This document shows positions 1-64,000 of a DNA stretch of 64,000 nucleotides, piece by piece. Every line of letters begins with the position of its first letter. The first letter of the stretch is position 1. The notes under the pieces are model-generated. The model was not told where the DNA came from. It ran no database searches and was given only the letters and a program-made list of their open reading frames with translations. Position numbers and translations under genes: made by a program. This stretch comes from Calothrix sp. MO_167.B12 (GTDB lineage Bacteria; Cyanobacteriota; Cyanobacteriia; Cyanobacteriales; Nostocaceae): NCBI GenBank assembly GCA_030066045.1, contig JASJCJ010000029.1:1-64000 (forward strand), given 5' to 3'.

Positions 1-52
1 CGTTGCAAAACGTAATTCTACATTCTAAATTCTAAATTCTACATTCTTTTAA

Positions 53-2113
53 TTATTGATTAATTTGTTCGGGAGGAAAGCCCAGCTTAATTGCTTCTTG
101 GTAAGATTGTTGTGCTTCTTGTTCCCGATTTAATTTTTTTAATGCATAGCCTCGATTAGCCCAGATAAATGGATCTTTAGGTGCAATTTCTTTAGCTTTA
201 TCAAACGCCCGTAGTGCATCAACATAGCGTTCTAATTCCAGAAATGCTAGTCCTTTACCAATCCAGGCTGGATGAAAAATACTTCTGAGTTTCGTGGCTT
301 TTTCAAATGATTCTAGGGCTTGTTGGTAGTCTTTAATAACATGGAGCAGTATTTCTCCTCGGTTATACCAAACTAAATAATCCCTGGGGCGGATTTCAGC
401 GGCTTGATTAAAGGTAGAAAGTGCAGCTTGATGTTCTCTGAGGATATTTTGTGCATTGGCTTTTCCCATTAAAGCCTCATATAATTGATTATTAATTTTG
501 AGTGCTTTATTAAAAGATTCTAACGCCTCTTGGGGTGAATCTAATTTGAGCAATACAGAGCCTCTGTCTGTCCAATAAATAGGTTTATTTGGCTTTTTAT
601 CTAGAAATTCATCATAGGATTTCAATGCCTCTTCAAAGTATGTTTTTGCAGCCTGCTTGTTTTGCAAATTTTCGACTGCAAAACCGATATCTCTCCAAAT
701 TCGGGGATCGTCAGGCTGAAGAATTCTAACTTGCTCAAAACACGCGGATGCTTTCTGGAATTGGCGTTGACCCATGTAAGCTATACCTTTACCGCTCAAA
801 GCATCAGGATTGTTAGGTTCTAGCTTGAGTACTGTCATATAGGTCTTTAAAGCTTGTTCGTATCTTCCCATCAGATATAGTAATTTGCCTTTATTAATTA
901 AGGCTTTGACATAATTAGGTTCGATAGAAATAGCTTTTTCATAATAAGCTAGAGCCTTATTATAGCGACTATTCCTAAACAATACGTCCCCTTGACCTTT
1001 CCATGCTTGAGAAGAATTAGGTTTCAGAGCTTTCAGGTTTGCAAATGCTGTAAATGCGGAGTTTAATTTGTCCTCATCTAGCAGGCGATTACCTTCATGT
1101 AAATAATATAAAGGTCTAACCCAGGGATTGGTGAATTCAATACCTATAAATAATATAATTAGGAATATGGAAGATAATAATAAAAACTGATATTTATTAT
1201 TGACAAATGTAGAGAGTGTTTGTGACTGTTGTGATTGGTAATTACCTGATGTTCCTTGTTGGCTGTTTACCCTAGTTCTATTACTTATTTGAGTTGTCGG
1301 TACATCATTTTCAATTAGTTCTAAGTCCTCAATGACTTCTGTGGCAGATTGATAACGCATGGAGCGATCGCGGTAAACCATTTTGATTAAAATACTTGCC
1401 AATGATGGATTCACTCCCTCTAAAATTACCTCATCTCTCTCGTTTCTAATTAATTCCCTGGGAGAGATTCCAGTTAATAGTTGAATAGCTGTCATTCCCA
1501 AAGAATATATATCACTATTCAGTCTGGGCTGACCTTCCATTTGCTCGGGAGAGCCATATCCTTGGCTATAAATGATGGTTTGAATAGGATTTTGTTCGGA
1601 TACTAAATATTGATTATCTATTTTTTTAACTGCTCCGAAATCAATTAAAACAAATTTATTATCAGATTCTCTTTTAATTAAATTAGCTGGCTTAATATCA
1701 CGATGAATAATATTTTTTTCATGCAAATATTCTAAAACTGCGAGTATCTCTTCTAGAAAAACTACAGTCTCTCTCTGAGTCCAACAATCAACCGCAAGCT
1801 TATCTAAAGTTTTACCTTCTATATATTCTTCTACTAAATAATAGTTTTGCTCGTCTTCAAAATAATTTAAATATTTTGGTATTTGTTGATTTTGATTTAC
1901 ATAAGCTAATATAGCTGCCTCCCTTTGAAACAATTTTTTTGCTGTTTCCACATCAGCTTTTTGAGGCTCTAGCTTCTTAACTACGCAAAGTAAATTATCT
2001 AACAGCTTATCTTTGGCTAAGAAAGTGATTCCAAATCCACCCCTGGATAACTCTTCGATAATTCTGTAACGTTCATATATTAGTTCGTTATTGTGTGTTG
2101 TCATATGAATCAA
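53..2113 (-). CDS. Serine/threonine protein kinase with C-terminal TPR repeats
   Basis: Kinase motifs (GGFGITFLAKD, HRDIKPANLI, DFGAVKK), a TM stretch, then multiple TPR units (A...Y..AL...P). Confidence 0.93.
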   Translation of the reverse strand: MIHMTTHNNELIYERYRIIEELSRGGFGITFLAKDKLLDNLLCVVKKLEPQKADVETAKKLFQREAAILAYVNQNQQIPKYLNYFEDEQNYYLVEEYIEGKTLDKLAVDCWTQRETVVFLEEILAVLEYLHEKNIIHRDIKPANLIKRESDNKFVLIDFGAVKKIDNQYLVSEQNPIQTIIYSQGYGSPEQMEGQPRLNSDIYSLGMTAIQLLTGISPRELIRNERDEVILEGVNPSLASILIKMVYRDRSMRYQSATEVIEDLELIENDVPTTQISNRTRVNSQQGTSGNYQSQQSQTLSTFVNNKYQFLLLSSIFLIILFIGIEFTNPWVRPLYYLHEGNRLLDEDKLNSAFTAFANLKALKPNSSQAWKGQGDVLFRNSRYNKALAYYEKAISIEPNYVKALINKGKLLYLMGRYEQALKTYMTVLKLEPNNPDALSGKGIAYMGQRQFQKASACFEQVRILQPDDPRIWRDIGFAVENLQNKQAAKTYFEEALKSYDEFLDKKPNKPIYWTDRGSVLLKLDSPQEALESFNKALKINNQLYEALMGKANAQNILREHQAALSTFNQAAEIRPRDYLVWYNRGEILLHVIKDYQQALESFEKATKLRSIFHPAWIGKGLAFLELERYVDALRAFDKAKEIAPKDPFIWANRGYALKKLNREQEAQQSYQEAIKLGFPPEQINQ

Positions 2114-3361
2114 TCAAATGAATTAGTGTGAAATTGACATTTATCATCAAATAATCAAAAGACATATTCTTAACATATCGAATCAGAGTCCTTAATAATA
2201 GATGCAGTGGGCTAATAGCTGGAAGATAATTTTAATAAAATTTTATATTATTTTAATTGTATAGCTTGTATTTGTATGAAAAACAATTATGTATATAATC
2301 TACACCCTTTTGTCAATCTCACAACCAAACATGAAAAACCTCACCCTCGCTTTTTGCTACACAAAAATCTTTCCCTCTCCTTATTAAGGAGGATGTCCGC
2401 TCTTGTCAGAGTGAGGCTCTTTTCAAGTTAGTCCCACTTTGCTCCAAGCCGCGCTTCGTTCATCTACATATACATATCTTGCACTTTCTCAATAAGGGTA
2501 AGGTGGGCATTGGTGGGTTACGAAAAATTAAGGGTTTCAGACTCTAATTTTCTCAATAATCTTATGGTGCAAGATGTGAATATACGTTTGTACGTAAACA
2601 AGGATGAAAATAGGCGCACGCAATGCACTCCCTAATGGGCGCTTATTAACTGTTTTCTAGCTAGTTCCTCATGGTCAAATCTCACAACCTGCCCATGAAA
2701 ATATCTTGAGTGCGGTTCCTACACCTAAGCTGTCAAGCATTAACCGTCAACCATCAACTAACAACTAACAACTAACAACCATTTTCAAACTACTCCCCCA
2801 CGGAAAAATCCCACAACCAAGGATGAAAAGGCTTTGTGTACTAACTCCTCAAGTTAGCACGCAATGCGCCCCTACCAATTATGCGCTGATTAACTATTTT
2901 CAAGTTAGCCCCCCACGGTCAAATCCCACAACCTGCCCATGAAAATAATTCCCTCACTCTGGGCGGGGAAACCCCGCCCCTACTCCTGAACTCTCTATTT
3001 TCAAGTTAGTCCCCCACGGTCAAATTCCACAACCTGCCCATGAAAATAATTCCCTCACTCTGGGCGGGGAAACCCCGCCCCTACTCCTGAACTCTCTATT
3101 TTCAAGTTAGCCCCCCACGGTCAAATCCCACAACCTGCCCATGAAAATACCTCCCTCATTCCTTCACTCCTTCCCTCCCTCACTCCCTCACTCCTTCCCT
3201 CCTTCCCTCCTTCCCTCTGGCTTCGCGTTGACAGCAGTCTTTGAGCAAACAACTTGCCATAATGGATCATCGAAAATCTGATAACAGCCTAAAATTAAGA
3301 AACTTGCACTGATTACTGAGTCAGTTAAAAATGTATAGGCAAAGCACGCGGGGAAACTAAC

Positions 3362-4789
3362 GTGAGTCACGGATTTGATTATGATTTAGTAATTATAGGC
3401 GCTGGTGTGGGTGGACACGGCGCAGCTTTACACGCCGTTAGCTGCGGCTTAAAAACAGCGATTATTGAAGCAGGGGATATGGGAGGAACCTGTGTTAACC
3501 GGGGCTGTATTCCATCTAAGGCCTTGTTAGCGGCCTCTGGTCGTGTGCGAGAATTAAAGAATGCTCACCACCTGAAAACCCTAGGTATTCAAGTGGGGAA
3601 TGTGGAATTTGATCGCCAAGCGATCGCAGATCATGCTAATAATCTAGTAGCTAAGATCCAAGGGGATTTGACTAACAGTCTCAAACGCCTAGGTGTAGAT
3701 ATCATCCGGGGTTGGGGAAAAATTGCCGGGACACAAAAGGTAAGTATAACTACAGATGGTGGAGATAAAACTATTACCGCCCAAGATATAATTCTTTCCC
3801 CTGGTTCTGTTCCCTTTGTTCCCCCAGGCATTGAGGTAGATGGTAAAACTGTATTTACTAGTGACCAAGCTGTAAAGTTGGAATCCTTGCCAGATTGGGT
3901 AGCAATTATTGGTAGTGGTTACATCGGTTTGGAGTTTGCAGATGTTTACTCGGCTTTGGGTAGTGAGATCACTATTATTGAAGCTTTACCCCAATTGATG
4001 CCGACTTTTGACAGAGACATTGCTAAACTGGCAGAACGGGTGTTAATTACTCCTAGGGATATAGAAACTTATGCCGGCATATATGCCAAGAAAATTATCC
4101 CTGGTTCCCCTGTGGTGATTGAATTAGCTGATTTCCAAACCAAAGAAGATGTGGATGTATTGGAAGTTGATGCTTGTTTGGTAGCTACTGGACGCATCCC
4201 AGCTACCCAAAATCTAGGTTTGGATGCTGTGGGTGTGGAACTCGATCGCCGCAATTTTATTCCTGTTAATGATACCATGTCTGTGTTGAGTGGGGGAGAA
4301 CCCGTACCCCATTTGTGGGCGATTGGGGATGCCACTGGCAAAATGATGTTAGCTCATGCTGCTTCCGCTCAAGGGATTATCGCAGTGGAAAATATCTGCG
4401 GTAAAAGTAAAAATGTGGATTATCTGAGTATTCCTGCTGCGGCGTTTACCCACCCAGAAATTAGCTATGTGGGGTTGACAGAAGCTCAAGCCAAAGAAAA
4501 AGGTGAGGCCCAAGGATTTACAGTTAAGGCGACTAAGAGTTACTTTAAAGGGAATTCTAAAGCTTTAGCCGAAGGTGAAGCTGATGGTATGGCTAAAGTA
4601 ATTTATCGCCAAGATACAGGGGAAGTATTAGGGGTGCATATTTTTGGTATCCATGCTTCCGATTTGATCCATGAAGCTTCAGCTGCCATTGCTAACCGTC
4701 AACAAGTACAAGAGTTAGCTCATTTAGTACACGCCCATCCTACCCTTTCCGAGGTTCTGGATGAAGCTTATAAACGAGCGATCGCCTAA
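3362..4789 (+). CDS. lpdA: Dihydrolipoyl dehydrogenase
   Basis: FAD-binding [13 protein letters not shown], redox motif [17 protein letters not shown]-terminal HAHPTLSE. Confidence 0.95.
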
Positions 4790-4809
4790 TATCCATATCC
4801 TAACCTGAA

Positions 4810-4842
4810 GTCCTTTGTTATTGTCAAGAAGTAACAAAGGAC
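4810..4842 (+). terminator. Rho-independent terminator after lpdA
   Basis: GTCCTTTGTTA...TAACAAAGGAC perfect 11-bp stem followed by TTTTAAT. Confidence 0.8.
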
Positions 4843-5123
4843 TTTTAATCTGAATGACAATCTAATATCAAGTCCGGGAGTAAGCCCATAATATAGCTGT
4901 AGCCATTTTGATTAGGACAGTATTGCTTGACTCAATGACTCCCACCTGTCAACTGTCAACTGTCAACTGTCAACATCAAAAACGTCCTAACTTGACTGGC
5001 TATAGCTATAAAATAACCTTATAACCTTTGCGTCTTAGGGTCTTTGCGTGAGTTTTATTAAGGGTGTGTAAGGGGACATAATATAAAATCTAAAATCCAA
5101 AATCCAAAATCCAAAATTACAAT

Positions 5124-6023
5124 ATGCAGATTCGTCGCCGACAACCTAATCCAGCCATTGCTTCTTCTTCTGTACAATATCAAGTAGCATTACCGGATGC
5201 CGAACCCAATAATATCCTTGAAAAAATAGTTTGGCATAAAGAAGTAGAAGTAGATCAAAGACGCTTAAAACAGTCTTTGCAAGATTTACAACGCCAAGTC
5301 CAGAATGTAGCACCTCCACGGGATTTTCTGGCTGCATTGCAACAAGGAAAAACCAAACCAGCACTCATCGCTGAAGTCAAAAAAGCTTCCCCCAGCAAAG
5401 GGGTTTTATGTGCTGATTTTGACCCCGTAGCTATTGCCCAGCAGTACCAAGCAGGCGGAGCTAGTTGTCTTTCTGTTCTCACAGATGAAAAGTTCTTTCA
5501 AGGCAGTTTTGATTACTTAGCTCAGATTCGCAATACAGTAGATTTACCACTTTTGTGCAAGGATTTCATCATCTATCCTTATCAGATGTATGTGGCACGG
5601 GTGCAGGGTGCAGACGCGGTACTGTTAATTGCTGCGGTACTGAGCGTGAGCGATTTACAATACTTCCTGAAAATTGCTCATGCTCTGAATATGACTGCTT
5701 TGATAGAGGTTCACACCCTAGCAGAATTGGATCGTGTGTTAACTTTAGATGGTGTTTCTTTAGTAGGTATTAATAATCGTAATTTGTCAGACTTCTCCGT
5801 GGATTTACAAACTACTTGCCAGATTTTAGAGGCAAGGGCTGAAAAACTACAAGAAAAGGGAATTCTGGTTGTCAGTGAGTCTGGACTGTACAACAAAGAA
5901 CACCTGGATTTAGTGCAAACAGCCGGTGCATCTGCTGTACTCATTGGAGAATCTTTGGTTAAACAATCAGATCGAAAATTAGCGATTGCTAATTTGTTTA
6001 CTCCATTCAGTACTCGCGCCTGA
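5124..6023 (+). CDS. trpC: Indole-3-glycerol phosphate synthase
   Basis: [53 protein letters not shown]. Confidence 0.95.
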
Positions 6024-6233
6024 ATCAGCATAGCCCCGATTAACTGATGTTAAGTTATTAACTCTAGTTACAATGGGTATAAAGCACCCCTCTATCTCTC
6101 TGTAAAAACCTCAAGAGTAGCTTTTCGCTGCAATAGAGGTTTTACCTAGAGATTTCTCAAGTAAACTCAAATTCATTTGCACCTTACCCACTACTCACAC
6201 AAATTGCCAAACTAGAAATTATCAATCAATTAT

Positions 6234-6485
6234 ATGGAGCAAATTCCTCTACCTGCACCAGTTCACTATGAACTGATATTGCAACTGTTAGAACGACAAA
6301 CAATGGCAGCAGTCAGTAATGACCCCAATCTGAGAAATCAGGTCAATCAACTAATTATTACTTTACGTAAAGCTGCCGTTCAACAAAAACAATTGGAAGA
6401 AATTTGCCAATTTTCTTCTGTGAACATAGATCACCGTTGGTCAATCAATCATCATCAAGCTTCATCAGCTAATACTGGCGATTAA
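6234..6485 (+). CDS. Small conserved cyanobacterial protein (DUF5340-like)
   Basis: 83-aa ORF resembling the remembered DUF5340 pattern (HYELILQLLERQTM...). Confidence 0.6.
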   Translation: MEQIPLPAPVHYELILQLLERQTMAAVSNDPNLRNQVNQLIITLRKAAVQQKQLEEICQFSSVNIDHRWSINHHQASSANTGD

Positions 6486-6950
6486 ATTCTCTTGTTTTTT
6501 TATCTTCTCACACTTCCAGGGTTCGCTCCCACATTGATTACTTGATTATGTATAGCGCTACGCGCTAGGGAACAGGGAACAGGGAACAGGGAACGGGGAA
6601 CAGCAGGCTGTCAAAGGGTTTGCTAGATTTAGAAATGTCCGCGCCCCGTCAGGCGTAGTGCTATATCGCCCACCCCATACAGACAATGCAAACAAGGTTG
6701 GGCTGATTCACTATTGAGACAGAATAGAGGCTAAATAGGTTCAGAATAGCTGTAAATTAATAACTAATATCTGCAATTATTTACATTTATTTACTTATTG
6801 ACTAAACAGTATTGATTCATAAAAAGTCAAAGCTAGAGAACGCAATACTTTTGACTTTCCTGCATCAGTTTCTGGTATGGGGGTGAACAAAAAAATGTGT
6901 GGGAGAGCCAAGATACTTATTACTTATTACTTATTACTTATTACTTAATA

Positions 6951-6980
6951 AAGAGCCAGTTGGTGATGCAACTGGCTCTT
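6951..6980. terminator. Strong intergenic hairpin, probable terminator
   Basis: AAGAGCCAGTT-GGTGATGC-AACTGGCTCTT. Confidence 0.65.
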
Positions 6981-7109
6981 CGTATTGGTATTTTGCTTAA
7001 AAGGTGGAAATTATCGCCAAAGTCAGAGTAAACGAGCTGATAAATTAATCTTCGTTCAAAATTAAGTAGATATGACATAAGCCAATTCTCCCAAATGAAC
7101 TACTCATGT

Positions 7110-7307
7110 CTAAGCAGTCTCCAGCCAATCATAAATTTTGTCTAACTGTTCTAGAGTAATTAACCCATACTGCCAAAGAATCATAGGTAAGGGACCAGGA
7201 TCTTGTTCACAGTGTCTCAGAGCAACGGAAATTGAAGCCGTGGAAATGGCTAGGTCTTCTTGCAAAAAATCAATTAATCGAGAATAAGAATAGGTTGATG
7301 GTAGCAT
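7110..7307 (-). CDS. Small cyanobacterial protein (DUF2949-like)
   Basis: 65 aa: RLIDFLQEDLAIS...LPMILWQYGLITLEQLDKIYDWL. Confidence 0.7.
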   Translation of the reverse strand: MLPSTYSYSRLIDFLQEDLAISTASISVALRHCEQDPGPLPMILWQYGLITLEQLDKIYDWLETA

Positions 7308-8073
7308 TTACGTCTCACCTCCTTGTGCAGAAAGTATTGTCATATATAAATTCACAATTTGCTTTTACAAATAGCCAATATTTGATCTGTCACTGTAGCT
7401 GGGAATACCTAGTAGTCTAAAACTACTGATCTAGCATTGGTTAATGGAAATACCAGCAAGAAATTCTGATTTACATTTTCCTCGATTGCTTTCCCTCATC
7501 ACCAGCATATTTAGCAATGGAAATTGGCTACATTGTGTTCCAGGCAACTCTTAACTCTTAAGAGGGAACAGTGAAGGTGTGTAGCGGGGGATTAAACCCT
7601 CGCCAACCCATACCGCCTATAGGCGGGGAACTTAAACCCAATAGGAGGGGAGAGTCAACATAACAGCCAACAAATTTGTTGATCTACTCGCAAACTCTCA
7701 CTGTTGCCTGTTTCCTGTTGCCTATTCCCTCTCCCGTTGGCGCAACCGCCCACTCAAGGGCTAAGGAGTTGATTTGGGCGATTGATTTAACAACATATTG
7801 GACAACAGAAATTCCGTAGCCTCTATACTCCCCTATTGGAGGATTTTTATATGTATGCCAAAAGGTAGATTTTTCGTTACCAAACCTGAGAGGTATGATC
7901 AAAATCTGGTGACAAAAAAACTACATATGACCGATTCAGTATTTTATCTTATCCCTAAAATTAACTTTTTTACCAAGAGTTATTTCCTTTTTTTGATGAA
8001 AATACTGTAAAGCTTTGACTAGTCTACTACGTAGCTATATTCATAATACGATTTATCTACGTAATAAATCGTA

Positions 8074-8583
8074 TTATAAGTAATTAATTGTTACTCTGTC
8101 TCCTACTTTTAATCCTAATTCAACTGCTCTACCAGAGCGAAGTTCGATTACTTGATCGATGGGTGTATTAGGACCGTAAGTAGGACAATCAATTTTTTGG
8201 CATGGAGGTACAGAAGCAGCGATCGCCTTTACTTTATTTTTGTGCAAAAATATCATATCTAAGGGAACGGGCACGTTTTTCATCCAGAAACTCACCGCTC
8301 GAGGGGAAGGGAATGGAAATAACATTCCTCGGTCATCTGGTAAAGCAGGACGATACATGAGTCCCATAGCCTGCTGTTGGGGGGTTCGTGCTACTTCCAA
8401 ATTGATTTTAGTCCCATTCGGCAGGGTAGCGATCGCGGAAATTGGTAATTGTTGACCCAGTTGTGTGGGGCTGGGTGTGGGAGAGTTAGTTTCGCTCATG
8501 GGTGCTTCAGCTAGTGTGGGAGCAGAACAGCCAACGATAATTATACTCAGGGTGATTGAGAATAAACTGAACCAACGAATCAT
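8074..8583 (-). CDS. DUF192 family secreted/lipoprotein
   Basis: Signal/lipobox (IVGCSAP) and DUF192 pattern QQAMGLMYRPALPDDRGMLFPF...FWMKNVPVPLDMIF. Confidence 0.88.
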   Translation of the reverse strand: MIRWFSLFSITLSIIIVGCSAPTLAEAPMSETNSPTPSPTQLGQQLPISAIATLPNGTKINLEVARTPQQQAMGLMYRPALPDDRGMLFPFPSPRAVSFWMKNVPVPLDMIFLHKNKVKAIAASVPPCQKIDCPTYGPNTPIDQVIELRSGRAVELGLKVGDRVTINYL

Positions 8584-8784
8584 ACAATTTTGGATTTTGG
8601 ATTTTAGATTTTGGATTTTGGATTTTAAATCACTGGGTCAAATTAAATATAAAACCTCACCCTCTTGGGAGTGGGAGAGTGGGGGAGTGGGAGAGTGGGG
8701 GAGTGGACTATTCAAGAATCCCCCGGCTTTTAGCAGTGGGGAGTATCAAGGTTATAATATCTCATCATTTATAGCTAAATATAT

Positions 8785-9924
8785 ATGGTTGATTATCTGA
8801 TTTTTTTGGCAATCTCCACGTCGATTTTTGCCTTATTTGGTCTGGGACTAAACTTACAATGGGGCTTTACGGGGTTAATTAACTTTGGTCATGTAGGATT
8901 TATGACCTTGGGTGCTTACACCACAGTATTGTTAACCCTCAAAGGTGTACCCCTATTGATAGCGGCTATTGTGGGGGCGAGTATAGCTGGCTTACTGGGT
9001 TTAGTGATTGGCTTATCTACTTTACGCCTGCGGGAGGATTATCTAGCCATTGTCACCATTGGAGTGGGAGAAGTAATTCGCCTGATAATTAATAACCAGG
9101 AATTACCTGTGGGTGATAGTTGGGTATCTGGAGCATTTGGCGTACAAAGTTATCCGATTCCCTTAGCTAATATACAACCCAATTTATTCTGGAAAATAGT
9201 CATGATTGGGCTATTAACCTTAGTCGCACTTGCAACTATGTTTGCCCTGTGGCGGTGGATTCGTACTGCTCAAAAATTACTGGTAACAGATGCTCCTCAA
9301 CGCTCCAGTCGTCAGCAAGAGTTTTTATCCCGTTTAATCATTGGTAGTTTGTTAGGGGTGCTATCAGCAGCAATTTATATTTCTGGGGTGATATCTCTAT
9401 ATAATTACACCCCCAAAGCAGGGTTGATGCTGTTATTATTAATAGTATTAGCCTTCGTATTTTGGCGTTTAGAACTTGTATTGCGATCGCCTTGGGGAAG
9501 AGTCCTCAAAGCCATCCGCGAAGACGAGGAAGTACCCAAGGCTCTGGGAAAAAATGTCTTTTGGTATAAGCTACAATCATTAATGTTAGGGGGAGCGATC
9601 GCTGGAGTCGCAGGTGCTTTTTTCGCATGGCAGTTAAGTGCTATTTACCCCGATAATTTTCAGCCACAATTGACCTTTGATTGTTGGATTATGGTGATTT
9701 TAGGTGGCTCTGGGAATAATATTGGCACTCTGTTGGGAGCAGTAATTTTCTTTACCTACGACACCTTAACTCGGGAATTTTTACCGAAAATATTTACCCA
9801 ATTGAATGTAGAACAATTAGGTGCATTTCGCATCATGGTAATTGGTTTAATTCTGATGGTACTCATGGTTTGGCGACCCCAAGGTATTTTAGGAAAAAAG
9901 GAGGAACTAACCCTTGGCAAATAA
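8785..9924 (+). CDS. livM: Branched-chain/neutral amino-acid ABC transporter permease (LivM type)
   Basis: GLNLQWGFTGLINFGHVGFMTLGAY and multiple TM segments; stop overlaps the start of the ATPase gene. Confidence 0.9.
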   Translation: MVDYLIFLAISTSIFALFGLGLNLQWGFTGLINFGHVGFMTLGAYTTVLLTLKGVPLLIAAIVGASIAGLLGLVIGLSTLRLREDYLAIVTIGVGEVIRLIINNQELPVGDSWVSGAFGVQSYPIPLANIQPNLFWKIVMIGLLTLVALATMFALWRWIRTAQKLLVTDAPQRSSRQQEFLSRLIIGSLLGVLSAAIYISGVISLYNYTPKAGLMLLLLIVLAFVFWRLELVLRSPWGRVLKAIREDEEVPKALGKNVFWYKLQSLMLGGAIAGVAGAFFAWQLSAIYPDNFQPQLTFDCWIMVILGGSGNNIGTLLGAVIFFTYDTLTREFLPKIFTQLNVEQLGAFRIMVIGLILMVLMVWRPQGILGKKEELTLGK

Positions 9925-10693
9925 TCTATCTGCCACACCTCTACTTGCTGCTAGTGGAGTTTGTAAGAGTTTTGGCGGCATTCAAGCAGTTAATAATGCA
10001 GAGATTCAAGTTACTCAAGGTAGTATCACCGGCTTAATTGGTCCCAATGGTGCTGGTAAAACCACCCTGTTTAATTTACTTTCTAACTTTATTCGTGCCG
10101 ATAAAGGCAAGGTGGTATTTGATGGGGAACCGATTCACCACTTACAGAGCCATAAAATTGCCCAACAAGGGCTAGTAAGGACATTTCAGGTGGCCCGTGC
10201 CCTATCCCGGTTATCGGTGCTGGAAAATATGCTCCTGGCAGCGCAAAAACAAACTGGAGAGAAATTTTGGGCTGTGCAATTCCAACCCCATATGGTTGCC
10301 AAGGAGGAAAAGGAACTGCGGGACAAAGCCATGTTCCTCCTAGAATCTGTTGGTTTGGCACACAAAGCCCAGGACTATGCCGGAGGTTTATCGGGGGGAC
10401 AACGCAAACTATTAGAGATTGGTAGGGCATTAATGACCGATCCGAAACTAATTTTGTTAGATGAACCCGCAGCGGGGGTTAATCCCACCCTAATTAGAGA
10501 AATTTGCGATCGCATTGTCGCCTGGAATAAAGATGGTATGACTTTCTTAATTATTGAACATAATATGGATGTAATTATGTCCTTATGCGATCGAGTATGG
10601 GTATTAGCAGAAGGGCAAAATCTAGCAGTAGGTTCCCCAGAGGAAATTCAAACCAACTCGCAGGTTTTAGAAGCTTATTTAGGTACATCGTGA
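9914..10693 (+). CDS. livG: Branched-chain/neutral amino-acid ABC transporter ATP-binding protein (LivG type)
   Basis: Walker A GPNGAGKTTLFN, signature LSGGQRKLLEI, Walker B LILLDEPAAGVNP. Confidence 0.93.
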   Translation: MANNLSATPLLAASGVCKSFGGIQAVNNAEIQVTQGSITGLIGPNGAGKTTLFNLLSNFIRADKGKVVFDGEPIHHLQSHKIAQQGLVRTFQVARALSRLSVLENMLLAAQKQTGEKFWAVQFQPHMVAKEEKELRDKAMFLLESVGLAHKAQDYAGGLSGGQRKLLEIGRALMTDPKLILLDEPAAGVNPTLIREICDRIVAWNKDGMTFLIIEHNMDVIMSLCDRVWVLAEGQNLAVGSPEEIQTNSQVLEAYLGTS

Positions 10694-10782
10694 AGAGTGA
10701 AGGAGTGTAGGAGGGAAGGAGTGAAGGAGGGAAGGAGTGAAGGAGTGAAGGAGGGAAGGAGTGAAGGAGTGAAGGAGGGAAC
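10691..10782. repeat. Purine-rich short tandem repeat (GGAGTGAA/GGAGGGAA units)
   Basis: Direct reading of iterated GAAGGAGTGAAGGAGGGAAGGAG. Confidence 0.9.
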
Positions 10783-11043
10783 ATTCCATATGTTTACAGC
10801 AGTTTTCATCTATTTGAACCACATCTTCATGTAGGGGTTTAGCAGTGCTAAACCCCTACGGTGTGGTCTATTTACCTGAAAATCGCTGTAAATTTGTAGT
10901 GCGGGCATCTTGCCCGCTTTGTATCCCACATTCCGCACGTAGATGAAAACTTCTCAATATTTTTAAAATGCTTGTATGATAAGCTTTTCGGCAATTAGGC
11001 TTGATTGCATTCAACCTGCAATACTTCTGCATAACTGCTACTT

Positions 11044-11258
11044 AGGACTTGCTGAAAAAGTTTTTTGATGGGGGTAGGGAATAGGCAATAGGCAATAGGC
11101 AATAGTTCGGTGCCTATGGGTTTCTATTCTTTTTACCATCAAAAATAGCAGATGCAAGGATTTTAGGTTTAAAATCCTAATTTCCTTGCACTTATTCCCC
11201 AATAAAATAGCCTCAAAGCATTGACACATCAATATTTTTCAGTTATTCAGCAAACCCT
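11044..11258. mobile_element. MITE-like element family C, copy 1
   Basis: Ends AGGACTTGCTGAAAAAG...AGTTATTCAGCAAACCCT; flanked by ACTT/ACTT. Confidence 0.65.
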
Positions 11259-11440
11259 ACTTAACGCCAAGTTATGGCTTATTAATACTATTGTCTATTG
11301 TTCCTGCAATCGCTAAATTCACAATTTCGGCTTAATGCCTGAAAGCCTTATTATCAATGGTTTCTAAAAATACCAATATTTTTAATTGAACCTGCGGAAT
11401 GTGGGTAAATAGCCAAAAACTTCAGATTCTTTGAATTGCC

Positions 11441-11767
11441 CTATAGCGATATCACAGTTTCAGTAGATTGACCCTGTGGGTGACGAGAGCGAAGATGTAA
11501 AGTGATTTCCGTATCAAGTCGCTTGAGGAAAATCAGCAACTTCCCCTCGCTGAACCTTTGAAACTCTCCTCTCATCAAATGGGATACTTCTGGCTGGGGA
11601 ATACCAAGAAGTTCACTGATTTCCCGTTGTTTCAGGTTGCGTTGTTTCAGAAGACGCAGTACCTGAATACCTATTTTGCCCCGCGTAAAAAATTCATCTG
11701 CATCGGACAAACCGAGGTCAGCAAATACGTTACCACTGCTTTCTTCAAAAATGGGTTCCTGTGTCAT
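11441..11767 (-). CDS. XRE-family antitoxin-like protein (HigA-like)
   Basis: HTH: VLRLLKQRNLKQREISELLGIPQPEVSHLMRGEF; 4-bp overlap with the upstream toxin-like gene. Confidence 0.8.
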   Translation of the reverse strand: MTQEPIFEESSGNVFADLGLSDADEFFTRGKIGIQVLRLLKQRNLKQREISELLGIPQPEVSHLMRGEFQRFSEGKLLIFLKRLDTEITLHLRSRHPQGQSTETVISL

Positions 11768-12138
11768 TCTTGTTTTTCCCTTGCTACCGCATCCTTATAA
11801 CGTTGTTTAATCAGTTCAATATCAGCCTGTGGGGTTTTAATACCCTGTTTGGATTTCTTTTGAAAAACGTGCAGGACATAGATTTGTTCTCCAATCTTTA
11901 CCACATAAACAGCCCTGTAAGTATCGGTATCGTAGCGTTTGATGATTTCATACACACCACTTCCAACACCCTTAAAAGACTTGGCATCCATTGGCGTTTC
12001 TCCAGCTTGCACCAATTGCAATGCATAGCCTAGTGATGCGCGTACCTCTTCAGGAAATGAGCGGATATTTTTGAGAGAGTCTCCCATCCAAACAAGAGGT
12101 CGTAAAGGAATTTCTATAATATCCTCATCTTCGTCCAT
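11764..12138 (-). CDS. RelE/HigB (Gp49-like) toxin family protein
   Basis: PLVWMGDSLKNIRSFPEEVR..GYALQLVQAGETPMDAKSFKGVGSGVYEI..DTYRAVYVVKIGEQIYVLHVFQKKSKQG. Confidence 0.82.
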   Translation of the reverse strand: MDEDEDIIEIPLRPLVWMGDSLKNIRSFPEEVRASLGYALQLVQAGETPMDAKSFKGVGSGVYEIIKRYDTDTYRAVYVVKIGEQIYVLHVFQKKSKQGIKTPQADIELIKQRYKDAVAREKQE

Positions 12139-12328
12139 TTTATATGAAATTTCCTATAAAACAAGTGAGAAATTACCATTAAATGTACCCCACCCTATCT
12201 TTGAGGTAAATAAAATTTACCTTTCTCCCTACTCCCTGCCTCCTTCCCTCCTTCCCTCCTTCTTGTTTTCCGATTATGCTTATTAATATATAGTTGTATG
12301 GGCTACATCTGCCTCTACTTGGAGCGTC

Positions 12329-14551
12329 ATGACTAATAAATCCAAGAGAACCACCAATAAAATTAATCTTAAAGACCCCAAATACTACATCAATCGAGAG
12401 CTAAGTTGGCTTGAATTTAATAGTAGAGTCTTGCATGAAGCTTGCGATCCGCGCACGCCACTTTTAGAGCGGTTAAAATTTCTTGCCATTACTAGCTCTA
12501 ACCTGGATGAATTTTTCATGGTGCGGGTAGCAGCATTAAAGCAACAAGTAGAAGCAAAGGTGAGCCAGTTAACCTTTGATGGACGCACTCCCCAACAACA
12601 GTTAGAGGAAATTAGTTTAACCCTCCGTCCAGTGGTAGCACAACAGCACCAACACTTCGATCAAGCTATTCAACCACTACTGGCAAAACATGGTATCCAT
12701 ATCATTAACTACATAGAGCTAAATCAAAAGCAGCGTACCTATATAGACAAATACTATGAAGAACAAGTTTTTCCGGTTCTTACACCCCTAGCCGTCGATC
12801 CCAGCCATCCCTTTCCCTATATTTCTAATCTCAGCCTGAATTTAGCAGTAGTCATCCAAAATCCAGACACCAAAGAAGAATTCTTTGCTCGGGTTAAAGT
12901 CCCTAAAGTTTTACCCCGGTTTATCCAATTACCCCAAGATTTAGGCATTCGCAACAATGGGAAACCATCGGTATGGACTGGCGTACCCTTAGAACAAGCA
13001 GTAGCTCATAATCTAGAATCCCTATTTCCGGGGATGAATATTCTCGAATATCACCCCTTCCGCATTACCCGCGATGCCGATTTAGTCTTGGAAGAAGACG
13101 AAGCAGATGACCTATTATTAGCAATCGAACAGGAGTTACGCAAACGTCGCGTGGGAGGGACTCCAGTCAGACTAGAAATTAAATCTCAAACCCCCGCAGT
13201 AATTCGTAGCCGTTTGTTACAAGATTTACAACTGGCGGAAACTGATATCTATGAAGTAGAAGGATTGTTAGGGTTGGGAGATTTGATGTATTTCATGTCT
13301 TTGCCCCTATTAAACCTGAAAGACTCTCCTTGGAAACCAGTAGTACCTATTCGTCTCCAGCGCCTGGGAGAAACCAACATAGACCCAAATATCCAACAGA
13401 GGTCAGAAGCCAAAGATTTTTTTGCCGTCATTCGGGAACGAGATTTACTAGTACACCACCCCTACGATTCTTTCTCCGCATCGGTGGTACGCTTTATTAC
13501 CCAAGCTATGCAAGACCCCAATGTCCTGGCAATCAAGATGACCCTTTACCGGACTTCTGGGGATTCCCCGATTATCAATGCTTTAATTGCGGCGGCGGAA
13601 AATGGTAAGCAAGTATCTGTGCTAGTGGAATTAAAAGCCAGATTTGATGAGGAAAATAATATTTATTGGGCTAGACGTTTAGAAAATGTGGGAGTACACG
13701 TTGTTTATGGTCTTTTTGGTCTGAAAACCCACAGTAAAATAGTCATGGTGGTGCGACGAGAAAAAGACCGCATCCGTCGTTATGTCCACATTGGTACTGG
13801 GAATTACAACCCCAAAACTGCAAAACTATACACGGATTTAGGATTATTTAGTTGCCGTGAAGAATTAGGTGCTGATTTAACCGACTTATTTAACTTCCTT
13901 ACAGGTTACTCCCGTCAAAAATCCTACCGCAAATTGTTAGTAGCACCCGTAAATATGCGCGATCGCTTTCTGGCATTAATTCGTCGTGAAATGGAAAATG
14001 CTGAAAATGGATTGTCTGGAAGAATTGTTGCCAAAATGAATTCTCTTGTAGATCCAGACATCATCGCCAATTTATATGCAGCTTCCCGTGCTGGGGTGCA
14101 AATTGACCTAATTATCCGGGGTATTTGCTGTTTGCGACCAGGTATAAAAGATATCAGTGATAATATTCGCGTGATCAGCATTGTTGGTCGCTTTTTAGAA
14201 CACTCCCGGGTTTTTTACTTTTACAACAACGGTGCAGAGGAAATTTTCATCGGTAGTGCGGATTGGATGCCTCGCAACTTAAATCGCCGAGTGGAGGCTA
14301 TTACCCCCATCCTGGAGCCAGAAATTGCCAAGGACTTGCAAGAAATTTTGGGTATCATGTTGGCAGATAATCGCCAAGCCTGGGAACTACAAACAGATGG
14401 TAGTTATGTACAAAGAAGACCAGGGGAAGACTGTCCCGAAGCTAGTTCACAAGTAGCTCTGATGTCTATGGCATTAGGTTCTACTGGTGGTGCTAACCCT
14501 TTGGTAAATACAGATAATGTTTCTCCCAAGTTGAAAATAGGGAACTCTTAA
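12329..14551 (+). CDS. ppk1: Polyphosphate kinase 1
   Basis: YINRELSWLEFNSRVLHEA, LDEFFMVRVAALK, KTHSKI, HIGTGNYNPKTA, IGSADWMPRNLNRRVE. Confidence 0.96.
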   Translation: MTNKSKRTTNKINLKDPKYYINRELSWLEFNSRVLHEACDPRTPLLERLKFLAITSSNLDEFFMVRVAALKQQVEAKVSQLTFDGRTPQQQLEEISLTLRPVVAQQHQHFDQAIQPLLAKHGIHIINYIELNQKQRTYIDKYYEEQVFPVLTPLAVDPSHPFPYISNLSLNLAVVIQNPDTKEEFFARVKVPKVLPRFIQLPQDLGIRNNGKPSVWTGVPLEQAVAHNLESLFPGMNILEYHPFRITRDADLVLEEDEADDLLLAIEQELRKRRVGGTPVRLEIKSQTPAVIRSRLLQDLQLAETDIYEVEGLLGLGDLMYFMSLPLLNLKDSPWKPVVPIRLQRLGETNIDPNIQQRSEAKDFFAVIRERDLLVHHPYDSFSASVVRFITQAMQDPNVLAIKMTLYRTSGDSPIINALIAAAENGKQVSVLVELKARFDEENNIYWARRLENVGVHVVYGLFGLKTHSKIVMVVRREKDRIRRYVHIGTGNYNPKTAKLYTDLGLFSCREELGADLTDLFNFLTGYSRQKSYRKLLVAPVNMRDRFLALIRREMENAENGLSGRIVAKMNSLVDPDIIANLYAASRAGVQIDLIIRGICCLRPGIKDISDNIRVISIVGRFLEHSRVFYFYNNGAEEIFIGSADWMPRNLNRRVEAITPILEPEIAKDLQEILGIMLADNRQAWELQTDGSYVQRRPGEDCPEASSQVALMSMALGSTGGANPLVNTDNVSPKLKIGNS

Positions 14552-14561
14552 CAGGGAATAG

Positions 14562-14936
14562 TTAAAGCAGGCGGAAGATGAATGGGTAGCGGAAAGGTTC
14601 ATCGGCATTACTCAAACAATGTATTAATGCCACAATTGTTAGTCCCCAATGAATGAGAAAACCAAGGGCAACTATGGGGAAAAACAAGATCCCACCAATC
14701 CCAAAGGTAATCCAAGAGATAATCCCAATGGGTACTCCTATTACAGTTGCCCAGAACCAAACATTGAAATGAAAATTAATTGATTCTTTGGCATTGTCTT
14801 TGACTACAGAATCGTCGGAAATGATGCTAATAATAATGGGGATGCCAATGGAAAATAAAGTAGTACTGAAGAATATTGCTCCATGACATAAACAGGATAG
14901 CAGTTTGCGCTTGTCGGAATTATATGTGACTTGCAT
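14562..14936 (-). CDS. DUF4870-like membrane protein
   Basis: LSCLCHGAIFFSTTLFSIGIPIIISII..DNAKESINFHFN pattern; three hydrophobic segments. Confidence 0.75.
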   Translation of the reverse strand: MQVTYNSDKRKLLSCLCHGAIFFSTTLFSIGIPIIISIISDDSVVKDNAKESINFHFNVWFWATVIGVPIGIISWITFGIGGILFFPIVALGFLIHWGLTIVALIHCLSNADEPFRYPFIFRLL

Positions 14937-15064
14937 CCTGGTAGCTCCTTAATTACCTTGATATTTTTGATTTTAATGGGTAAATTAGCGATTTTGTATT
15001 GGAGTTTACCGTACATGACATGGCGATATTCGTTTTCATGAACTACCTACGCACTCCGCTTACG

Positions 15065-16336
15065 CTACGTGCGAGGTTTCTGACGTTTCACCTGCTGAAC
15101 TTTCCTAAAACCTCCACAATTGTGCGTGGTCTTAGAAAGAGGTTCAGCATCCACGTTTATGAGGCTAGTTCCTAACCCCAGTGCATAATTAAGCATTACT
15201 ATAGCTGCCGACACATCTCGGTCAGCAACAAAATTACAAATCTCACAATTATGCACACGCTCGGATAACTCTTTTTTCTTTTTGTGTCCGCAATTAGGAC
15301 AGGTTTGAGATGGGGCAATCTTCAGGGGAACATCAACAAATACCCCATCACATTCACTAAGTTTGTATTTGATCAGTGAAGTTAGATTACCAATTCCAAC
15401 ATCCAATAAAGACCGGTTAAGTCCCGTCTTTTGATGTTTTCTTTTGCTGCCCTTTTTGGCTTTACGAGTCATCTGAGTGATGTTCAACTTCTCGGTAGCT
15501 ACCAGTGAATTACTCTTTATTATCTGTGCAGACACTTTATGTTGCCAATCCTGTCTTTGGTTAGCAACTTTGTTTTGAAGTTTACTTATCTGTTTTCTGG
15601 TTTTTCTCCAATGTTTAGATGCTTTGATTTTCTTTTTGAAATTAGGCGCACGTTTGCGGCGTAATTTCTTAGAAGCCTGCTCTATTTTTTTTTGGGTATT
15701 ACCTAGGAATTTTGGATTATTAATGATCATGCCATCTGAACAAGCAATAGCATGGTAAGTACCAAAATCTAAACCAATAGCACCTGTGCTGGTTTCTCTT
15801 TTTGGTTCGCAATTTACTGTAATTGAGGCATACCATTTACCTTGCTTCCAAATAATTGTACAGGTTGTTGGTGTACCCCAAGTTCTAGCTTTACCCCTCA
15901 TTTGAATTTGCCCTAAATTGGACAGTTCCAAATAACCATTATCCCCTGTTGTGTGTGCCTTCCATCCACTTATCCCTGGGTAAGTCCAACCACGATAATG
16001 TCGCGCTCCCTTGAATTTTGGATATCCACTTAACCCCTTGAAAAATCTTTGAAAGGCATAATCAACACGTTTAACAGTGGACTGTAAAGCTTGTGAACCT
16101 AACTGTTTATATTCAACCCAGCACTCTTTGAATTCTGGCAAACTGTTTTGTTGGTCATAGTAACTAATAGAATTACCAAAACGCTGATATTCTGTCTTTC
16201 TATGGTAAAGACAGGCGTTATATAAATCTTTGTGAAGTCGTCGCCAATAATGTAATTTGACTTCTTGAGATTTAGTTGGATATAAGCGAAAGGTTGTTCT
16301 ACGTGTTACTATCATGGGTGTGATTATATCATTCAC
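15065..16336 (-). CDS. tnpB: RNA-guided endonuclease TnpB / OrfB
   Basis: RuvC-I GLDFGTYHAIACSDG, RuvC-II TEKLNI, zinc finger CPNCGHKKK...CEICNFVADRDVSAA; likely true start at an internal Met (MIVTRRTTFRLYP). Confidence 0.93.
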   Translation of the reverse strand: MNDIITPMIVTRRTTFRLYPTKSQEVKLHYWRRLHKDLYNACLYHRKTEYQRFGNSISYYDQQNSLPEFKECWVEYKQLGSQALQSTVKRVDYAFQRFFKGLSGYPKFKGARHYRGWTYPGISGWKAHTTGDNGYLELSNLGQIQMRGKARTWGTPTTCTIIWKQGKWYASITVNCEPKRETSTGAIGLDFGTYHAIACSDGMIINNPKFLGNTQKKIEQASKKLRRKRAPNFKKKIKASKHWRKTRKQISKLQNKVANQRQDWQHKVSAQIIKSNSLVATEKLNITQMTRKAKKGSKRKHQKTGLNRSLLDVGIGNLTSLIKYKLSECDGVFVDVPLKIAPSQTCPNCGHKKKKELSERVHNCEICNFVADRDVSAAIVMLNYALGLGTSLINVDAEPLSKTTHNCGGFRKVQQVKRQKPRT

Positions 16337-16346
16337 CTAATATCCA

Positions 16347-16760
16347 GTGCAACCCTCACTCAGAAAGAGTTCTCATGCTGTATTCTGTATTCACCTACAT
16401 ATTGTGTTGGGAACCAAGTATCGGCGCAAAGTGATTACTTCTGAAATCCTCACTAGACTGCAAGCAATTTTCACGAATCTCTGTGAACAACGAAAAAGTA
16501 TTTTAATTGAGTTCAACGGCGAGGAAGACCATGTTCACTTGTTGGTCAATCTGTCACCAGACAATCATATTTCTGAATTCGTAAAAGTCCTAAAAGCTTC
16601 GTCAAGCAGACTAATCCGCAAGGAGTTCAAATCACACGTAGACAAATACTACTGTCAGCCTGTTTTTTGGTCTAGTTCATATTTTGTGAATTCTAGTGGT
16701 GGGGTATCCCTCGATGTGTTGAAGAAATACATCAAGCAGCAAAATTCTCCGCCTGGATAA
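16347..16760 (+). CDS. tnpA: IS200/IS605 Y1 HUH transposase TnpA
   Basis: LHIVLGTKYRRKV, HUH motif EEDHVHLLVNL, C-terminal helix KKYIKQQ. Confidence 0.93.
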   Translation: MQPSLRKSSHAVFCIHLHIVLGTKYRRKVITSEILTRLQAIFTNLCEQRKSILIEFNGEEDHVHLLVNLSPDNHISEFVKVLKASSSRLIRKEFKSHVDKYYCQPVFWSSSYFVNSSGGVSLDVLKKYIKQQNSPPG

Positions 16761-16968
16761 CTAGACCCTGCCCTTGCTTTCATCCCCAGGTTCCGAAGAC
16801 TCCACCTGGGGACTTCCCGCAAGGAAGGTTAAACATAGATTAATTTTGGATTAATTTTAAGTGTTATTCTCTACTTCCACACCCAGTAACAAGTAGAAAT
16901 TGCCAGCAAATATTACCAACATACAAGTAAAATATAAGAGTTTTCACATAGGCTTGCCTAGGAAAAAA

Positions 16969-16993
16969 AAGCCCTACCTAGCCGATAGGGCTT
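16969..16993 (-). terminator. Intergenic hairpin with adjoining A/U tract
   Basis: AAAAAAAAGCCCTA-CCTAGCCGA-TAGGGCTT. Confidence 0.6.
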
Positions 16994-17771
16994 GACTGAC
17001 AGAAGTTGAAATAATGTGCAACAAGTACACATTATCAATACATTTCACCCCTCTTTATACTGATCTGGATGTTTTATAAAGTACAGAGTATATACTGAGA
17101 TGCAACCTTCACATCACCATAATTACCCATTCCCGGAAGTTCCCCCATGGGAAAATCCCACAACCAAGGATCTGAAAATGCTTTGTGACTAATTCTTCAA
17201 GGGCGCACGCAATGCGCCCCTACAAACTCCGCGCTGATGAACTATTTTCAAGTTAGCCCCTCATGAACCTTGGTACACAACCAAGCATGAAAATACCTGT
17301 TACCTGTTACCTGTTGCCTGTTGCCTGTTGCCTGTTGCCTATTTTCAAGCTAGTCCCCCACAGGAAAATCCCACAACCAAGCATAAAAATATCTGTTCCC
17401 TATTCCCTATTTTCAAGCTAGTCCCACTCTGCGAGAAGCCACGCTTCGCGCGTCTACATGGACAATATTTTGTCCACAACCAAGGATGAAAATACTTCCC
17501 TTACTCTGGGCGGGGAAACCCCGCCCCTACTCCGAACTCCGAATTCCGAACTCCCTATTTTCAAGTTAGTCTCCCATGAACGTTTGTATACAACCAAACA
17601 TGAAAATAATCCCTTCACTCTGGGCGGGGAAATCCCGCCCCTACTCCTACTCTACGAGAAGCCACTTCGTGTCTACACTCCTTCCCTCCTTCACTCCTTC
17701 ACTCTATAGACTGAGGCCAAAACCTTGATATAATCCCCTGGCAAGCAACTAATGGTTGTGGGAAGAGAATC

Positions 17772-19013
17772 ATGGCGGAATGGCAAGAAATTAGTGGTGG
17801 AGTGACAGCGCCCAAAGGTTATCGGGCAGCAGGAATTAAGGCTGGATTCAAGCCTTCTGGTTTACCCGATTTGGCGCTAATATTATCTGATGTAGAAGCG
17901 ATCGCTGCTGGTGTGTTTACTACTAGTCAGGTGAGGGCGGCTTGTGTGGATTATTGCCGCCAAAACTTACAGGCAAAGCATGGTGCCCGGGCGATTCTTT
18001 GTAACGCCGGACAAGCAAATGCGGCTACGGGGGAACAAGGTGTGGTGGATGCAGAAGAAAGTGCCCAGCTATTGGCTAATGAGTTAAATATTCCTCCAGA
18101 ATCAATTCTTTTGGCTTCTACGGGGGTAATTGGGCAAAGAATGAAGATGGAGGCTATGCGTAGCGGTATGCCCCAATTGGTAGCAGACTTATCAGCAACA
18201 GGTTCTGATGCCGCAGCCCAAGCAATTGTGACTACAGATTTGGTGACAAAATCCATTGCCTTAGAAACTATTATAGGCGATCGCCCGGTACGGATTGGAG
18301 GAATTTCTAAAGGTTCGGGAATGATTCACCCGAATATGGCAACTATGCTAGCATTTGTAACTACCGATGCGGCTGTTTCTCCCCACCTATGGCAAGAAAT
18401 GTTAAGCAGGGCTGCTGACAGAAGTTTTAATGCCATTACTGTTGATGGGGATACTAGTACTAACGACTGTTTAATAGCCTTGGCAAATGGTCAATCCCGC
18501 ACCCATGCAATTACAGAAAAAGGGCGTGATGCAGACAAATTAGAGGCGATGCTAACAGCAGTATGCCAGCATTTAGCCAAAGCGATTGCTCGTGATGGTG
18601 AAGGTGCAACTTGTTTACTGGAAGTACAGGTGACGGGAGCGCAGAATGAAAAATCAGCCCGTCAAATTGCTAAAACCATTGTTGGTTCTTCCCTGGTGAA
18701 GTCTGCAATCTTTGGACACGATCCCAACTGGGGACGTATTGCTGCTGCTGCAGGTAGGGCTGGGGTACAATTTGACCAAGAAAATCTACGTATCCAGTTA
18801 GGGGATTTTCTGTTAATGGAAAACGGTCAACCCTTACAATTTGACCGTGGGGCGGCCAGTGCATACCTGAAACAAGCCTCTGAGGGTGCCTATTTAAAAG
18901 AGGATACCGTGTTAATTTCCGTAAGTATTGGTAATGGTCATGGTTCCGGTATTGCCTGGGGTTGTGATTTAAGTTACGACTACGTCAAGATCAACGCTGA
19001 GTATACCACTTAA
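17772..19013 (+). CDS. argJ: Bifunctional glutamate N-acetyltransferase / amino-acid acetyltransferase
   Basis: GVTAPKGYRAAGIKAG, ASTGVIGQRM, KGSGMIHPNMATMLAFVTTDA, autoprocessing region, GHDPNWGRIAAAAGRAG. Confidence 0.96.
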   Translation: MAEWQEISGGVTAPKGYRAAGIKAGFKPSGLPDLALILSDVEAIAAGVFTTSQVRAACVDYCRQNLQAKHGARAILCNAGQANAATGEQGVVDAEESAQLLANELNIPPESILLASTGVIGQRMKMEAMRSGMPQLVADLSATGSDAAAQAIVTTDLVTKSIALETIIGDRPVRIGGISKGSGMIHPNMATMLAFVTTDAAVSPHLWQEMLSRAADRSFNAITVDGDTSTNDCLIALANGQSRTHAITEKGRDADKLEAMLTAVCQHLAKAIARDGEGATCLLEVQVTGAQNEKSARQIAKTIVGSSLVKSAIFGHDPNWGRIAAAAGRAGVQFDQENLRIQLGDFLLMENGQPLQFDRGAASAYLKQASEGAYLKEDTVLISVSIGNGHGSGIAWGCDLSYDYVKINAEYTT

Positions 19014-19341
19014 TTTTCAATTAGCTCAGACTTGAGTCTGGGAATTTATTCCTAGTACTTGACCACATTAATTTTGATGGGCAGCTGTAGTGCGGGCATC
19101 TTGCCCGCTTTTTGTCAACAGGGAGCGAGACGCTCCCACTACATTTTTTACCCTTCAGAATTAATGTGGCGGAACACTAGTTGAGGTAGATGGGTAGGGA
19201 ACATCAGAGTAATAGTTTTATACACTACAAGATTGTGGATGCTGTGCCCTTACCAAGAATGTATGTGTCGCAAACATTCTTGGAATTGGTATTATGAATT
19301 AACCAAAAACTGATGTAGCAACGCCTGGAAAATCCAAAATA

Positions 19342-20649
19342 CTAACGGGTGCTACTAAACCACTCAACAATGCCATCCGCCAACACCATCGCTAGATTTT
19401 GCTGCTCGTAGGGATCTATAATCCATTGCAATTCTTCAGGATTGCTCAAATAACCCAACTCCAACAATAACGATGGAGCAATTGTAGGCCGAGCTAATGC
19501 CAGATTTTTCCAACGTACCCCATCAGAAGGTCTGCCTAAATTTTGTACCATATACTTTTGTAAAAATTTCGCCATCCCCAAAGCCTGGGGATGATACCAA
19601 TAAGTACCTACACCCTGGACTTGTTTACCACTCCTGACTGTATTAGCATGATTATAATGGATAGAAAGAGCGATCGCAGGTTCAATGGTGTTAATTCTAG
19701 CAATGCGATTGGCTAAGGATAATTCTACATCATCCTCTCTAGTCAAATATACCACTGCCCCCCGCAGTTCCAACTGCTCTCGCAACAACTTCGTCACAAT
19801 TAAGTTAACATCCTTTTCCAAATAACCTTCTGGGCTTTTCGCTCCTGAATCTATCCCCCCATGTCCAGGATCGAGAACAATTTTGATCCCAGATAAAGGT
19901 CCACGAAGTCCAGAGACGGGGGTAAATGTGGGTGTAAAGGGAGAATGACGCAGGGTCAAAATGAGCTTATTTTCCTCATATTTCAGCTTGTAACCCCATT
20001 GTTGGATATTTTTGAGGTTTAAAGTATATTTAACCCTTCTTGTCTCCTCTTGCTGCCAAAAAATGCGGGAAATGATCGGATCGTTGTTGATGGTAACAAT
20101 ATTATTCTTCGCAGTGGTATTATGGAGAGTGAGAGTAAAAATGCGATCGCTCTGTTTGACACTGATGGGTACGGGAGTTCCTAAAGGGAATATTACCTCT
20201 GTCCTATCCTTTAATTTACGGTAAGATATATCACAAGCTAAAGTCTGGGGCGACATATTACTCATGGAAGTTTGCATTTCTTGACGATGAATCCAAGCAC
20301 CATAACCCAGACGCAACCAATCTCCCTTGATAGATGTGACTGTTGCTTTTGTCCCTTTGGGCAGGGGTGTAAGTCTAGTGGCTTCATCGTTGGGAGCGGT
20401 ACGAGTTATACCAGACTCCACAATTACTTCAGCAATTTGTACTGGTGTTTTTAAGTTAACAGCAGTTTCTTCCACACCGCAATTCTCAGTTTTTTGTATT
20501 TTAGATTGGGGTGTGGATTGGTTTGAGCCTATAAATATTAGTCCCAAACCCAGACATAATAATAAAACAATTAGTAACTGACGATAAATTGCGACATCAT
20601 CCCTAAGCAATAGTTGCTGTAGCAAATTCGCCAAACGACGGTGAGCCAT
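19342..20649 (-). CDS. N-acetylmuramoyl-L-alanine amidase (Amidase_3) with SH3/AMIN-like N-terminal region
   Basis: KIVLDPGHGGIDSGAKSPEGYLEKDVNL, LTREDDVELSLANRI, SIHYNHA, LLLELGYLSNPEE. Confidence 0.93.
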   Translation of the reverse strand: MAHRRLANLLQQLLLRDDVAIYRQLLIVLLLCLGLGLIFIGSNQSTPQSKIQKTENCGVEETAVNLKTPVQIAEVIVESGITRTAPNDEATRLTPLPKGTKATVTSIKGDWLRLGYGAWIHRQEMQTSMSNMSPQTLACDISYRKLKDRTEVIFPLGTPVPISVKQSDRIFTLTLHNTTAKNNIVTINNDPIISRIFWQQEETRRVKYTLNLKNIQQWGYKLKYEENKLILTLRHSPFTPTFTPVSGLRGPLSGIKIVLDPGHGGIDSGAKSPEGYLEKDVNLIVTKLLREQLELRGAVVYLTREDDVELSLANRIARINTIEPAIALSIHYNHANTVRSGKQVQGVGTYWYHPQALGMAKFLQKYMVQNLGRPSDGVRWKNLALARPTIAPSLLLELGYLSNPEELQWIIDPYEQQNLAMVLADGIVEWFSSTR

Positions 20650-20898
20650 ATAAATTAAATTGACAAAAACCTTGGCATTTTATTGTTGAGTATATTTTAA
20701 GCGAATAGAACTTACCCAACTGGAATATTTTTTCTGTAGGGGCACAGCATCCACAACATTCTTTCATAGGTTGTAAGCTGACTGATGCCGGGAAGGGAGT
20801 AAGAAAATGTCCTAATGTGATTTGGAACTGCTATAACTTTGCTCCGCTACTGTCAATTAACCCTCATTCTGAGAAAATTCATCACATAATGTAAAAGC

Positions 20899-21324
20899 TT
20901 GCCAGTATATGAAGAGGGTTTAACTATGGCAGAAGTATCAGAAAATACATTAAAGGTTGCACACCAAGGATTTGCCAACCTACAACATGGTTTAGCAACC
21001 GGGGAGTGGGAGCCACTATTAGCAATGCTCTCCGAAGACTTTTGGTTTTGGTTCCCTGTGGGAGAGTATCATGGTTTAAATCATGGCAAACAAAGGGCTA
21101 AAGAATTTTTTACCCATGTCTCGGAAGTGTTTGGGAATAGCATCCGTCTGACTTCTATAGAAAGAATTACCAGTAATGAAACTACCGTAGTATTTGAATT
21201 TAGGGATGAAGGAATGTTGAAAGGAGAACCTTATAAAAATCGCATAGCTGTATCTTTTGATATCCGTGGGGAGCAAATATGTGGCTATCGGGAATATATG
21301 GGGAGTGATGGTAAATCTAATTAG
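20899..21324 (+). CDS. NTF2-like / SnoaL-fold protein
   Basis: LSEDFWFWFPVGEYHGLNHGKQRAKEFF...; size typical of NTF2-like proteins. Confidence 0.65.
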   Translation: MPVYEEGLTMAEVSENTLKVAHQGFANLQHGLATGEWEPLLAMLSEDFWFWFPVGEYHGLNHGKQRAKEFFTHVSEVFGNSIRLTSIERITSNETTVVFEFRDEGMLKGEPYKNRIAVSFDIRGEQICGYREYMGSDGKSN

Positions 21325-21786
21325 GATTGTCATTTCAGTTATCAGTTACCAGTTACCCCATCAATACATCGAAGAGCTAATGAGATAAGGAAAACATTTT
21401 TGACTCTCCACGGATGTAGCTTGCTTCCCCGTAGGGATATCCGGGGCTTGATGAGAGTCTATCTATTTTTTGATCATCAAAAAATAACCAATCACTTCAG
21501 AATGCAGGGGAGTACCCGAGCAAGTAGTTAGGGGATTACCCGAGCAAGTAGTTAGAGTGGGTAAAATTGGAGAATTTATTTTTTGGTATTTCCTCAATCG
21601 GGATTTCTAAATGCGCTAAGCAGAGCTATCCCGTAGGGGATTTCTTTCAGAAAGATTCATAAGTATTAACAAATCTTAATAATCAGTATATAGGACTACG
21701 CCTCCGCAGTTAGGACATTTCTAAATACTGAAACCCTTTGACGAATGCTGTTAAGAGTTAAGAGTTCCCTAGCGCGTAGTGCTATA

Positions 21787-21996
21787 TTAGTCATCCACTA
21801 AACTCATTAAAGCTTGAAAATCAGAGTCTGGTGGCGACTTTATTTGCCTTTGTAACTCTACCAATTGACGTTTTAATCCTCTAGCGACATGAGGCATATT
21901 GCCTTCTAAAGCGATTTGCAGCTGACTTTGTTTGATTTTAATGCGTCGTTGTGTTTCCTGTTCCATGGATGTCGAATCGTGATGTTCAGCAATCAT
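21787..21996 (-). CDS. Hypothetical small protein
   Basis: 69-aa ORF with coherent charged/coiled composition; no family recognised. Confidence 0.45.
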   Translation of the reverse strand: MIAEHHDSTSMEQETQRRIKIKQSQLQIALEGNMPHVARGLKRQLVELQRQIKSPPDSDFQALMSLVDD

Positions 21997-22503
21997 GGAC
22001 TTACTCCTGGCAGTAAAAATGATATTGGCACTTAAGGTTCATCTGGTGACATCAACTAACCGCTTTCATTGCTAGAGAAAGCTTGAGAGCAGACTGTTTA
22101 CTCTCTGATCGAATAAAAACCAGATTAAACACTAGCAGCAATGTACCACATCTGTTAATCATTTATAACTATAGTTATATAAAAATTGGCAATTACCAAC
22201 TGCTGAACCTATATTTTCTAGGTATATAACGCGATGTGCAGGGTACATCAGAGAAGTTCCTTTCCTTTGCACAAAACTAGCACTTTGTCCCATTCATTTT
22301 GACGAGTTGCGGGTGTGAGCTATCCCCGACTTCTATCCTAGGAATCCCTACGATGTGCGGATATTGATTCAGAAGTCGGGGATATTTTAGCTAGCTAGGG
22401 AACAGGGAACAGGTAAGAGTATTTTCCATCCTTGGTGGTGAAATATGCTCGTGGAGAGTTTCGTGGAGAGTTAGCTTGATGAACTAATAAGATGCACCAC
22501 TAG

Positions 22504-22609
22504 TTATACCAAATCAAAAAATGTTTGCGACAAATCCAATTGTAGTCCCACCGTAACCCCGCCCCTACAAATAAATCATGTGTTACATTCTTTTTTCAAA
22601 TTGGTATTA
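22504..22609 (-). mobile_element. MITE-like element family B, copy 1 (106 bp)
   Basis: TTATACCAAATCAAAAAA...TTTTTTCAAATTGGTATTA imperfect TIR; same length as two other copies. Confidence 0.65.
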
Positions 22610-22838
22610 CCAGGTTCACCTTGGGAATTAGAATATAAGGGCTTTGGCTCTGATTAAGAATAGTGCAAATTATCAGATGTTATATTGTGTTCGGTTAAAT
22701 ACTTGCTATTAAAACCACGGGCAAAGGGGTTTAGAGTCCAAAAATATAGAAATTTAAGGTTCTTACACTATGTCTTAAATTAAGGGTAATTTACCGGACA
22801 TTATATTACCCAATTATTTGTAAATCCCCTAACTAAAA

Positions 22839-22865
22839 AGCCTAGTTGTATAGAACAACTAGGCT
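22839..22865 (-). terminator. Terminator downstream of hsp20
   Basis: AGCCTAGTTG-TATAGAA-CAACTAGGCT with an A-run on the + strand (U-run on minus). Confidence 0.75.
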
Positions 22866-22959
22866 ATCAATAAACTCACACAATCAAACTCACGAGGCAA
22901 TCAAATCATAGCTTGATCATCTGATAGAAATTGACATCAATCAATGAACCGACTAGCTA

Positions 22960-23400
22960 CTATAGATTGACTTTGACGACTTTTTGCTTTTCTACATCTA
23001 ATTTAGGTAGCGTCAAGTTCAAAACTCCATCTTTATATTCGGCGGAAACATTGTTATTTTGAATGTTTGTAGGTAGAGGAATTACACGATGGAATTTACC
23101 ATAGTAGAATTCGCTCTTAGTAAAGCCTTTTTCTTCAGTTTTACTTTCAGACTTTCTTTCTCCACTGATAGCAACACTATCTTCTGCGACTTGAATATCT
23201 AAGTCTTTAGCTTCCATCCCCGGAATTTCTAGCTTTAGATGAATAGCATCATCAGTTTCAGATATTTCCGCAGCAGGTACTTCCGAAAATTTTGTCCATT
23301 CTTTCCACCTTGTAATTGGTGAAAAATCATCAAACAAGCTGTTGAAACGACGTTCTAGAGTATCAATTTCTTTCCAGGGGTTGTAACGAACTAGTGCCAT
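22960..23400 (-). CDS. hspA: Hsp20/alpha-crystallin small heat-shock protein
   Basis: MALVRYNPWKEIDTLERRFN, PAAEISETDDAIHLKLEIPGMEAKDLDIQV, GVLNLTLPK. Confidence 0.94.
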   Translation of the reverse strand: MALVRYNPWKEIDTLERRFNSLFDDFSPITRWKEWTKFSEVPAAEISETDDAIHLKLEIPGMEAKDLDIQVAEDSVAISGERKSESKTEEKGFTKSEFYYGKFHRVIPLPTNIQNNNVSAEYKDGVLNLTLPKLDVEKQKVVKVNL

Positions 23401-24009
23401 ACATCTCCCTCTCTTTTTTTTAGAACTTTGTTTAACGGTTACAGCACTAAACTTAGTGCCTTCATTCTTATATTATGTAAAATTATGCTGACTGCTATTT
23501 CGGTTCTTTTCACTCTATCAATGATGATTGCCGAACCGCAATTTAACATATATTGATCAAATCAGAGTCTGAAATCCTCGTTTTTCTGTAACTCACCTAT
23601 TGCTAGCCTTGTCAAAGTGGTTACAAGCATTCTAAAAGCAAATTGCACCCAAGCTCTCGTTACAAGGTTCTACCTTGTAATGAATTTGAGGAGGCTCTGC
23701 CTCCCCTAATGGGTTTCCAGGCAGAGCCTAGAAACGAGCGGAACTCCTCAAGGGCGCACGCAATGCGCCCCTAATCCGCGCTGATGAAATATTTTCAAGC
23801 TAGTCCCCCACGGGAAAATCCCACAACCTGCCGATGAAAATATCTCAAGTGCGGCTCCCACACCTAAGCTGTCAACTGTCAACCGTCAACTGTCAACTAT
23901 CAACTATTTTCAAGCTAGTCCCTCACGGGAAAATCTCACACCTAAGCTGTCAACCATCAACTAACAACTAACAACTAACAACTAACAACCATTTTCAAGT
24001 TAGTAATTT

Positions 24010-24189
24010 CTAATCTTCTGTTCTGGTGACAACAGCTTCCACAGTAGCCTTTCCCTTTTGTGAATCTACAGCCGTAATTGCCCAGCGTAAGGATTCCCCT
24101 TGTTTGGCTAGCTCTGTTGTAATGGCTTTTTCTAACTCAGTGGGGGTTTCCTGTAAATCTATCTCCGCAGTAATAAAGTGGGTAGTCAT
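24010..24189 (-). CDS. Short ORF (59 aa), conserved-looking hypothetical, absent from the supplied ORF track
   Basis: Manual translation: MTTHFITAEIDLQETPTELEKAITTELAKQGESLRWAITAVDSQKGKATVEAVVTRTED*; the listed + strand ORF 24026..24229 is its antisense. Confidence 0.65.
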   Translation of the reverse strand: MTTHFITAEIDLQETPTELEKAITTELAKQGESLRWAITAVDSQKGKATVEAVVTRTED

Positions 24190-24244
24190 TGACTTTAATC
24201 CTCAGTTTTTTGTTTATAAGAAAGACTAGCTGAAAACCCTTGAG

Positions 24245-24690
24245 CCTGAGTCTCGAAGCTTGGCGCAGAGATTCAGGTGTGCTTTAGACAAGGGATGAAA
24301 GCTGTCAGAAGGCGTTTACGCCTCAGTGACATTTTATGGTAAGATTAACTTTAACAGGAACGGTAATCAACCTGTATAAAAACCCAACTGTCTAACGACA
24401 ATCTGTACCTTGACAATTGAGGATATGGTGTTCTATTCCATAGTTCTAGTTTCTGTCCAGGAATAGGTAAAATCTACCCTTCGGGAAGCCGCTTCGCGTC
24501 TACATGGGGACTAGACGATACAGAATTTTAGTAAAACAAATTTTGGAACAATCCAACTACCCCCGGGCAGGGGGAAAGTCAACGCTTGAGGAGAGAACCA
24601 CCTCTGAGCTAGATACTGCAAGGGGTCTAGTTTAAGTGGACTCGTTGAACCAAGAATCTCCTCGCCTTTAGGCAGGAGAGTGTCAAAGTC
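24245..24690 (+). mobile_element. Putative TnpB-less IS200/IS605-derived relic (omega-RNA / right-end-like)
   Basis: Hairpins CCTGAGTCTC...GAGATTCAGG and TGTCAGAAGGCGTTTACGCCTCAGTGACA on the left; GTTGAACCAAGAATCTCCTCGCCTTTAGGCAGGAGAGTGTCAA on the right, resembling cyanobacterial tnpB 3' ends; no ORF inside. Confidence 0.5.
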
Positions 24691-24764
24691 AGCAGTTAGC
24701 TATGAGTTATTATTTATTCACTATTCATTACTAACTACCAACCATTAACAATAAGGTTAATTAC

Positions 24765-25085
24765 TTATTCTTGACCAAATTGCAATTGATAAACCGTATC
24801 TTCTTTTTCTGTTTCAATTTTTAAGTCAGAGCGAGGATAAGCCACACAAAGTAATACATAACCTTGCTTCTGTAGTTCCGGGTTTACACCCATACCATCG
24901 GTTTGATCAACTGTTCCACCGTTAGTGATTTTAGCAGCACAAGTGGTACAAACACCTGCATAACAAGAACTAGGAAGTTCTAAACCAGCCGCATGTGCCA
25001 CTGATAAGATGGTTTCATTGTCAGGAACTTGTAAAGTATGAATTGAACCTTGGTGTTGAAATTCAACAGTGTATGTTTTGGTCAT
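24765..25085 (-). CDS. 2Fe-2S plant-type ferredoxin
   Basis: Cluster motif SSCYAGVCTTCAAKI ... VLLCVAYPRSDLKIET. Confidence 0.93.
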   Translation of the reverse strand: MTKTYTVEFQHQGSIHTLQVPDNETILSVAHAAGLELPSSCYAGVCTTCAAKITNGGTVDQTDGMGVNPELQKQGYVLLCVAYPRSDLKIETEKEDTVYQLQFGQE

Positions 25086-25426
25086 ATATAAAATAAGTGG
25101 GATGCAACAGACAAAGGATATATCTTATCTTAGTGAATAGGTGGAAATATTAGAATACCACCGACAAATAGGAATTTTTGGTAAAAGGCTTGAGCAGCGA
25201 AAATCGCTATACAGTAATAATTATAAGTCTTTGCTAGACAAAAACTGATAGTGCTGCTGTGGAAAACCAAAAGTCCTGTTTTTACGAACAGTAGTAATTA
25301 TTCCCATCGCCCGTACTAATTGCTGGTTAAGCCTATCTGTGAAGACTTGCGAGGGTAAATACCCACGGAACTAGGGAAGCGACTATTAACCATAGACAAA
25401 TTTTGGCTGAATAATTGGAGAGCATA

Positions 25427-28033
25427 ATGCTGGAATCATACCGCAAACAAGTTGATGAAAGAGCAGCCCTAGGCATCCCCCCTTTACCATTAGACGCACA
25501 ACAAACATCCGCATTGTGCGAATTATTGAAAAATCCCCCGGTGGGTGAAGAAGAAGCATTACTGCATTTGTTGCGAGACAGAGTCCCCCCTGGAGTTGAT
25601 AGTGCGGCTTATGTCAAGGCTGGATTCTTAACTGGGGTTGCTAAAGGAGAAATTACTAGTCCCCTGGTTTCTCCTAAATATGCCATTGAGCTATTGGGAA
25701 CAATGTTGGGTGGCTATAATGTCCAATCCTTAATTGATTTACTCAAATCGTCACAGGAAGAACTTGCCCAAACCGCCGCTACAGCTCTAAAACACATTAC
25801 CCTAGTTTACGATGCTTACCACGATATTTTGGAATTAGCTGGTAATAATTCTTATGCTCAGGAAGTTGTAGACTCTTGGGCAAATGCCGAGTGGTTTACT
25901 TCCCGCCCCACTTTACCAGAAGCAATTACCGTTAGCATCTTTAAAGTTCCTGGGGAAACCAATACGGATGATTTATCCCCCGCAACCCACGCTACCACCC
26001 GCCCAGATATTCCCTTACACGCCTTGGCGATGTTAGAATCGCGGCAACCGGGAAGTTTAGAAACCATTGCCCAATTAAAACAAAAAGGATATCCCGTTGC
26101 CTATGTGGGAGATGTGGTAGGTACGGGTTCCTCGCGAAAATCAGCCATTAACTCTGTATTATGGCATCTAGGTAATGATATTCCCTTTGTCCCCAATAAG
26201 CGGGCTGGTGGGTATATTTTAGGTGGTTCTATTGCTCCAATTTTCTTTAACACCGCTGAAGATGCGGGTGCTTTACCCATTCAGTGTGATGTCACCAAGA
26301 TGGAAACGGGAATGGTAGTTACTATCTATCCCTACAAAGGAGAAATTACTAATGAAGCTGGGGAAGTCATTTCTACTTTTACCCTCAAGCCTGAAACTAT
26401 CTTAGATGAAGTCCGGGCTGGTGGACGCATTCCCTTATTAATTGGACGCAGTCTGACTGATAAAACTCGCCAAGCATTAAGTTTAGAAGCTAGTACCATC
26501 TTTAAACGCCCCACCCCACCTGCTGATACTGGTAAAGGCTACACCCTGGCACAGAAAATGGTAGGTAAAGCTTGTGGTTTACCAGGTGTTCGCCCAGGGA
26601 TGTCTTGTGAACCATTGATGACTACCGTTGGGTCCCAAGATACCACAGGACCAATGACTAGGGATGAATTAAAGGAATTGGCTTGTTTGGGTTTCTCTGC
26701 TGACTTAGTAATGCAGAGTTTCTGTCACACTGCTGCTTATCCTAAACCAGTGGATATTAAAACCCACCACCAACTACCTGACTTTTTCTCCCAACGGGGT
26801 GGGGTTGCCCTGCGCCCTGGAGATGGCATCATCCATTCGTGGTTAAACCGGATGCTGTTACCGGATACTGTCGGTACTGGTGGCGATTCTCACACCCGCT
26901 TTCCCCTAGGTATTTCTTTCCCCGCCGGTTCTGGTTTAGTGGCATTTGCGGGGGCTTTGGGGGTTATGCCTTTAGATATGCCGGAGTCGGTGTTAGTGCG
27001 CTTTAAAGGGGAGTTACAACCCGGTATTACCCTGCGAGATATTGTGAATGCTATTCCCTATGTAGCGATTCAAAAGGGTTTGTTAACGGTAGCCAAGGAA
27101 AACAAGAAAAATGTTTTCGCTGGGCGGATAATGGAAATTGAAGGCTTACCAGACTTAAAAGTTGAGCAAGCCTTTGAACTTACCGACGCGACAGCTGAAC
27201 GTTCCTGTGCAGGTTCTACCATTAAGTTAAGTACGGAGACAGTTGCTGAATATCTGCGTTCCAATGTTGCCTTGTTAAAGAACATGGTAGCGCGGGGTTA
27301 TGAAGATGCCCGTACTATTATGCGTCGCGTTGCCAAAATGGAAGAATGGTTGGTAAACCCAGAATTAATGACAGCAGATGGAGATGCAGAATATGCAGAA
27401 ATCATCGAAATTGATTTAAACCAAATCACAGAACCCATTGTCGCTGCCCCCAATGATCCGGATAATGTGAAATTATTATCAGAGGTAGTAGGGGACAAAG
27501 TTGATGAAGTTTTTATTGGTTCTTGTATGACCAATATAGGACATTATCGTGCTTCTGCGAAAGTGATGGAAGGTGCGGGTGCAGTTACTACCCGTCTGTG
27601 GGTATGTCCCCCCACACGTATGGATGAGAAACAACTGAAAGAAGAAGGGGTGTACGGTATTTTTGGTGCGGCTGGTGCGAGAACAGAAATGCCGGGATGT
27701 AGTTTATGTATGGGTAATCAAGCGCGGGTTGCAGATGGTGCGACGGTGTTTTCCACCTCTACGAGAAACTTCAATAATCGTATGGGTAAGGGGGCACAAG
27801 TGTATCTTGGTTCGGCGGAATTGGCAGCAGTTTGTGCGCTGTTAGGTAAGATGCCTTCTGTGCAAGAATATATGGATATTGTTGCTAAGAAAATTCATCC
27901 CTTTGCTGATGATTTGTATCGGTATTTGAACTTTGATCAAATTGCTGGTTTTGAGGATGAAGGTAGGGTAATTCCTTTGGAAGAAATGCCGAAGATTGAG
28001 GATATTTTGGGTATGCCAACTGCGGCGAAGTAA
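25427..28033 (+). CDS. acnB: Bifunctional aconitate hydratase 2 / 2-methylisocitrate dehydratase
   Basis: [77 protein letters not shown] at 25427 rather than the TTG at 25415. Confidence 0.96.
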
Positions 28034-28199
28034 TTAAGATGGGGTGCGTTAGGTTTTGTGTCTAACGTACTCCTGAATTTGTCTCACGCAAAGGCGCGAA
28101 GGCGCAAAGAAGAGTGCAGAGGATTTTTGTTTAGTAGGGTGCGTTATGGCTTGTGCCTAACGCACCGCACTAATCCCAATTTTTATTATCAGGGTGATA

Positions 28200-28616
28200 A
28201 TGCCAGCGAAAGATATTTACCATGATGCGGTTAAAAATGCTTTAATTAAGGATGGTTGGACAATTACAGCCGATCCTCATACTATCAGATATGAAGAAAT
28301 ACAATTATTTGCTGACTTACTTGCCGGTAGAATTTTAGAAGCTCAACGAGGTGAAGAACAAATTATTGTTGAAATCAAAAGTTTTGTGAGCCGTTCACCA
28401 ATGAGGGATTTTGAAACTGCATTAGGTCAATATATTATTTATCGAATATTCTCAAAATTTGTCTTTCCCCAGGCTAAAATTTATTTGGCGATTGGTCAAA
28501 ATATTTATGAGTCCTTTTTTACTCAAAAAGCTATTCAAAAAATTATAGAAGAAACTCAACTATTATTAATCATCGTCAACTTAACCAATGAGGAGATTAT
28601 TCAATGGATAAATTAG
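28200..28616 (+). CDS. xisH: XisH family protein (fdxN element excision controlling factor)
   Basis: MPAKDIYHDAVKNALIKDGWTITADP...EEQIIVEIKSFVSRSPMRDFETALGQYIIYR. Confidence 0.92.
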   Translation: MPAKDIYHDAVKNALIKDGWTITADPHTIRYEEIQLFADLLAGRILEAQRGEEQIIVEIKSFVSRSPMRDFETALGQYIIYRIFSKFVFPQAKIYLAIGQNIYESFFTQKAIQKIIEETQLLLIIVNLTNEEIIQWIN

Positions 28617-28948
28617 AACGTTATCGTTACATAATTAAAAAAATTCTCTCTGAATATGAAAAATTAGCATCGCAAACGCCTAACCCCCCAGGAGTTGATA
28701 GTATATTATCTTTTGACGACAAAAACGACCAATATATTTGGTTAGTTATTGGTTGGCAAGAAGGAAGAAGAGTTAAAGGAATGACAGTTTATGTGAGGAT
28801 TAAAAATGAGAAAATTTATATTGAAGAAGATTGGACAGAGGAAGGTATTGCTACTGATTTATTAAGGAAAGGTGTACCTAATAATGATATTGTGTTAGCT
28901 TTTCATTCTCCTGAGAAACGTCAGTATACCGAGTTTGCAACTGCTTAA
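28604..28948 (+). CDS. xisI: XisI family protein (fdxN element excision controlling factor)
   Basis: MDKLERYRYIIKKILSEY...DQYIWLVIGWQEGRRVKGMTVYVRIKNEKIYIEEDWTEEGIATDLLRKGVPNNDIVLAFHSP; overlaps xisH. Confidence 0.92.
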   Translation: MDKLERYRYIIKKILSEYEKLASQTPNPPGVDSILSFDDKNDQYIWLVIGWQEGRRVKGMTVYVRIKNEKIYIEEDWTEEGIATDLLRKGVPNNDIVLAFHSPEKRQYTEFATA

Positions 28949-29402
28949 ATTGGCAGGATAAAATAAGGGAGTTTGGGAAATATTTATAGGAATTTTCTAA
29001 TTTCAATCAAGGTAGTTTAGTAATTGGACTTTGGACAAAAAAATATTTGTTCGCGAATGAATTGACTTTATTGGCGAAATATTACGTTACATTTGAAATA
29101 TGGGAACATCAATGTTCATGGGAGCGTTGGGTTTCGCTACACTCCGTTGCGCTCTACCCAACCTACGCGAAAATAAAGTTTTTAGGTATTAAGATATATT
29201 TCGCCAACAGGGTCATGAATTACGCGAACTCAAAAGGGTGATCGCTCCAATGGTGTAATTGACTGTATCATATTCGCGATCGCCCAGATTGATACGCCAC
29301 TACCAGACTCAAAACGAGCGTTAATGTGTACAAATGTTCTGAAATGCGACTACCTTAACTATTCTGGAATCTTTACCCTGTCTGACTTTCACATCTTAAT
29401 CT

Positions 29403-29571
29403 ACCTGAGTTCGGGATAAGCTGAAACCCTCATTACACCGTTGCTTGATTCTGGAATATGTCAACGTATTTGCCTCATTTGAGCTATTCAAGGTTAAATA
29501 AACCGGGATTACCCGAACTGAGGTTACGTATATTTCTCACGTTAATTTTAACTCCTAACACCGAACTCAGG
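29403..29571 (+). mobile_element. MITE-like element family A, copy 1 (169 bp)
   Basis: TIR ACCTGAGTTCGG / CCGAACTCAGG; flanking TTAATCT direct repeats (29396-29402, 29572-29578). Confidence 0.85.
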
Positions 29572-29658
29572 TTAATCTGGTTTTCTGTGCGATTGCTGCG
29601 AAAGGGCGAGTGTGTGATACTGAACAGCAATTCGTGGCAAATATATCTGTTGATAAAA

Positions 29659-30474
29659 ATGTCTGAAATTAAAGATTTAGTCAGTCTATCTTCGCGCATG
29701 ATGGCTGCTGTTCGAGCGATAGAAACACAAAGACCATCAGGTTTGTTTAAAGACCCCCTAGCAGCACTCCTAGCAGGAGAAGATATTATTGCTGAAATTA
29801 CACCTAGTGCCCAACAGTACGAAGACAAGGGTGCGCCTATAGTTATCGTGCGGACACGCTTTTTTGATGACTTTTTGATGTCGAATCACTGTTCAATACG
29901 GCAAGTTGTTATCCTAGGAGCGGGGATGGATACCAGAGCTTTTCGCCTACCTTGGCTGACGGAGACTCATATATATGAATTAGACCGTCCGGAGGTACTG
30001 CAATATAAAACGTCTGTTTTAGTCAACATACCAAGTAAATGCCATCGCCATTTGATTTCAGTAGATATCAGGGAGCCTTGGGTTGACAAACTTATAGCCT
30101 CTGGATACCAAGCAGAAATTCCTTCAGTATGGTTGATGGAAGGATTCTTGTACTATTTAAGCGAAAAGGAAGTACACGAACTATTAAAGATAATTACTCA
30201 ACTAAGCGCACAAGGGAGTTGGCTGGGTGCTGACCTAATTAACTCTTACTTTGTCTCCAAAAGTACTGGAGAATTGTCTCAGCATTGGAAGTATGGGTGT
30301 GACGAACCAGAAAAATTATTATCTGCTTATAACTGGGAAGCATCAGTTCTTCAAGCAGGAGACGAAGGAGCTAACTATGGTCGCTTTACTCATAAATTTC
30401 AACCCCGCAATGTTCTAGATGCGCCTCATTACTTTTTTGTCAAAGCCATGAAAGGAAGTAGAGACCCACACTAG
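29659..30474 (+). CDS. Class I SAM-dependent methyltransferase (LCMT/PPM-like)
   Basis: MSEIKDLVSLSSRMMAAVRAIETQRP, QVVILGAGMDTRAFRLPW, YELDRPEVLQYK, WLMEGFLYYL; the track ORF start at 29458 lies inside a MITE. Confidence 0.88.
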   Translation: MSEIKDLVSLSSRMMAAVRAIETQRPSGLFKDPLAALLAGEDIIAEITPSAQQYEDKGAPIVIVRTRFFDDFLMSNHCSIRQVVILGAGMDTRAFRLPWLTETHIYELDRPEVLQYKTSVLVNIPSKCHRHLISVDIREPWVDKLIASGYQAEIPSVWLMEGFLYYLSEKEVHELLKIITQLSAQGSWLGADLINSYFVSKSTGELSQHWKYGCDEPEKLLSAYNWEASVLQAGDEGANYGRFTHKFQPRNVLDAPHYFFVKAMKGSRDPH

Positions 30475-30482
30475 GATTATTT

Positions 30483-30704
30483 ATGAAGTCTCTCTCCGAC
30501 TACACTACTGTTATCCGTGCCGATGACAGCGGTACATTTGTTGCATACATCCCTGCTATTGCTGGTTGTCATGCTTGGGGACAAACCCCAGAGGAAGCAC
30601 GCACTGAACTTGTGAATGTGTTTGAGATGATTAAGGAAGAGTATGCAGAATCAGGAATTTCTTTACCAAACGATGTTAAACTGGCGATCGCAAATTCTAG
30701 CTAA
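30483..30704 (+). CDS. HicB-family antitoxin-like protein (no HicA adjacent)
   Basis: YTTVIRADDSGTFVAYIPAIAGCHAWGQTPEEARTELVNVFEMIKEEY. Confidence 0.85.
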   Translation: MKSLSDYTTVIRADDSGTFVAYIPAIAGCHAWGQTPEEARTELVNVFEMIKEEYAESGISLPNDVKLAIANSS

Positions 30705-30743
30705 AGCCAATAAATTAGAGAACTTTTTTATATCTATACAGTA

Positions 30744-31628
30744 TCAGTTGAAATCTAAAATGTTATCAGCAGTTATTTGTGACTGTTCTAAATGGGGAAC
30801 ATGACCACAATTTTCTATCCACAATACGTCACTATGGGAAATTGCTCTTTTAAATCTTCTCGCGTCATTTATACCCAAAATTTTATCAGTGTCGCCCCAT
30901 AAAATTCGGGTAGGCTGGGTGATTTCTTGTAGCTTTTTAAATCTGAATGGTTTATAACCACCACTCTTGGTAAAAGCAATTAATGCTTGATTCCAGTTGG
31001 GCATTTCCAAATGTAAGGCTGCACATAATCGGGCATCTTCGGAAGCGAAATTCTTATCTTTATAGGCCGCACGACTAATGCTTTGACGAATTTTGGGATT
31101 GCGTAAAAACTCTGTGGCTAAATAATCTAAAGGCGGAAACATCAACTTACTTAAGGGCGAACCACCCGTTAAACCTGCACTATCAATTAATATTAACTTT
31201 TCCACCACCTCTGGATAAGTCAGGGTAAAATCGATCGCAGCTGCACCTCCCATAGAAGCACCAACCAAAATTACCGGCTGATTGATCAGGGTTTGCCAGA
31301 AATGGTACAGATGGGTTTTGATATCTGTAGGAGTAAATTTAATCCCTGCAACCCTTTCGGTGAAACCAAAACCCAACAAATCCACCGCCCAAGTTTCCTG
31401 ATGTGCTGCAAGTAAGGGTAACAAACGGCGAAACTCCAACACAGAACTATCAAAACCATGCAATAACAGTACAGGAGTACCACCACTACCCTGACAGATA
31501 TAGGTAGTAGCGATCGCACTATGCCATAAAGGAGTGGCGATCGCAACCCGTGTCATACTCTGAAGTAAGGCAATGGAGGTTGGTTCTGTGAGGTTAACAG
31601 CAGAGGGGGGTAGAAAGTCAGGAAACAT
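30744..31628 (-). CDS. Alpha/beta hydrolase
   Basis: LLHGFDSSVLEF, GASMGGAAAIDFTL, WGDTDKI, CGHVPHLEQ. Confidence 0.9.
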   Translation of the reverse strand: MFPDFLPPSAVNLTEPTSIALLQSMTRVAIATPLWHSAIATTYICQGSGGTPVLLLHGFDSSVLEFRRLLPLLAAHQETWAVDLLGFGFTERVAGIKFTPTDIKTHLYHFWQTLINQPVILVGASMGGAAAIDFTLTYPEVVEKLILIDSAGLTGGSPLSKLMFPPLDYLATEFLRNPKIRQSISRAAYKDKNFASEDARLCAALHLEMPNWNQALIAFTKSGGYKPFRFKKLQEITQPTRILWGDTDKILGINDARRFKRAISHSDVLWIENCGHVPHLEQSQITADNILDFN

Positions 31629-31762
31629 AAATTTTATTTTGTCTGGGATGGGGGATATTTCATCACCACGCTACATCGGTTACAAAGGGGCGTAAAATTA
31701 AATCATCAAGCTATTTTGCTACAAGCTGGAATTATTACACCTAATTGTTGGAGAGTAAAGCC

Positions 31763-32074
31763 ATGCCCATGGCAGTTGGAGTAATTGAGACTTTGGGTTT
31801 CCCGGCAATTTTAGCCGCGGCAGATGCCATGGTTAAATCTGCCGCAGTCACCATTGTCTACAATGATAAAGCCGAAAGTGGTCGTTTTGTAGTGGCAGTC
31901 AGAGGACAGGTTTCGGAAGTGAACCGTTCAGTTGAAGCTGGGATTAAAGCCGGGGAGGAAACCTATGGCGGTAAGGTAATCACCCACTACATCGTTCCCA
32001 ACCCCCCAGAAAATGTAGAATCTGTGCTACCAATCCATTTCACGGAGAAAACAGAACCTTTCCGTATTTTCTGA
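31763..32074 (+). CDS. ccmK3: Carboxysome shell protein, BMC domain (CcmK3-like)
   Basis: [29 protein letters not shown]..., 103 aa; two-gene locus away from the main ccm operon. Confidence 0.82.
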   Translation: MPMAVGVIETLGFPAILAAADAMVKSAAVTIVYNDKAESGRFVVAVRGQVSEVNRSVEAGIKAGEETYGGKVITHYIVPNPPENVESVLPIHFTEKTEPFRIF

Positions 32075-32199
32075 AAACTGAAATAATATCCCCTTGCCCT
32101 TTTTCCCCTTATTTCTCAAGAAATATCTAAAATATGCCATAACTTCGTACAATTAATGTTTAACGCCACACTTGTTTATTGATAGAGGAGATATAACCA

Positions 32200-32559
32200 A
32201 TGGCACTACAGGCAGTTGGATCGCTTGAAACTAAGGGTTTTCCCGCTGTGTTAGCCGCAGCAGATGCTATGGTGAAAGCTGGTCGAGTCACCCTTGTCGG
32301 CTATATTAGGGTTGGTAGTGCCCGCTTTACAGTGAATATCCGAGGGGATATTTCGGAAGTAAAAACCGCTATGGATGCAGGTATTGCTGCAGTAGATAAA
32401 GCTCACGGTGGAGTTTTGGAATCATGGGTAATTATTCCCCGTCCCCATGAAAATGTTGAATGCGTCTTGCCAATTGGCTACACAGAGCAAGTGGAACAAT
32501 ACCGACAAGCGGTAGAAAACCCAGTGGTTGCTGGTAATAGACAATTACCCCGTCGTTGA
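32200..32559 (+). CDS. ccmK4: Carboxysome shell protein, BMC domain (CcmK4-like)
   Basis: [54 protein letters not shown]... Confidence 0.85.
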
Positions 32560-33230
32560 GGAAATATAAAATCCATTACCTCACCCGCCTGGGTTACCCT
32601 CTCCTGATTAAGGAGCGGGTAAAAGAGGTTTGGGGTAACTCAAGCCAGAATTATAAGTAATTCAGCGAATATGATATTAGGTAGTTTTGGGAAGATACTT
32701 GGCAATTTTTGGTGAAAGCTAAATTTTTATGTCTGTAAAGAAACTAAATTAGCATTGCGTAATAGTATAAAAAATGTTGATATTACCTACCTAGTCAGTA
32801 ATCAAGCTGCGGGAGATGAATTTGACCTCACTCCTAAGCTGATTGGGGAATTGGGTGCATTACTAGTACAAGAAGGCAAAAGTCAAAATAAATAATGCTT
32901 ATTATCTAAACTTTTGACCTATTTCAGATATTGGCTTGATTTACGCCATGCTGTACTAGAACCTAGCAACATATCAGTTTTGTAAGTAGGACGGGTAATG
33001 ACCTGAGTTGATTTACAAAAATAAATATTCCCGTAAATTGAGCAAAACACCTTACAGACTGGATTTTCAAGACTTTTTGCAGAATAACAACCTCTCGATT
33101 TCCAACCTTCTGCATAAATTGAGTTAGTCCAGACGTAAATAAAGACAGGCAGGAAAAACCATAATCTTCATGCCAAAACATGGAGAAATGATGCCCCAAC
33201 ACACACACGGGAGTAGGAAAAACGGAGGTT

Positions 33231-34406
33231 GTGATGCACACTACTTTAGAAGGTTTAGAGGAGCGCAATCTCATAATGACATCAGAGGCAGAAAAACTGA
33301 CTCAATATTGGCGCAAGCGTCTGGCTGCAGAATGCCCAGAGCAAAGTGCATCCAATCATGAAAGTATTATCCGTTGGTTTTTGGGAAATGACGAAAAATG
33401 CCTCGATTCCCTCAAGCCACAGGAGTTGGATATTGCTAAACAGGCGATGGAATATCGTTGGAGAATTTTAAGTCAACGCTACCTGGGAGTCGGTAGGGAA
33501 AGGGCTTACCGTAATTTAATTACCCGATTGGGAAGTTTAGCCACATTACGGAATAAGATCCAAACTTGGATTGCTCTCAGTCGGGATCGCCAACAAAAAG
33601 TGTTCGATGTATTACAAGAGGTATTGCAAGAACTACTGCAAAGTGACAACTATATGCAGCAGCAAATGGCTTTCATCTCCCAGTTTACAACAGATACCAG
33701 ACTCAGGGACGGCTTATTGTTTGCCAGCATTGAAGAGTATTGTTTGCGACCAGTACGTAACCAACCCCTATTGGTATATCGGTTTATTAATTACCTACGA
33801 CGTAGCCAACGTGGTGGCTTAACTCAAGTCCCCGGCAAAGATATGATTCGGTTAGTATCCGAAGAAATATTGGGAGAAGATAGTGACAATAGTATAAATT
33901 TGGTTGATAGCCAAGTTGTAGCAGACTATGAATCAGCCCAGGCGACAGAGGAACAAACATTGCTGCGTCAGATGGTGAAACAGCAATTTGCTGAATATTT
34001 ACAAGAAAATTTGGGACAAGAAGCTGTAGAATGGCTTCATCTTTACCTACAAGGTAAAACCCAGGATGCGATCGCTAAAAAATTCAAGAAGCCAATTAGA
34101 GAAATATATCGGCTGCGAGAAAAAATTAGCTACCATGCTGTACGGGTATTTGCCATCAAAAGCGAATCAGAACTAGTTGAGGGTTGGCTAGAAATATCTT
34201 TAGAAGAACATAACTTGGGGTTAACACCGAAACAATTAGAGTTGCTAGAACAAAAAATTACCCCTAAGCAAAGTCGGATCCTCAGGTTATTGAAAACAGG
34301 GAAAAATCTAGCAGAGGTAGCAGAACAACTCAAACTCAAAAATCATCAAATTATGGGTGAGTGGAGCAAAATATACCTTGCAGCTCAAAACTTGAGAATT
34401 CAATAG
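33231..34406 (+). CDS. HetZ-related (HetZ-related protein 2-like) putative regulator with sigma/HTH-like segments
   Basis: LTQYWRKRLAAECPEQSA..IIRWFLGNDEKCLDSLKPQELDIAKQAMEYRWRILSQRYLGV; matches remembered HetZ-related protein 2. Confidence 0.6.
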   Translation: MMHTTLEGLEERNLIMTSEAEKLTQYWRKRLAAECPEQSASNHESIIRWFLGNDEKCLDSLKPQELDIAKQAMEYRWRILSQRYLGVGRERAYRNLITRLGSLATLRNKIQTWIALSRDRQQKVFDVLQEVLQELLQSDNYMQQQMAFISQFTTDTRLRDGLLFASIEEYCLRPVRNQPLLVYRFINYLRRSQRGGLTQVPGKDMIRLVSEEILGEDSDNSINLVDSQVVADYESAQATEEQTLLRQMVKQQFAEYLQENLGQEAVEWLHLYLQGKTQDAIAKKFKKPIREIYRLREKISYHAVRVFAIKSESELVEGWLEISLEEHNLGLTPKQLELLEQKITPKQSRILRLLKTGKNLAEVAEQLKLKNHQIMGEWSKIYLAAQNLRIQ

Positions 34407-34684
34407 AGCTAATCATAGGTATTGGTAATTTGATTTGCGGTGAATTTATCATGAATTTACCGTATCATTATGAAATTTATCCGTGTAATTAGTATTATTA
34501 CTGACTTATGTATACGTGTTTTACGTAGATGGTGAAAGGTAGCTACAAGTCTGGTATATTCTTGCAAATTGAGATTTTCTGCTCCTTAATAATTTGCAAA
34601 AAATAGTATTTTTTTTTACTGATTGACTACGGAAGCCCAGAAAGATATAACAAATATCTTCATCAACCATCAGGAAGTATAAAT

Positions 34685-35935
34685 ATGTCTTCTTCAGAGG
34701 GCGCATTTACTGATAATTCAAAAATCAGTGAGCCAGGACTAAGTGCTACCACCACCGATAGAGAGCAATCTCTAGAGTACAAGCAAATATTTGACCTCTT
34801 GGAAAGTCTTCTATCCCTGGAAGTTTGCCTACACTACCAAGTTTTGCCATTAAAATTGGAGAACACAAGACTTGTGTTGGGTATGGTATATCCAGAAGAT
34901 GATAATGCTTTAGATTATGTCAATCGTATGGTATCTTATCTAAATTGCACCATAGATATACAAGCGATCGCAGTTAGTACCCATCAAGAAATCCTTTCCG
35001 CTTATTTACGCTATCAAAATACAACTACCGATACTTCCCAAACTCAGCAAACCGAGATAATTAAAGAAACAGAATATCCATCTATATTTACTAATATAGA
35101 AGCCTATCTGGATGACAGCCAGCAAGAGCCGATACAAACTAACGATCCTTCAGAGGCTGATTCCGAGGTAGATATCGCTGCTATAGCATCCATTGTGAAT
35201 GAAAATCCACATATAACAACACCAACAACCCAGGTAGACACAGAAGTCACTCAATTACAAGGTGATAGTATTGCATTACAATCATCAACGATTGGTAAAA
35301 CTAGACAAAAGTTACCTAAAAATTTACCTGTTTTATCACTACCATTTGCAGAAGAATTACATCCTATTAATATTTTATCCACCCTACCAGCTAAACAATT
35401 ACTTGCAGAATTATTAAGTAGAGTGGTTGCATGTGGCATTGGTCGCTTATATTTGAAAAGACAACCTTACGAAGGAAAAATTATCTGGAGCAATAATGGA
35501 ACTCCACAAGGTGTATTAGAAAAATTATCCCTCTCCACATACCAAGGAGTGTTAAATCAATTAAAGCGGTTTGGTTCATTTAGTTTAACTACAGCTAAAG
35601 AAATCAAACAAATGGAGAAAGAATACTTACATCAAAACAATAGTTTATTAATACGCTTACGTATTATGCCGGGGCAACACGGCGAAGAAGCGACATTACA
35701 AGTATTAAAAGGAACAGCCTTAAAATTTTACCGCCAAAAACAAATAGAACGTCTGAGTAACGAGAGTTTGAAAATGACCCAACGCCTCAGTCATAAATTG
35801 CACCAACTCCAGAATCGGCTTACCCTTAACAGTAATGCTAATTCTGAAAAATTAACAGCTTTACATCAACTTGATAAACTGATAGATAATTTAGATTATC
35901 AAATCAAAATTTTAACTATACCCTCAGAAGAATAA
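34685..35935 (+). CDS. Protein with GspE/MshE N-terminal-like domain, apparently without a full ATPase core
   Basis: LESLLSLEVCLHYQVLPLKLENTRLVLGMVYPEDDNALDYVNRMVSYLNCTIDIQAIAVSTHQEILSAYLRY; no Walker A found. Confidence 0.6.
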   Translation: MSSSEGAFTDNSKISEPGLSATTTDREQSLEYKQIFDLLESLLSLEVCLHYQVLPLKLENTRLVLGMVYPEDDNALDYVNRMVSYLNCTIDIQAIAVSTHQEILSAYLRYQNTTTDTSQTQQTEIIKETEYPSIFTNIEAYLDDSQQEPIQTNDPSEADSEVDIAAIASIVNENPHITTPTTQVDTEVTQLQGDSIALQSSTIGKTRQKLPKNLPVLSLPFAEELHPINILSTLPAKQLLAELLSRVVACGIGRLYLKRQPYEGKIIWSNNGTPQGVLEKLSLSTYQGVLNQLKRFGSFSLTTAKEIKQMEKEYLHQNNSLLIRLRIMPGQHGEEATLQVLKGTALKFYRQKQIERLSNESLKMTQRLSHKLHQLQNRLTLNSNANSEKLTALHQLDKLIDNLDYQIKILTIPSEE

Positions 35936-36061
35936 ATTTTATAATATTAATACTTCTGTCAGTAAAAGTGCTGATTTCGTTACCTCCGTCATTGTGTTGT
36001 AATGGAAACCTAGACCAACAAACTTGACTGTTATCAGTTAAGTAAGCTTACGTGTATTTAT

Positions 36062-36089
36062 AACCGTTTTCTTGGATCAGAAAACGGTT
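36062..36089 (+). terminator. Rho-independent terminator-like hairpin
   Basis: AACCGTTTTC-TTGGATCA-GAAAACGGTT-CCTTT. Confidence 0.75.
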
Positions 36090-36153
36090 CCTTTAGACAT
36101 TTTTTATAAATATAATTTTCTCTCTTTATCTTTTATTTTGTGCAAAAATTTAC

Positions 36154-36837
36154 ATGCAGACAGAGGTTTTTAGTAAAAATTTTCCCTTACTGAGTACAGC
36201 CAGCCCTGAGTCGTTGGAATGGTTACTCAATGTAGCTACCAAACACCAATATCCTGGTGGAAGAGCCGTTTTAATGGAAGATGCTTGGGGTAATGCAGTT
36301 TACTTCATTGTTTCTGGTTGGGTAAAAGTCCGACGTACCCAGGGAGAAAGCTCAGTCGCTTTGGCAATTTTAAGCCAAGGTGATTTTTTTGGAGAGATGG
36401 CTATTCTGGATGAATCTCCTCGTTCAACAGATGTTATTGCTCTTTCCCCTGTTAAGTTATTAAGTATCTCCAGGGAGCAATTTATTCAAATCTTGTTTAA
36501 AGATTCCCAGCTACATCATCGAATGTTGCAATTAATGGTGCGACGCTTGCGACAAACTAATTTGCGTTTGCAAATGCGAAATGCTCCACCAGCAGTAAAA
36601 CTTGCTTGCACCCTAGTTAGTTTAGGTGAAAACTATGGTCAAGAATCTGCCAAAGGAAAAGAAATTTTTCATGTTTCCTGCCAAGATTTAGCTGATGTTA
36701 CGGAAATAGGAGTAGAAGAAACTACAAAAATTATGGAAAAACTAGATGAAAAAGGATGGATTCAAATTGATCCTACCAATTCTGTGATTCATTTAGTCAA
36801 CTTCAAGCAGTTAATGAATTTGGCTAGTAGGGCTTAA
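36154..36837 (+). CDS. Crp/Fnr-family transcriptional regulator
   Basis: cNMP-binding fold FFGEMAILDESPRSTDVIAL and C-terminal HTH. Confidence 0.9.
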   Translation: MQTEVFSKNFPLLSTASPESLEWLLNVATKHQYPGGRAVLMEDAWGNAVYFIVSGWVKVRRTQGESSVALAILSQGDFFGEMAILDESPRSTDVIALSPVKLLSISREQFIQILFKDSQLHHRMLQLMVRRLRQTNLRLQMRNAPPAVKLACTLVSLGENYGQESAKGKEIFHVSCQDLADVTEIGVEETTKIMEKLDEKGWIQIDPTNSVIHLVNFKQLMNLASRA

Positions 36838-37026
36838 TAATAGCTACAAAAGACTTAAACAATCTTATACTTTATTACACAATTATAGAAGGCATTATCT
36901 GTTAAACAATTCGTAATTCGTAATTCGTAATTCGTAATTACGTTTTGTAATGGGGATTTAAACCCCAACACAAAACAAACAACCCGTAGGGGATAGGGTT
37001 TTAAACCCCTAGGAGTATAGATAAAT

Positions 37027-38037
37027 TTACTCAGCCTTTGGGGTTAAAGCGCCACCACAGCTCGAACCGCTACCAGCAGTACAGCCATAACAATAAGCAG
37101 CAGTTTCTACATTTGTAATCAAGTCTAAACTACCATATTTCAGCAACTTACCAATTGTCACGGGTTCTCCATCGGCAGTTTTGGCGGGTAAATTCATCAT
37201 TTGGTTGAAATCGCAATCATAGACGTTACCGAGATAATCAATGGAAAGTTGATCCCGACACATCAAATTTTCCACAGTGCTGGGGTTGAAATTAGACTCT
37301 AAAAACTGCAAGTAGGGAGCATGCAGTTTTTTCCTTTCTAAATAAAATTTAGTTCTGCCAACAGGGATATTGGTAATGGTAAACAGATTATTAAAGACAA
37401 TGGCAAAATTTTCTTGCAAGAAGGCTTTGTAATCTTGTTCTAATGTAGCTTGTTGGGGAGTTAAAGCAAATGTATCACTTGTTGGTAATTGGGGATTATA
37501 TACCAAATCTAAAATGAGGTGAGGATGTTTACCATACCCTAGTTGATTTAGCCATTGTAGAGCTTTAATGGAGTTATCAAAGACCCCATTACCGCGCATT
37601 TTGTCAACATTATTAGCCAGGTAACAAGGAAGAGAAGCAACAACCCGAATTTTATGTTTAGCAAAGTATTCAGGTAAATCACCAAATCCATCTTCAAAGT
37701 AAATTGTTAAATTTGACCGGACAATTACCTGTTTTCCTGTAGCTACGGCTGCTTCTACCAATGGCTTAAATCCATAATTCATCTCTGGCGCGCCACCAGT
37801 CAAATCGACAATTTTGATTTGAGGAGATTGATGGATTAATGCAATTAATTGTTCGCAAACTTGAGGAGAAAGTTCTTCTGTGCGTTTTGGTCCTGCTTCT
37901 ACATGACAATGGTTACAAGCTAAATTACACCGCTTACCGAGATTGATTTGCAGAACTTGAATTTTTTGTTTAGTCAGGGGTGATGCTAACTTATGTTTAA
38001 ATGGTGTGATTGTGGTATTAATTGATTCTGCTTGCAT
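37027..38037 (-). CDS. arsS: Arsenosugar biosynthesis radical SAM protein ArsS
   Basis: QINLGKRCNLACNHCHVEAGPKRTE, VDLTGGAPEMN, C-terminal YCYGCTAGSGSSCGG. Confidence 0.9.
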   Translation of the reverse strand: MQAESINTTITPFKHKLASPLTKQKIQVLQINLGKRCNLACNHCHVEAGPKRTEELSPQVCEQLIALIHQSPQIKIVDLTGGAPEMNYGFKPLVEAAVATGKQVIVRSNLTIYFEDGFGDLPEYFAKHKIRVVASLPCYLANNVDKMRGNGVFDNSIKALQWLNQLGYGKHPHLILDLVYNPQLPTSDTFALTPQQATLEQDYKAFLQENFAIVFNNLFTITNIPVGRTKFYLERKKLHAPYLQFLESNFNPSTVENLMCRDQLSIDYLGNVYDCDFNQMMNLPAKTADGEPVTIGKLLKYGSLDLITNVETAAYCYGCTAGSGSSCGGALTPKAE

Positions 38038-38304
38038 GATTGATAAATTACTAGTAAATACAAAGTATAATCTACATTTGAAGTATGTAAAATTATATAT
38101 GCGATCGCACTAATTACAGTAGCAGAAAATCTGACCAATTAATTCATAATTAATGGTGCAAGCTCTTAAATTTTACTATCCTGCTCTAAGAGGATGTTTT
38201 GAAAGTCTAAAAGGTTACTTAAAACCTCTCTGGTAAACCTCTCTCCTACAAGGAAAGAGGCTTTGAAACTCCCATTACCTAATTAAGGATACGAGATTTT
38301 GGTG

Positions 38305-38410
38305 TTATACCAATTTGAAAAAAGAATGCAACACATGATTTATTGGTAGGGGCGGGGTTACGGTGGGATTACAATTGGATCTGTCGCAAATATTTTTTGA
38401 TTTGGTGTTA
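38305..38410 (+). mobile_element. MITE-like element family B, copy 2 (106 bp)
   Basis: TTATACCAATTTGAAAAAAGAATGCAACACATG...GGATCTGTCGCAAATATTTTTTGATTTGGTGTTA. Confidence 0.65.
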
Positions 38411-38601
38411 AACATAATACTCTTCAAACATCCTCTAAGAGCTGAGAGCGGTTAGAGTTTGAAAACAGTCCCTAGGGAATTGATAATATTACTCCCAAAT
38501 AGAGTCGCTACCCCTTAACAATTATCATTTGCACCATTAGATTAGGAGATAAATCAAGTAGCATAAATCAGCATGAGCAACAATAACATTATCTTTTTTT
38601 T

Positions 38602-39570
38602 CTAACAACATCCACCGCCAGTATAATGCCAAGTCGAATCAGTAATCATGACATTTGGTGAAATTAATTGAGCTAACTTTTTAGCAGTTTTATCGCAAAC
38701 TGCCGCTGGAATTCCCTTTTGCAAAATATGACCATTGTCGTCATCAAAATATTCCTCTGAACCGGCATAAATAGCAGTTTTACCAGTAAAAATACAAGCT
38801 CCATCTTCCGGAATAATTACTTTGAAAGATACAGAATCTAAACTTTCTAAAAGTAATGGTTCTGGTAAATTATAGGTTTGACAATCTAGGAGACGATAGG
38901 GGCGACGGCTACGAATTTCTACCTGACCAAAACCAGCACTCACAATCCGATGCACATAATCTTCATAGGTTAATGCCCCTGATAAACACATTGCTCGCAA
39001 ACGTTCATCTTGCTGTAAATGTTCTGGAATGGGTCGAGTCGCAATCGGATCGCTCATCTGCAATCTTCCACCGGGTTTTAAGACGCGATATGCCTCATGT
39101 AAAGCACGGCTTAAATCCTCCGGTTCAAAGATATTAAATAAACAATTCTGGGCGACAACATCCACAGAATCATCATTAATGGATAAGTTAAAAGCATCAC
39201 CCCCACGAATTTCCACAAAGCTGGGATCAAACCAAGGATTTTCTTGAGCCGCTATTGACAAATTCCGTGCTGCTGCTGCTCGCATTTCCGGTACAGGGTC
39301 TATGGCAATTACAGCACCAGGACGACGGGAAAAATACGCAAATTGCAAAGCTTCTAAACCACCACCAACACCCACATATAAGACGGTAGGATTATTGGCA
39401 AGTTCAGCAGGATGGACTGTAGTACCGCAACCATAATTCATTTCCTGCATTTGCAGAGGAATTTTTAATCCTGGTAGCTGTAGTGGGGAACTTTGAACGC
39501 AGCAAAGTCCGACTTGTGGTGTTTGAGCTACTTCACCATAGAATTGTGCGGCTGTATCGAGATATGTCAT
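38602..39570 (-). CDS. arsM: Arsenosugar biosynthesis arsenite methyltransferase ArsM
   Basis: VLYVGVGGGLEALQFAYFSR, DVVAQNCLFNIFEPEDLSRALHEAYRVLKPGGRLQMSDP, C-terminal GGGCC. Confidence 0.9.
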   Translation of the reverse strand: MTYLDTAAQFYGEVAQTPQVGLCCVQSSPLQLPGLKIPLQMQEMNYGCGTTVHPAELANNPTVLYVGVGGGLEALQFAYFSRRPGAVIAIDPVPEMRAAAARNLSIAAQENPWFDPSFVEIRGGDAFNLSINDDSVDVVAQNCLFNIFEPEDLSRALHEAYRVLKPGGRLQMSDPIATRPIPEHLQQDERLRAMCLSGALTYEDYVHRIVSAGFGQVEIRSRRPYRLLDCQTYNLPEPLLLESLDSVSFKVIIPEDGACIFTGKTAIYAGSEEYFDDDNGHILQKGIPAAVCDKTAKKLAQLISPNVMITDSTWHYTGGGCC

Positions 39571-39653
39571 TTCAGTTATCAGTTATCAGTTAGCAGTTAT
39601 CAGTTTCCCCACCAATCAAATTTTCAGTGGGGATTTTTCTTTGTTCCTTGACT

Positions 39654-39763
39654 CACATCTTGCACCACATGATCCCATGCGAAAATCATCGCCTGTAACC
39701 CTTATTATTTGGTAGGGTGGGCAATGCCCACCTTACCCTTATTGAGAAGGTGCAAGATATGTG
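39654..39763 (-). repeat. MITE-like repeat family D copy
   Basis: CACATCTTGCACCA...GGTGCAAGATATGTG terminal inverted repeat; ~110 bp. Confidence 0.55.
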
Positions 39764-39827
39764 TTGATTGGCTTTATATATTTAAATATGATTTAGACCC
39801 TTAGATAATAAACTTTTGTAGAAAAAG

Positions 39828-39856
39828 CCAGTGGCAAGCAAGATACTCGCCACTGG
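39828..39856. terminator. Hairpin, probable terminator
   Basis: CCAGTGGC...GCCACTGG. Confidence 0.5.
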
Positions 39857-40092
39857 ATTGATTCTTGAGGAAAGCAACAATTCTCTTGCGGCTATGTTTA
39901 TTTAATTCGGTTTGCTTTCTCAATTTATGAGTTTTTGCTGAGAGTCCACTGAACAGAAGATAAAATTTTCTATCAAAAGAGCTTTGACAATAACTGTTTA
40001 CCCGGATTTCATATGAAACGGGCAAGATGTCCGTACTACAAATTTAAACATTGGGGATGCTCCCCTTCCAAAATCTAAAATTGGAGTACATA

Positions 40093-40767
40093 TCAATCGC
40101 GCAGGACGTAACCAACCCCACGCACCGTTTGAATTAGCCGCTTTTCGTTATTTGCTTCTAGCTTTAACCGCAAATAGCGAATATAGACCTCAATAATATT
40201 GGAATCTCCCATAAAGTCATAACCCCACACTGTTTCCAAAATGCGATCGCGGGTGATAACCTGACGGGGATTTGTGAGTAAATATTCCAGTAAATCAAAT
40301 TCCTTTGCTGTTAATTCTATGGCGCGATCGCCCCGATATACTTCCCTGGTAGCTCGGTTTAATTTCAAATCGTCAAATACCAGCATATCTGCATCTGTTT
40401 CTTGGGTACGCCGCAAATTAGCCCGGACTCTTGCTAATAACTCCTCCACACTGAAAGGTTTGACCACATAATCATCCGCACCTGCATCTAACCCCGCCAC
40501 GCGATCGCTAACTTCATCTTTTGCTGTTAATAAAATAATTGGTACCTGCTCCCCAGTACTACGCAAACGACGACAAATTTCTAAACCAGACATCCCCGGT
40601 AACATCCAGTCTAGAATCAGCAAATCCGGATGAGACTCCCTTGCTGCTGTCAACCCCGTTAACCCATCATGGGCTATGGTCACTTGGTAGCCTTCACAAG
40701 TCAATTCCAACTCCACAAACCGAGCCAGCTTCACTTCATCTTCCACCAGTAAAATATGTGCCGTCAT
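40093..40767 (-). CDS. OmpR-family response regulator
   Basis: HILLVEDEVKLARFVELEL, LDWMLPGMSGLEICRRLR, LTAKDEVSDRVAGLDAGADDYVVKPF, winged-helix C-terminus. Confidence 0.95.
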   Translation of the reverse strand: MTAHILLVEDEVKLARFVELELTCEGYQVTIAHDGLTGLTAARESHPDLLILDWMLPGMSGLEICRRLRSTGEQVPIILLTAKDEVSDRVAGLDAGADDYVVKPFSVEELLARVRANLRRTQETDADMLVFDDLKLNRATREVYRGDRAIELTAKEFDLLEYLLTNPRQVITRDRILETVWGYDFMGDSNIIEVYIRYLRLKLEANNEKRLIQTVRGVGYVLRD

Positions 40768-41468
40768 TTCAGTTATCAGTTATCAGTTATCAGTGTTTAC
40801 TTCAATCGGTTCAAGGGCAAGAGTAGTTCCAAAGTATTGATGATTTGACATAAATCAAAAAATCTGAATTTGATACCGCAGATATAATTAGGGCAATTGC
40901 TAGATTTTTCAGTGGCTGTATTCTAGTTTATATTTATACAAATATGTTGATTTTTGTCTATTTTTAATTACTAAATTATACAATACATATGGTTTATAAT
41001 ATCACTGATAAGAATTGTTGCATTTTTTGCTCAGAAATGGGAACCTGTGACTTAAACTCATGATTAATAGTACATATAGGAATCTGGTTTGATTGTTAAA
41101 TAAAATTAGGTGCTTGTAGTACTTGTAGGGTGGTTATGCTAACAGCACTCCGCATTGAGAATATTACCAGATGGTGCGTTACACTGTGCAGTAACACAAC
41201 CTACGTGTTTTAAGCGCGATCAGCCGGAGGCTTGACGCTCCGCGTATCGCAGGCTACGCCAACAAAAATCAAATAGTAATCTGATATAAATTATTAATCT
41301 GATATAAATTAGTAATCTTATATAAAAATAGTAAGTATTGATGAATGGTTTTTTAATAAAAAACATCACATGACCAAACAGTAATCGGTATCAAGCCCCA
41401 AATTTTATTTGTGGAAAAGGGAAAAATTTTTCCCCGTAACCCCTGCCCCTCGATTTATCGATGGGAAA

Positions 41469-41522
41469 CTGATAACTGATAACTGATAACTGATAACTGA
41501 TAACTGATAACTGATAACTGAA
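41469..41522. repeat. Heptanucleotide STRR (AACTGAT)n running into the histidine kinase start codon
   Basis: CTGATAACTGATAACTGATAACTG... ending AACTGAA|ATG. Confidence 0.95.
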
Positions 41523-42794
41523 ATGACACAAACAAATTCCACATCATCTTTATCCTCCAAGGATTGGCAAAGAGCAAGGCGTGCTTTAGCAATTTTGTCT
41601 ACTCTGAGTTATCGTACAGATAAATTTAACTATTATCTACGGGAAATTACTTTAGGTATTAGTGAATTACTTCAACTTGATTGGTCTGTAGTGACATTAT
41701 GCGGTGATAGTTACCAAATCCTAGCTAGTAATATTGAACTAGGAGATGCAGGTAAGCAAGTTTACTCCCTACATGGCAGTTTAACTGGTACTGTAGTGGA
41801 AACAGGTAAAGTTTTAGCAATCACAGACGCTACAAGCTGTAGTCAATATGGTAGTCCGCCCCCAGGCTATCAAGCCTATTTAGGAGTGCCTTTACGTACT
41901 CCCCAGGGGAAAGTAGTAGGAACCATTTGTTGCTTTCAAAAACAAGCACGCCGATTTACTTCAGATGAGATTGACGTTGCCGAATTATTTGCCGAACGGG
42001 CCGCAACAGCAATTGATAACTATCAGCTTTATCAACAACAGTTGGAATTTAATCACATTTTAGAAGCTGAGGTACAGAAAAGAACAGAAGAATTACAAGC
42101 TGCTCAAGCAAAACTAGTAGAGAAAGAACGTTTAGCAGCCATTGGTGAATTTTCTGCTTGTATTATCCACGAAATTCGTAACCCCTTAACTACAATTAAA
42201 ATGGGGTTAAATTATTTTAAAAAATTGGATTTATCAACAGTAGCAAAAGAACGATTATCTTTGGCATTAGAAGAGTCGGAGCGTTTAGAAAGATTGTTAA
42301 AAGAAATCTTACTTTATGCCAAGCCTCAGACATTAAAACTAGAAGAAATTGAACTGAATAATTGGATTGGTCAGATAGTGCGATCGCTGGGATCAATGCC
42401 AGAAGCTACAGACAAATTCATCAAATTTTGCCCAACTACTAATATAGCTACAGTCCAGGCAGATAAAGATAAATTACAACAAATATTAATTAATATAGTA
42501 CGGAATGCATTTGAAGCAACATCCGTAGGCAATACTGTCAGATTATTAGTTAAAAATATTGTTGGGCAAGACCAAATATGTATTCAGATTAATAATAGCG
42601 GGGAACCCATTCCTCCAGAGATTTTACCTCAATTAACTCAGCCTTTTTTCTCAACAAAAACCTCTGGAACTGGATTGGGACTGGCAATCTGTAAAAGGAT
42701 TGTGGAACTTCACGGTGGAGAATTGGAAATTCAATCTAATTTGACTGAAGGCACTACAGTAGTAGTACAATTACCTATGTGTGATCAACAGTAA
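41523..42794 (+). CDS. GAF-domain sensor histidine kinase
   Basis: GAF region; HisKA FSACIIHEIRNPLTTIKMGL; HATPase motifs TSGTGLGLAICKRIVELHGG. Confidence 0.94.
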   Translation: MTQTNSTSSLSSKDWQRARRALAILSTLSYRTDKFNYYLREITLGISELLQLDWSVVTLCGDSYQILASNIELGDAGKQVYSLHGSLTGTVVETGKVLAITDATSCSQYGSPPPGYQAYLGVPLRTPQGKVVGTICCFQKQARRFTSDEIDVAELFAERAATAIDNYQLYQQQLEFNHILEAEVQKRTEELQAAQAKLVEKERLAAIGEFSACIIHEIRNPLTTIKMGLNYFKKLDLSTVAKERLSLALEESERLERLLKEILLYAKPQTLKLEEIELNNWIGQIVRSLGSMPEATDKFIKFCPTTNIATVQADKDKLQQILINIVRNAFEATSVGNTVRLLVKNIVGQDQICIQINNSGEPIPPEILPQLTQPFFSTKTSGTGLGLAICKRIVELHGGELEIQSNLTEGTTVVVQLPMCDQQ

Positions 42795-43072
42795 ACTGTA
42801 ATATCTTCTCCACAATCATCTGCTAAATAGCACAGAGCTTTAAAACGCAGACTGACAACTTCCTCATATAGAGGATTTAGCTTACACATTGGGGGGATGT
42901 GGAATAATTTGCGTCCAAATAGGGTAATATCTCTTTCAAATGGACATTGAGCGGGAATCAGTTTGCACAAAATGTGGGCTAATTCAACATTGTGGACTTC
43001 TAGAGAATTTAACCATTGACGAATGGGGAATAGAAAATCTCTGTGGTGCCGAATGTGGGAAAAGCTAGTCAT
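42785..43072 (-). CDS. Mo-dependent nitrogenase C-terminal domain family protein
   Basis: PIRQWLNSLEVHNVELAHILCKLIPAQCPFERDITLFGRKLFHIPPMCKLNPLYEEVVSLRFKALCYL. Confidence 0.85.
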   Translation of the reverse strand: MTSFSHIRHHRDFLFPIRQWLNSLEVHNVELAHILCKLIPAQCPFERDITLFGRKLFHIPPMCKLNPLYEEVVSLRFKALCYLADDCGEDITVYC

Positions 43073-43327
43073 AGTTCTTACCTGGGAATATATTAGGCAG
43101 TAAATTTAGTTCAGGTTAGATAGTAAGTAAACCTTTCTATATATAATTACGTTCAGTGGTATTGACTTATGCAGTCATCATTGGTTCCTGAAATATTGTT
43201 CGTTTCTCAGAACACCTATAACTACACCAGATAGTCCTTATTTTCCGTATAAATTTCTAGATTTTTTGGTTTACAGTATCCAGGTTTTCCACGCTGGATA
43301 CTGGTGTAATTCAGATGGAGTGATAAT

Positions 43328-43795
43328 CTAAACTCCTCTGAGAGGAGCATAGCCAAAAGTAGCATTGAATTGTTGACACCAAATCCCTACAGATTTGAAC
43401 TGGTTGAGGTTGATATTCTCTGGGATTGCATAGCGTTGAGTGCCTTTGAAGCTTTTGATAGGAGCTAGGGTAACGTAATCTGTTTTCCGAATATTTAGAG
43501 GTACATTACTTTGACGGTGAAGAATTACTTTAACGTCTGGACCACTACCAGTCCTAAAGCTGCGATCAAACTCAAGGTAACGTTTACCATTAATACTAAC
43601 AATTTTCGCCATTCCTCTAGTAGATTTCTCCTGCTTGACGAAGCTACCGTGAGCGACAACAGACTTATTCGTTCCCTTGACATCAGCTGTTGAATGGCTG
43701 GCAAAAGCTGGAGATGTATTAATTACTGTCGAACCTACACCAGTTAAAACTACAACAGATGCGATTCCTAAGCCAGCCAATTTATAAAGTTTCAT
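43328..43795 (-). CDS. Secreted DM13-domain protein
   Basis: Sec signal from MKLYKLAGLGIASVVVLTG; VKGTNKSVVAHGSFVKQEKSTRGMAKIVSINGKRYLEFDRSFRTGSGPDVKVILHR; ORF starts upstream at 43864. Confidence 0.85.
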   Translation of the reverse strand: MKLYKLAGLGIASVVVLTGVGSTVINTSPAFASHSTADVKGTNKSVVAHGSFVKQEKSTRGMAKIVSINGKRYLEFDRSFRTGSGPDVKVILHRQSNVPLNIRKTDYVTLAPIKSFKGTQRYAIPENINLNQFKSVGIWCQQFNATFGYAPLRGV

Positions 43796-43936
43796 GATTG
43801 TAATAGCTCCTAACAAGTTGTGTGTGCTTGTTCTCTCTTGCTTGATTACTAATATGGCGGACAACTGTGAATCAGCTCTGATAGCTAACTGAAATTTGAT
43901 TAAGAGTTAAATGAGAAAACTGAGAAACAAATAACA

Positions 43937-43969
43937 AGCTCCGCGACTTGTTGGAAAAGTCGCGGAGCT
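43937..43969 (-). terminator. Strong GC-rich hairpin between secreted-protein genes
   Basis: AGCTCCGCGACTT-GTTGGAA-AAGTCGCGGAGCT. Confidence 0.75.
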
Positions 43970-44023
43970 AAGGAATATCTCATATTCACTGTGTAACAGT
44001 CTTAGAAGTTTTATTCAATAGTA

Positions 44024-44572
44024 CTAGCGTACACTGACATCCATCCGATAGTTGAGAGCTCCATCACCACTCGTTTGCTGAGTGTTACTTGTTCCAGGAG
44101 CATTGAATTCCACACTTACATCTGAATCAGCAGGAGTATAACGGGCTGAAATTTCTACTTTGTGCTCTCCCACCGACAGGTAAGGGGATAAATTAATATC
44201 AACTGTATTACTGCGGATTTGTTTAACAACTCTACCATCAATGCGAATTTCCCCAGTCAAATTATTACCTGAAGTTTTGATACTTAGGATATGGGGTTTG
44301 TTTAAACTAGCTGCATTCACGCCGACGGAACTTGTTTGGTAACTAGATGAACTACTAGATTGTTGGTTACTAACAGAGAAACTATTATCCATATCACTAC
44401 TATTATCAGATTGAACGACGGAAGTTTGATTATTTTGACTGTTTTGACTACTTCGACTAGTAACAACAGAAGTTTGGTTATTTTGGCTAGTCTGGACTGA
44501 CTTTTGCCCTACACATGCATTCACGCTAACTATTAAAGCGATGCTACACGCAATAAACAATGAAGTTTTCAT
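44024..44572 (-). CDS. Hypothetical secreted/lipoprotein with S/Q/N-rich low-complexity region
   Basis: Lipobox-like SVNACVGQ; QNSQNNQTSVV repeats. Confidence 0.75.
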   Translation of the reverse strand: MKTSLFIACSIALIVSVNACVGQKSVQTSQNNQTSVVTSRSSQNSQNNQTSVVQSDNSSDMDNSFSVSNQQSSSSSSYQTSSVGVNAASLNKPHILSIKTSGNNLTGEIRIDGRVVKQIRSNTVDINLSPYLSVGEHKVEISARYTPADSDVSVEFNAPGTSNTQQTSGDGALNYRMDVSVR

Positions 44573-45005
44573 GATTCAGATACAATTGATAGATAAATTT
44601 TGTATGCGATCGCATCGGCAGACAACTATAGATACAAAAAATTTTCATTTTGTAAAACTATTTACCTCCCGATAATCACATGGATATATTTTATTAATAG
44701 AGAAACACTCAATTTATTTTCAGTATCATCAAAAAATATTATCTTTATTACTCCCATACTTTACTTACCATTTCAACGATAGCATTTATATAAGATATAT
44801 AAAATTTTATTTGTTAAATTTTACATATTTGCTATTAGTTACTAATAGCTCAATATTAAAAAAACAAGTATCTAAAGATAGATAAATATTTAATTTACTC
44901 AAGTAAATTATCCTCTCCTGATTCAGGAGAGGTTAAGAAAAAGCAATCATAAATCTTTTAGAAGATGCAAATGCACCAAACTCAAAAATCGAAATTAACC
45001 TCTAT

Positions 45006-45629
45006 TTAGCGAGGAAGACATCCCAAATCACCATTTGCTCTGAGTTTATTTGGTGATTCTTGTTTCCCGCCCAGAATATTCCGAGCTACGTCAGTAACAC
45101 CAGAAACAATATTCAATGGATTGAGATTTTGAACAGACATATCTACTCCAACCTTAGCATTGCATAAATGTGTTTTGGGAAGGGAATTAGATTGCTGTTG
45201 AGCTTGAGGAATATTGCCAGTATCGGTATTATTTTGTTCTTGATTAGTAATGCTATTAGTCACGCTATTAACTGCATTACCAACTCCAGGTACAACCTTC
45301 TTATTGTTACGAATAATACCATCAACAACTGCACCAGCTACTCCAGGTACAATATTCTTTTTATTACCAGTTACACCATTGAGAACTGCTCCGGCGACTC
45401 CAGGTAGAATACTCTTTTTCTTACGACGGGTAACTCCATTGACTGCGGCTCCAGGTGCATTTTCTACACCATTATTAGGAGTAGCAGGAGTTTGATTTAC
45501 ATTGGTTTGAGTTTCAGATACTTGACTCTGTTGGTTTTCAGGATTGGGTGCTTCTTGAGCGATCGCAGCAGAGGGAGCGATAGTAATTACCGCAGCTAAT
45601 AAACCAAAAACCTGAATTTTTGTAATCAT
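45006..45629 (-). CDS. Hypothetical secreted protein with PGVAGAV(L/V)(N/D)G repeats
   Basis: Sec signal ..FGLLAAVITIAPSAAIA; three or four ~18-aa repeats; two Cys, one near the C-terminus (GCLPR). Confidence 0.78.
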   Translation of the reverse strand: MITKIQVFGLLAAVITIAPSAAIAQEAPNPENQQSQVSETQTNVNQTPATPNNGVENAPGAAVNGVTRRKKKSILPGVAGAVLNGVTGNKKNIVPGVAGAVVDGIIRNNKKVVPGVGNAVNSVTNSITNQEQNNTDTGNIPQAQQQSNSLPKTHLCNAKVGVDMSVQNLNPLNIVSGVTDVARNILGGKQESPNKLRANGDLGCLPR

Positions 45630-45951
45630 ATTTCTCTACCCCAAAAATTGAAAATTGACTAATGTTGAGTTGATTATTGAATTAAGAATTTGTATATTTG
45701 TCTTTTGGTGATTCATTATGCAGGCATTTATCAACATTAATTGATCTTGGTCTATTGTGAATTGTTAATGTTAGCCTGCATGAATCGTGAGTATAGATAC
45801 AATTCCAGTTATAATAATTCCTGAAAAATATGCATAAAAAAAAGTTTATGGTACCTGTTTCTTGTTGAGATTTCCTTTTATTGTCATTACCAGTGTTTTG
45901 AAAGGCAAATATAGCAACGACTACGGTTAAGTAACTGGGTCAAATTAAATA

Positions 45952-46120
45952 ACCTGAGTTCGAGATAAGCCCAAACCCTCATTACACCGTTGCTTGATTC
46001 TGGGATATGTCAACGTGTTTGCCTCGTTTGAGCTATTCAAGGTTAAATAAACCGGGATTACCCGAACTGAGGTTACGTATATTTCTCGCGTTAATTTTAA
46101 CTCCTAACACCGAACTAAGG
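45952..46120 (+). mobile_element. MITE-like element family A, copy 2 (169 bp)
   Basis: Near-identical to 29403..29571; flanked by TTAAATA direct repeats (45945-45951, 46121-46127). Confidence 0.88.
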
Positions 46121-46338
46121 TTAAATATAAAACCTCCACCCCGCCTGACGTGACTACACCCCTCTCCTTAATAAGATACCAATGGCGAATCAGGGGTATC
46201 ACCCTCTTGGGAGTGGGGGAGCGGGAGAGTGGGGGAGTGGGGGTAGAAAAAACAAGTCCAAATTATGCCAATAATCCCTAGTTTTTAACCTAGTAAGGGG
46301 TCATACCCACTATTCGCCAGCAGCATCCTTAATAAGTT

Positions 46339-46447
46339 CACATCTTGCACCATAAGATTATTGAGAAAATTCGAGTCTGAAACCCTTAGTTTTTCGTAAC
46401 CCACCTATTGCCCACCTTACCCTTATTGAGAAAGTGTAAGATATGTG
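46339..46447 (-). repeat. MITE-like repeat family D copy
   Basis: CACATCTTGCACCATAAGATTATTGAGAAAATTCGAGTCTGAAACCC...CCTTATTGAGAAAGTGTAAGATATGTG. Confidence 0.55.
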
Positions 46448-46510
46448 TAAGGAGAGGGGCTGGGGGTGAGGTTCAGTCTTACATTTAATTCCGCTTACCT
46501 ACTTACTGGT

Positions 46511-46543
46511 TTGACACTCTCCTACCTGGAAGATGGGAGATTC
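46511..46543 (-). repeat. Solo hairpin resembling an IS200/IS605 right end
   Basis: Reverse complement reads GAATCTCCCATCTTCCAGGTAGGAGAGTGTCAA, same layout as the right end at 24656..24686. Confidence 0.45.
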
Positions 46544-46638
46544 TTCAAACTAAAAAAGCTCCTTTTACTAAAAAGAGCTACAAACGTGAAATTCCCCCTA
46601 AATAGGGGGTATCAGTATCATCAGCATTTTTGTAAATT

Positions 46639-47028
46639 TTAGCGAGTGCGAGTGCGACGACTAGTGCTAGGAACTACTGGATTAACCCGAACATCAACTT
46701 TAACGGGTATATTCCGAGTTTTAACAGGAACGCGACGACCACCATCAACATATTGATCGCTTGTACGTTTTTGTCTACAGTTTGCAGACCTACAAACTTG
46801 GCTGGAAGAACTGCGAACGGAACTACCTACACTATTTTCGCAATTGGGACCAAATTCTTGTTGCACGTTATTGGATTGCTGTGCCCGTTTCTTCTCAGTA
46901 ACTGCCACTTGAACGTTTGTATCAACTGCCACACATCCTGCCATTGCAGAAGGAGTGAGTGCAGGTATTAAAAAAGGAGAGATCGCAGAAATAGAAAATA
47001 AACCGAGAGATAGTAATTTGGACTTCAT
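46639..47028 (-). CDS. Hypothetical secreted basic protein
   Basis: Signal MKSKLLSLGLFSISAISPFLIPALTPSAMA; four Cys; Arg/Val-rich C-terminus. Confidence 0.7.
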   Translation of the reverse strand: MKSKLLSLGLFSISAISPFLIPALTPSAMAGCVAVDTNVQVAVTEKKRAQQSNNVQQEFGPNCENSVGSSVRSSSSQVCRSANCRQKRTSDQYVDGGRRVPVKTRNIPVKVDVRVNPVVPSTSRRTRTR

Positions 47029-47058
47029 AGTTACTTATATCCTTGTAAATTTAATGAA

Positions 47059-47460
47059 CTATCGTTGACAATTGCTTGTGCGTATAGAGCTGTAGGAGCG
47101 ATTTCTACCAGAACGATTGACGATTGTGCGTTTATAGGTTGTACCTCTGCCATTGCAACTGACAGTTGGTTTGTTGTAGCGACGGAGGCGATATCTGTTG
47201 TAGCGTCGCCATCTCCAATTTCTCAGACGACTATAAGGAGAACGGCGTAATCGTCTTCGATAATAGCGAGATCTGTATCTAGGAGATCTGGGATAAACGT
47301 ATTTTCCTTGATCAGCTCTTCTAACTTTAATCGTTCCGTTCTTGATGGTAACTCTACTACGACCGTTGTTAACATCAATGTCACCGGCTTTGGCAACCCC
47401 TACAGGTAAGGCTATCAATGCAGAAAGTGCGAGCATAGAAATGATTTGTCTGGCAGGCAT
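47059..47460 (-). CDS. Hypothetical secreted Arg/Tyr-rich protein
   Basis: Signal MPARQIISMLALSALIALPVGVAKA; RYRSRYYRRRLRRSPYSRLRNWRWRRYNRYRLRRYN; two Cys, last at ..NCQR. Confidence 0.72.
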   Translation of the reverse strand: MPARQIISMLALSALIALPVGVAKAGDIDVNNGRSRVTIKNGTIKVRRADQGKYVYPRSPRYRSRYYRRRLRRSPYSRLRNWRWRRYNRYRLRRYNKPTVSCNGRGTTYKRTIVNRSGRNRSYSSIRTSNCQR

Positions 47461-47552
47461 GGCTTTATCCTTTGTTGTTTACTAAAGAACAAATGGTTCT
47501 TTTATTTATTAGGTGGTCGTTCAAAGCCCTGATAAATAATAAGTAGATGGTT

Positions 47553-47885
47553 TTAATAACAACCACGTTTTCTAATGCGTTGACGTTGGTCGCTTAGTTG
47601 TCTAGCACGTTGATCGACGCGGCTATCATTAAGGGCAAAACCATCTTGGTTTATACGTTGGCGAGATAGTTGGGATTGGGAGTCACCAGCACAGCGAGCG
47701 CCCCGTCTTCTTTGACTCTGGGTAGCTTTTTGAGAAGCTCTTTGAGTGACTTTACCATCAATAGCAGTAGCCCGTTGATTAATTTCTTGGTTAACTTCTT
47801 GTTCACCTTGTTGAGCAAAAACTACTGTGGGAGATATAACCAAACTGGCAGTTAATAAACCGAAAGCAACATATTTTTTAACCAT
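47553..47885 (-). CDS. Small secreted two-repeat, two-Cys protein (diverged paralog)
   Basis: Signal MVKKYVAFGLLTASLVISPTVVFA; two Q/R/N-rich repeats ending ..GARC and ..RGCY. Confidence 0.75.
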   Translation of the reverse strand: MVKKYVAFGLLTASLVISPTVVFAQQGEQEVNQEINQRATAIDGKVTQRASQKATQSQRRRGARCAGDSQSQLSRQRINQDGFALNDSRVDQRARQLSDQRQRIRKRGCY

Positions 47886-47999
47886 CTTGAAGTGAGCCTC
47901 ATTAATTTGTGTGTTGTGGAGTTGTAAAGATTGGCGTTGGATTTAAAAGATTCACATTGAAACAGGATTATATTTTCACAGACAACGCCTCAAAATCAA

Positions 48000-48374
48000 T
48001 TAGCGGCACAAAGCTCTGGTACGTATAGTCTGAACTTGTCTGCTAATAGTACCTGTTCTTTGAGTATTAGTAGAACTATTTGCGGCAACACCACTTTGTC
48101 CGGTAGTTTGGGTACTAGCTTGTGACTGAGTTTGCTTACCAGTACGGGAACAACCGTAGCGATAACCACGGCGACCTCGACCAGTCACTGACTTTTGGAT
48201 TTGCCGACTTCTAGTAACAGAATTTTGAACATTAACGCTACCATCGAGCGCTGCACCACTTTGGTCGGTTAATTGGTCATTAACTTGAGTTTGTGTATCA
48301 CCAGCAAATGCTGCTCCGGGAGCAACCATCAAGCTCGCTGCCAATAAACCGAAAGCTAAAGACTTCTTCAACAT
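48000..48374 (-). CDS. Small secreted two-repeat, two-Cys protein (paralog)
   Basis: Start at MLKKSLAFGLLAASLMVAPGAAFA; repeats TQVNDQLTDQSGAALDGSVNVQNS..GC and ASTQTTGQSGVAANSSTNTQRT..CR. Confidence 0.82.
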   Translation of the reverse strand: MLKKSLAFGLLAASLMVAPGAAFAGDTQTQVNDQLTDQSGAALDGSVNVQNSVTRSRQIQKSVTGRGRRGYRYGCSRTGKQTQSQASTQTTGQSGVAANSSTNTQRTGTISRQVQTIRTRALCR

Positions 48375-48467
48375 TTTTATCAACCTCTTTAGTGCGTATT
48401 TTGGTCTGTTGTTAAATTTAGTAACCAGGCGTTGTAAAGCAAATTCTGACAACGCCAATAGTTACAA

Positions 48468-48845
48468 TTAGCGGCAGACCTTAAAGGCATTTTGACGCTG
48501 GCCACTGTTGGTATTGCTGTTTTGAGCATTAATAGAACCATTTTCAGCAACACCACTTTGTCCAGTAGTTTGGGTGCTAGCTTGTGCTTGGTTAATCCGA
48601 CCAGGACGACAACCACGACGGTAGCGACCATAGCGACCATAACGACCACGACCATAGCTGGTGGCATTTTGGTTTTGGCGGCTGTTGGAGCGAGAATTTT
48701 GTACATTTATGCTACCATCAAGCGCTGCACCACTTTGGTCAGTGAGTTGGTCGTTTACTTGAGTTTGGGACTGAGCAAATGCTGCACCGGGAGCTACCAT
48801 TAAGCTTGCTGCTAATAAACCGAAAGCTAAGGATTTCTTCAACAT
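48468..48845 (-). CDS. Small secreted two-repeat, two-Cys protein (paralog)
   Basis: MLKKSLAFGLLAASLMVAPGAAFA...GRGRYGRYGRYRRGCRPG...AFKVCR. Confidence 0.85.
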   Translation of the reverse strand: MLKKSLAFGLLAASLMVAPGAAFAQSQTQVNDQLTDQSGAALDGSINVQNSRSNSRQNQNATSYGRGRYGRYGRYRRGCRPGRINQAQASTQTTGQSGVAENGSINAQNSNTNSGQRQNAFKVCR

Positions 48846-48977
48846 TTTTTAGACCTCGTTAGTGTTTGTGTGTTGTGTTGTTGTGTGTATTTTTAATATC
48901 AATAGGAGGGGGCGTTGTTTCGGAAAAAACTGAAGTGAGAAGAAATCTTTTTCCATGAACAACGCCAATAGTTACAA

Positions 48978-49355
48978 TTAGCGGCAGAACCTAGTAGCAT
49001 TTTGACGCTGGCCACTGTTGGTATTGCTGTTTTGAGCATTAATAGAACCATTTTCAGCAACACCACTTTGTCCAGTAGTTTGGGTGCTAGCTTGTGCTTG
49101 GTTAATGCTTCCAGGACGGCAACCACGACGGTAGCGACCATAGCGACCATAACGACCACGACCATAGCTGGCGGCATTTTGGTTTTGGCGGCTGTTGGAG
49201 CGAGAATTTTGTACATTTATGCTGCCATCAAGCGCTGCACCACTTTGGTCGGTTAGTTGGTCATTAACTTGAGTTTGGGACTGAGCAAATGCTGCACCGG
49301 GAGCTACCATTAAGCTTGCTGCTAATAAACCGAAAGCTAAGGATTTCTTCAACAT
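48978..49355 (-). CDS. Small secreted two-repeat, two-Cys protein (near-identical paralog)
   Basis: As 48468..48845 with a few substitutions; ends ATRFCR. Confidence 0.85.
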   Translation of the reverse strand: MLKKSLAFGLLAASLMVAPGAAFAQSQTQVNDQLTDQSGAALDGSINVQNSRSNSRQNQNAASYGRGRYGRYGRYRRGCRPGSINQAQASTQTTGQSGVAENGSINAQNSNTNSGQRQNATRFCR

Positions 49356-49705
49356 GAGATTTTGACCTTGTTAGTGTGTGTGTTGTGTGTTTTATCCTTC
49401 ACTGCCTTCAGTAGGTATTTAGTTCGTCCTTGAGGAGTTCATCGGATATTGTGTTTGTTTTGTTAATGAGAGCTACAAAATCGTTTCCTATCATTCCGGA
49501 TGTGTCTGAAATTTTTTTTGAAAAAATGTTGCTTACCCCTTACGGACTTTCTAGTTAACTTCCCCCTAAATATATAGAGGCATTGTCACCTAATATGTTC
49601 CACCAAAATTCTTAGGGGTGTCAAGGGCAGAAAGAAAATTATTGGGCACTAGTTTTTTTTGGTGCTAGGATCTACGGCTATAAGTCAAGTAAACGTGCTA
49701 TAGCT

Positions 49706-50062
49706 GTGAAAAGGAAGGCAAAACCAAGGATCGCTTATCTGCGAGAGAAGGCTGGACTTACCCAATTGGAGTTGTCCCGTCTTGTAGGGGTGACTGAGAG
49801 TACTATCCAAAACTGGGAAAGTGGTAGGACTGGCACAGATCATATAGATAGAATTGTTAGATTTTGCCAAGCTTTAAATTGTCGTGTGGAAGAGCTGATT
49901 GAATATGTGGGTGAATCAAGGGAAGAACCCACTACAGCAAAACCTAGTTCCTTAAGTGATATCCATAATCTGTTAGGCACTGATGAAACTGCTTCCTCTA
50001 GCACTGATAGGAAAGAAGTACTAGGAGAGCAAAATACTCAAAGTCAGTCCAACATATCTTGA
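49706..50062 (+). CDS. XRE-family transcriptional regulator
   Basis: IAYLREKAGLTQLELSRLVGVTESTIQNWESGRTGTDHIDRIVRFCQALNCRVEELIEY. Confidence 0.88.
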   Translation: MKRKAKPRIAYLREKAGLTQLELSRLVGVTESTIQNWESGRTGTDHIDRIVRFCQALNCRVEELIEYVGESREEPTTAKPSSLSDIHNLLGTDETASSSTDRKEVLGEQNTQSQSNIS

Positions 50063-50120
50063 AGGATAAAGTGTTAATCAAATATTAGTGGGAATTCTCT
50101 GCTTATCCCTTTTTCAATAG

Positions 50121-50801
50121 TTAAACTCGATCGCTAGATTGTTGCCATAGGCTATCCACAGTCACAAATTCATAGCCTCGTTGGAGTAACTGGGGAACAA
50201 GAAGTTTGGTGGTAGCGGCAACATCCTCACCGCCGCAGTCACCATCATGTAGGACGATAATTGACCCATGTTCTACCAATTCGAGAATTCGTTGCACTAC
50301 AGTATTAACTCCCGGTCTTACCCAATCTTCTGGTACAACGCTCCACATTACTGGCCTATAATCCCATTGCTGAAACAATTTTAAAGTTTGAGGTGTAAAT
50401 AAACCATTGGGAGGTCTGACATCACGCACCCTTTCAGGCGGCAGATGGCAAGCATTATAGATAGCAGCTTGGGTTGCTTCTAGACTGTGTTGAAGTTCCT
50501 TGGGAGACAATAGAGGAAAATTATGGTGGTAATAACCATGTAAACCAAGCCAATGCCCGCGATCGCAAATTTGTTTGACAATTATAGGCGATCGCTCCAC
50601 ACAAACACCCAAACAGAAAAAGTTAGCTGTAATCTGATATTCATCCAAGACCTCTAGAAGCTGAGGAGTATATTGGGGATGGGGTCCATCATCAAAAGAA
50701 AGAGCAATGGTTGGAAAATGGGAGGCACCACCCCATAAACAATTGGGAAAAGTGGGTCTAAGAAGTTTATAAACAATCGGGAATAAAGGATAAAACTGCA
50801 T
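50121..50801 (-). CDS. Polysaccharide deacetylase family protein
   Basis: IALSFDDGPHPQYTPQLLEVL, DRGHWLGLHGYYHHNF, VRPPNGLFTPQTL, IIVLHDGD. Confidence 0.93.
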   Translation of the reverse strand: MQFYPLFPIVYKLLRPTFPNCLWGGASHFPTIALSFDDGPHPQYTPQLLEVLDEYQITANFFCLGVCVERSPIIVKQICDRGHWLGLHGYYHHNFPLLSPKELQHSLEATQAAIYNACHLPPERVRDVRPPNGLFTPQTLKLFQQWDYRPVMWSVVPEDWVRPGVNTVVQRILELVEHGSIIVLHDGDCGGEDVAATTKLLVPQLLQRGYEFVTVDSLWQQSSDRV

Positions 50802-50975
50802 TTTTAAGAATTAAGAATTAAGAATTAAGAATTATGAATTGTTAAGTGGAAGTTCTACGTTCTCTTCACAAAATACTCTTTATCTGTAACAAATTCTGAA
50901 ACAGCCATATTATTTCTATAGTTAGCAGTTTAGATTAGATGCATCTCCTCAGGATAAACCGTTAATCAACTGGCA

Positions 50976-51836
50976 ATGCTGTTTCAGGATATACGCGACT
51001 ATCAAATATTATTCCTCTCCTTATTCCTTTTCCTCGGTATTGGAACTAGGGATTGGACAATTAAACCTGAATTAATCCTAGTAACAATTATCACTAGTCT
51101 TGTCACACAATGGGTGTTATTAAACATCCAAACCAGGGTAATTGGGAATTGGGAAAATCAAACAAATGGGGTGTCCCTGCCTATTCGCAGTCCCTTAATT
51201 ACCTCCCTGGGACTGTGTTTATTATTAAGGGCCGATAATTGGACAACTATGGCTTTAGCGGCTGTTTGCGCGATCGCTAGTAAGTTTGTTTTTAAAGTAG
51301 GTAATAAACATTTCTTTAATCCTGCCAATTTCGGTATTATTACTGTCCTGTTACTGACACCAGATGCATGGGTTTCTCCCGGACAGTGGGGTGAAGAATG
51401 GTGGTATGGAATGCTATTTGTGGGTACTGGTGGCATGATTCTCAAGCGGGTGGGACGTTGGGATACCACAGCAGCTTTTTTGGGGAGTTATGCGGTTTTG
51501 GAAGCCATGCGTAATCTCTGGTTGGGTTGGACTTGGGATGTTTACTGGCATCGGCTAATGAGTGGTTCATTACTATTATTTGCCTTGTTTATGGTGACAG
51601 ACCCCCGTTCCATACCCAATGCCAGAATTGGACGTTTGATTTGGGCTGTATGCATCGCCATTTTCACCTATATCCTACGGAATGAATTTTATCTTTCCAC
51701 TGCCGTTTTCTGGGCATTGTTCGCCCTAGCACCATTGACTGTACTATTTGATACCTTTTGGCAAGGAAAGAGGTTTGTTTGGCAAGAGACGGAGGAGGGA
51801 GTGGGGGAGTGGGGGAGTGAAGGAGGGAAGGAGTGA
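50976..51836 (+). CDS. RnfD/NqrB-like membrane protein
   Basis: LIRSPLITSLGLCLLLRADNW, FKVGNKHFFNPANFGI, multiple TM; C-terminal ~12-15 aa encoded by STRR DNA. Confidence 0.82.
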   Translation: MLFQDIRDYQILFLSLFLFLGIGTRDWTIKPELILVTIITSLVTQWVLLNIQTRVIGNWENQTNGVSLPIRSPLITSLGLCLLLRADNWTTMALAAVCAIASKFVFKVGNKHFFNPANFGIITVLLLTPDAWVSPGQWGEEWWYGMLFVGTGGMILKRVGRWDTTAAFLGSYAVLEAMRNLWLGWTWDVYWHRLMSGSLLLFALFMVTDPRSIPNARIGRLIWAVCIAIFTYILRNEFYLSTAVFWALFALAPLTVLFDTFWQGKRFVWQETEEGVGEWGSEGGKE

Positions 51837-51960
51837 AGGAGTGAAGGAGGGAAGGAGGGAAGGAGGGAAGGAGGGAAGGAGTAGGGGCGGGGTTTCCCCG
51901 CCCGGAGTGAGGGAGTAGGGGCGCAATGCTTGCGCCCTGGAGGGAAGGAGTGAAGGGAAA
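51795..51960. repeat. Purine-rich STRR block with intergenic hairpin repeat
   Basis: GGGAGTGGGGGAGTG AAGGAGGGAAGGAGTGAAGGAG... GGGGCGGGGTTTCCCCGCCC. Confidence 0.9.
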
Positions 51961-52012
51961 ATTACCAATCTAAAATCCAAAATCTAAAATCTAAAATTCA
52001 AATAATCCAAAA

Positions 52013-53401
52013 ATGAAACATTTACGATATTTAATTTCGCTCATATTTACCTTTGTATTAATTCTGTGTTTTACGCCTCCGGCTTTGGCTTTCTGTGGGT
52101 TTTATGTCGCCAAGGCTGATAGTAAGCTTTATAACAAAGCTTCCCAGGTTGCGATCGCACGAAATGGCGATCGCACTATCCTCACTATGGCGAATGACTA
52201 TCAAGGTGATGTCAAAGATTTTGCTTTAGTTGTCCCTGTTCCTACGGTATTGCAAAAGGGGCAAGTAAGAGTTGGCGATCCGAAAATTATGGAACGGTTG
52301 GATGCCTTTAGTGCCCCCAGGTTAGTAGAATATTTTGACTCTAACCCCTGTGCCCGTAATCGTTTGAACGATATGGTCGAGCAATCAGGTGCACCTGCAC
52401 CTGCAGCGAGAAAAGCTGGAGCAAGTAGGGTTGACAGCAGTTTGGGTGTAACTGTGGAAGCTCGGTTTAATGTGGGAGAATATAACATATTAATTTTAAG
52501 TGCCAAGGAATCAACAGGGTTAGAAAAATGGTTAATTGGTAATGGGTATAAAATTCCTAGGGGCGCGAGAAGATTACTTAGACCCTACATTCGCCAAAAA
52601 ATGAAATTCTTTGTTGCCAAGGTGAATTTGGAAAAATTCCAGGGTAATGGCTATCAGTTTTTACGCCCGTTACAAATAGCCTATGAATCGCCCAAGTTTA
52701 TGTTACCTATTCGTTTGGGCATGATTAACTCCAACAGTCCCCAAGATTTGATAGTTTACATCCTTTCTCCCAAAGGACAGGCACAAGTCACCAACTACCG
52801 CACAGTACAAATTCCTTCTAATCAAGATATTCCTGTATTCGTCAAAGGGGAATTTAGCAACTTTTACAAGTCCATGTTCCAAACTGCATATACCAAAGAA
52901 GATAGGAAGGTGGCATTTTTAGAATATGCCTGGGATATGAGTAGTTGCGATCCTTGTTCTGCAAATCCCCTCAATCGTGAGGAAATGAAGCAAGCCGGGG
53001 TATTTTGGTTAGACGATGCTCCTAATTCTGGAATCACACCCCGTCGTCGTCCAATTCGTCCTCCATTTCCTCCTCGTCCTAACAATAGCGTCTTTCTCAC
53101 CCGTCTACATGTGCGTTATACCCGCGACAAGTTCCCCGAAGACTTAATGTTCCAAGAAACATCCAACCGTCAATTCTTCCAGGGGCGCTATGTTTTACGC
53201 CATCCTTATACGGGAGAAACTAATTGTCGGGCTGGTAGAAAATACAAACAGTCTTTATCCAGACGATTTGAGAAAGAAGCACAAACCCTGGCTAAACTTA
53301 CCACTTGGAATATTCAGGATATTCGTAAAAAAATGAAGTTGGGGGGTCAACAAACTACACCTTGGTGGCAAAATTTCTTTAAGTGGTTGAAGTTCTACTA
53401 G
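52013..53401 (+). CDS. DUF2330 domain-containing secreted protein
   Basis: Signal peptide; CGFYVAKADSKLYNKASQVAIARNGDRTILTMANDYQGDVKDFALVVPVPTVL. Confidence 0.9.
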   Translation: MKHLRYLISLIFTFVLILCFTPPALAFCGFYVAKADSKLYNKASQVAIARNGDRTILTMANDYQGDVKDFALVVPVPTVLQKGQVRVGDPKIMERLDAFSAPRLVEYFDSNPCARNRLNDMVEQSGAPAPAARKAGASRVDSSLGVTVEARFNVGEYNILILSAKESTGLEKWLIGNGYKIPRGARRLLRPYIRQKMKFFVAKVNLEKFQGNGYQFLRPLQIAYESPKFMLPIRLGMINSNSPQDLIVYILSPKGQAQVTNYRTVQIPSNQDIPVFVKGEFSNFYKSMFQTAYTKEDRKVAFLEYAWDMSSCDPCSANPLNREEMKQAGVFWLDDAPNSGITPRRRPIRPPFPPRPNNSVFLTRLHVRYTRDKFPEDLMFQETSNRQFFQGRYVLRHPYTGETNCRAGRKYKQSLSRRFEKEAQTLAKLTTWNIQDIRKKMKLGGQQTTPWWQNFFKWLKFY

Positions 53402-53987
53402 GGGAATACCACCAAATAATATTGAATCAAAACTTGTAGGGGCGGGGTTTCCCCGCCCTATGCTGATTGATATCTTGCACAAATTGCAATTACCGCCTAG
53501 GAATGAAATTCCCAGTTTTCAAACCCAAAATTGGCATAAGTTGTAGGTTGGGTTGAGGTACGAAACCCAACATTCTTCGTTCGATTTGTTGGGTTTCACT
53601 CCGTTCTACCCAACCTACGAATGAGTTTGAAAACATGCCCTAGGCTGTGTACTTTGATAGAATTTTCATGATTTTTGTTCATAAATTTTTGGTGTCACTC
53701 TCGTGCCAAGGCTCTGCCTTGGTACGTGTGACGCGAGGCTCTGCCTCGATTTGGAGGCGGAGCCTCCAGCCCTGTGTTCCTTGACTCTGGCAAGGAACAA
53801 GTCTTGTCACAGATGTGGGATGAATATTTATCCTGGAGGGGGGTACAAAGTCTACAGCCTAGCCAGAGCCTCCTGTTAATCCTCGTGCCTTTATCATTGG
53901 TAACATTATCTTCACAAATTACCTAAATGAAATCACAGACCTAGAGTGTTATGCCAAAATAATTGTTATTGGCATTTTTACTGATTT

Positions 53988-55907
53988 ATGGTGTGGAATC
54001 GGGGAAAGAAGTTATTTGGTAATCGCTACATCATCGAACGAAAGCTGGGTGAAGGGGGAGTTGGCATTACTTACCTGGCAAAAAATAGACATGGGAAGCT
54101 GCGGGTAATCAAAACTCTACGGGAACAAATATTAAATGACCCTGCTTGGCAACCACACCAAGGTAAACTGAAACAAGATTTTAAAGACGAAGCATTACGC
54201 CTTGCTTTATGTCGCCATCCCCACATAGTCGAAGTAGAGAATGTTTTTGATGATGGTGACTTGCCTTGCATGGTGATGGAATACATTCAAGGGTCAGATT
54301 TAGTGAAGAGGATAACTACAAAAGGTGCATTACCGGAAGCTGAAGCACTGCTATATATCCGACAAATTGGTGATGCATTAACCGTGGTACATGAAAGAGG
54401 TTTGCTGCATCGGGATTTAAAACCCAGTAATATTATGATGCGTCAGGGGAAACCAGAAGCGGTATTAATTGACTTTGGTATTGCTAGACAATTTATTCCC
54501 GGTGTTATTCAACAGCATACGGTAGCGCGTACCCCTGGCTTTGCTCCACCAGAACAGTATGTTCCTGATGGGGAACGGGGAGAATATATTGATGTTTATG
54601 GTTTAGCTGCCACATTATATAGTTTGCTGACTGGACAATTACCCACACCTGCGGAAGCGAGATTGCAAAATAGGAACCTCGTACCTCCCCAGAGCTTTTA
54701 TCCCAGCATTAGCAATAGGGTAAATGACGCAATTATGAAGGGGATGGCTCTGAATTACAAATTTCGTCCCCAGTCGGTACAGGAGTGGTTGGATTTATTG
54801 GGTGAGGAAGTAATTACACCAACACCGCCAAAAACGCCACCTGTAAAAAGTAGTCAGGGATTTTCACAAAGGGTAAATGTTTCTCCACCACAGCAACCTG
54901 TTATTAATCTCATACCCCAACCAACACCCATAACAATAAAATCCCCACCACCAACTCAGCCTAATGTTGGTTTACCCCTCAAAACCTTTTCCTTTGAAAC
55001 TGTCACTGTGAAGGCAAGGGGAAAAATAATTAATCGCCGCAACTTACAAGCAAAGTATTTTGTAGAAGATTTGGGTAATGGTGTCACCTTGGAGATGGTG
55101 CAAATACCAGGGGGAATTTTTACAATGGGTTCGCCGAAAGGTGAAAAAGGACGATTTGACATAGAAAGTCCTCAACACACTGTTACTGTTCAACCATTCT
55201 TCATGGGGAAATATGTAGTTACCCAAGAACAGTATGAGGTAATTATGGGTAAAAATCCCTCATATTTCAAAAATGAAACTACAAAGAATAGGAATAAGAA
55301 TAGACCTGTAGAAAGGGTATCCTGGTATGATGCAGTGGAATTTTGTGCCAGGTTATCAAAAGCCACAGGCAAGGAATACAGATTACCCAGTGAAGCAGAA
55401 TGGGAATATGCCTGTCGTGCTGGAACCACTAAACCATTTTACTTTGGGAAGACTATTACCACTGATTTAGTCAACTATAACGGGATTTATACATATGCTT
55501 CTGCACCCAAGGGTGAATATCGCCGGGAAACCACAGATGTAGGAATATTTCCACCCAATGCCTTTGGTTTATACGATATGCATGGGAATGTTTTTGAGTG
55601 GTGTGCAGATCCTTGGCATAATAACTATGAAGGAGCACCAAAAAATGGCAGGGTGTGGTTAAAAAATGGGGATGATAATCGTTCTCCTCTGCGGGGCGGC
55701 TCCTGGTTCGACGCTTCTAGGCTCTGCCGCTCTGGGTATCGCAACGGCTTTAATTCGCGCGACAACATCAACATTAATGTTGGTTTTCGAGTGAGTTTGT
55801 GTGGTTGGGAGGACTTATCACCCTCAATCCCTATCCTTATTAAGGAGACGGAAGCCAGAGGTTTGCTTTCGTTTCTCAACCCAGCCTACTATTTTTCGGT
55901 AATTTAA
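53988..55907 (+). CDS. Serine/threonine protein kinase fused to a formylglycine-generating-enzyme/C-type-lectin-fold domain
   Basis: Kinase LGEGGVGITYLAK, HRDLKPSNIM, DFGIARQF; FGE-like MVQIPGGIFTMGSPKGEKGR...YRLPSEAEWEYACRAGT...GLYDMHGNVFEWCADPWH...LRGGSWF..GFRVSL. Confidence 0.93.
   Translation: MVWNRGKKLFGNRYIIERKLGEGGVGITYLAKNRHGKLRVIKTLREQILNDPAWQPHQGKLKQDFKDEALRLALCRHPHIVEVENVFDDGDLPCMVMEYIQGSDLVKRITTKGALPEAEALLYIRQIGDALTVVHERGLLHRDLKPSNIMMRQGKPEAVLIDFGIARQFIPGVIQQHTVARTPGFAPPEQYVPDGERGEYIDVYGLAATLYSLLTGQLPTPAEARLQNRNLVPPQSFYPSISNRVNDAIMKGMALNYKFRPQSVQEWLDLLGEEVITPTPPKTPPVKSSQGFSQRVNVSPPQQPVINLIPQPTPITIKSPPPTQPNVGLPLKTFSFETVTVKARGKIINRRNLQAKYFVEDLGNGVTLEMVQIPGGIFTMGSPKGEKGRFDIESPQHTVTVQPFFMGKYVVTQEQYEVIMGKNPSYFKNETTKNRNKNRPVERVSWYDAVEFCARLSKATGKEYRLPSEAEWEYACRAGTTKPFYFGKTITTDLVNYNGIYTYASAPKGEYRRETTDVGIFPPNAFGLYDMHGNVFEWCADPWHNNYEGAPKNGRVWLKNGDDNRSPLRGGSWFDASRLCRSGYRNGFNSRDNININVGFRVSLCGWEDLSPSIPILIKETEARGLLSFLNPAYYFSVI
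55689..55790 (+). other. Candidate DGR variable region (VR) in the kinase-FGE gene
   Basis: LRGGSWFDASRLCRSGYRNGFNSRDNININVGFR; sits at the lectin-fold ligand edge, codon usage shifts from the rest of the gene, residual AAC/AAT-rich tract. Confidence 0.6.
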
Positions 55908-55926
55908 TAGCGGGAAGGGAGTAGTT

Positions 55927-56140
55927 AGGGCTTGCTGAAAAAGTCTTTGGGTGAGGGTAGGGAACTCTTAACAGGCAACAGGCAACAGTTTCATCCCTGA
56001 TTTTTTCTATTCTTTTTACCAGAAAAAATGAACAATGCAAGGTTTTTAAGTCTCAAACCCCTATTTCCTTGCACTTTCTCCGGATAAAACAGCCTAAAAG
56101 TATTGATAAATCAATGTTTTATAGTTATTCAGCAGACCCT
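55927..56140. mobile_element. MITE-like element family C, copy 2
   Basis: AGGGCTTGCTGAAAAAGT...AGTTATTCAGCAGACCCT; flanked by AGTT/AGTT. Confidence 0.68.
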
Positions 56141-56266
56141 AGTTATGAGGGGATTTGTTACCGTTAATTATAGTACTACGCAATTAGGGCGCGGACATTG
56201 TTGAATGCAGCAAACCTATGAACAGTAAACTTATTACTTATTACTTGCGCGTAGCACCATAACCCC

Positions 56267-56953
56267 TCAGCATGATTTTTGTTTACACCTCTCAGGAAAT
56301 GGTATATTCAGAGATTGGTGAAAATCCTGCTGTACCTTGGACGTGAGGCGACGAGAAACCTGACGGACAATTTGATTTAGTAAGCGATCGCCTGTAGACT
56401 GAATTAGTGATTTTGGCAATCGTCGAATAAATTTAGGAAAATTCATATACACAGTTAAATCCAATTCCCACACCACCTGTGTCATTTTCCCAGAAAAATC
56501 AGCAGTTTCCGTGGTTACATCTTCTACCAATTGCAATGATGCCCGGTAATCTACATCATAGCCAGGAGCTTCATAGCCTGGAATAGCAATAGTATAAATA
56601 CGGTAAACTCCATTTTCTGGAGGTAATAATTCTAGCCCTATCTTTGGCTCGACATCATAGCCAAAAGCACCAAATTTACCAATAGTTAAAGCATAACCAT
56701 TGTCGCTCAATGGTTGAACCTTCATCGGTTCTGCACAACGGGTAAACCAGGAACTATGATTGTTAAGATATTCGGCTACCTGTTCTACAGGAGCATACAT
56801 CCCCATTTTGTCTTGATAACAACCAGAAAATTTACTGGTTGCTTTCATGTCCGGCTCTAAAGCGACATCTTCTGGGGTTACTAAATGTGATGACACAGAT
56901 AAAACATTTTCTGATGCCTCAATTGATTGATATTCCGTATTCTTAGAGAGCAT
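56267..56953 (-). CDS. DUF1997 family protein
   Basis: FSGCYQDKMGMYAPVEQVAEYLNNHSSWFTRCAEPMKVQPLSDNGYALTIGKFGAFGYDVEPKIGLELLPP. Confidence 0.85.
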   Translation of the reverse strand: MLSKNTEYQSIEASENVLSVSSHLVTPEDVALEPDMKATSKFSGCYQDKMGMYAPVEQVAEYLNNHSSWFTRCAEPMKVQPLSDNGYALTIGKFGAFGYDVEPKIGLELLPPENGVYRIYTIAIPGYEAPGYDVDYRASLQLVEDVTTETADFSGKMTQVVWELDLTVYMNFPKFIRRLPKSLIQSTGDRLLNQIVRQVSRRLTSKVQQDFHQSLNIPFPERCKQKSC

Positions 56954-57142
56954 AAAATTATACCTATAATGTTATATATGATTTTTCTTCTTTAAAATCA
57001 TAATGCCCATTTATGGCGTTAAATGATCCATTGATAATATATTTTTCAACAAAGCCTCAACCATAGATTACGAAGTTTCTTTAAATCTCTAAAATAGATA
57101 ACGGAATCATAGACATACTAGTATCCCAGGATAGAGTTTATT

Positions 57143-57802
57143 ATGAAAGCTTTTGTAGCAGGGGCAACAGGAGAAACGGGTAGTCGCATAGTTCAGGAGT
57201 TAAGGGCGCGGGATATTCCGGTACGTGCTTTAGTGCGGGATATACAGAAAGCTAAGACTATTTTGCCAGATGAAGTTGAATTAGTGGAAGCTGATGTTAC
57301 CAATTATCAAAGTTTGAATACAGCTTTAGGGGATAGCACAGTTGTCCTCTGTGCGACTGGTCCTAGACCAAGTTTTGACCCCACTGGTCCCTATAAAATT
57401 GACTACGAAGGGACAAAAAATTTGGTGGATGTCGCCAAGACTAGGGGGATAGAGCATTTCGTCTTAGTTTCATCTCTGTGTGTTTCCCAGTTTTTCCATC
57501 CTCTTAATTTGTTTTGGTTGATTTTGGTATGGAAGAAGCAAGCAGAAGAATATATCCAAAAAAGTGGTTTGACTTATACCATTGTCCGCCCAGGAGGATT
57601 AAAAAATGAGGATAATACCAACCCAATAGTAATGCAGAGTGCTGACACTTTATTTGATGGTAGTATTCCCCGACAAAAAGTAGCTCAGGTGTGTGTAGAG
57701 GCACTGTTTGAGGAAACTGCTAAAAATAAAGTATTGGAAATTGTTGCTAACCCCAATGCTCCTAGGAAAAATTTTCCAGAACTTTTTGCTGGAGTGGTTT
57801 GA
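57143..57802 (+). CDS. NAD(P)H-binding SDR family oxidoreductase
   Basis: MKAFVAGATGETGSRIVQELRARDIPVRALVRD; YTIVRPGGL. Confidence 0.92.
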   Translation: MKAFVAGATGETGSRIVQELRARDIPVRALVRDIQKAKTILPDEVELVEADVTNYQSLNTALGDSTVVLCATGPRPSFDPTGPYKIDYEGTKNLVDVAKTRGIEHFVLVSSLCVSQFFHPLNLFWLILVWKKQAEEYIQKSGLTYTIVRPGGLKNEDNTNPIVMQSADTLFDGSIPRQKVAQVCVEALFEETAKNKVLEIVANPNAPRKNFPELFAGVV

Positions 57803-58604
57803 GATTAGCAGCTAAACCTCATTCATCTAGCTAGAAAATAGGGATTGAAGGAGTGAAGGAGGGAAGGAGGGAAGGAGGGAAGGAGTGTAGACACGAAGTG
57901 GCTTCTCGTAGAGTAGGAGTAGGGGCGGGGTTTCCCCGCCCAGAGTGAAGGGATTATTTTCATCGACAGGTTGTGTACAAACGTTCATGTAGACGCGCGA
58001 AGCGCGGCTTGGAGCAGAGTGGGACTAGCTTGAAAATGGTTGTTAGTTGTTAGTTGATGGTTGAGGTGTAGGGTGTGGGATTTTCCTTTGGGGGACTATC
58101 TTGAGAACTGATCTTTTCTCTTTAGGAAATACCAAAAAAGAAATTCCCCTGTAGGGAACATCTACAATATTCTTGTATAGGTCATAACCTTAATCATGCC
58201 GTGCCCACCTCACCCGATTGAATATTCGTAAGCAAAAACTACCATTTTGGATTTTAGATTTTTGATTTTGGATTGAGAATCAACTTCTGTGTCTTTGTTC
58301 TATAAATCCATCTGTCCCATTCTTTTTTCAAATTAGTCCTTCACAAGACAATCTCACAACCAAGTATGAAAATGCTTTGTTTCTAACTCCTCAAGGGCGC
58401 ACGCAATGCGCCCCTACAAGCTCCGCGCCTCCTGACTATTTTCAAGCTAGTTTTATGAATTTAGGTGTAGGTTGGGTTGAGGAACGAAACCCAACACCCG
58501 AAGAAATTGGTATTGTTGGGTTTCACTTCGTTCCAACCAACCTACTGTCTATTTTCAAGCTAGTCCCCCACGGGAAAATCCCACAACCAAGCATGAAAAT
58601 AATT

Positions 58605-58740
58605 CCCTCACTCCCTCACTCCTTCCCTCCTTCCCTCCTTCACTCCTACTCTTCGAGAAGCCGCTTCGCGTCTACACTCCTTCACTCCTTCCCTCCTTCA
58701 CTCCTTCCCTCCTTCACTCCTTCCCTCCTTCACTCCTTCC
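58605..58740. repeat. STRR block (CTCCTTCCCTCCTTCA units)
   Basis: Iterated pyrimidine repeat with an embedded GAGAAGCCGCTTCGCGTCTACA palindrome. Confidence 0.9.
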
Positions 58741-58803
58741 CATGTCCCCGATAAGTGAACGCTACAATAAGCAATAATAAGCAATTACAGGTAATTACAG
58801 GTA

Positions 58804-59475
58804 ATGAAAAAGAGCGGTAATCTGAAAATCCTACAACTCAAAGGTGCTGAAAAATTTATTGTACCCATAGCATTTCTTTTGGGATTTGTTTACTTATTTC
58901 AGTGGTATATCACTGGTAATTTGCAGAAGCGTCCCGAGCCAATTTTTCAGGTGAAACAACCCCCTTTGGTAATGAAAGGAGGTGACCCTTATATTCGGGC
59001 TTTAATGCGGACTATTTCTGCGAGTGAAGCCAGTAGTAATCGTCCCTATTCAATTTTGTATGGGGGAAAACATGTACAAGATTTGAGCCGTCATCCAGAA
59101 ATATGTGTCACCATTGTCAATGGACCAAATAAAGGAAACTGTTCCACTGCTGCTGGTAGATATCAATTAATTAACACGACTTGGTTTCAAATCGCCCCTA
59201 AATATCATCCCCAACCGACGAAGTTTATGATGTGGACATCCTATAGTTTTGCTGCTGAATATCAAGATAGGGTTGTCTACAAGTGGTTAAAAGATTCTCG
59301 GGTTTGGGGCAAGGATATTAATGAATTATTGCGTCAAGGAAAGTTAAAAACAGTTTTGCAGCTACTTTCTCCAACTTGGACGAGTTTAGGCTATGGCATA
59401 GAAACTAATTCTATCAGTCCTCGTTTGCCTCGAATTTATCAAAAGATGTTAAAAGAAGAGTTAAAAGTAATTTAG
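58804..59475 (+). CDS. Membrane-anchored lambda-endolysin-like (GH24/lysozyme-like) glycosidase
   Basis: N-terminal TM; ALMRTISASEASSNRPYSILYGGKHVQDLSRHPEI...NCSTAAGRYQLINTTW. Confidence 0.85.
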   Translation: MKKSGNLKILQLKGAEKFIVPIAFLLGFVYLFQWYITGNLQKRPEPIFQVKQPPLVMKGGDPYIRALMRTISASEASSNRPYSILYGGKHVQDLSRHPEICVTIVNGPNKGNCSTAAGRYQLINTTWFQIAPKYHPQPTKFMMWTSYSFAAEYQDRVVYKWLKDSRVWGKDINELLRQGKLKTVLQLLSPTWTSLGYGIETNSISPRLPRIYQKMLKEELKVI

Positions 59476-59626
59476 AATTTAGAATTTAGAATTTAGAATT
59501 TAGAATTTAGAATTCAGAATTCAGAAAATGGTTGACGGCTTCTACAAATGACAATGTATTTTTTAAATGAATATTATGCCCAGCTTTATTAATTATGCTT
59601 AGTTGACAAGATGAACATAGAATAAT

Positions 59627-60439
59627 TTAGAATTTAGAATTCAGAAAATACTTGACTGTTTCGACAAATACTAATGTATTTTCTAAATGAATATTGTGTC
59701 CTGCATTATTAATCATCTTGAATTGGCAAGATGTACATAATTGCAGCATTTGAGAATTAATATCTATAAATTTTTGGTCGTATTCCCCTGCTAACAATAA
59801 TAAAGGAATCTGATTTTCGGAAATTTTTGACCACAAAGACGGCTGTTTTCCTGTACCCATAATGCGTAGTGATTTAGCTAATTCTGCCGGATTGTTGTGT
59901 AGGCGATCGCTTATCATATAATTAAACTGTGGATGACTTTTTATATCACCAAAAATTGGTTGGGCATACCAATGGGATAGAAAAGTCATAAAATCACCCT
60001 GATTAGTAGTTCTGGATAATTTTCTGGCAATTTGCTCGTCCTTTTGCATACGCTCTAATCTTTGCTTTTCTGTCGCTAAACCAGGGGAAGCTGATTCTAA
60101 TACAACTTTGGTAAATCTGCCAGGGAAATGTAGTGTCAGATATAATGCTAATCTCCCACCCATTGAATAACCAACTACAAAACATTGGGTAATATTCAAC
60201 CTATCTAGTAATTGAATAATTCCCTGGGCAGTATTTACCATAGAGTAGCAACTATCCCCACCGAAAACTTGAGTCTTTCCATGTCCCGGTAAATCTAGTG
60301 TGAGATAGGAAAAATCATTTCCTAGTAGTTGAATCGCTGGCTCAAATTCATGGCTGTTGCCCATAAATCCATGCAAAAACAGAATTAAAGGTTTATCTGC
60401 ATGGTGGTTTAAATCATAGTGGAAATGATAATTCTCCAT
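59627..60439 (-). CDS. menH: 2-succinyl-6-hydroxy-2,4-cyclohexadiene-1-carboxylate synthase (MenH-like alpha/beta hydrolase)
   Basis: LFLHGFMGNSHEFEPAIQLL, LTLDLPGHGKT, VVGYSMGGRLALYLTL, LLAGEYDQKF. Confidence 0.85.
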   Translation of the reverse strand: MENYHFHYDLNHHADKPLILFLHGFMGNSHEFEPAIQLLGNDFSYLTLDLPGHGKTQVFGGDSCYSMVNTAQGIIQLLDRLNITQCFVVGYSMGGRLALYLTLHFPGRFTKVVLESASPGLATEKQRLERMQKDEQIARKLSRTTNQGDFMTFLSHWYAQPIFGDIKSHPQFNYMISDRLHNNPAELAKSLRIMGTGKQPSLWSKISENQIPLLLLAGEYDQKFIDINSQMLQLCTSCQFKMINNAGHNIHLENTLVFVETVKYFLNSKF

Positions 60440-60448
60440 ATTGAAATT

Positions 60449-60541
60449 AGGGTCTGCTGAATAACTTTAAAACTCTTTCCTGTTGCCTGTTGCCTGTTCC
60501 CTTTTCCCTACCTCCACCAAAAGACTTTTTCACCAAGCCCT
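60449..60541. mobile_element. MITE-like family C, internally deleted copy (93 bp)
   Basis: AGGGTCTGCTGAATAACTTT...AAAGACTTTTTCACCAAGCCCT. Confidence 0.55.
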
Positions 60542-60544
60542 AAA

Positions 60545-61423
60545 TCAAATTGAACTCACACCCTTCATCACCGTCTCTCCCGTGGGCAATGATAACCCTT
60601 CCTTGGGTTCAATGGTGACAAAAACCTCCGTGGTACTTCCCCATTTATTCAAGGGAATTTCCTGCATGACCCTACCTTGGGAATCGGGTGTAAATTTAGC
60701 ACATTTAACCTTCTTACCATTTACAAATGCCCAGAGTCGATATACTTTATCTTCTGCTATGGGGGGTAAATTTTGCAGAGTTAACACCGCAGTTTGAGAG
60801 TTTGGTGCAATCACCAAACTACCAGAGGCAGGTATATTAGCAGTTGTACCCTTGAGAGATAGCAAACGATTGTTGGGCTGCTTTAATAGAGCTACAGCCT
60901 TCTGGTAGCGGGATAATTCATTCTGAGCTTGTGTCAGTTCCGTTTGTAACTTGGATAATGCTACTTCCTGACGGTAACGGGATAAATCTGCTTGAGCGAT
61001 CGCTAGCCGCCTTTGTAGTTTATAATTGTATAATCCTAAACTACCGACAAATACTGCTGCTACACCACCAGCCAAACCCAACCAAGTAGATTTTATCCCC
61101 TGGGTTTGTGGTCTTTTTGGGAAATGAACCATCTTTTTCGCAATCGGTTGTGGTTGTATTTGCTCGTCAGTTCCCACCTCTGAGGATAACTCTTTTTGTG
61201 CCGCTGCGAGAATTTGCGATCGCAAATTATCCGGTGGTGTAGACTGGGGTAAAGATAGGGGAAATAGTGCCAAGGTTGCCTGCAAGCTATTCACCTCATC
61301 TGCCAATTCTGGATACAATTCTAGATATTGCTTCACCCTCGCAACATCTTCGGGAATTAAATCACCCAAAACGTACCCTGCCAATAGAGCTTCCCAGTCT
61401 TGGGGTAATTCAAGACGTTCCAT
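60545..61423 (-). CDS. Anti-sigma factor (RskA-like)
   Basis: LLAGYVLGDLIPEDVARVKQYLELYPELADEVNSLQATL; single TM; C-terminal PSGSLVIAPNSQTAVLTLQNLPPIAEDKVYRLWAFVNGKKV. Confidence 0.9.
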   Translation of the reverse strand: MERLELPQDWEALLAGYVLGDLIPEDVARVKQYLELYPELADEVNSLQATLALFPLSLPQSTPPDNLRSQILAAAQKELSSEVGTDEQIQPQPIAKKMVHFPKRPQTQGIKSTWLGLAGGVAAVFVGSLGLYNYKLQRRLAIAQADLSRYRQEVALSKLQTELTQAQNELSRYQKAVALLKQPNNRLLSLKGTTANIPASGSLVIAPNSQTAVLTLQNLPPIAEDKVYRLWAFVNGKKVKCAKFTPDSQGRVMQEIPLNKWGSTTEVFVTIEPKEGLSLPTGETVMKGVSSI

Positions 61424-61425
61424 AA

Positions 61426-61983
61426 TTAATCTACTAAATCCTTCAATAATTTTCTCAACTTCAAAAGTCCTTGCCGTGTACGTGTTTTCACGGTTCCCAA
61501 AGGTATATTTAATTCATGAGTAATTTCCGATTGGCTGAGTCCTTGAAAATAAGCCATCTTCAGCACCTGACGCTGATTCTCTGGTAATTCTTGTAACGCC
61601 TCACCGACTATGTGAGAAATTTCTTGCACAGAAGCATTATTCATGGGACTATTATCAGCATCCGTAGGTATACTACGCTGACATCGTTGTAGGAGTTGTT
61701 GTTGCGATCGCTTTTGACGCAGACGATTAATAGCCCTAGATCTAGTCATAGTCAACAGAAACACAATCATCGAACCCCTATGTGGATCGTACTTAGAATC
61801 GCGCCAAAAAGCGAGAAAAATCTCCTGGGTTAAATCTTCAGCCTCAGTCCCATCCCCCAAAATTCGCAAAGCCAGACGGTACACAGCCTCACCGTAGCGA
61901 TCATATACAACACCCAATGCTGATAAATCGCCTGATTGCAAAGCCTGAAATAGTTCTATATCAGTCAGATTTGATACACTCAT
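61426..61983 (-). CDS. ECF sigma-70 family factor (SigK-like)
   Basis: YDRYGEAVYRLALRILGDGTEAEDLTQEIFLAFWR; LPENQRQVLKMAYFQGLSQSEIT; likely start MSVSNLTDIELF at 61983, not the track start 62100, which overlaps ccdA. Confidence 0.92.
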   Translation of the reverse strand: MSVSNLTDIELFQALQSGDLSALGVVYDRYGEAVYRLALRILGDGTEAEDLTQEIFLAFWRDSKYDPHRGSMIVFLLTMTRSRAINRLRQKRSQQQLLQRCQRSIPTDADNSPMNNASVQEISHIVGEALQELPENQRQVLKMAYFQGLSQSEITHELNIPLGTVKTRTRQGLLKLRKLLKDLVD

Positions 61984-62018
61984 TCTTAAAACTATTCTGG
62001 ATTTCCAGCCTCGTGATT

Positions 62019-62900
62019 TCACATAAACCAGCGAATGCCAGCTACCAAATAATAGCCTCCTGCCAGAATCAGTAAAGCACTTCCTAAGCGGATTACCCAA
62101 TCAGATTGAGTTAATAAGACACGGCTTTGTTTTACCAGCCCAGCGAACAAACTAGCGCAGAAAATCACCGCAGTATAACCTATGGCATAAGTAACCATTG
62201 TCAGTATACTGAGGATTTGAGAACCCGTAGCTGCGGCGGCTGCCAACACTGCAAATAATACCGGACTAGCACAGGGAGAAGTTACCAAAGCAAAGGTTAA
62301 ACCCACACCATAGGGACCAGCAACTGGGATAGAAAATTGTTTCTTCGGCAAAGGCAGGTGAATTAAACCAGCAAAGCTCAAACCCATTAAGAGAATCACC
62401 ACACCAACAACTATGTTCACGTGTCCGCGAAATTCCACCATCACTGCCGATGCCAAAGATGCGAATAAACCAAATAAGCTAAATACAGTGATTGCTCCTA
62501 AAACAAATAACCCTGCCTTGGCAAATGCATCCCGACGAGAAGTAATTTTTAAAGTGCCAATGTAACTGAGGTTCACTGGTAAGAGGGATAAAATACAGGG
62601 AGAAATACTCGCAATTAAGCCACCAACAAAAGCTAAAGGGATGAGAATTAAAGGACTATTAGTGTCTTGACTTTCCAACCATTTATGGAAAGGAGCTTCA
62701 ATGACAGATACAAAATTTTCCATACTGTCATACCAGCTTTGAAACTGATTGCCAAACACAATTAAAATAATAGTGCCGACAAATAATAAGCCCGGTAACC
62801 AGAATTTTTGCAGTTTCAGTTTAGTTTTACTTGGTGTTTTTGAATATGCTTTGTTATCGGCAATAATGCCCTTTTGATTGTAATCTGGTTCAGAAGTCAT
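62019..62900 (-). CDS. ccdA: CcdA-family cytochrome c biogenesis / thiol transport membrane protein
   Basis: FVGGLIASISPCILSLLPVNLSYIG, ALVTSPCASPVLFAVLAAAA. Confidence 0.9.
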   Translation of the reverse strand: MTSEPDYNQKGIIADNKAYSKTPSKTKLKLQKFWLPGLLFVGTIILIVFGNQFQSWYDSMENFVSVIEAPFHKWLESQDTNSPLILIPLAFVGGLIASISPCILSLLPVNLSYIGTLKITSRRDAFAKAGLFVLGAITVFSLFGLFASLASAVMVEFRGHVNIVVGVVILLMGLSFAGLIHLPLPKKQFSIPVAGPYGVGLTFALVTSPCASPVLFAVLAAAAATGSQILSILTMVTYAIGYTAVIFCASLFAGLVKQSRVLLTQSDWVIRLGSALLILAGGYYLVAGIRWFM

Positions 62901-62979
62901 AAAAATCCTCCTAGAAAATTAATTATAAAATTCGAGCTTATTATTTATACAGATATGAAGCGAAAATGGATTTATAAAG

Positions 62980-63085
62980 TTAAACCAATTTGATAAAAGA
63001 ATGCGACACATGGTTGGCTGGTAGGGGCGGGTTTTCCCCGCCCTTACAATTGGATCTGTCGCAAACATTTTTTGATTTAGTATTA
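62980..63085 (+). mobile_element. MITE-like element family B, copy 3 (106 bp)
   Basis: TTAAACCAATTTGATAAAAGAATGCGACACATGG...ACAATTGGATCTGTCGCAAACATTTTTTGATTTAGTATTA. Confidence 0.65.
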
Positions 63086-63212
63086 CATTTTTTTGTCAAC
63101 AAATACTTTGCAGTCTCTCAACAAAAGTAAGGTGGGCATTGCCCACCCTACTTACATCTCAAATCAGAGATATAACCTCATCCAAAATCTGATAATTAAA
63201 ATAAATTGAAAC

Positions 63213-63755
63213 TTATCTCTTGATGTTCTTAATAGCAGAATCTAACACCGCTACATAATCGCCCTTATTCGGATTTTTTTGAAATAATTTCAAAACCTTA
63301 CCAGTACCGGGATCGAGAATACCAACCGTAGCTGTTTTAGACTTATGAGTTTTAAAAAAATCTTCCAAACCTAATTGTTTAGCCTTTGCTTCGGCAGCTT
63401 CAGTTGTTCCTTTATCCGTGACATCTAAAACCACAAAATTTGCAGTATCAGCATAATCTTTCTTGATAGCTTCCAAGGTTGGCTTAATTTTGCGACATCC
63501 CGCACACCAAGTAGCAAAAATATCGACAACAACAGGCTTACCTTGCAATTCTTGTGCTAAAGGCTGTACATTTTGAGCAGTTTTCGCTGAAGTAGTTTGA
63601 GCCGGATTTTCCTGAGCCTGGTTAGCATTATTCGCAACAGTTTCGTTGTCGCTACAGGCAGCAAGTATGGTTGTCATACCTAAAGTTGCTGCTAGAGTTA
63701 ACTTCATTAATCGTGGACGTATGTTGCGTAGCTGATTCATGGTGATAGAGTCCAT
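63213..63755 (-). CDS. Secreted/lipoprotein thioredoxin-domain (TlpA-like) protein
   Basis: Lipobox-like ILAACSDN; VVVDIFATWCAGCRKIKPTLEAIKKDY. Confidence 0.92.
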   Translation of the reverse strand: MDSITMNQLRNIRPRLMKLTLAATLGMTTILAACSDNETVANNANQAQENPAQTTSAKTAQNVQPLAQELQGKPVVVDIFATWCAGCRKIKPTLEAIKKDYADTANFVVLDVTDKGTTEAAEAKAKQLGLEDFFKTHKSKTATVGILDPGTGKVLKLFQKNPNKGDYVAVLDSAIKNIKR

Positions 63756-64000
63756 CCATTCTAGGGTTCATTAGTTATACACACCTCAAACCAAAATGGA
63801 TTTATTTTTGATCAAAAATAGGTAGAAACTGAGAACTTGCACCAATGTCGTTTAGCCCACATTCCCACCTGGAAATAAATTTCCACAGCGAGTAAACCGA
63901 GTGCGTTTCAACTGAGAACTTGCAGCAATGTCGTTTAGCCCACATTCCCACCTTGAAATAAATTTCAAGGCTAATAAATTCACATCTTGCACCACAAGAT

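Follow-up and report, generated by a model that had tools for sequence, protein, structure and literature searches.

A conserved module of small exported repeat proteins in Calothrix sp. MO_167.B12 and related cyanobacteria, with a possible role in a surface fibre or matrix

Introduction

The closest described counterparts of the locus analysed here are curli, composed of CsgA and CsgB with CsgC, CsgE, CsgF and CsgG (PF07012), and the EbfG proteins of Synechococcus elongatus. The curlin repeat follows the motif X6QXGX2NX10 or N-x-Psi-x-Psi-x-Q (PMC3521004, PMC10192328). EbfG1-4 are encoded in a four-protein operon; three of them form amyloids, and they have a role in the biofilm matrix (PMC9981879). 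Their secretion relies on a GG motif together with a peptidase transporter (PMC4997328, PMC9981879). EbfG was the only system found in the literature on cyanobacterial curli-like or sheath-protein operons. To our knowledge, little is known of how filamentous cyanobacteria assemble a sheath or matrix from protein.

The subunits of the module described here, referred to as REP, resemble curli subunits as small exported Q/N/G-rich repeat proteins with predicted strand-turn-strand units and regularly placed glutamines. In both systems, a few subunit genes are clustered with dedicated partners. With EbfG, the module shares its organization as an operon of small secreted cyanobacterial proteins. The conserved operon comprises four to five protein families without a name in the libraries searched and provides concrete genes for study.

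Genes of the locus

The window, a 64,000-nucleotide stretch of contig JASJCJ010000029.1, carries nine consecutive ORFs on the minus strand between 43328 and 49355. All nine ORFs listed in the preliminary description were confirmed, with signal-peptide-like N termini as it had stated; export signals were assigned by eye, without a signal-peptide predictor. In transcription order, the ORFs were named W1-W9:

48978..49355, minus strand: W1, REP repeat protein with a 24-aa signal peptide (by inspection), two ~35-aa repeats, an Arg/Gly/Tyr linker and two Cys
48468..48845, minus strand: W2, REP repeat protein with 96% identity to W1 and a dN/dS of about 0.18
48000..48374, minus strand: W3, REP repeat protein, start set to ATG 48374
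47553..47885, minus strand: W4, final and most divergent REP copy; the W4 type ends the array in several related loci
47059..47460, minus strand: W5, Arg-rich RR protein with two Cys in its C-terminal half
46639..47028, minus strand: W6, C6-family protein with four mature Cys
45006..45629, minus strand: W7, exported, with three repeats of ~24 aa; a lineage-specific, non-core insert
44024..44572, minus strand: W8, BS protein with a low-complexity N-terminal part and a C-terminal beta-sandwich domain
43328..43795, minus strand: W9, DM13-domain protein (Pfam PF10517, E = 1.1e-30), a neighbour outside the module

W3 starts at the ATG rather than at TTG 48458, and the start of W9 is ATG 43795. W1-W4 align as one family, with 41-96% identity to W1. 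Two mature Cys, the second of them at the C terminus or close to it, are present in W1-W5 and W7, that is, in the six proteins named in the text of the preliminary description and not in five as its heading had it. The C-terminal ends quoted there were read correctly, with the first two interchanged: W1 ends in ..RFCR and W2 in ..KVCR. W8 contains one Cys, where its signal sequence ends, and W9 likewise has one. In all pairs compared, namely those formed with G696, the genome of the nearest relative, and the pair W1-W2, dN/dS was below 1, which indicates that the genes are under constraint; the W3 and W6 pairs carry too few changes for an informative value.

Repeat architecture of the REP family

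The two related repeats noted earlier between 47553 and 49355 are an internal two-fold repeat far above chance. Half-versus-half alignment scores were 104, 80 and 58 for W1, W3 and W4, the three proteins covered by this test, whereas shuffled sequences reached at most 52, 53 and 45, respectively. The repeat includes a conserved G turn. Mature REP proteins are rich in Q, N, S and G (11% Gly) and have a median GRAVY of -1.0; their median pI is 9.6, and some lineages are acidic, down to pI 4.1. Glutamines form a ladder: 81% of Q-Q spacings of up to 12 residues are even in mature REP versus 50% in shuffled sequences, and the value is 74% when one REP protein per locus is counted. Such even spacing is the pattern expected of a beta strand with its glutamines on one face.

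Among 172 REP proteins, 127 have exactly two mature Cys, 44 have none, and one, a shortened copy, has a single Cys; the last Cys lies within 4 residues of the C terminus in 117 of the 127. The two-Cys pattern first described in the window is thus real and not universal. Since 44 proteins lack Cys, the two-Cys ending does not define REP. Its defining feature is the glutamine ladder. Counts were even (0 or 2) in 159/160 REP proteins, and 13 loci are wholly devoid of REP Cys. The pair is gained or lost together, which favours a disulfide, and it is inessential to the family. In the arrays L132, L133, L135 and L144-L146, every REP copy lacks both Cys, a pattern that suggests concerted evolution by gene conversion. 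The REP copies and intergenic regions of L132 are nearly identical.

AlphaFold modelled REP as four strands arranged in two strand-turn-strand units with a pLDDT of 52.7, from a shallow alignment of 10 rows containing sequences of the window and of Calothrix parasitica NIES-267 (L007) only. This low-confidence model is a hint at the fold, and no fold match to it was found. In Pfam, NCBIfam and the PDB, no fitting family was found for REP, RR, C6 or BS, in agreement with the initial impression that the repeat proteins belong to no named family. Weak Pfam/NCBIfam matches to REP (spore, FokI, SurA, UL20A, DUF6520) were far below the cut-off, differed between members and were rejected.

Comparison with curli and EbfG

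The suggested likeness to curlin repeats did not hold at the level of family membership. The REP repeat is ~35 aa long, mostly occurs twice per subunit and, unlike that of curli, lacks the N-x-Psi-x-Psi-x-Q-x-G-x-x-N spacing. The family listing for 30 REP members at E ≤ 1 did not include PF07012 (Curlin_rpt), which also had no match in the window genome or in 146 genomes of the phylum, with a positive E. coli control. The strict curlin motif was found in 0/172 REP proteins, in which QxGxxN is depleted (6 observed vs 29.4 expected from shuffles). Comparison by hhalign with a curlin profile of only two E. coli sequences (CsgA/CsgB) gave a probability below 1% for both REP and the distant REP-like proteins.

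In a small sample of 12 genomes, CsgG was present in G000, G371, G375 and G001 and absent from the REP genomes G696, G792 and G726; this lack of co-occurrence led us to reject CsgG-linked export of REP. RR, C6 and BS had no Pfam matches of the CsgE, CsgF or CsgC type, REP members likewise matched neither CsgE nor CsgF, and comparison of BS with E. coli CsgC gave no match. With the family, motif, profile and CsgG tests all failed, REP was rejected as a curlin. By analogy, the likeness may bear on how REP works, and not on membership. From EbfG, REP was set apart by leader type: judged by inspection, the N termini are K-rich and hydrophobic with AFA/ALA-type cleavage sites, a Sec-type signal instead of the double-glycine leader.

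Partner families and the extent of the module

Profiles of RR, C6 and BS were built from REP neighbours. RR relatives of W5 are strongly basic (median pI 10.7) and have exactly two Cys in 35/35 cases, while C6 relatives of W6 have 2 or 4 Cys, an even number in 54/54. Across REP, RR and C6 relatives, Cys numbers are therefore almost always even, as disulfide pairs would give, and the bonds are putative.

The C-terminal domain of W8 was modelled, likewise from window and L007 sequences only, as a beta-sandwich with a pLDDT of 92.6. Its predicted fold class is that of FN3-like and jelly-roll domains, none of which was a significant match; one of them is the CbhA module 3pe9 (Foldseek E about 0.015, TM about 0.5). 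The Pfam search assigned no sequence family to this domain. Matches of the BS profile to ABCB1 in the PDB contained no stretch that passes and were taken as chance. W8 was also rejected as a lipoprotein: the lipobox VNAC occurs in the window protein only, and aligned relatives lack that Cys.

The nine genes had been treated as one unit. Outside its own genome, only G723 has a clear full-length relative of W7, which is a lineage-specific insert, not a core member. W9 lies beyond a terminator-like hairpin, and none of the other REP loci compared showed its DM13 gene. As the DM13 gene is missing from these loci and W7 is rarely found elsewhere, a single unit of all nine genes is not supported; the module is W1-W6 plus W8.

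Distribution and gene order

Homologs are present in related genomes. A 30-row profile detected REP in 73/218 genomes (24/56 genera) of the GTDB family to which the strain belongs, usually as tandem arrays; the four-row W1-W4 profile detected it in 14/391 genomes. Assemblies can be interrupted at such arrays, so the true numbers are probably higher: G371, for instance, has BS close to the start of one contig and the XRE-type gene described below close to that of another. One Pirellulales match (L008), a longer, unrelated-looking ORF with a GMGG-rich tail, was taken as chance. The window genome has one additional single-repeat REP relative on another contig (C129). This solitary exported protein (L037:6566-6925) combines a single REP-type repeat with a tail that carries two Cys, ICLTPLGRLIPWKCGNR; the adjoining genes encode an exported protein with HEAT repeats and a large one resembling pentapeptide repeats.

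Gene order is conserved among relatives: the 39 loci that carry both REP and C6 show the order REP > (RR) > C6 > (BS), 38 of them wholly single-strand, and RR was detected by profile in 29/39. One locus has the cluster twice, and in one, C6 and BS are separated by a second RR. G363 carries two head-to-tail copies of the module on one contig (L042) and a third on another (L043). REP and BS occurred together in 60 genomes, REP only in 13, BS only in 10 and neither in 135 (odds ratio 62, p = 5e-30, a statistic that ignores relatedness).

C6 is the module member traced furthest across the phylum, found in 21/386 genomes sampled, other orders included; BS and divergent REP-like genes likewise reach other orders. 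There, the gene before RR/C6 encodes a short exported Q/N/G-rich protein, and a profile of these REP-like proteins matches REP even when the signal peptide is left out (E = 8e-6, hhalign probability 83%). In 12 loci, a gene downstream encodes an additional exported protein whose tail is likely a coiled coil. This family (L041:17329-17856 and 11 further loci) has an invariant core of NTEN..G and NTLD ... QPGR, matches no Pfam family and is absent from the window genome.

Stem-loops and chromosomal surroundings

The intergenic regions contain the following stem-loops:

48911..48966, minus strand: stem-loop after W1, arms GGCGTTGTT / AACAACGCC, without a T run
48428..48456, minus strand: like stem-loop after W2, arms GGCGTTGT / ACAACGCC, read from sequence, the fold being computed for W1 and W3 only
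47933..47989, minus strand: like stem-loop after W3, arms GGCGTTG / CAACGCC
46557..46579, minus strand: terminator-like stem-loop with a T run after W6
43937..43969, minus strand: strong terminator-like stem-loop between W8 and W9

The GGCGTTG...CAACGCC stem-loop is thus found 3' of W1, W2 and W3, in each case without a T run, and hairpins occupy the equivalent place after REP copies in several other lineages. They may set the REP-to-partner ratio. Upstream of W1, two neighbours recur:

49706..50062, plus strand: XRE-type HTH gene, divergent to W1, the same neighbour in 24 loci
50121..50801, minus strand: polysaccharide deacetylase, the same neighbour in 21 loci

The XRE gene, which sits between the REP array and the deacetylase, was found in 62/73 REP genomes and also in 48 genomes without a REP match. 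The latter finding rules it out as a dedicated regulator or partner, and it may only mark the chromosomal site. Since it is present without REP, neither the XRE nor the deacetylase neighbour need be a functional partner.

Proposed mechanism and alternative explanations

A secreted beta-repeat module with paired Cys, as first proposed, agrees with the two-fold repeats, even glutamine spacing, even Cys counts, operon order and low-confidence model, and a matrix, fibre or surface role is plausible. We give about even chances to the reading that Sec-exported two-arch REP subunits stack, assisted by the partners, into a surface fibre or matrix that resembles curli without being related to it. REP, RR, C6 and BS would pass the inner membrane by Sec; no outer-membrane export route for REP was found. 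Each REP repeat would fold into a strand-turn-strand arch with glutamines on the same side, and arches would stack within and between subunits into a cell-surface fibre or matrix, like curli. Where present, the paired Cys could clamp a subunit or join neighbours, and the divergent last copy could nucleate or cap. The repetition of the gene, together with the hairpin that follows each copy, would lift REP output over that of the partners. The partner roles are guesses: strongly basic RR may bind anionic sheath polysaccharide, and C6 and the BS beta-sandwich may serve as periplasmic chaperone or surface anchor. Somewhat short of an even chance, in our estimate, is the further proposal of a new CsgG-independent, Sec-exported amyloid or beta-arch fibre of cyanobacteria, with two-arch subunits, an optional disulfide clamp and its own chaperone, anchor and cap, spread over several orders. 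If REP forms fibres, this would be a second, independent origin of curli-like architecture.

Against a fibre stands the strong hydrophilicity of mature REP, which could be disordered. REP would then be secreted, largely disordered proteins that hold sheath water and ions, for example against drying, and form no fibres. The GRAVY value, the Gly content and Q/N/S/G-rich composition, the low pLDDT and the many large-genome strains among REP hosts are consistent with this; however, strict even glutamine spacing, the conserved G turn, the two-fold repeat and even Cys counts argue for a fold, and we consider disorder unlikely. Equally improbable in our view is a non-amyloid adhesive or cross-linking coat, in which basic disulfide-stabilised subunits would bind sheath polysaccharide via Arg-rich linkers and REP would act as glue. 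The basic pI of REP and RR, the adjoining polysaccharide deacetylase and the weak similarity of BS to jelly-roll or sugar-binding-type folds point that way, but certain REP lineages are acidic, and the intervening XRE gene also occurs without REP, so that partnership with the deacetylase is not implied. We attach very little probability to REP being secreted cationic antimicrobials with RR, C6 and BS as immunity or export partners. Although REP proteins are small, basic, exported and tandemly duplicated, W1 and W2 are near-identical under low dN/dS and not diversified, no bacteriocin family matched, the module has no obvious immunity gene or processing peptidase, and the acidic lineages do not fit a cationic agent.

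Other features of the window

Positions 42785-43072 encode a Mo-dependent nitrogenase C-terminus domain as a stand-alone protein (PF06967, E = 1e-44); its gene adjoins a histidine-kinase-like gene at 41523. A transposase-like pair was recognised by inspection at 15065-16760, consisting of a TnpB-type ORF (15065-16336, minus strand) and an IS200/IS605 TnpA-like ORF (16347-16760, plus strand).
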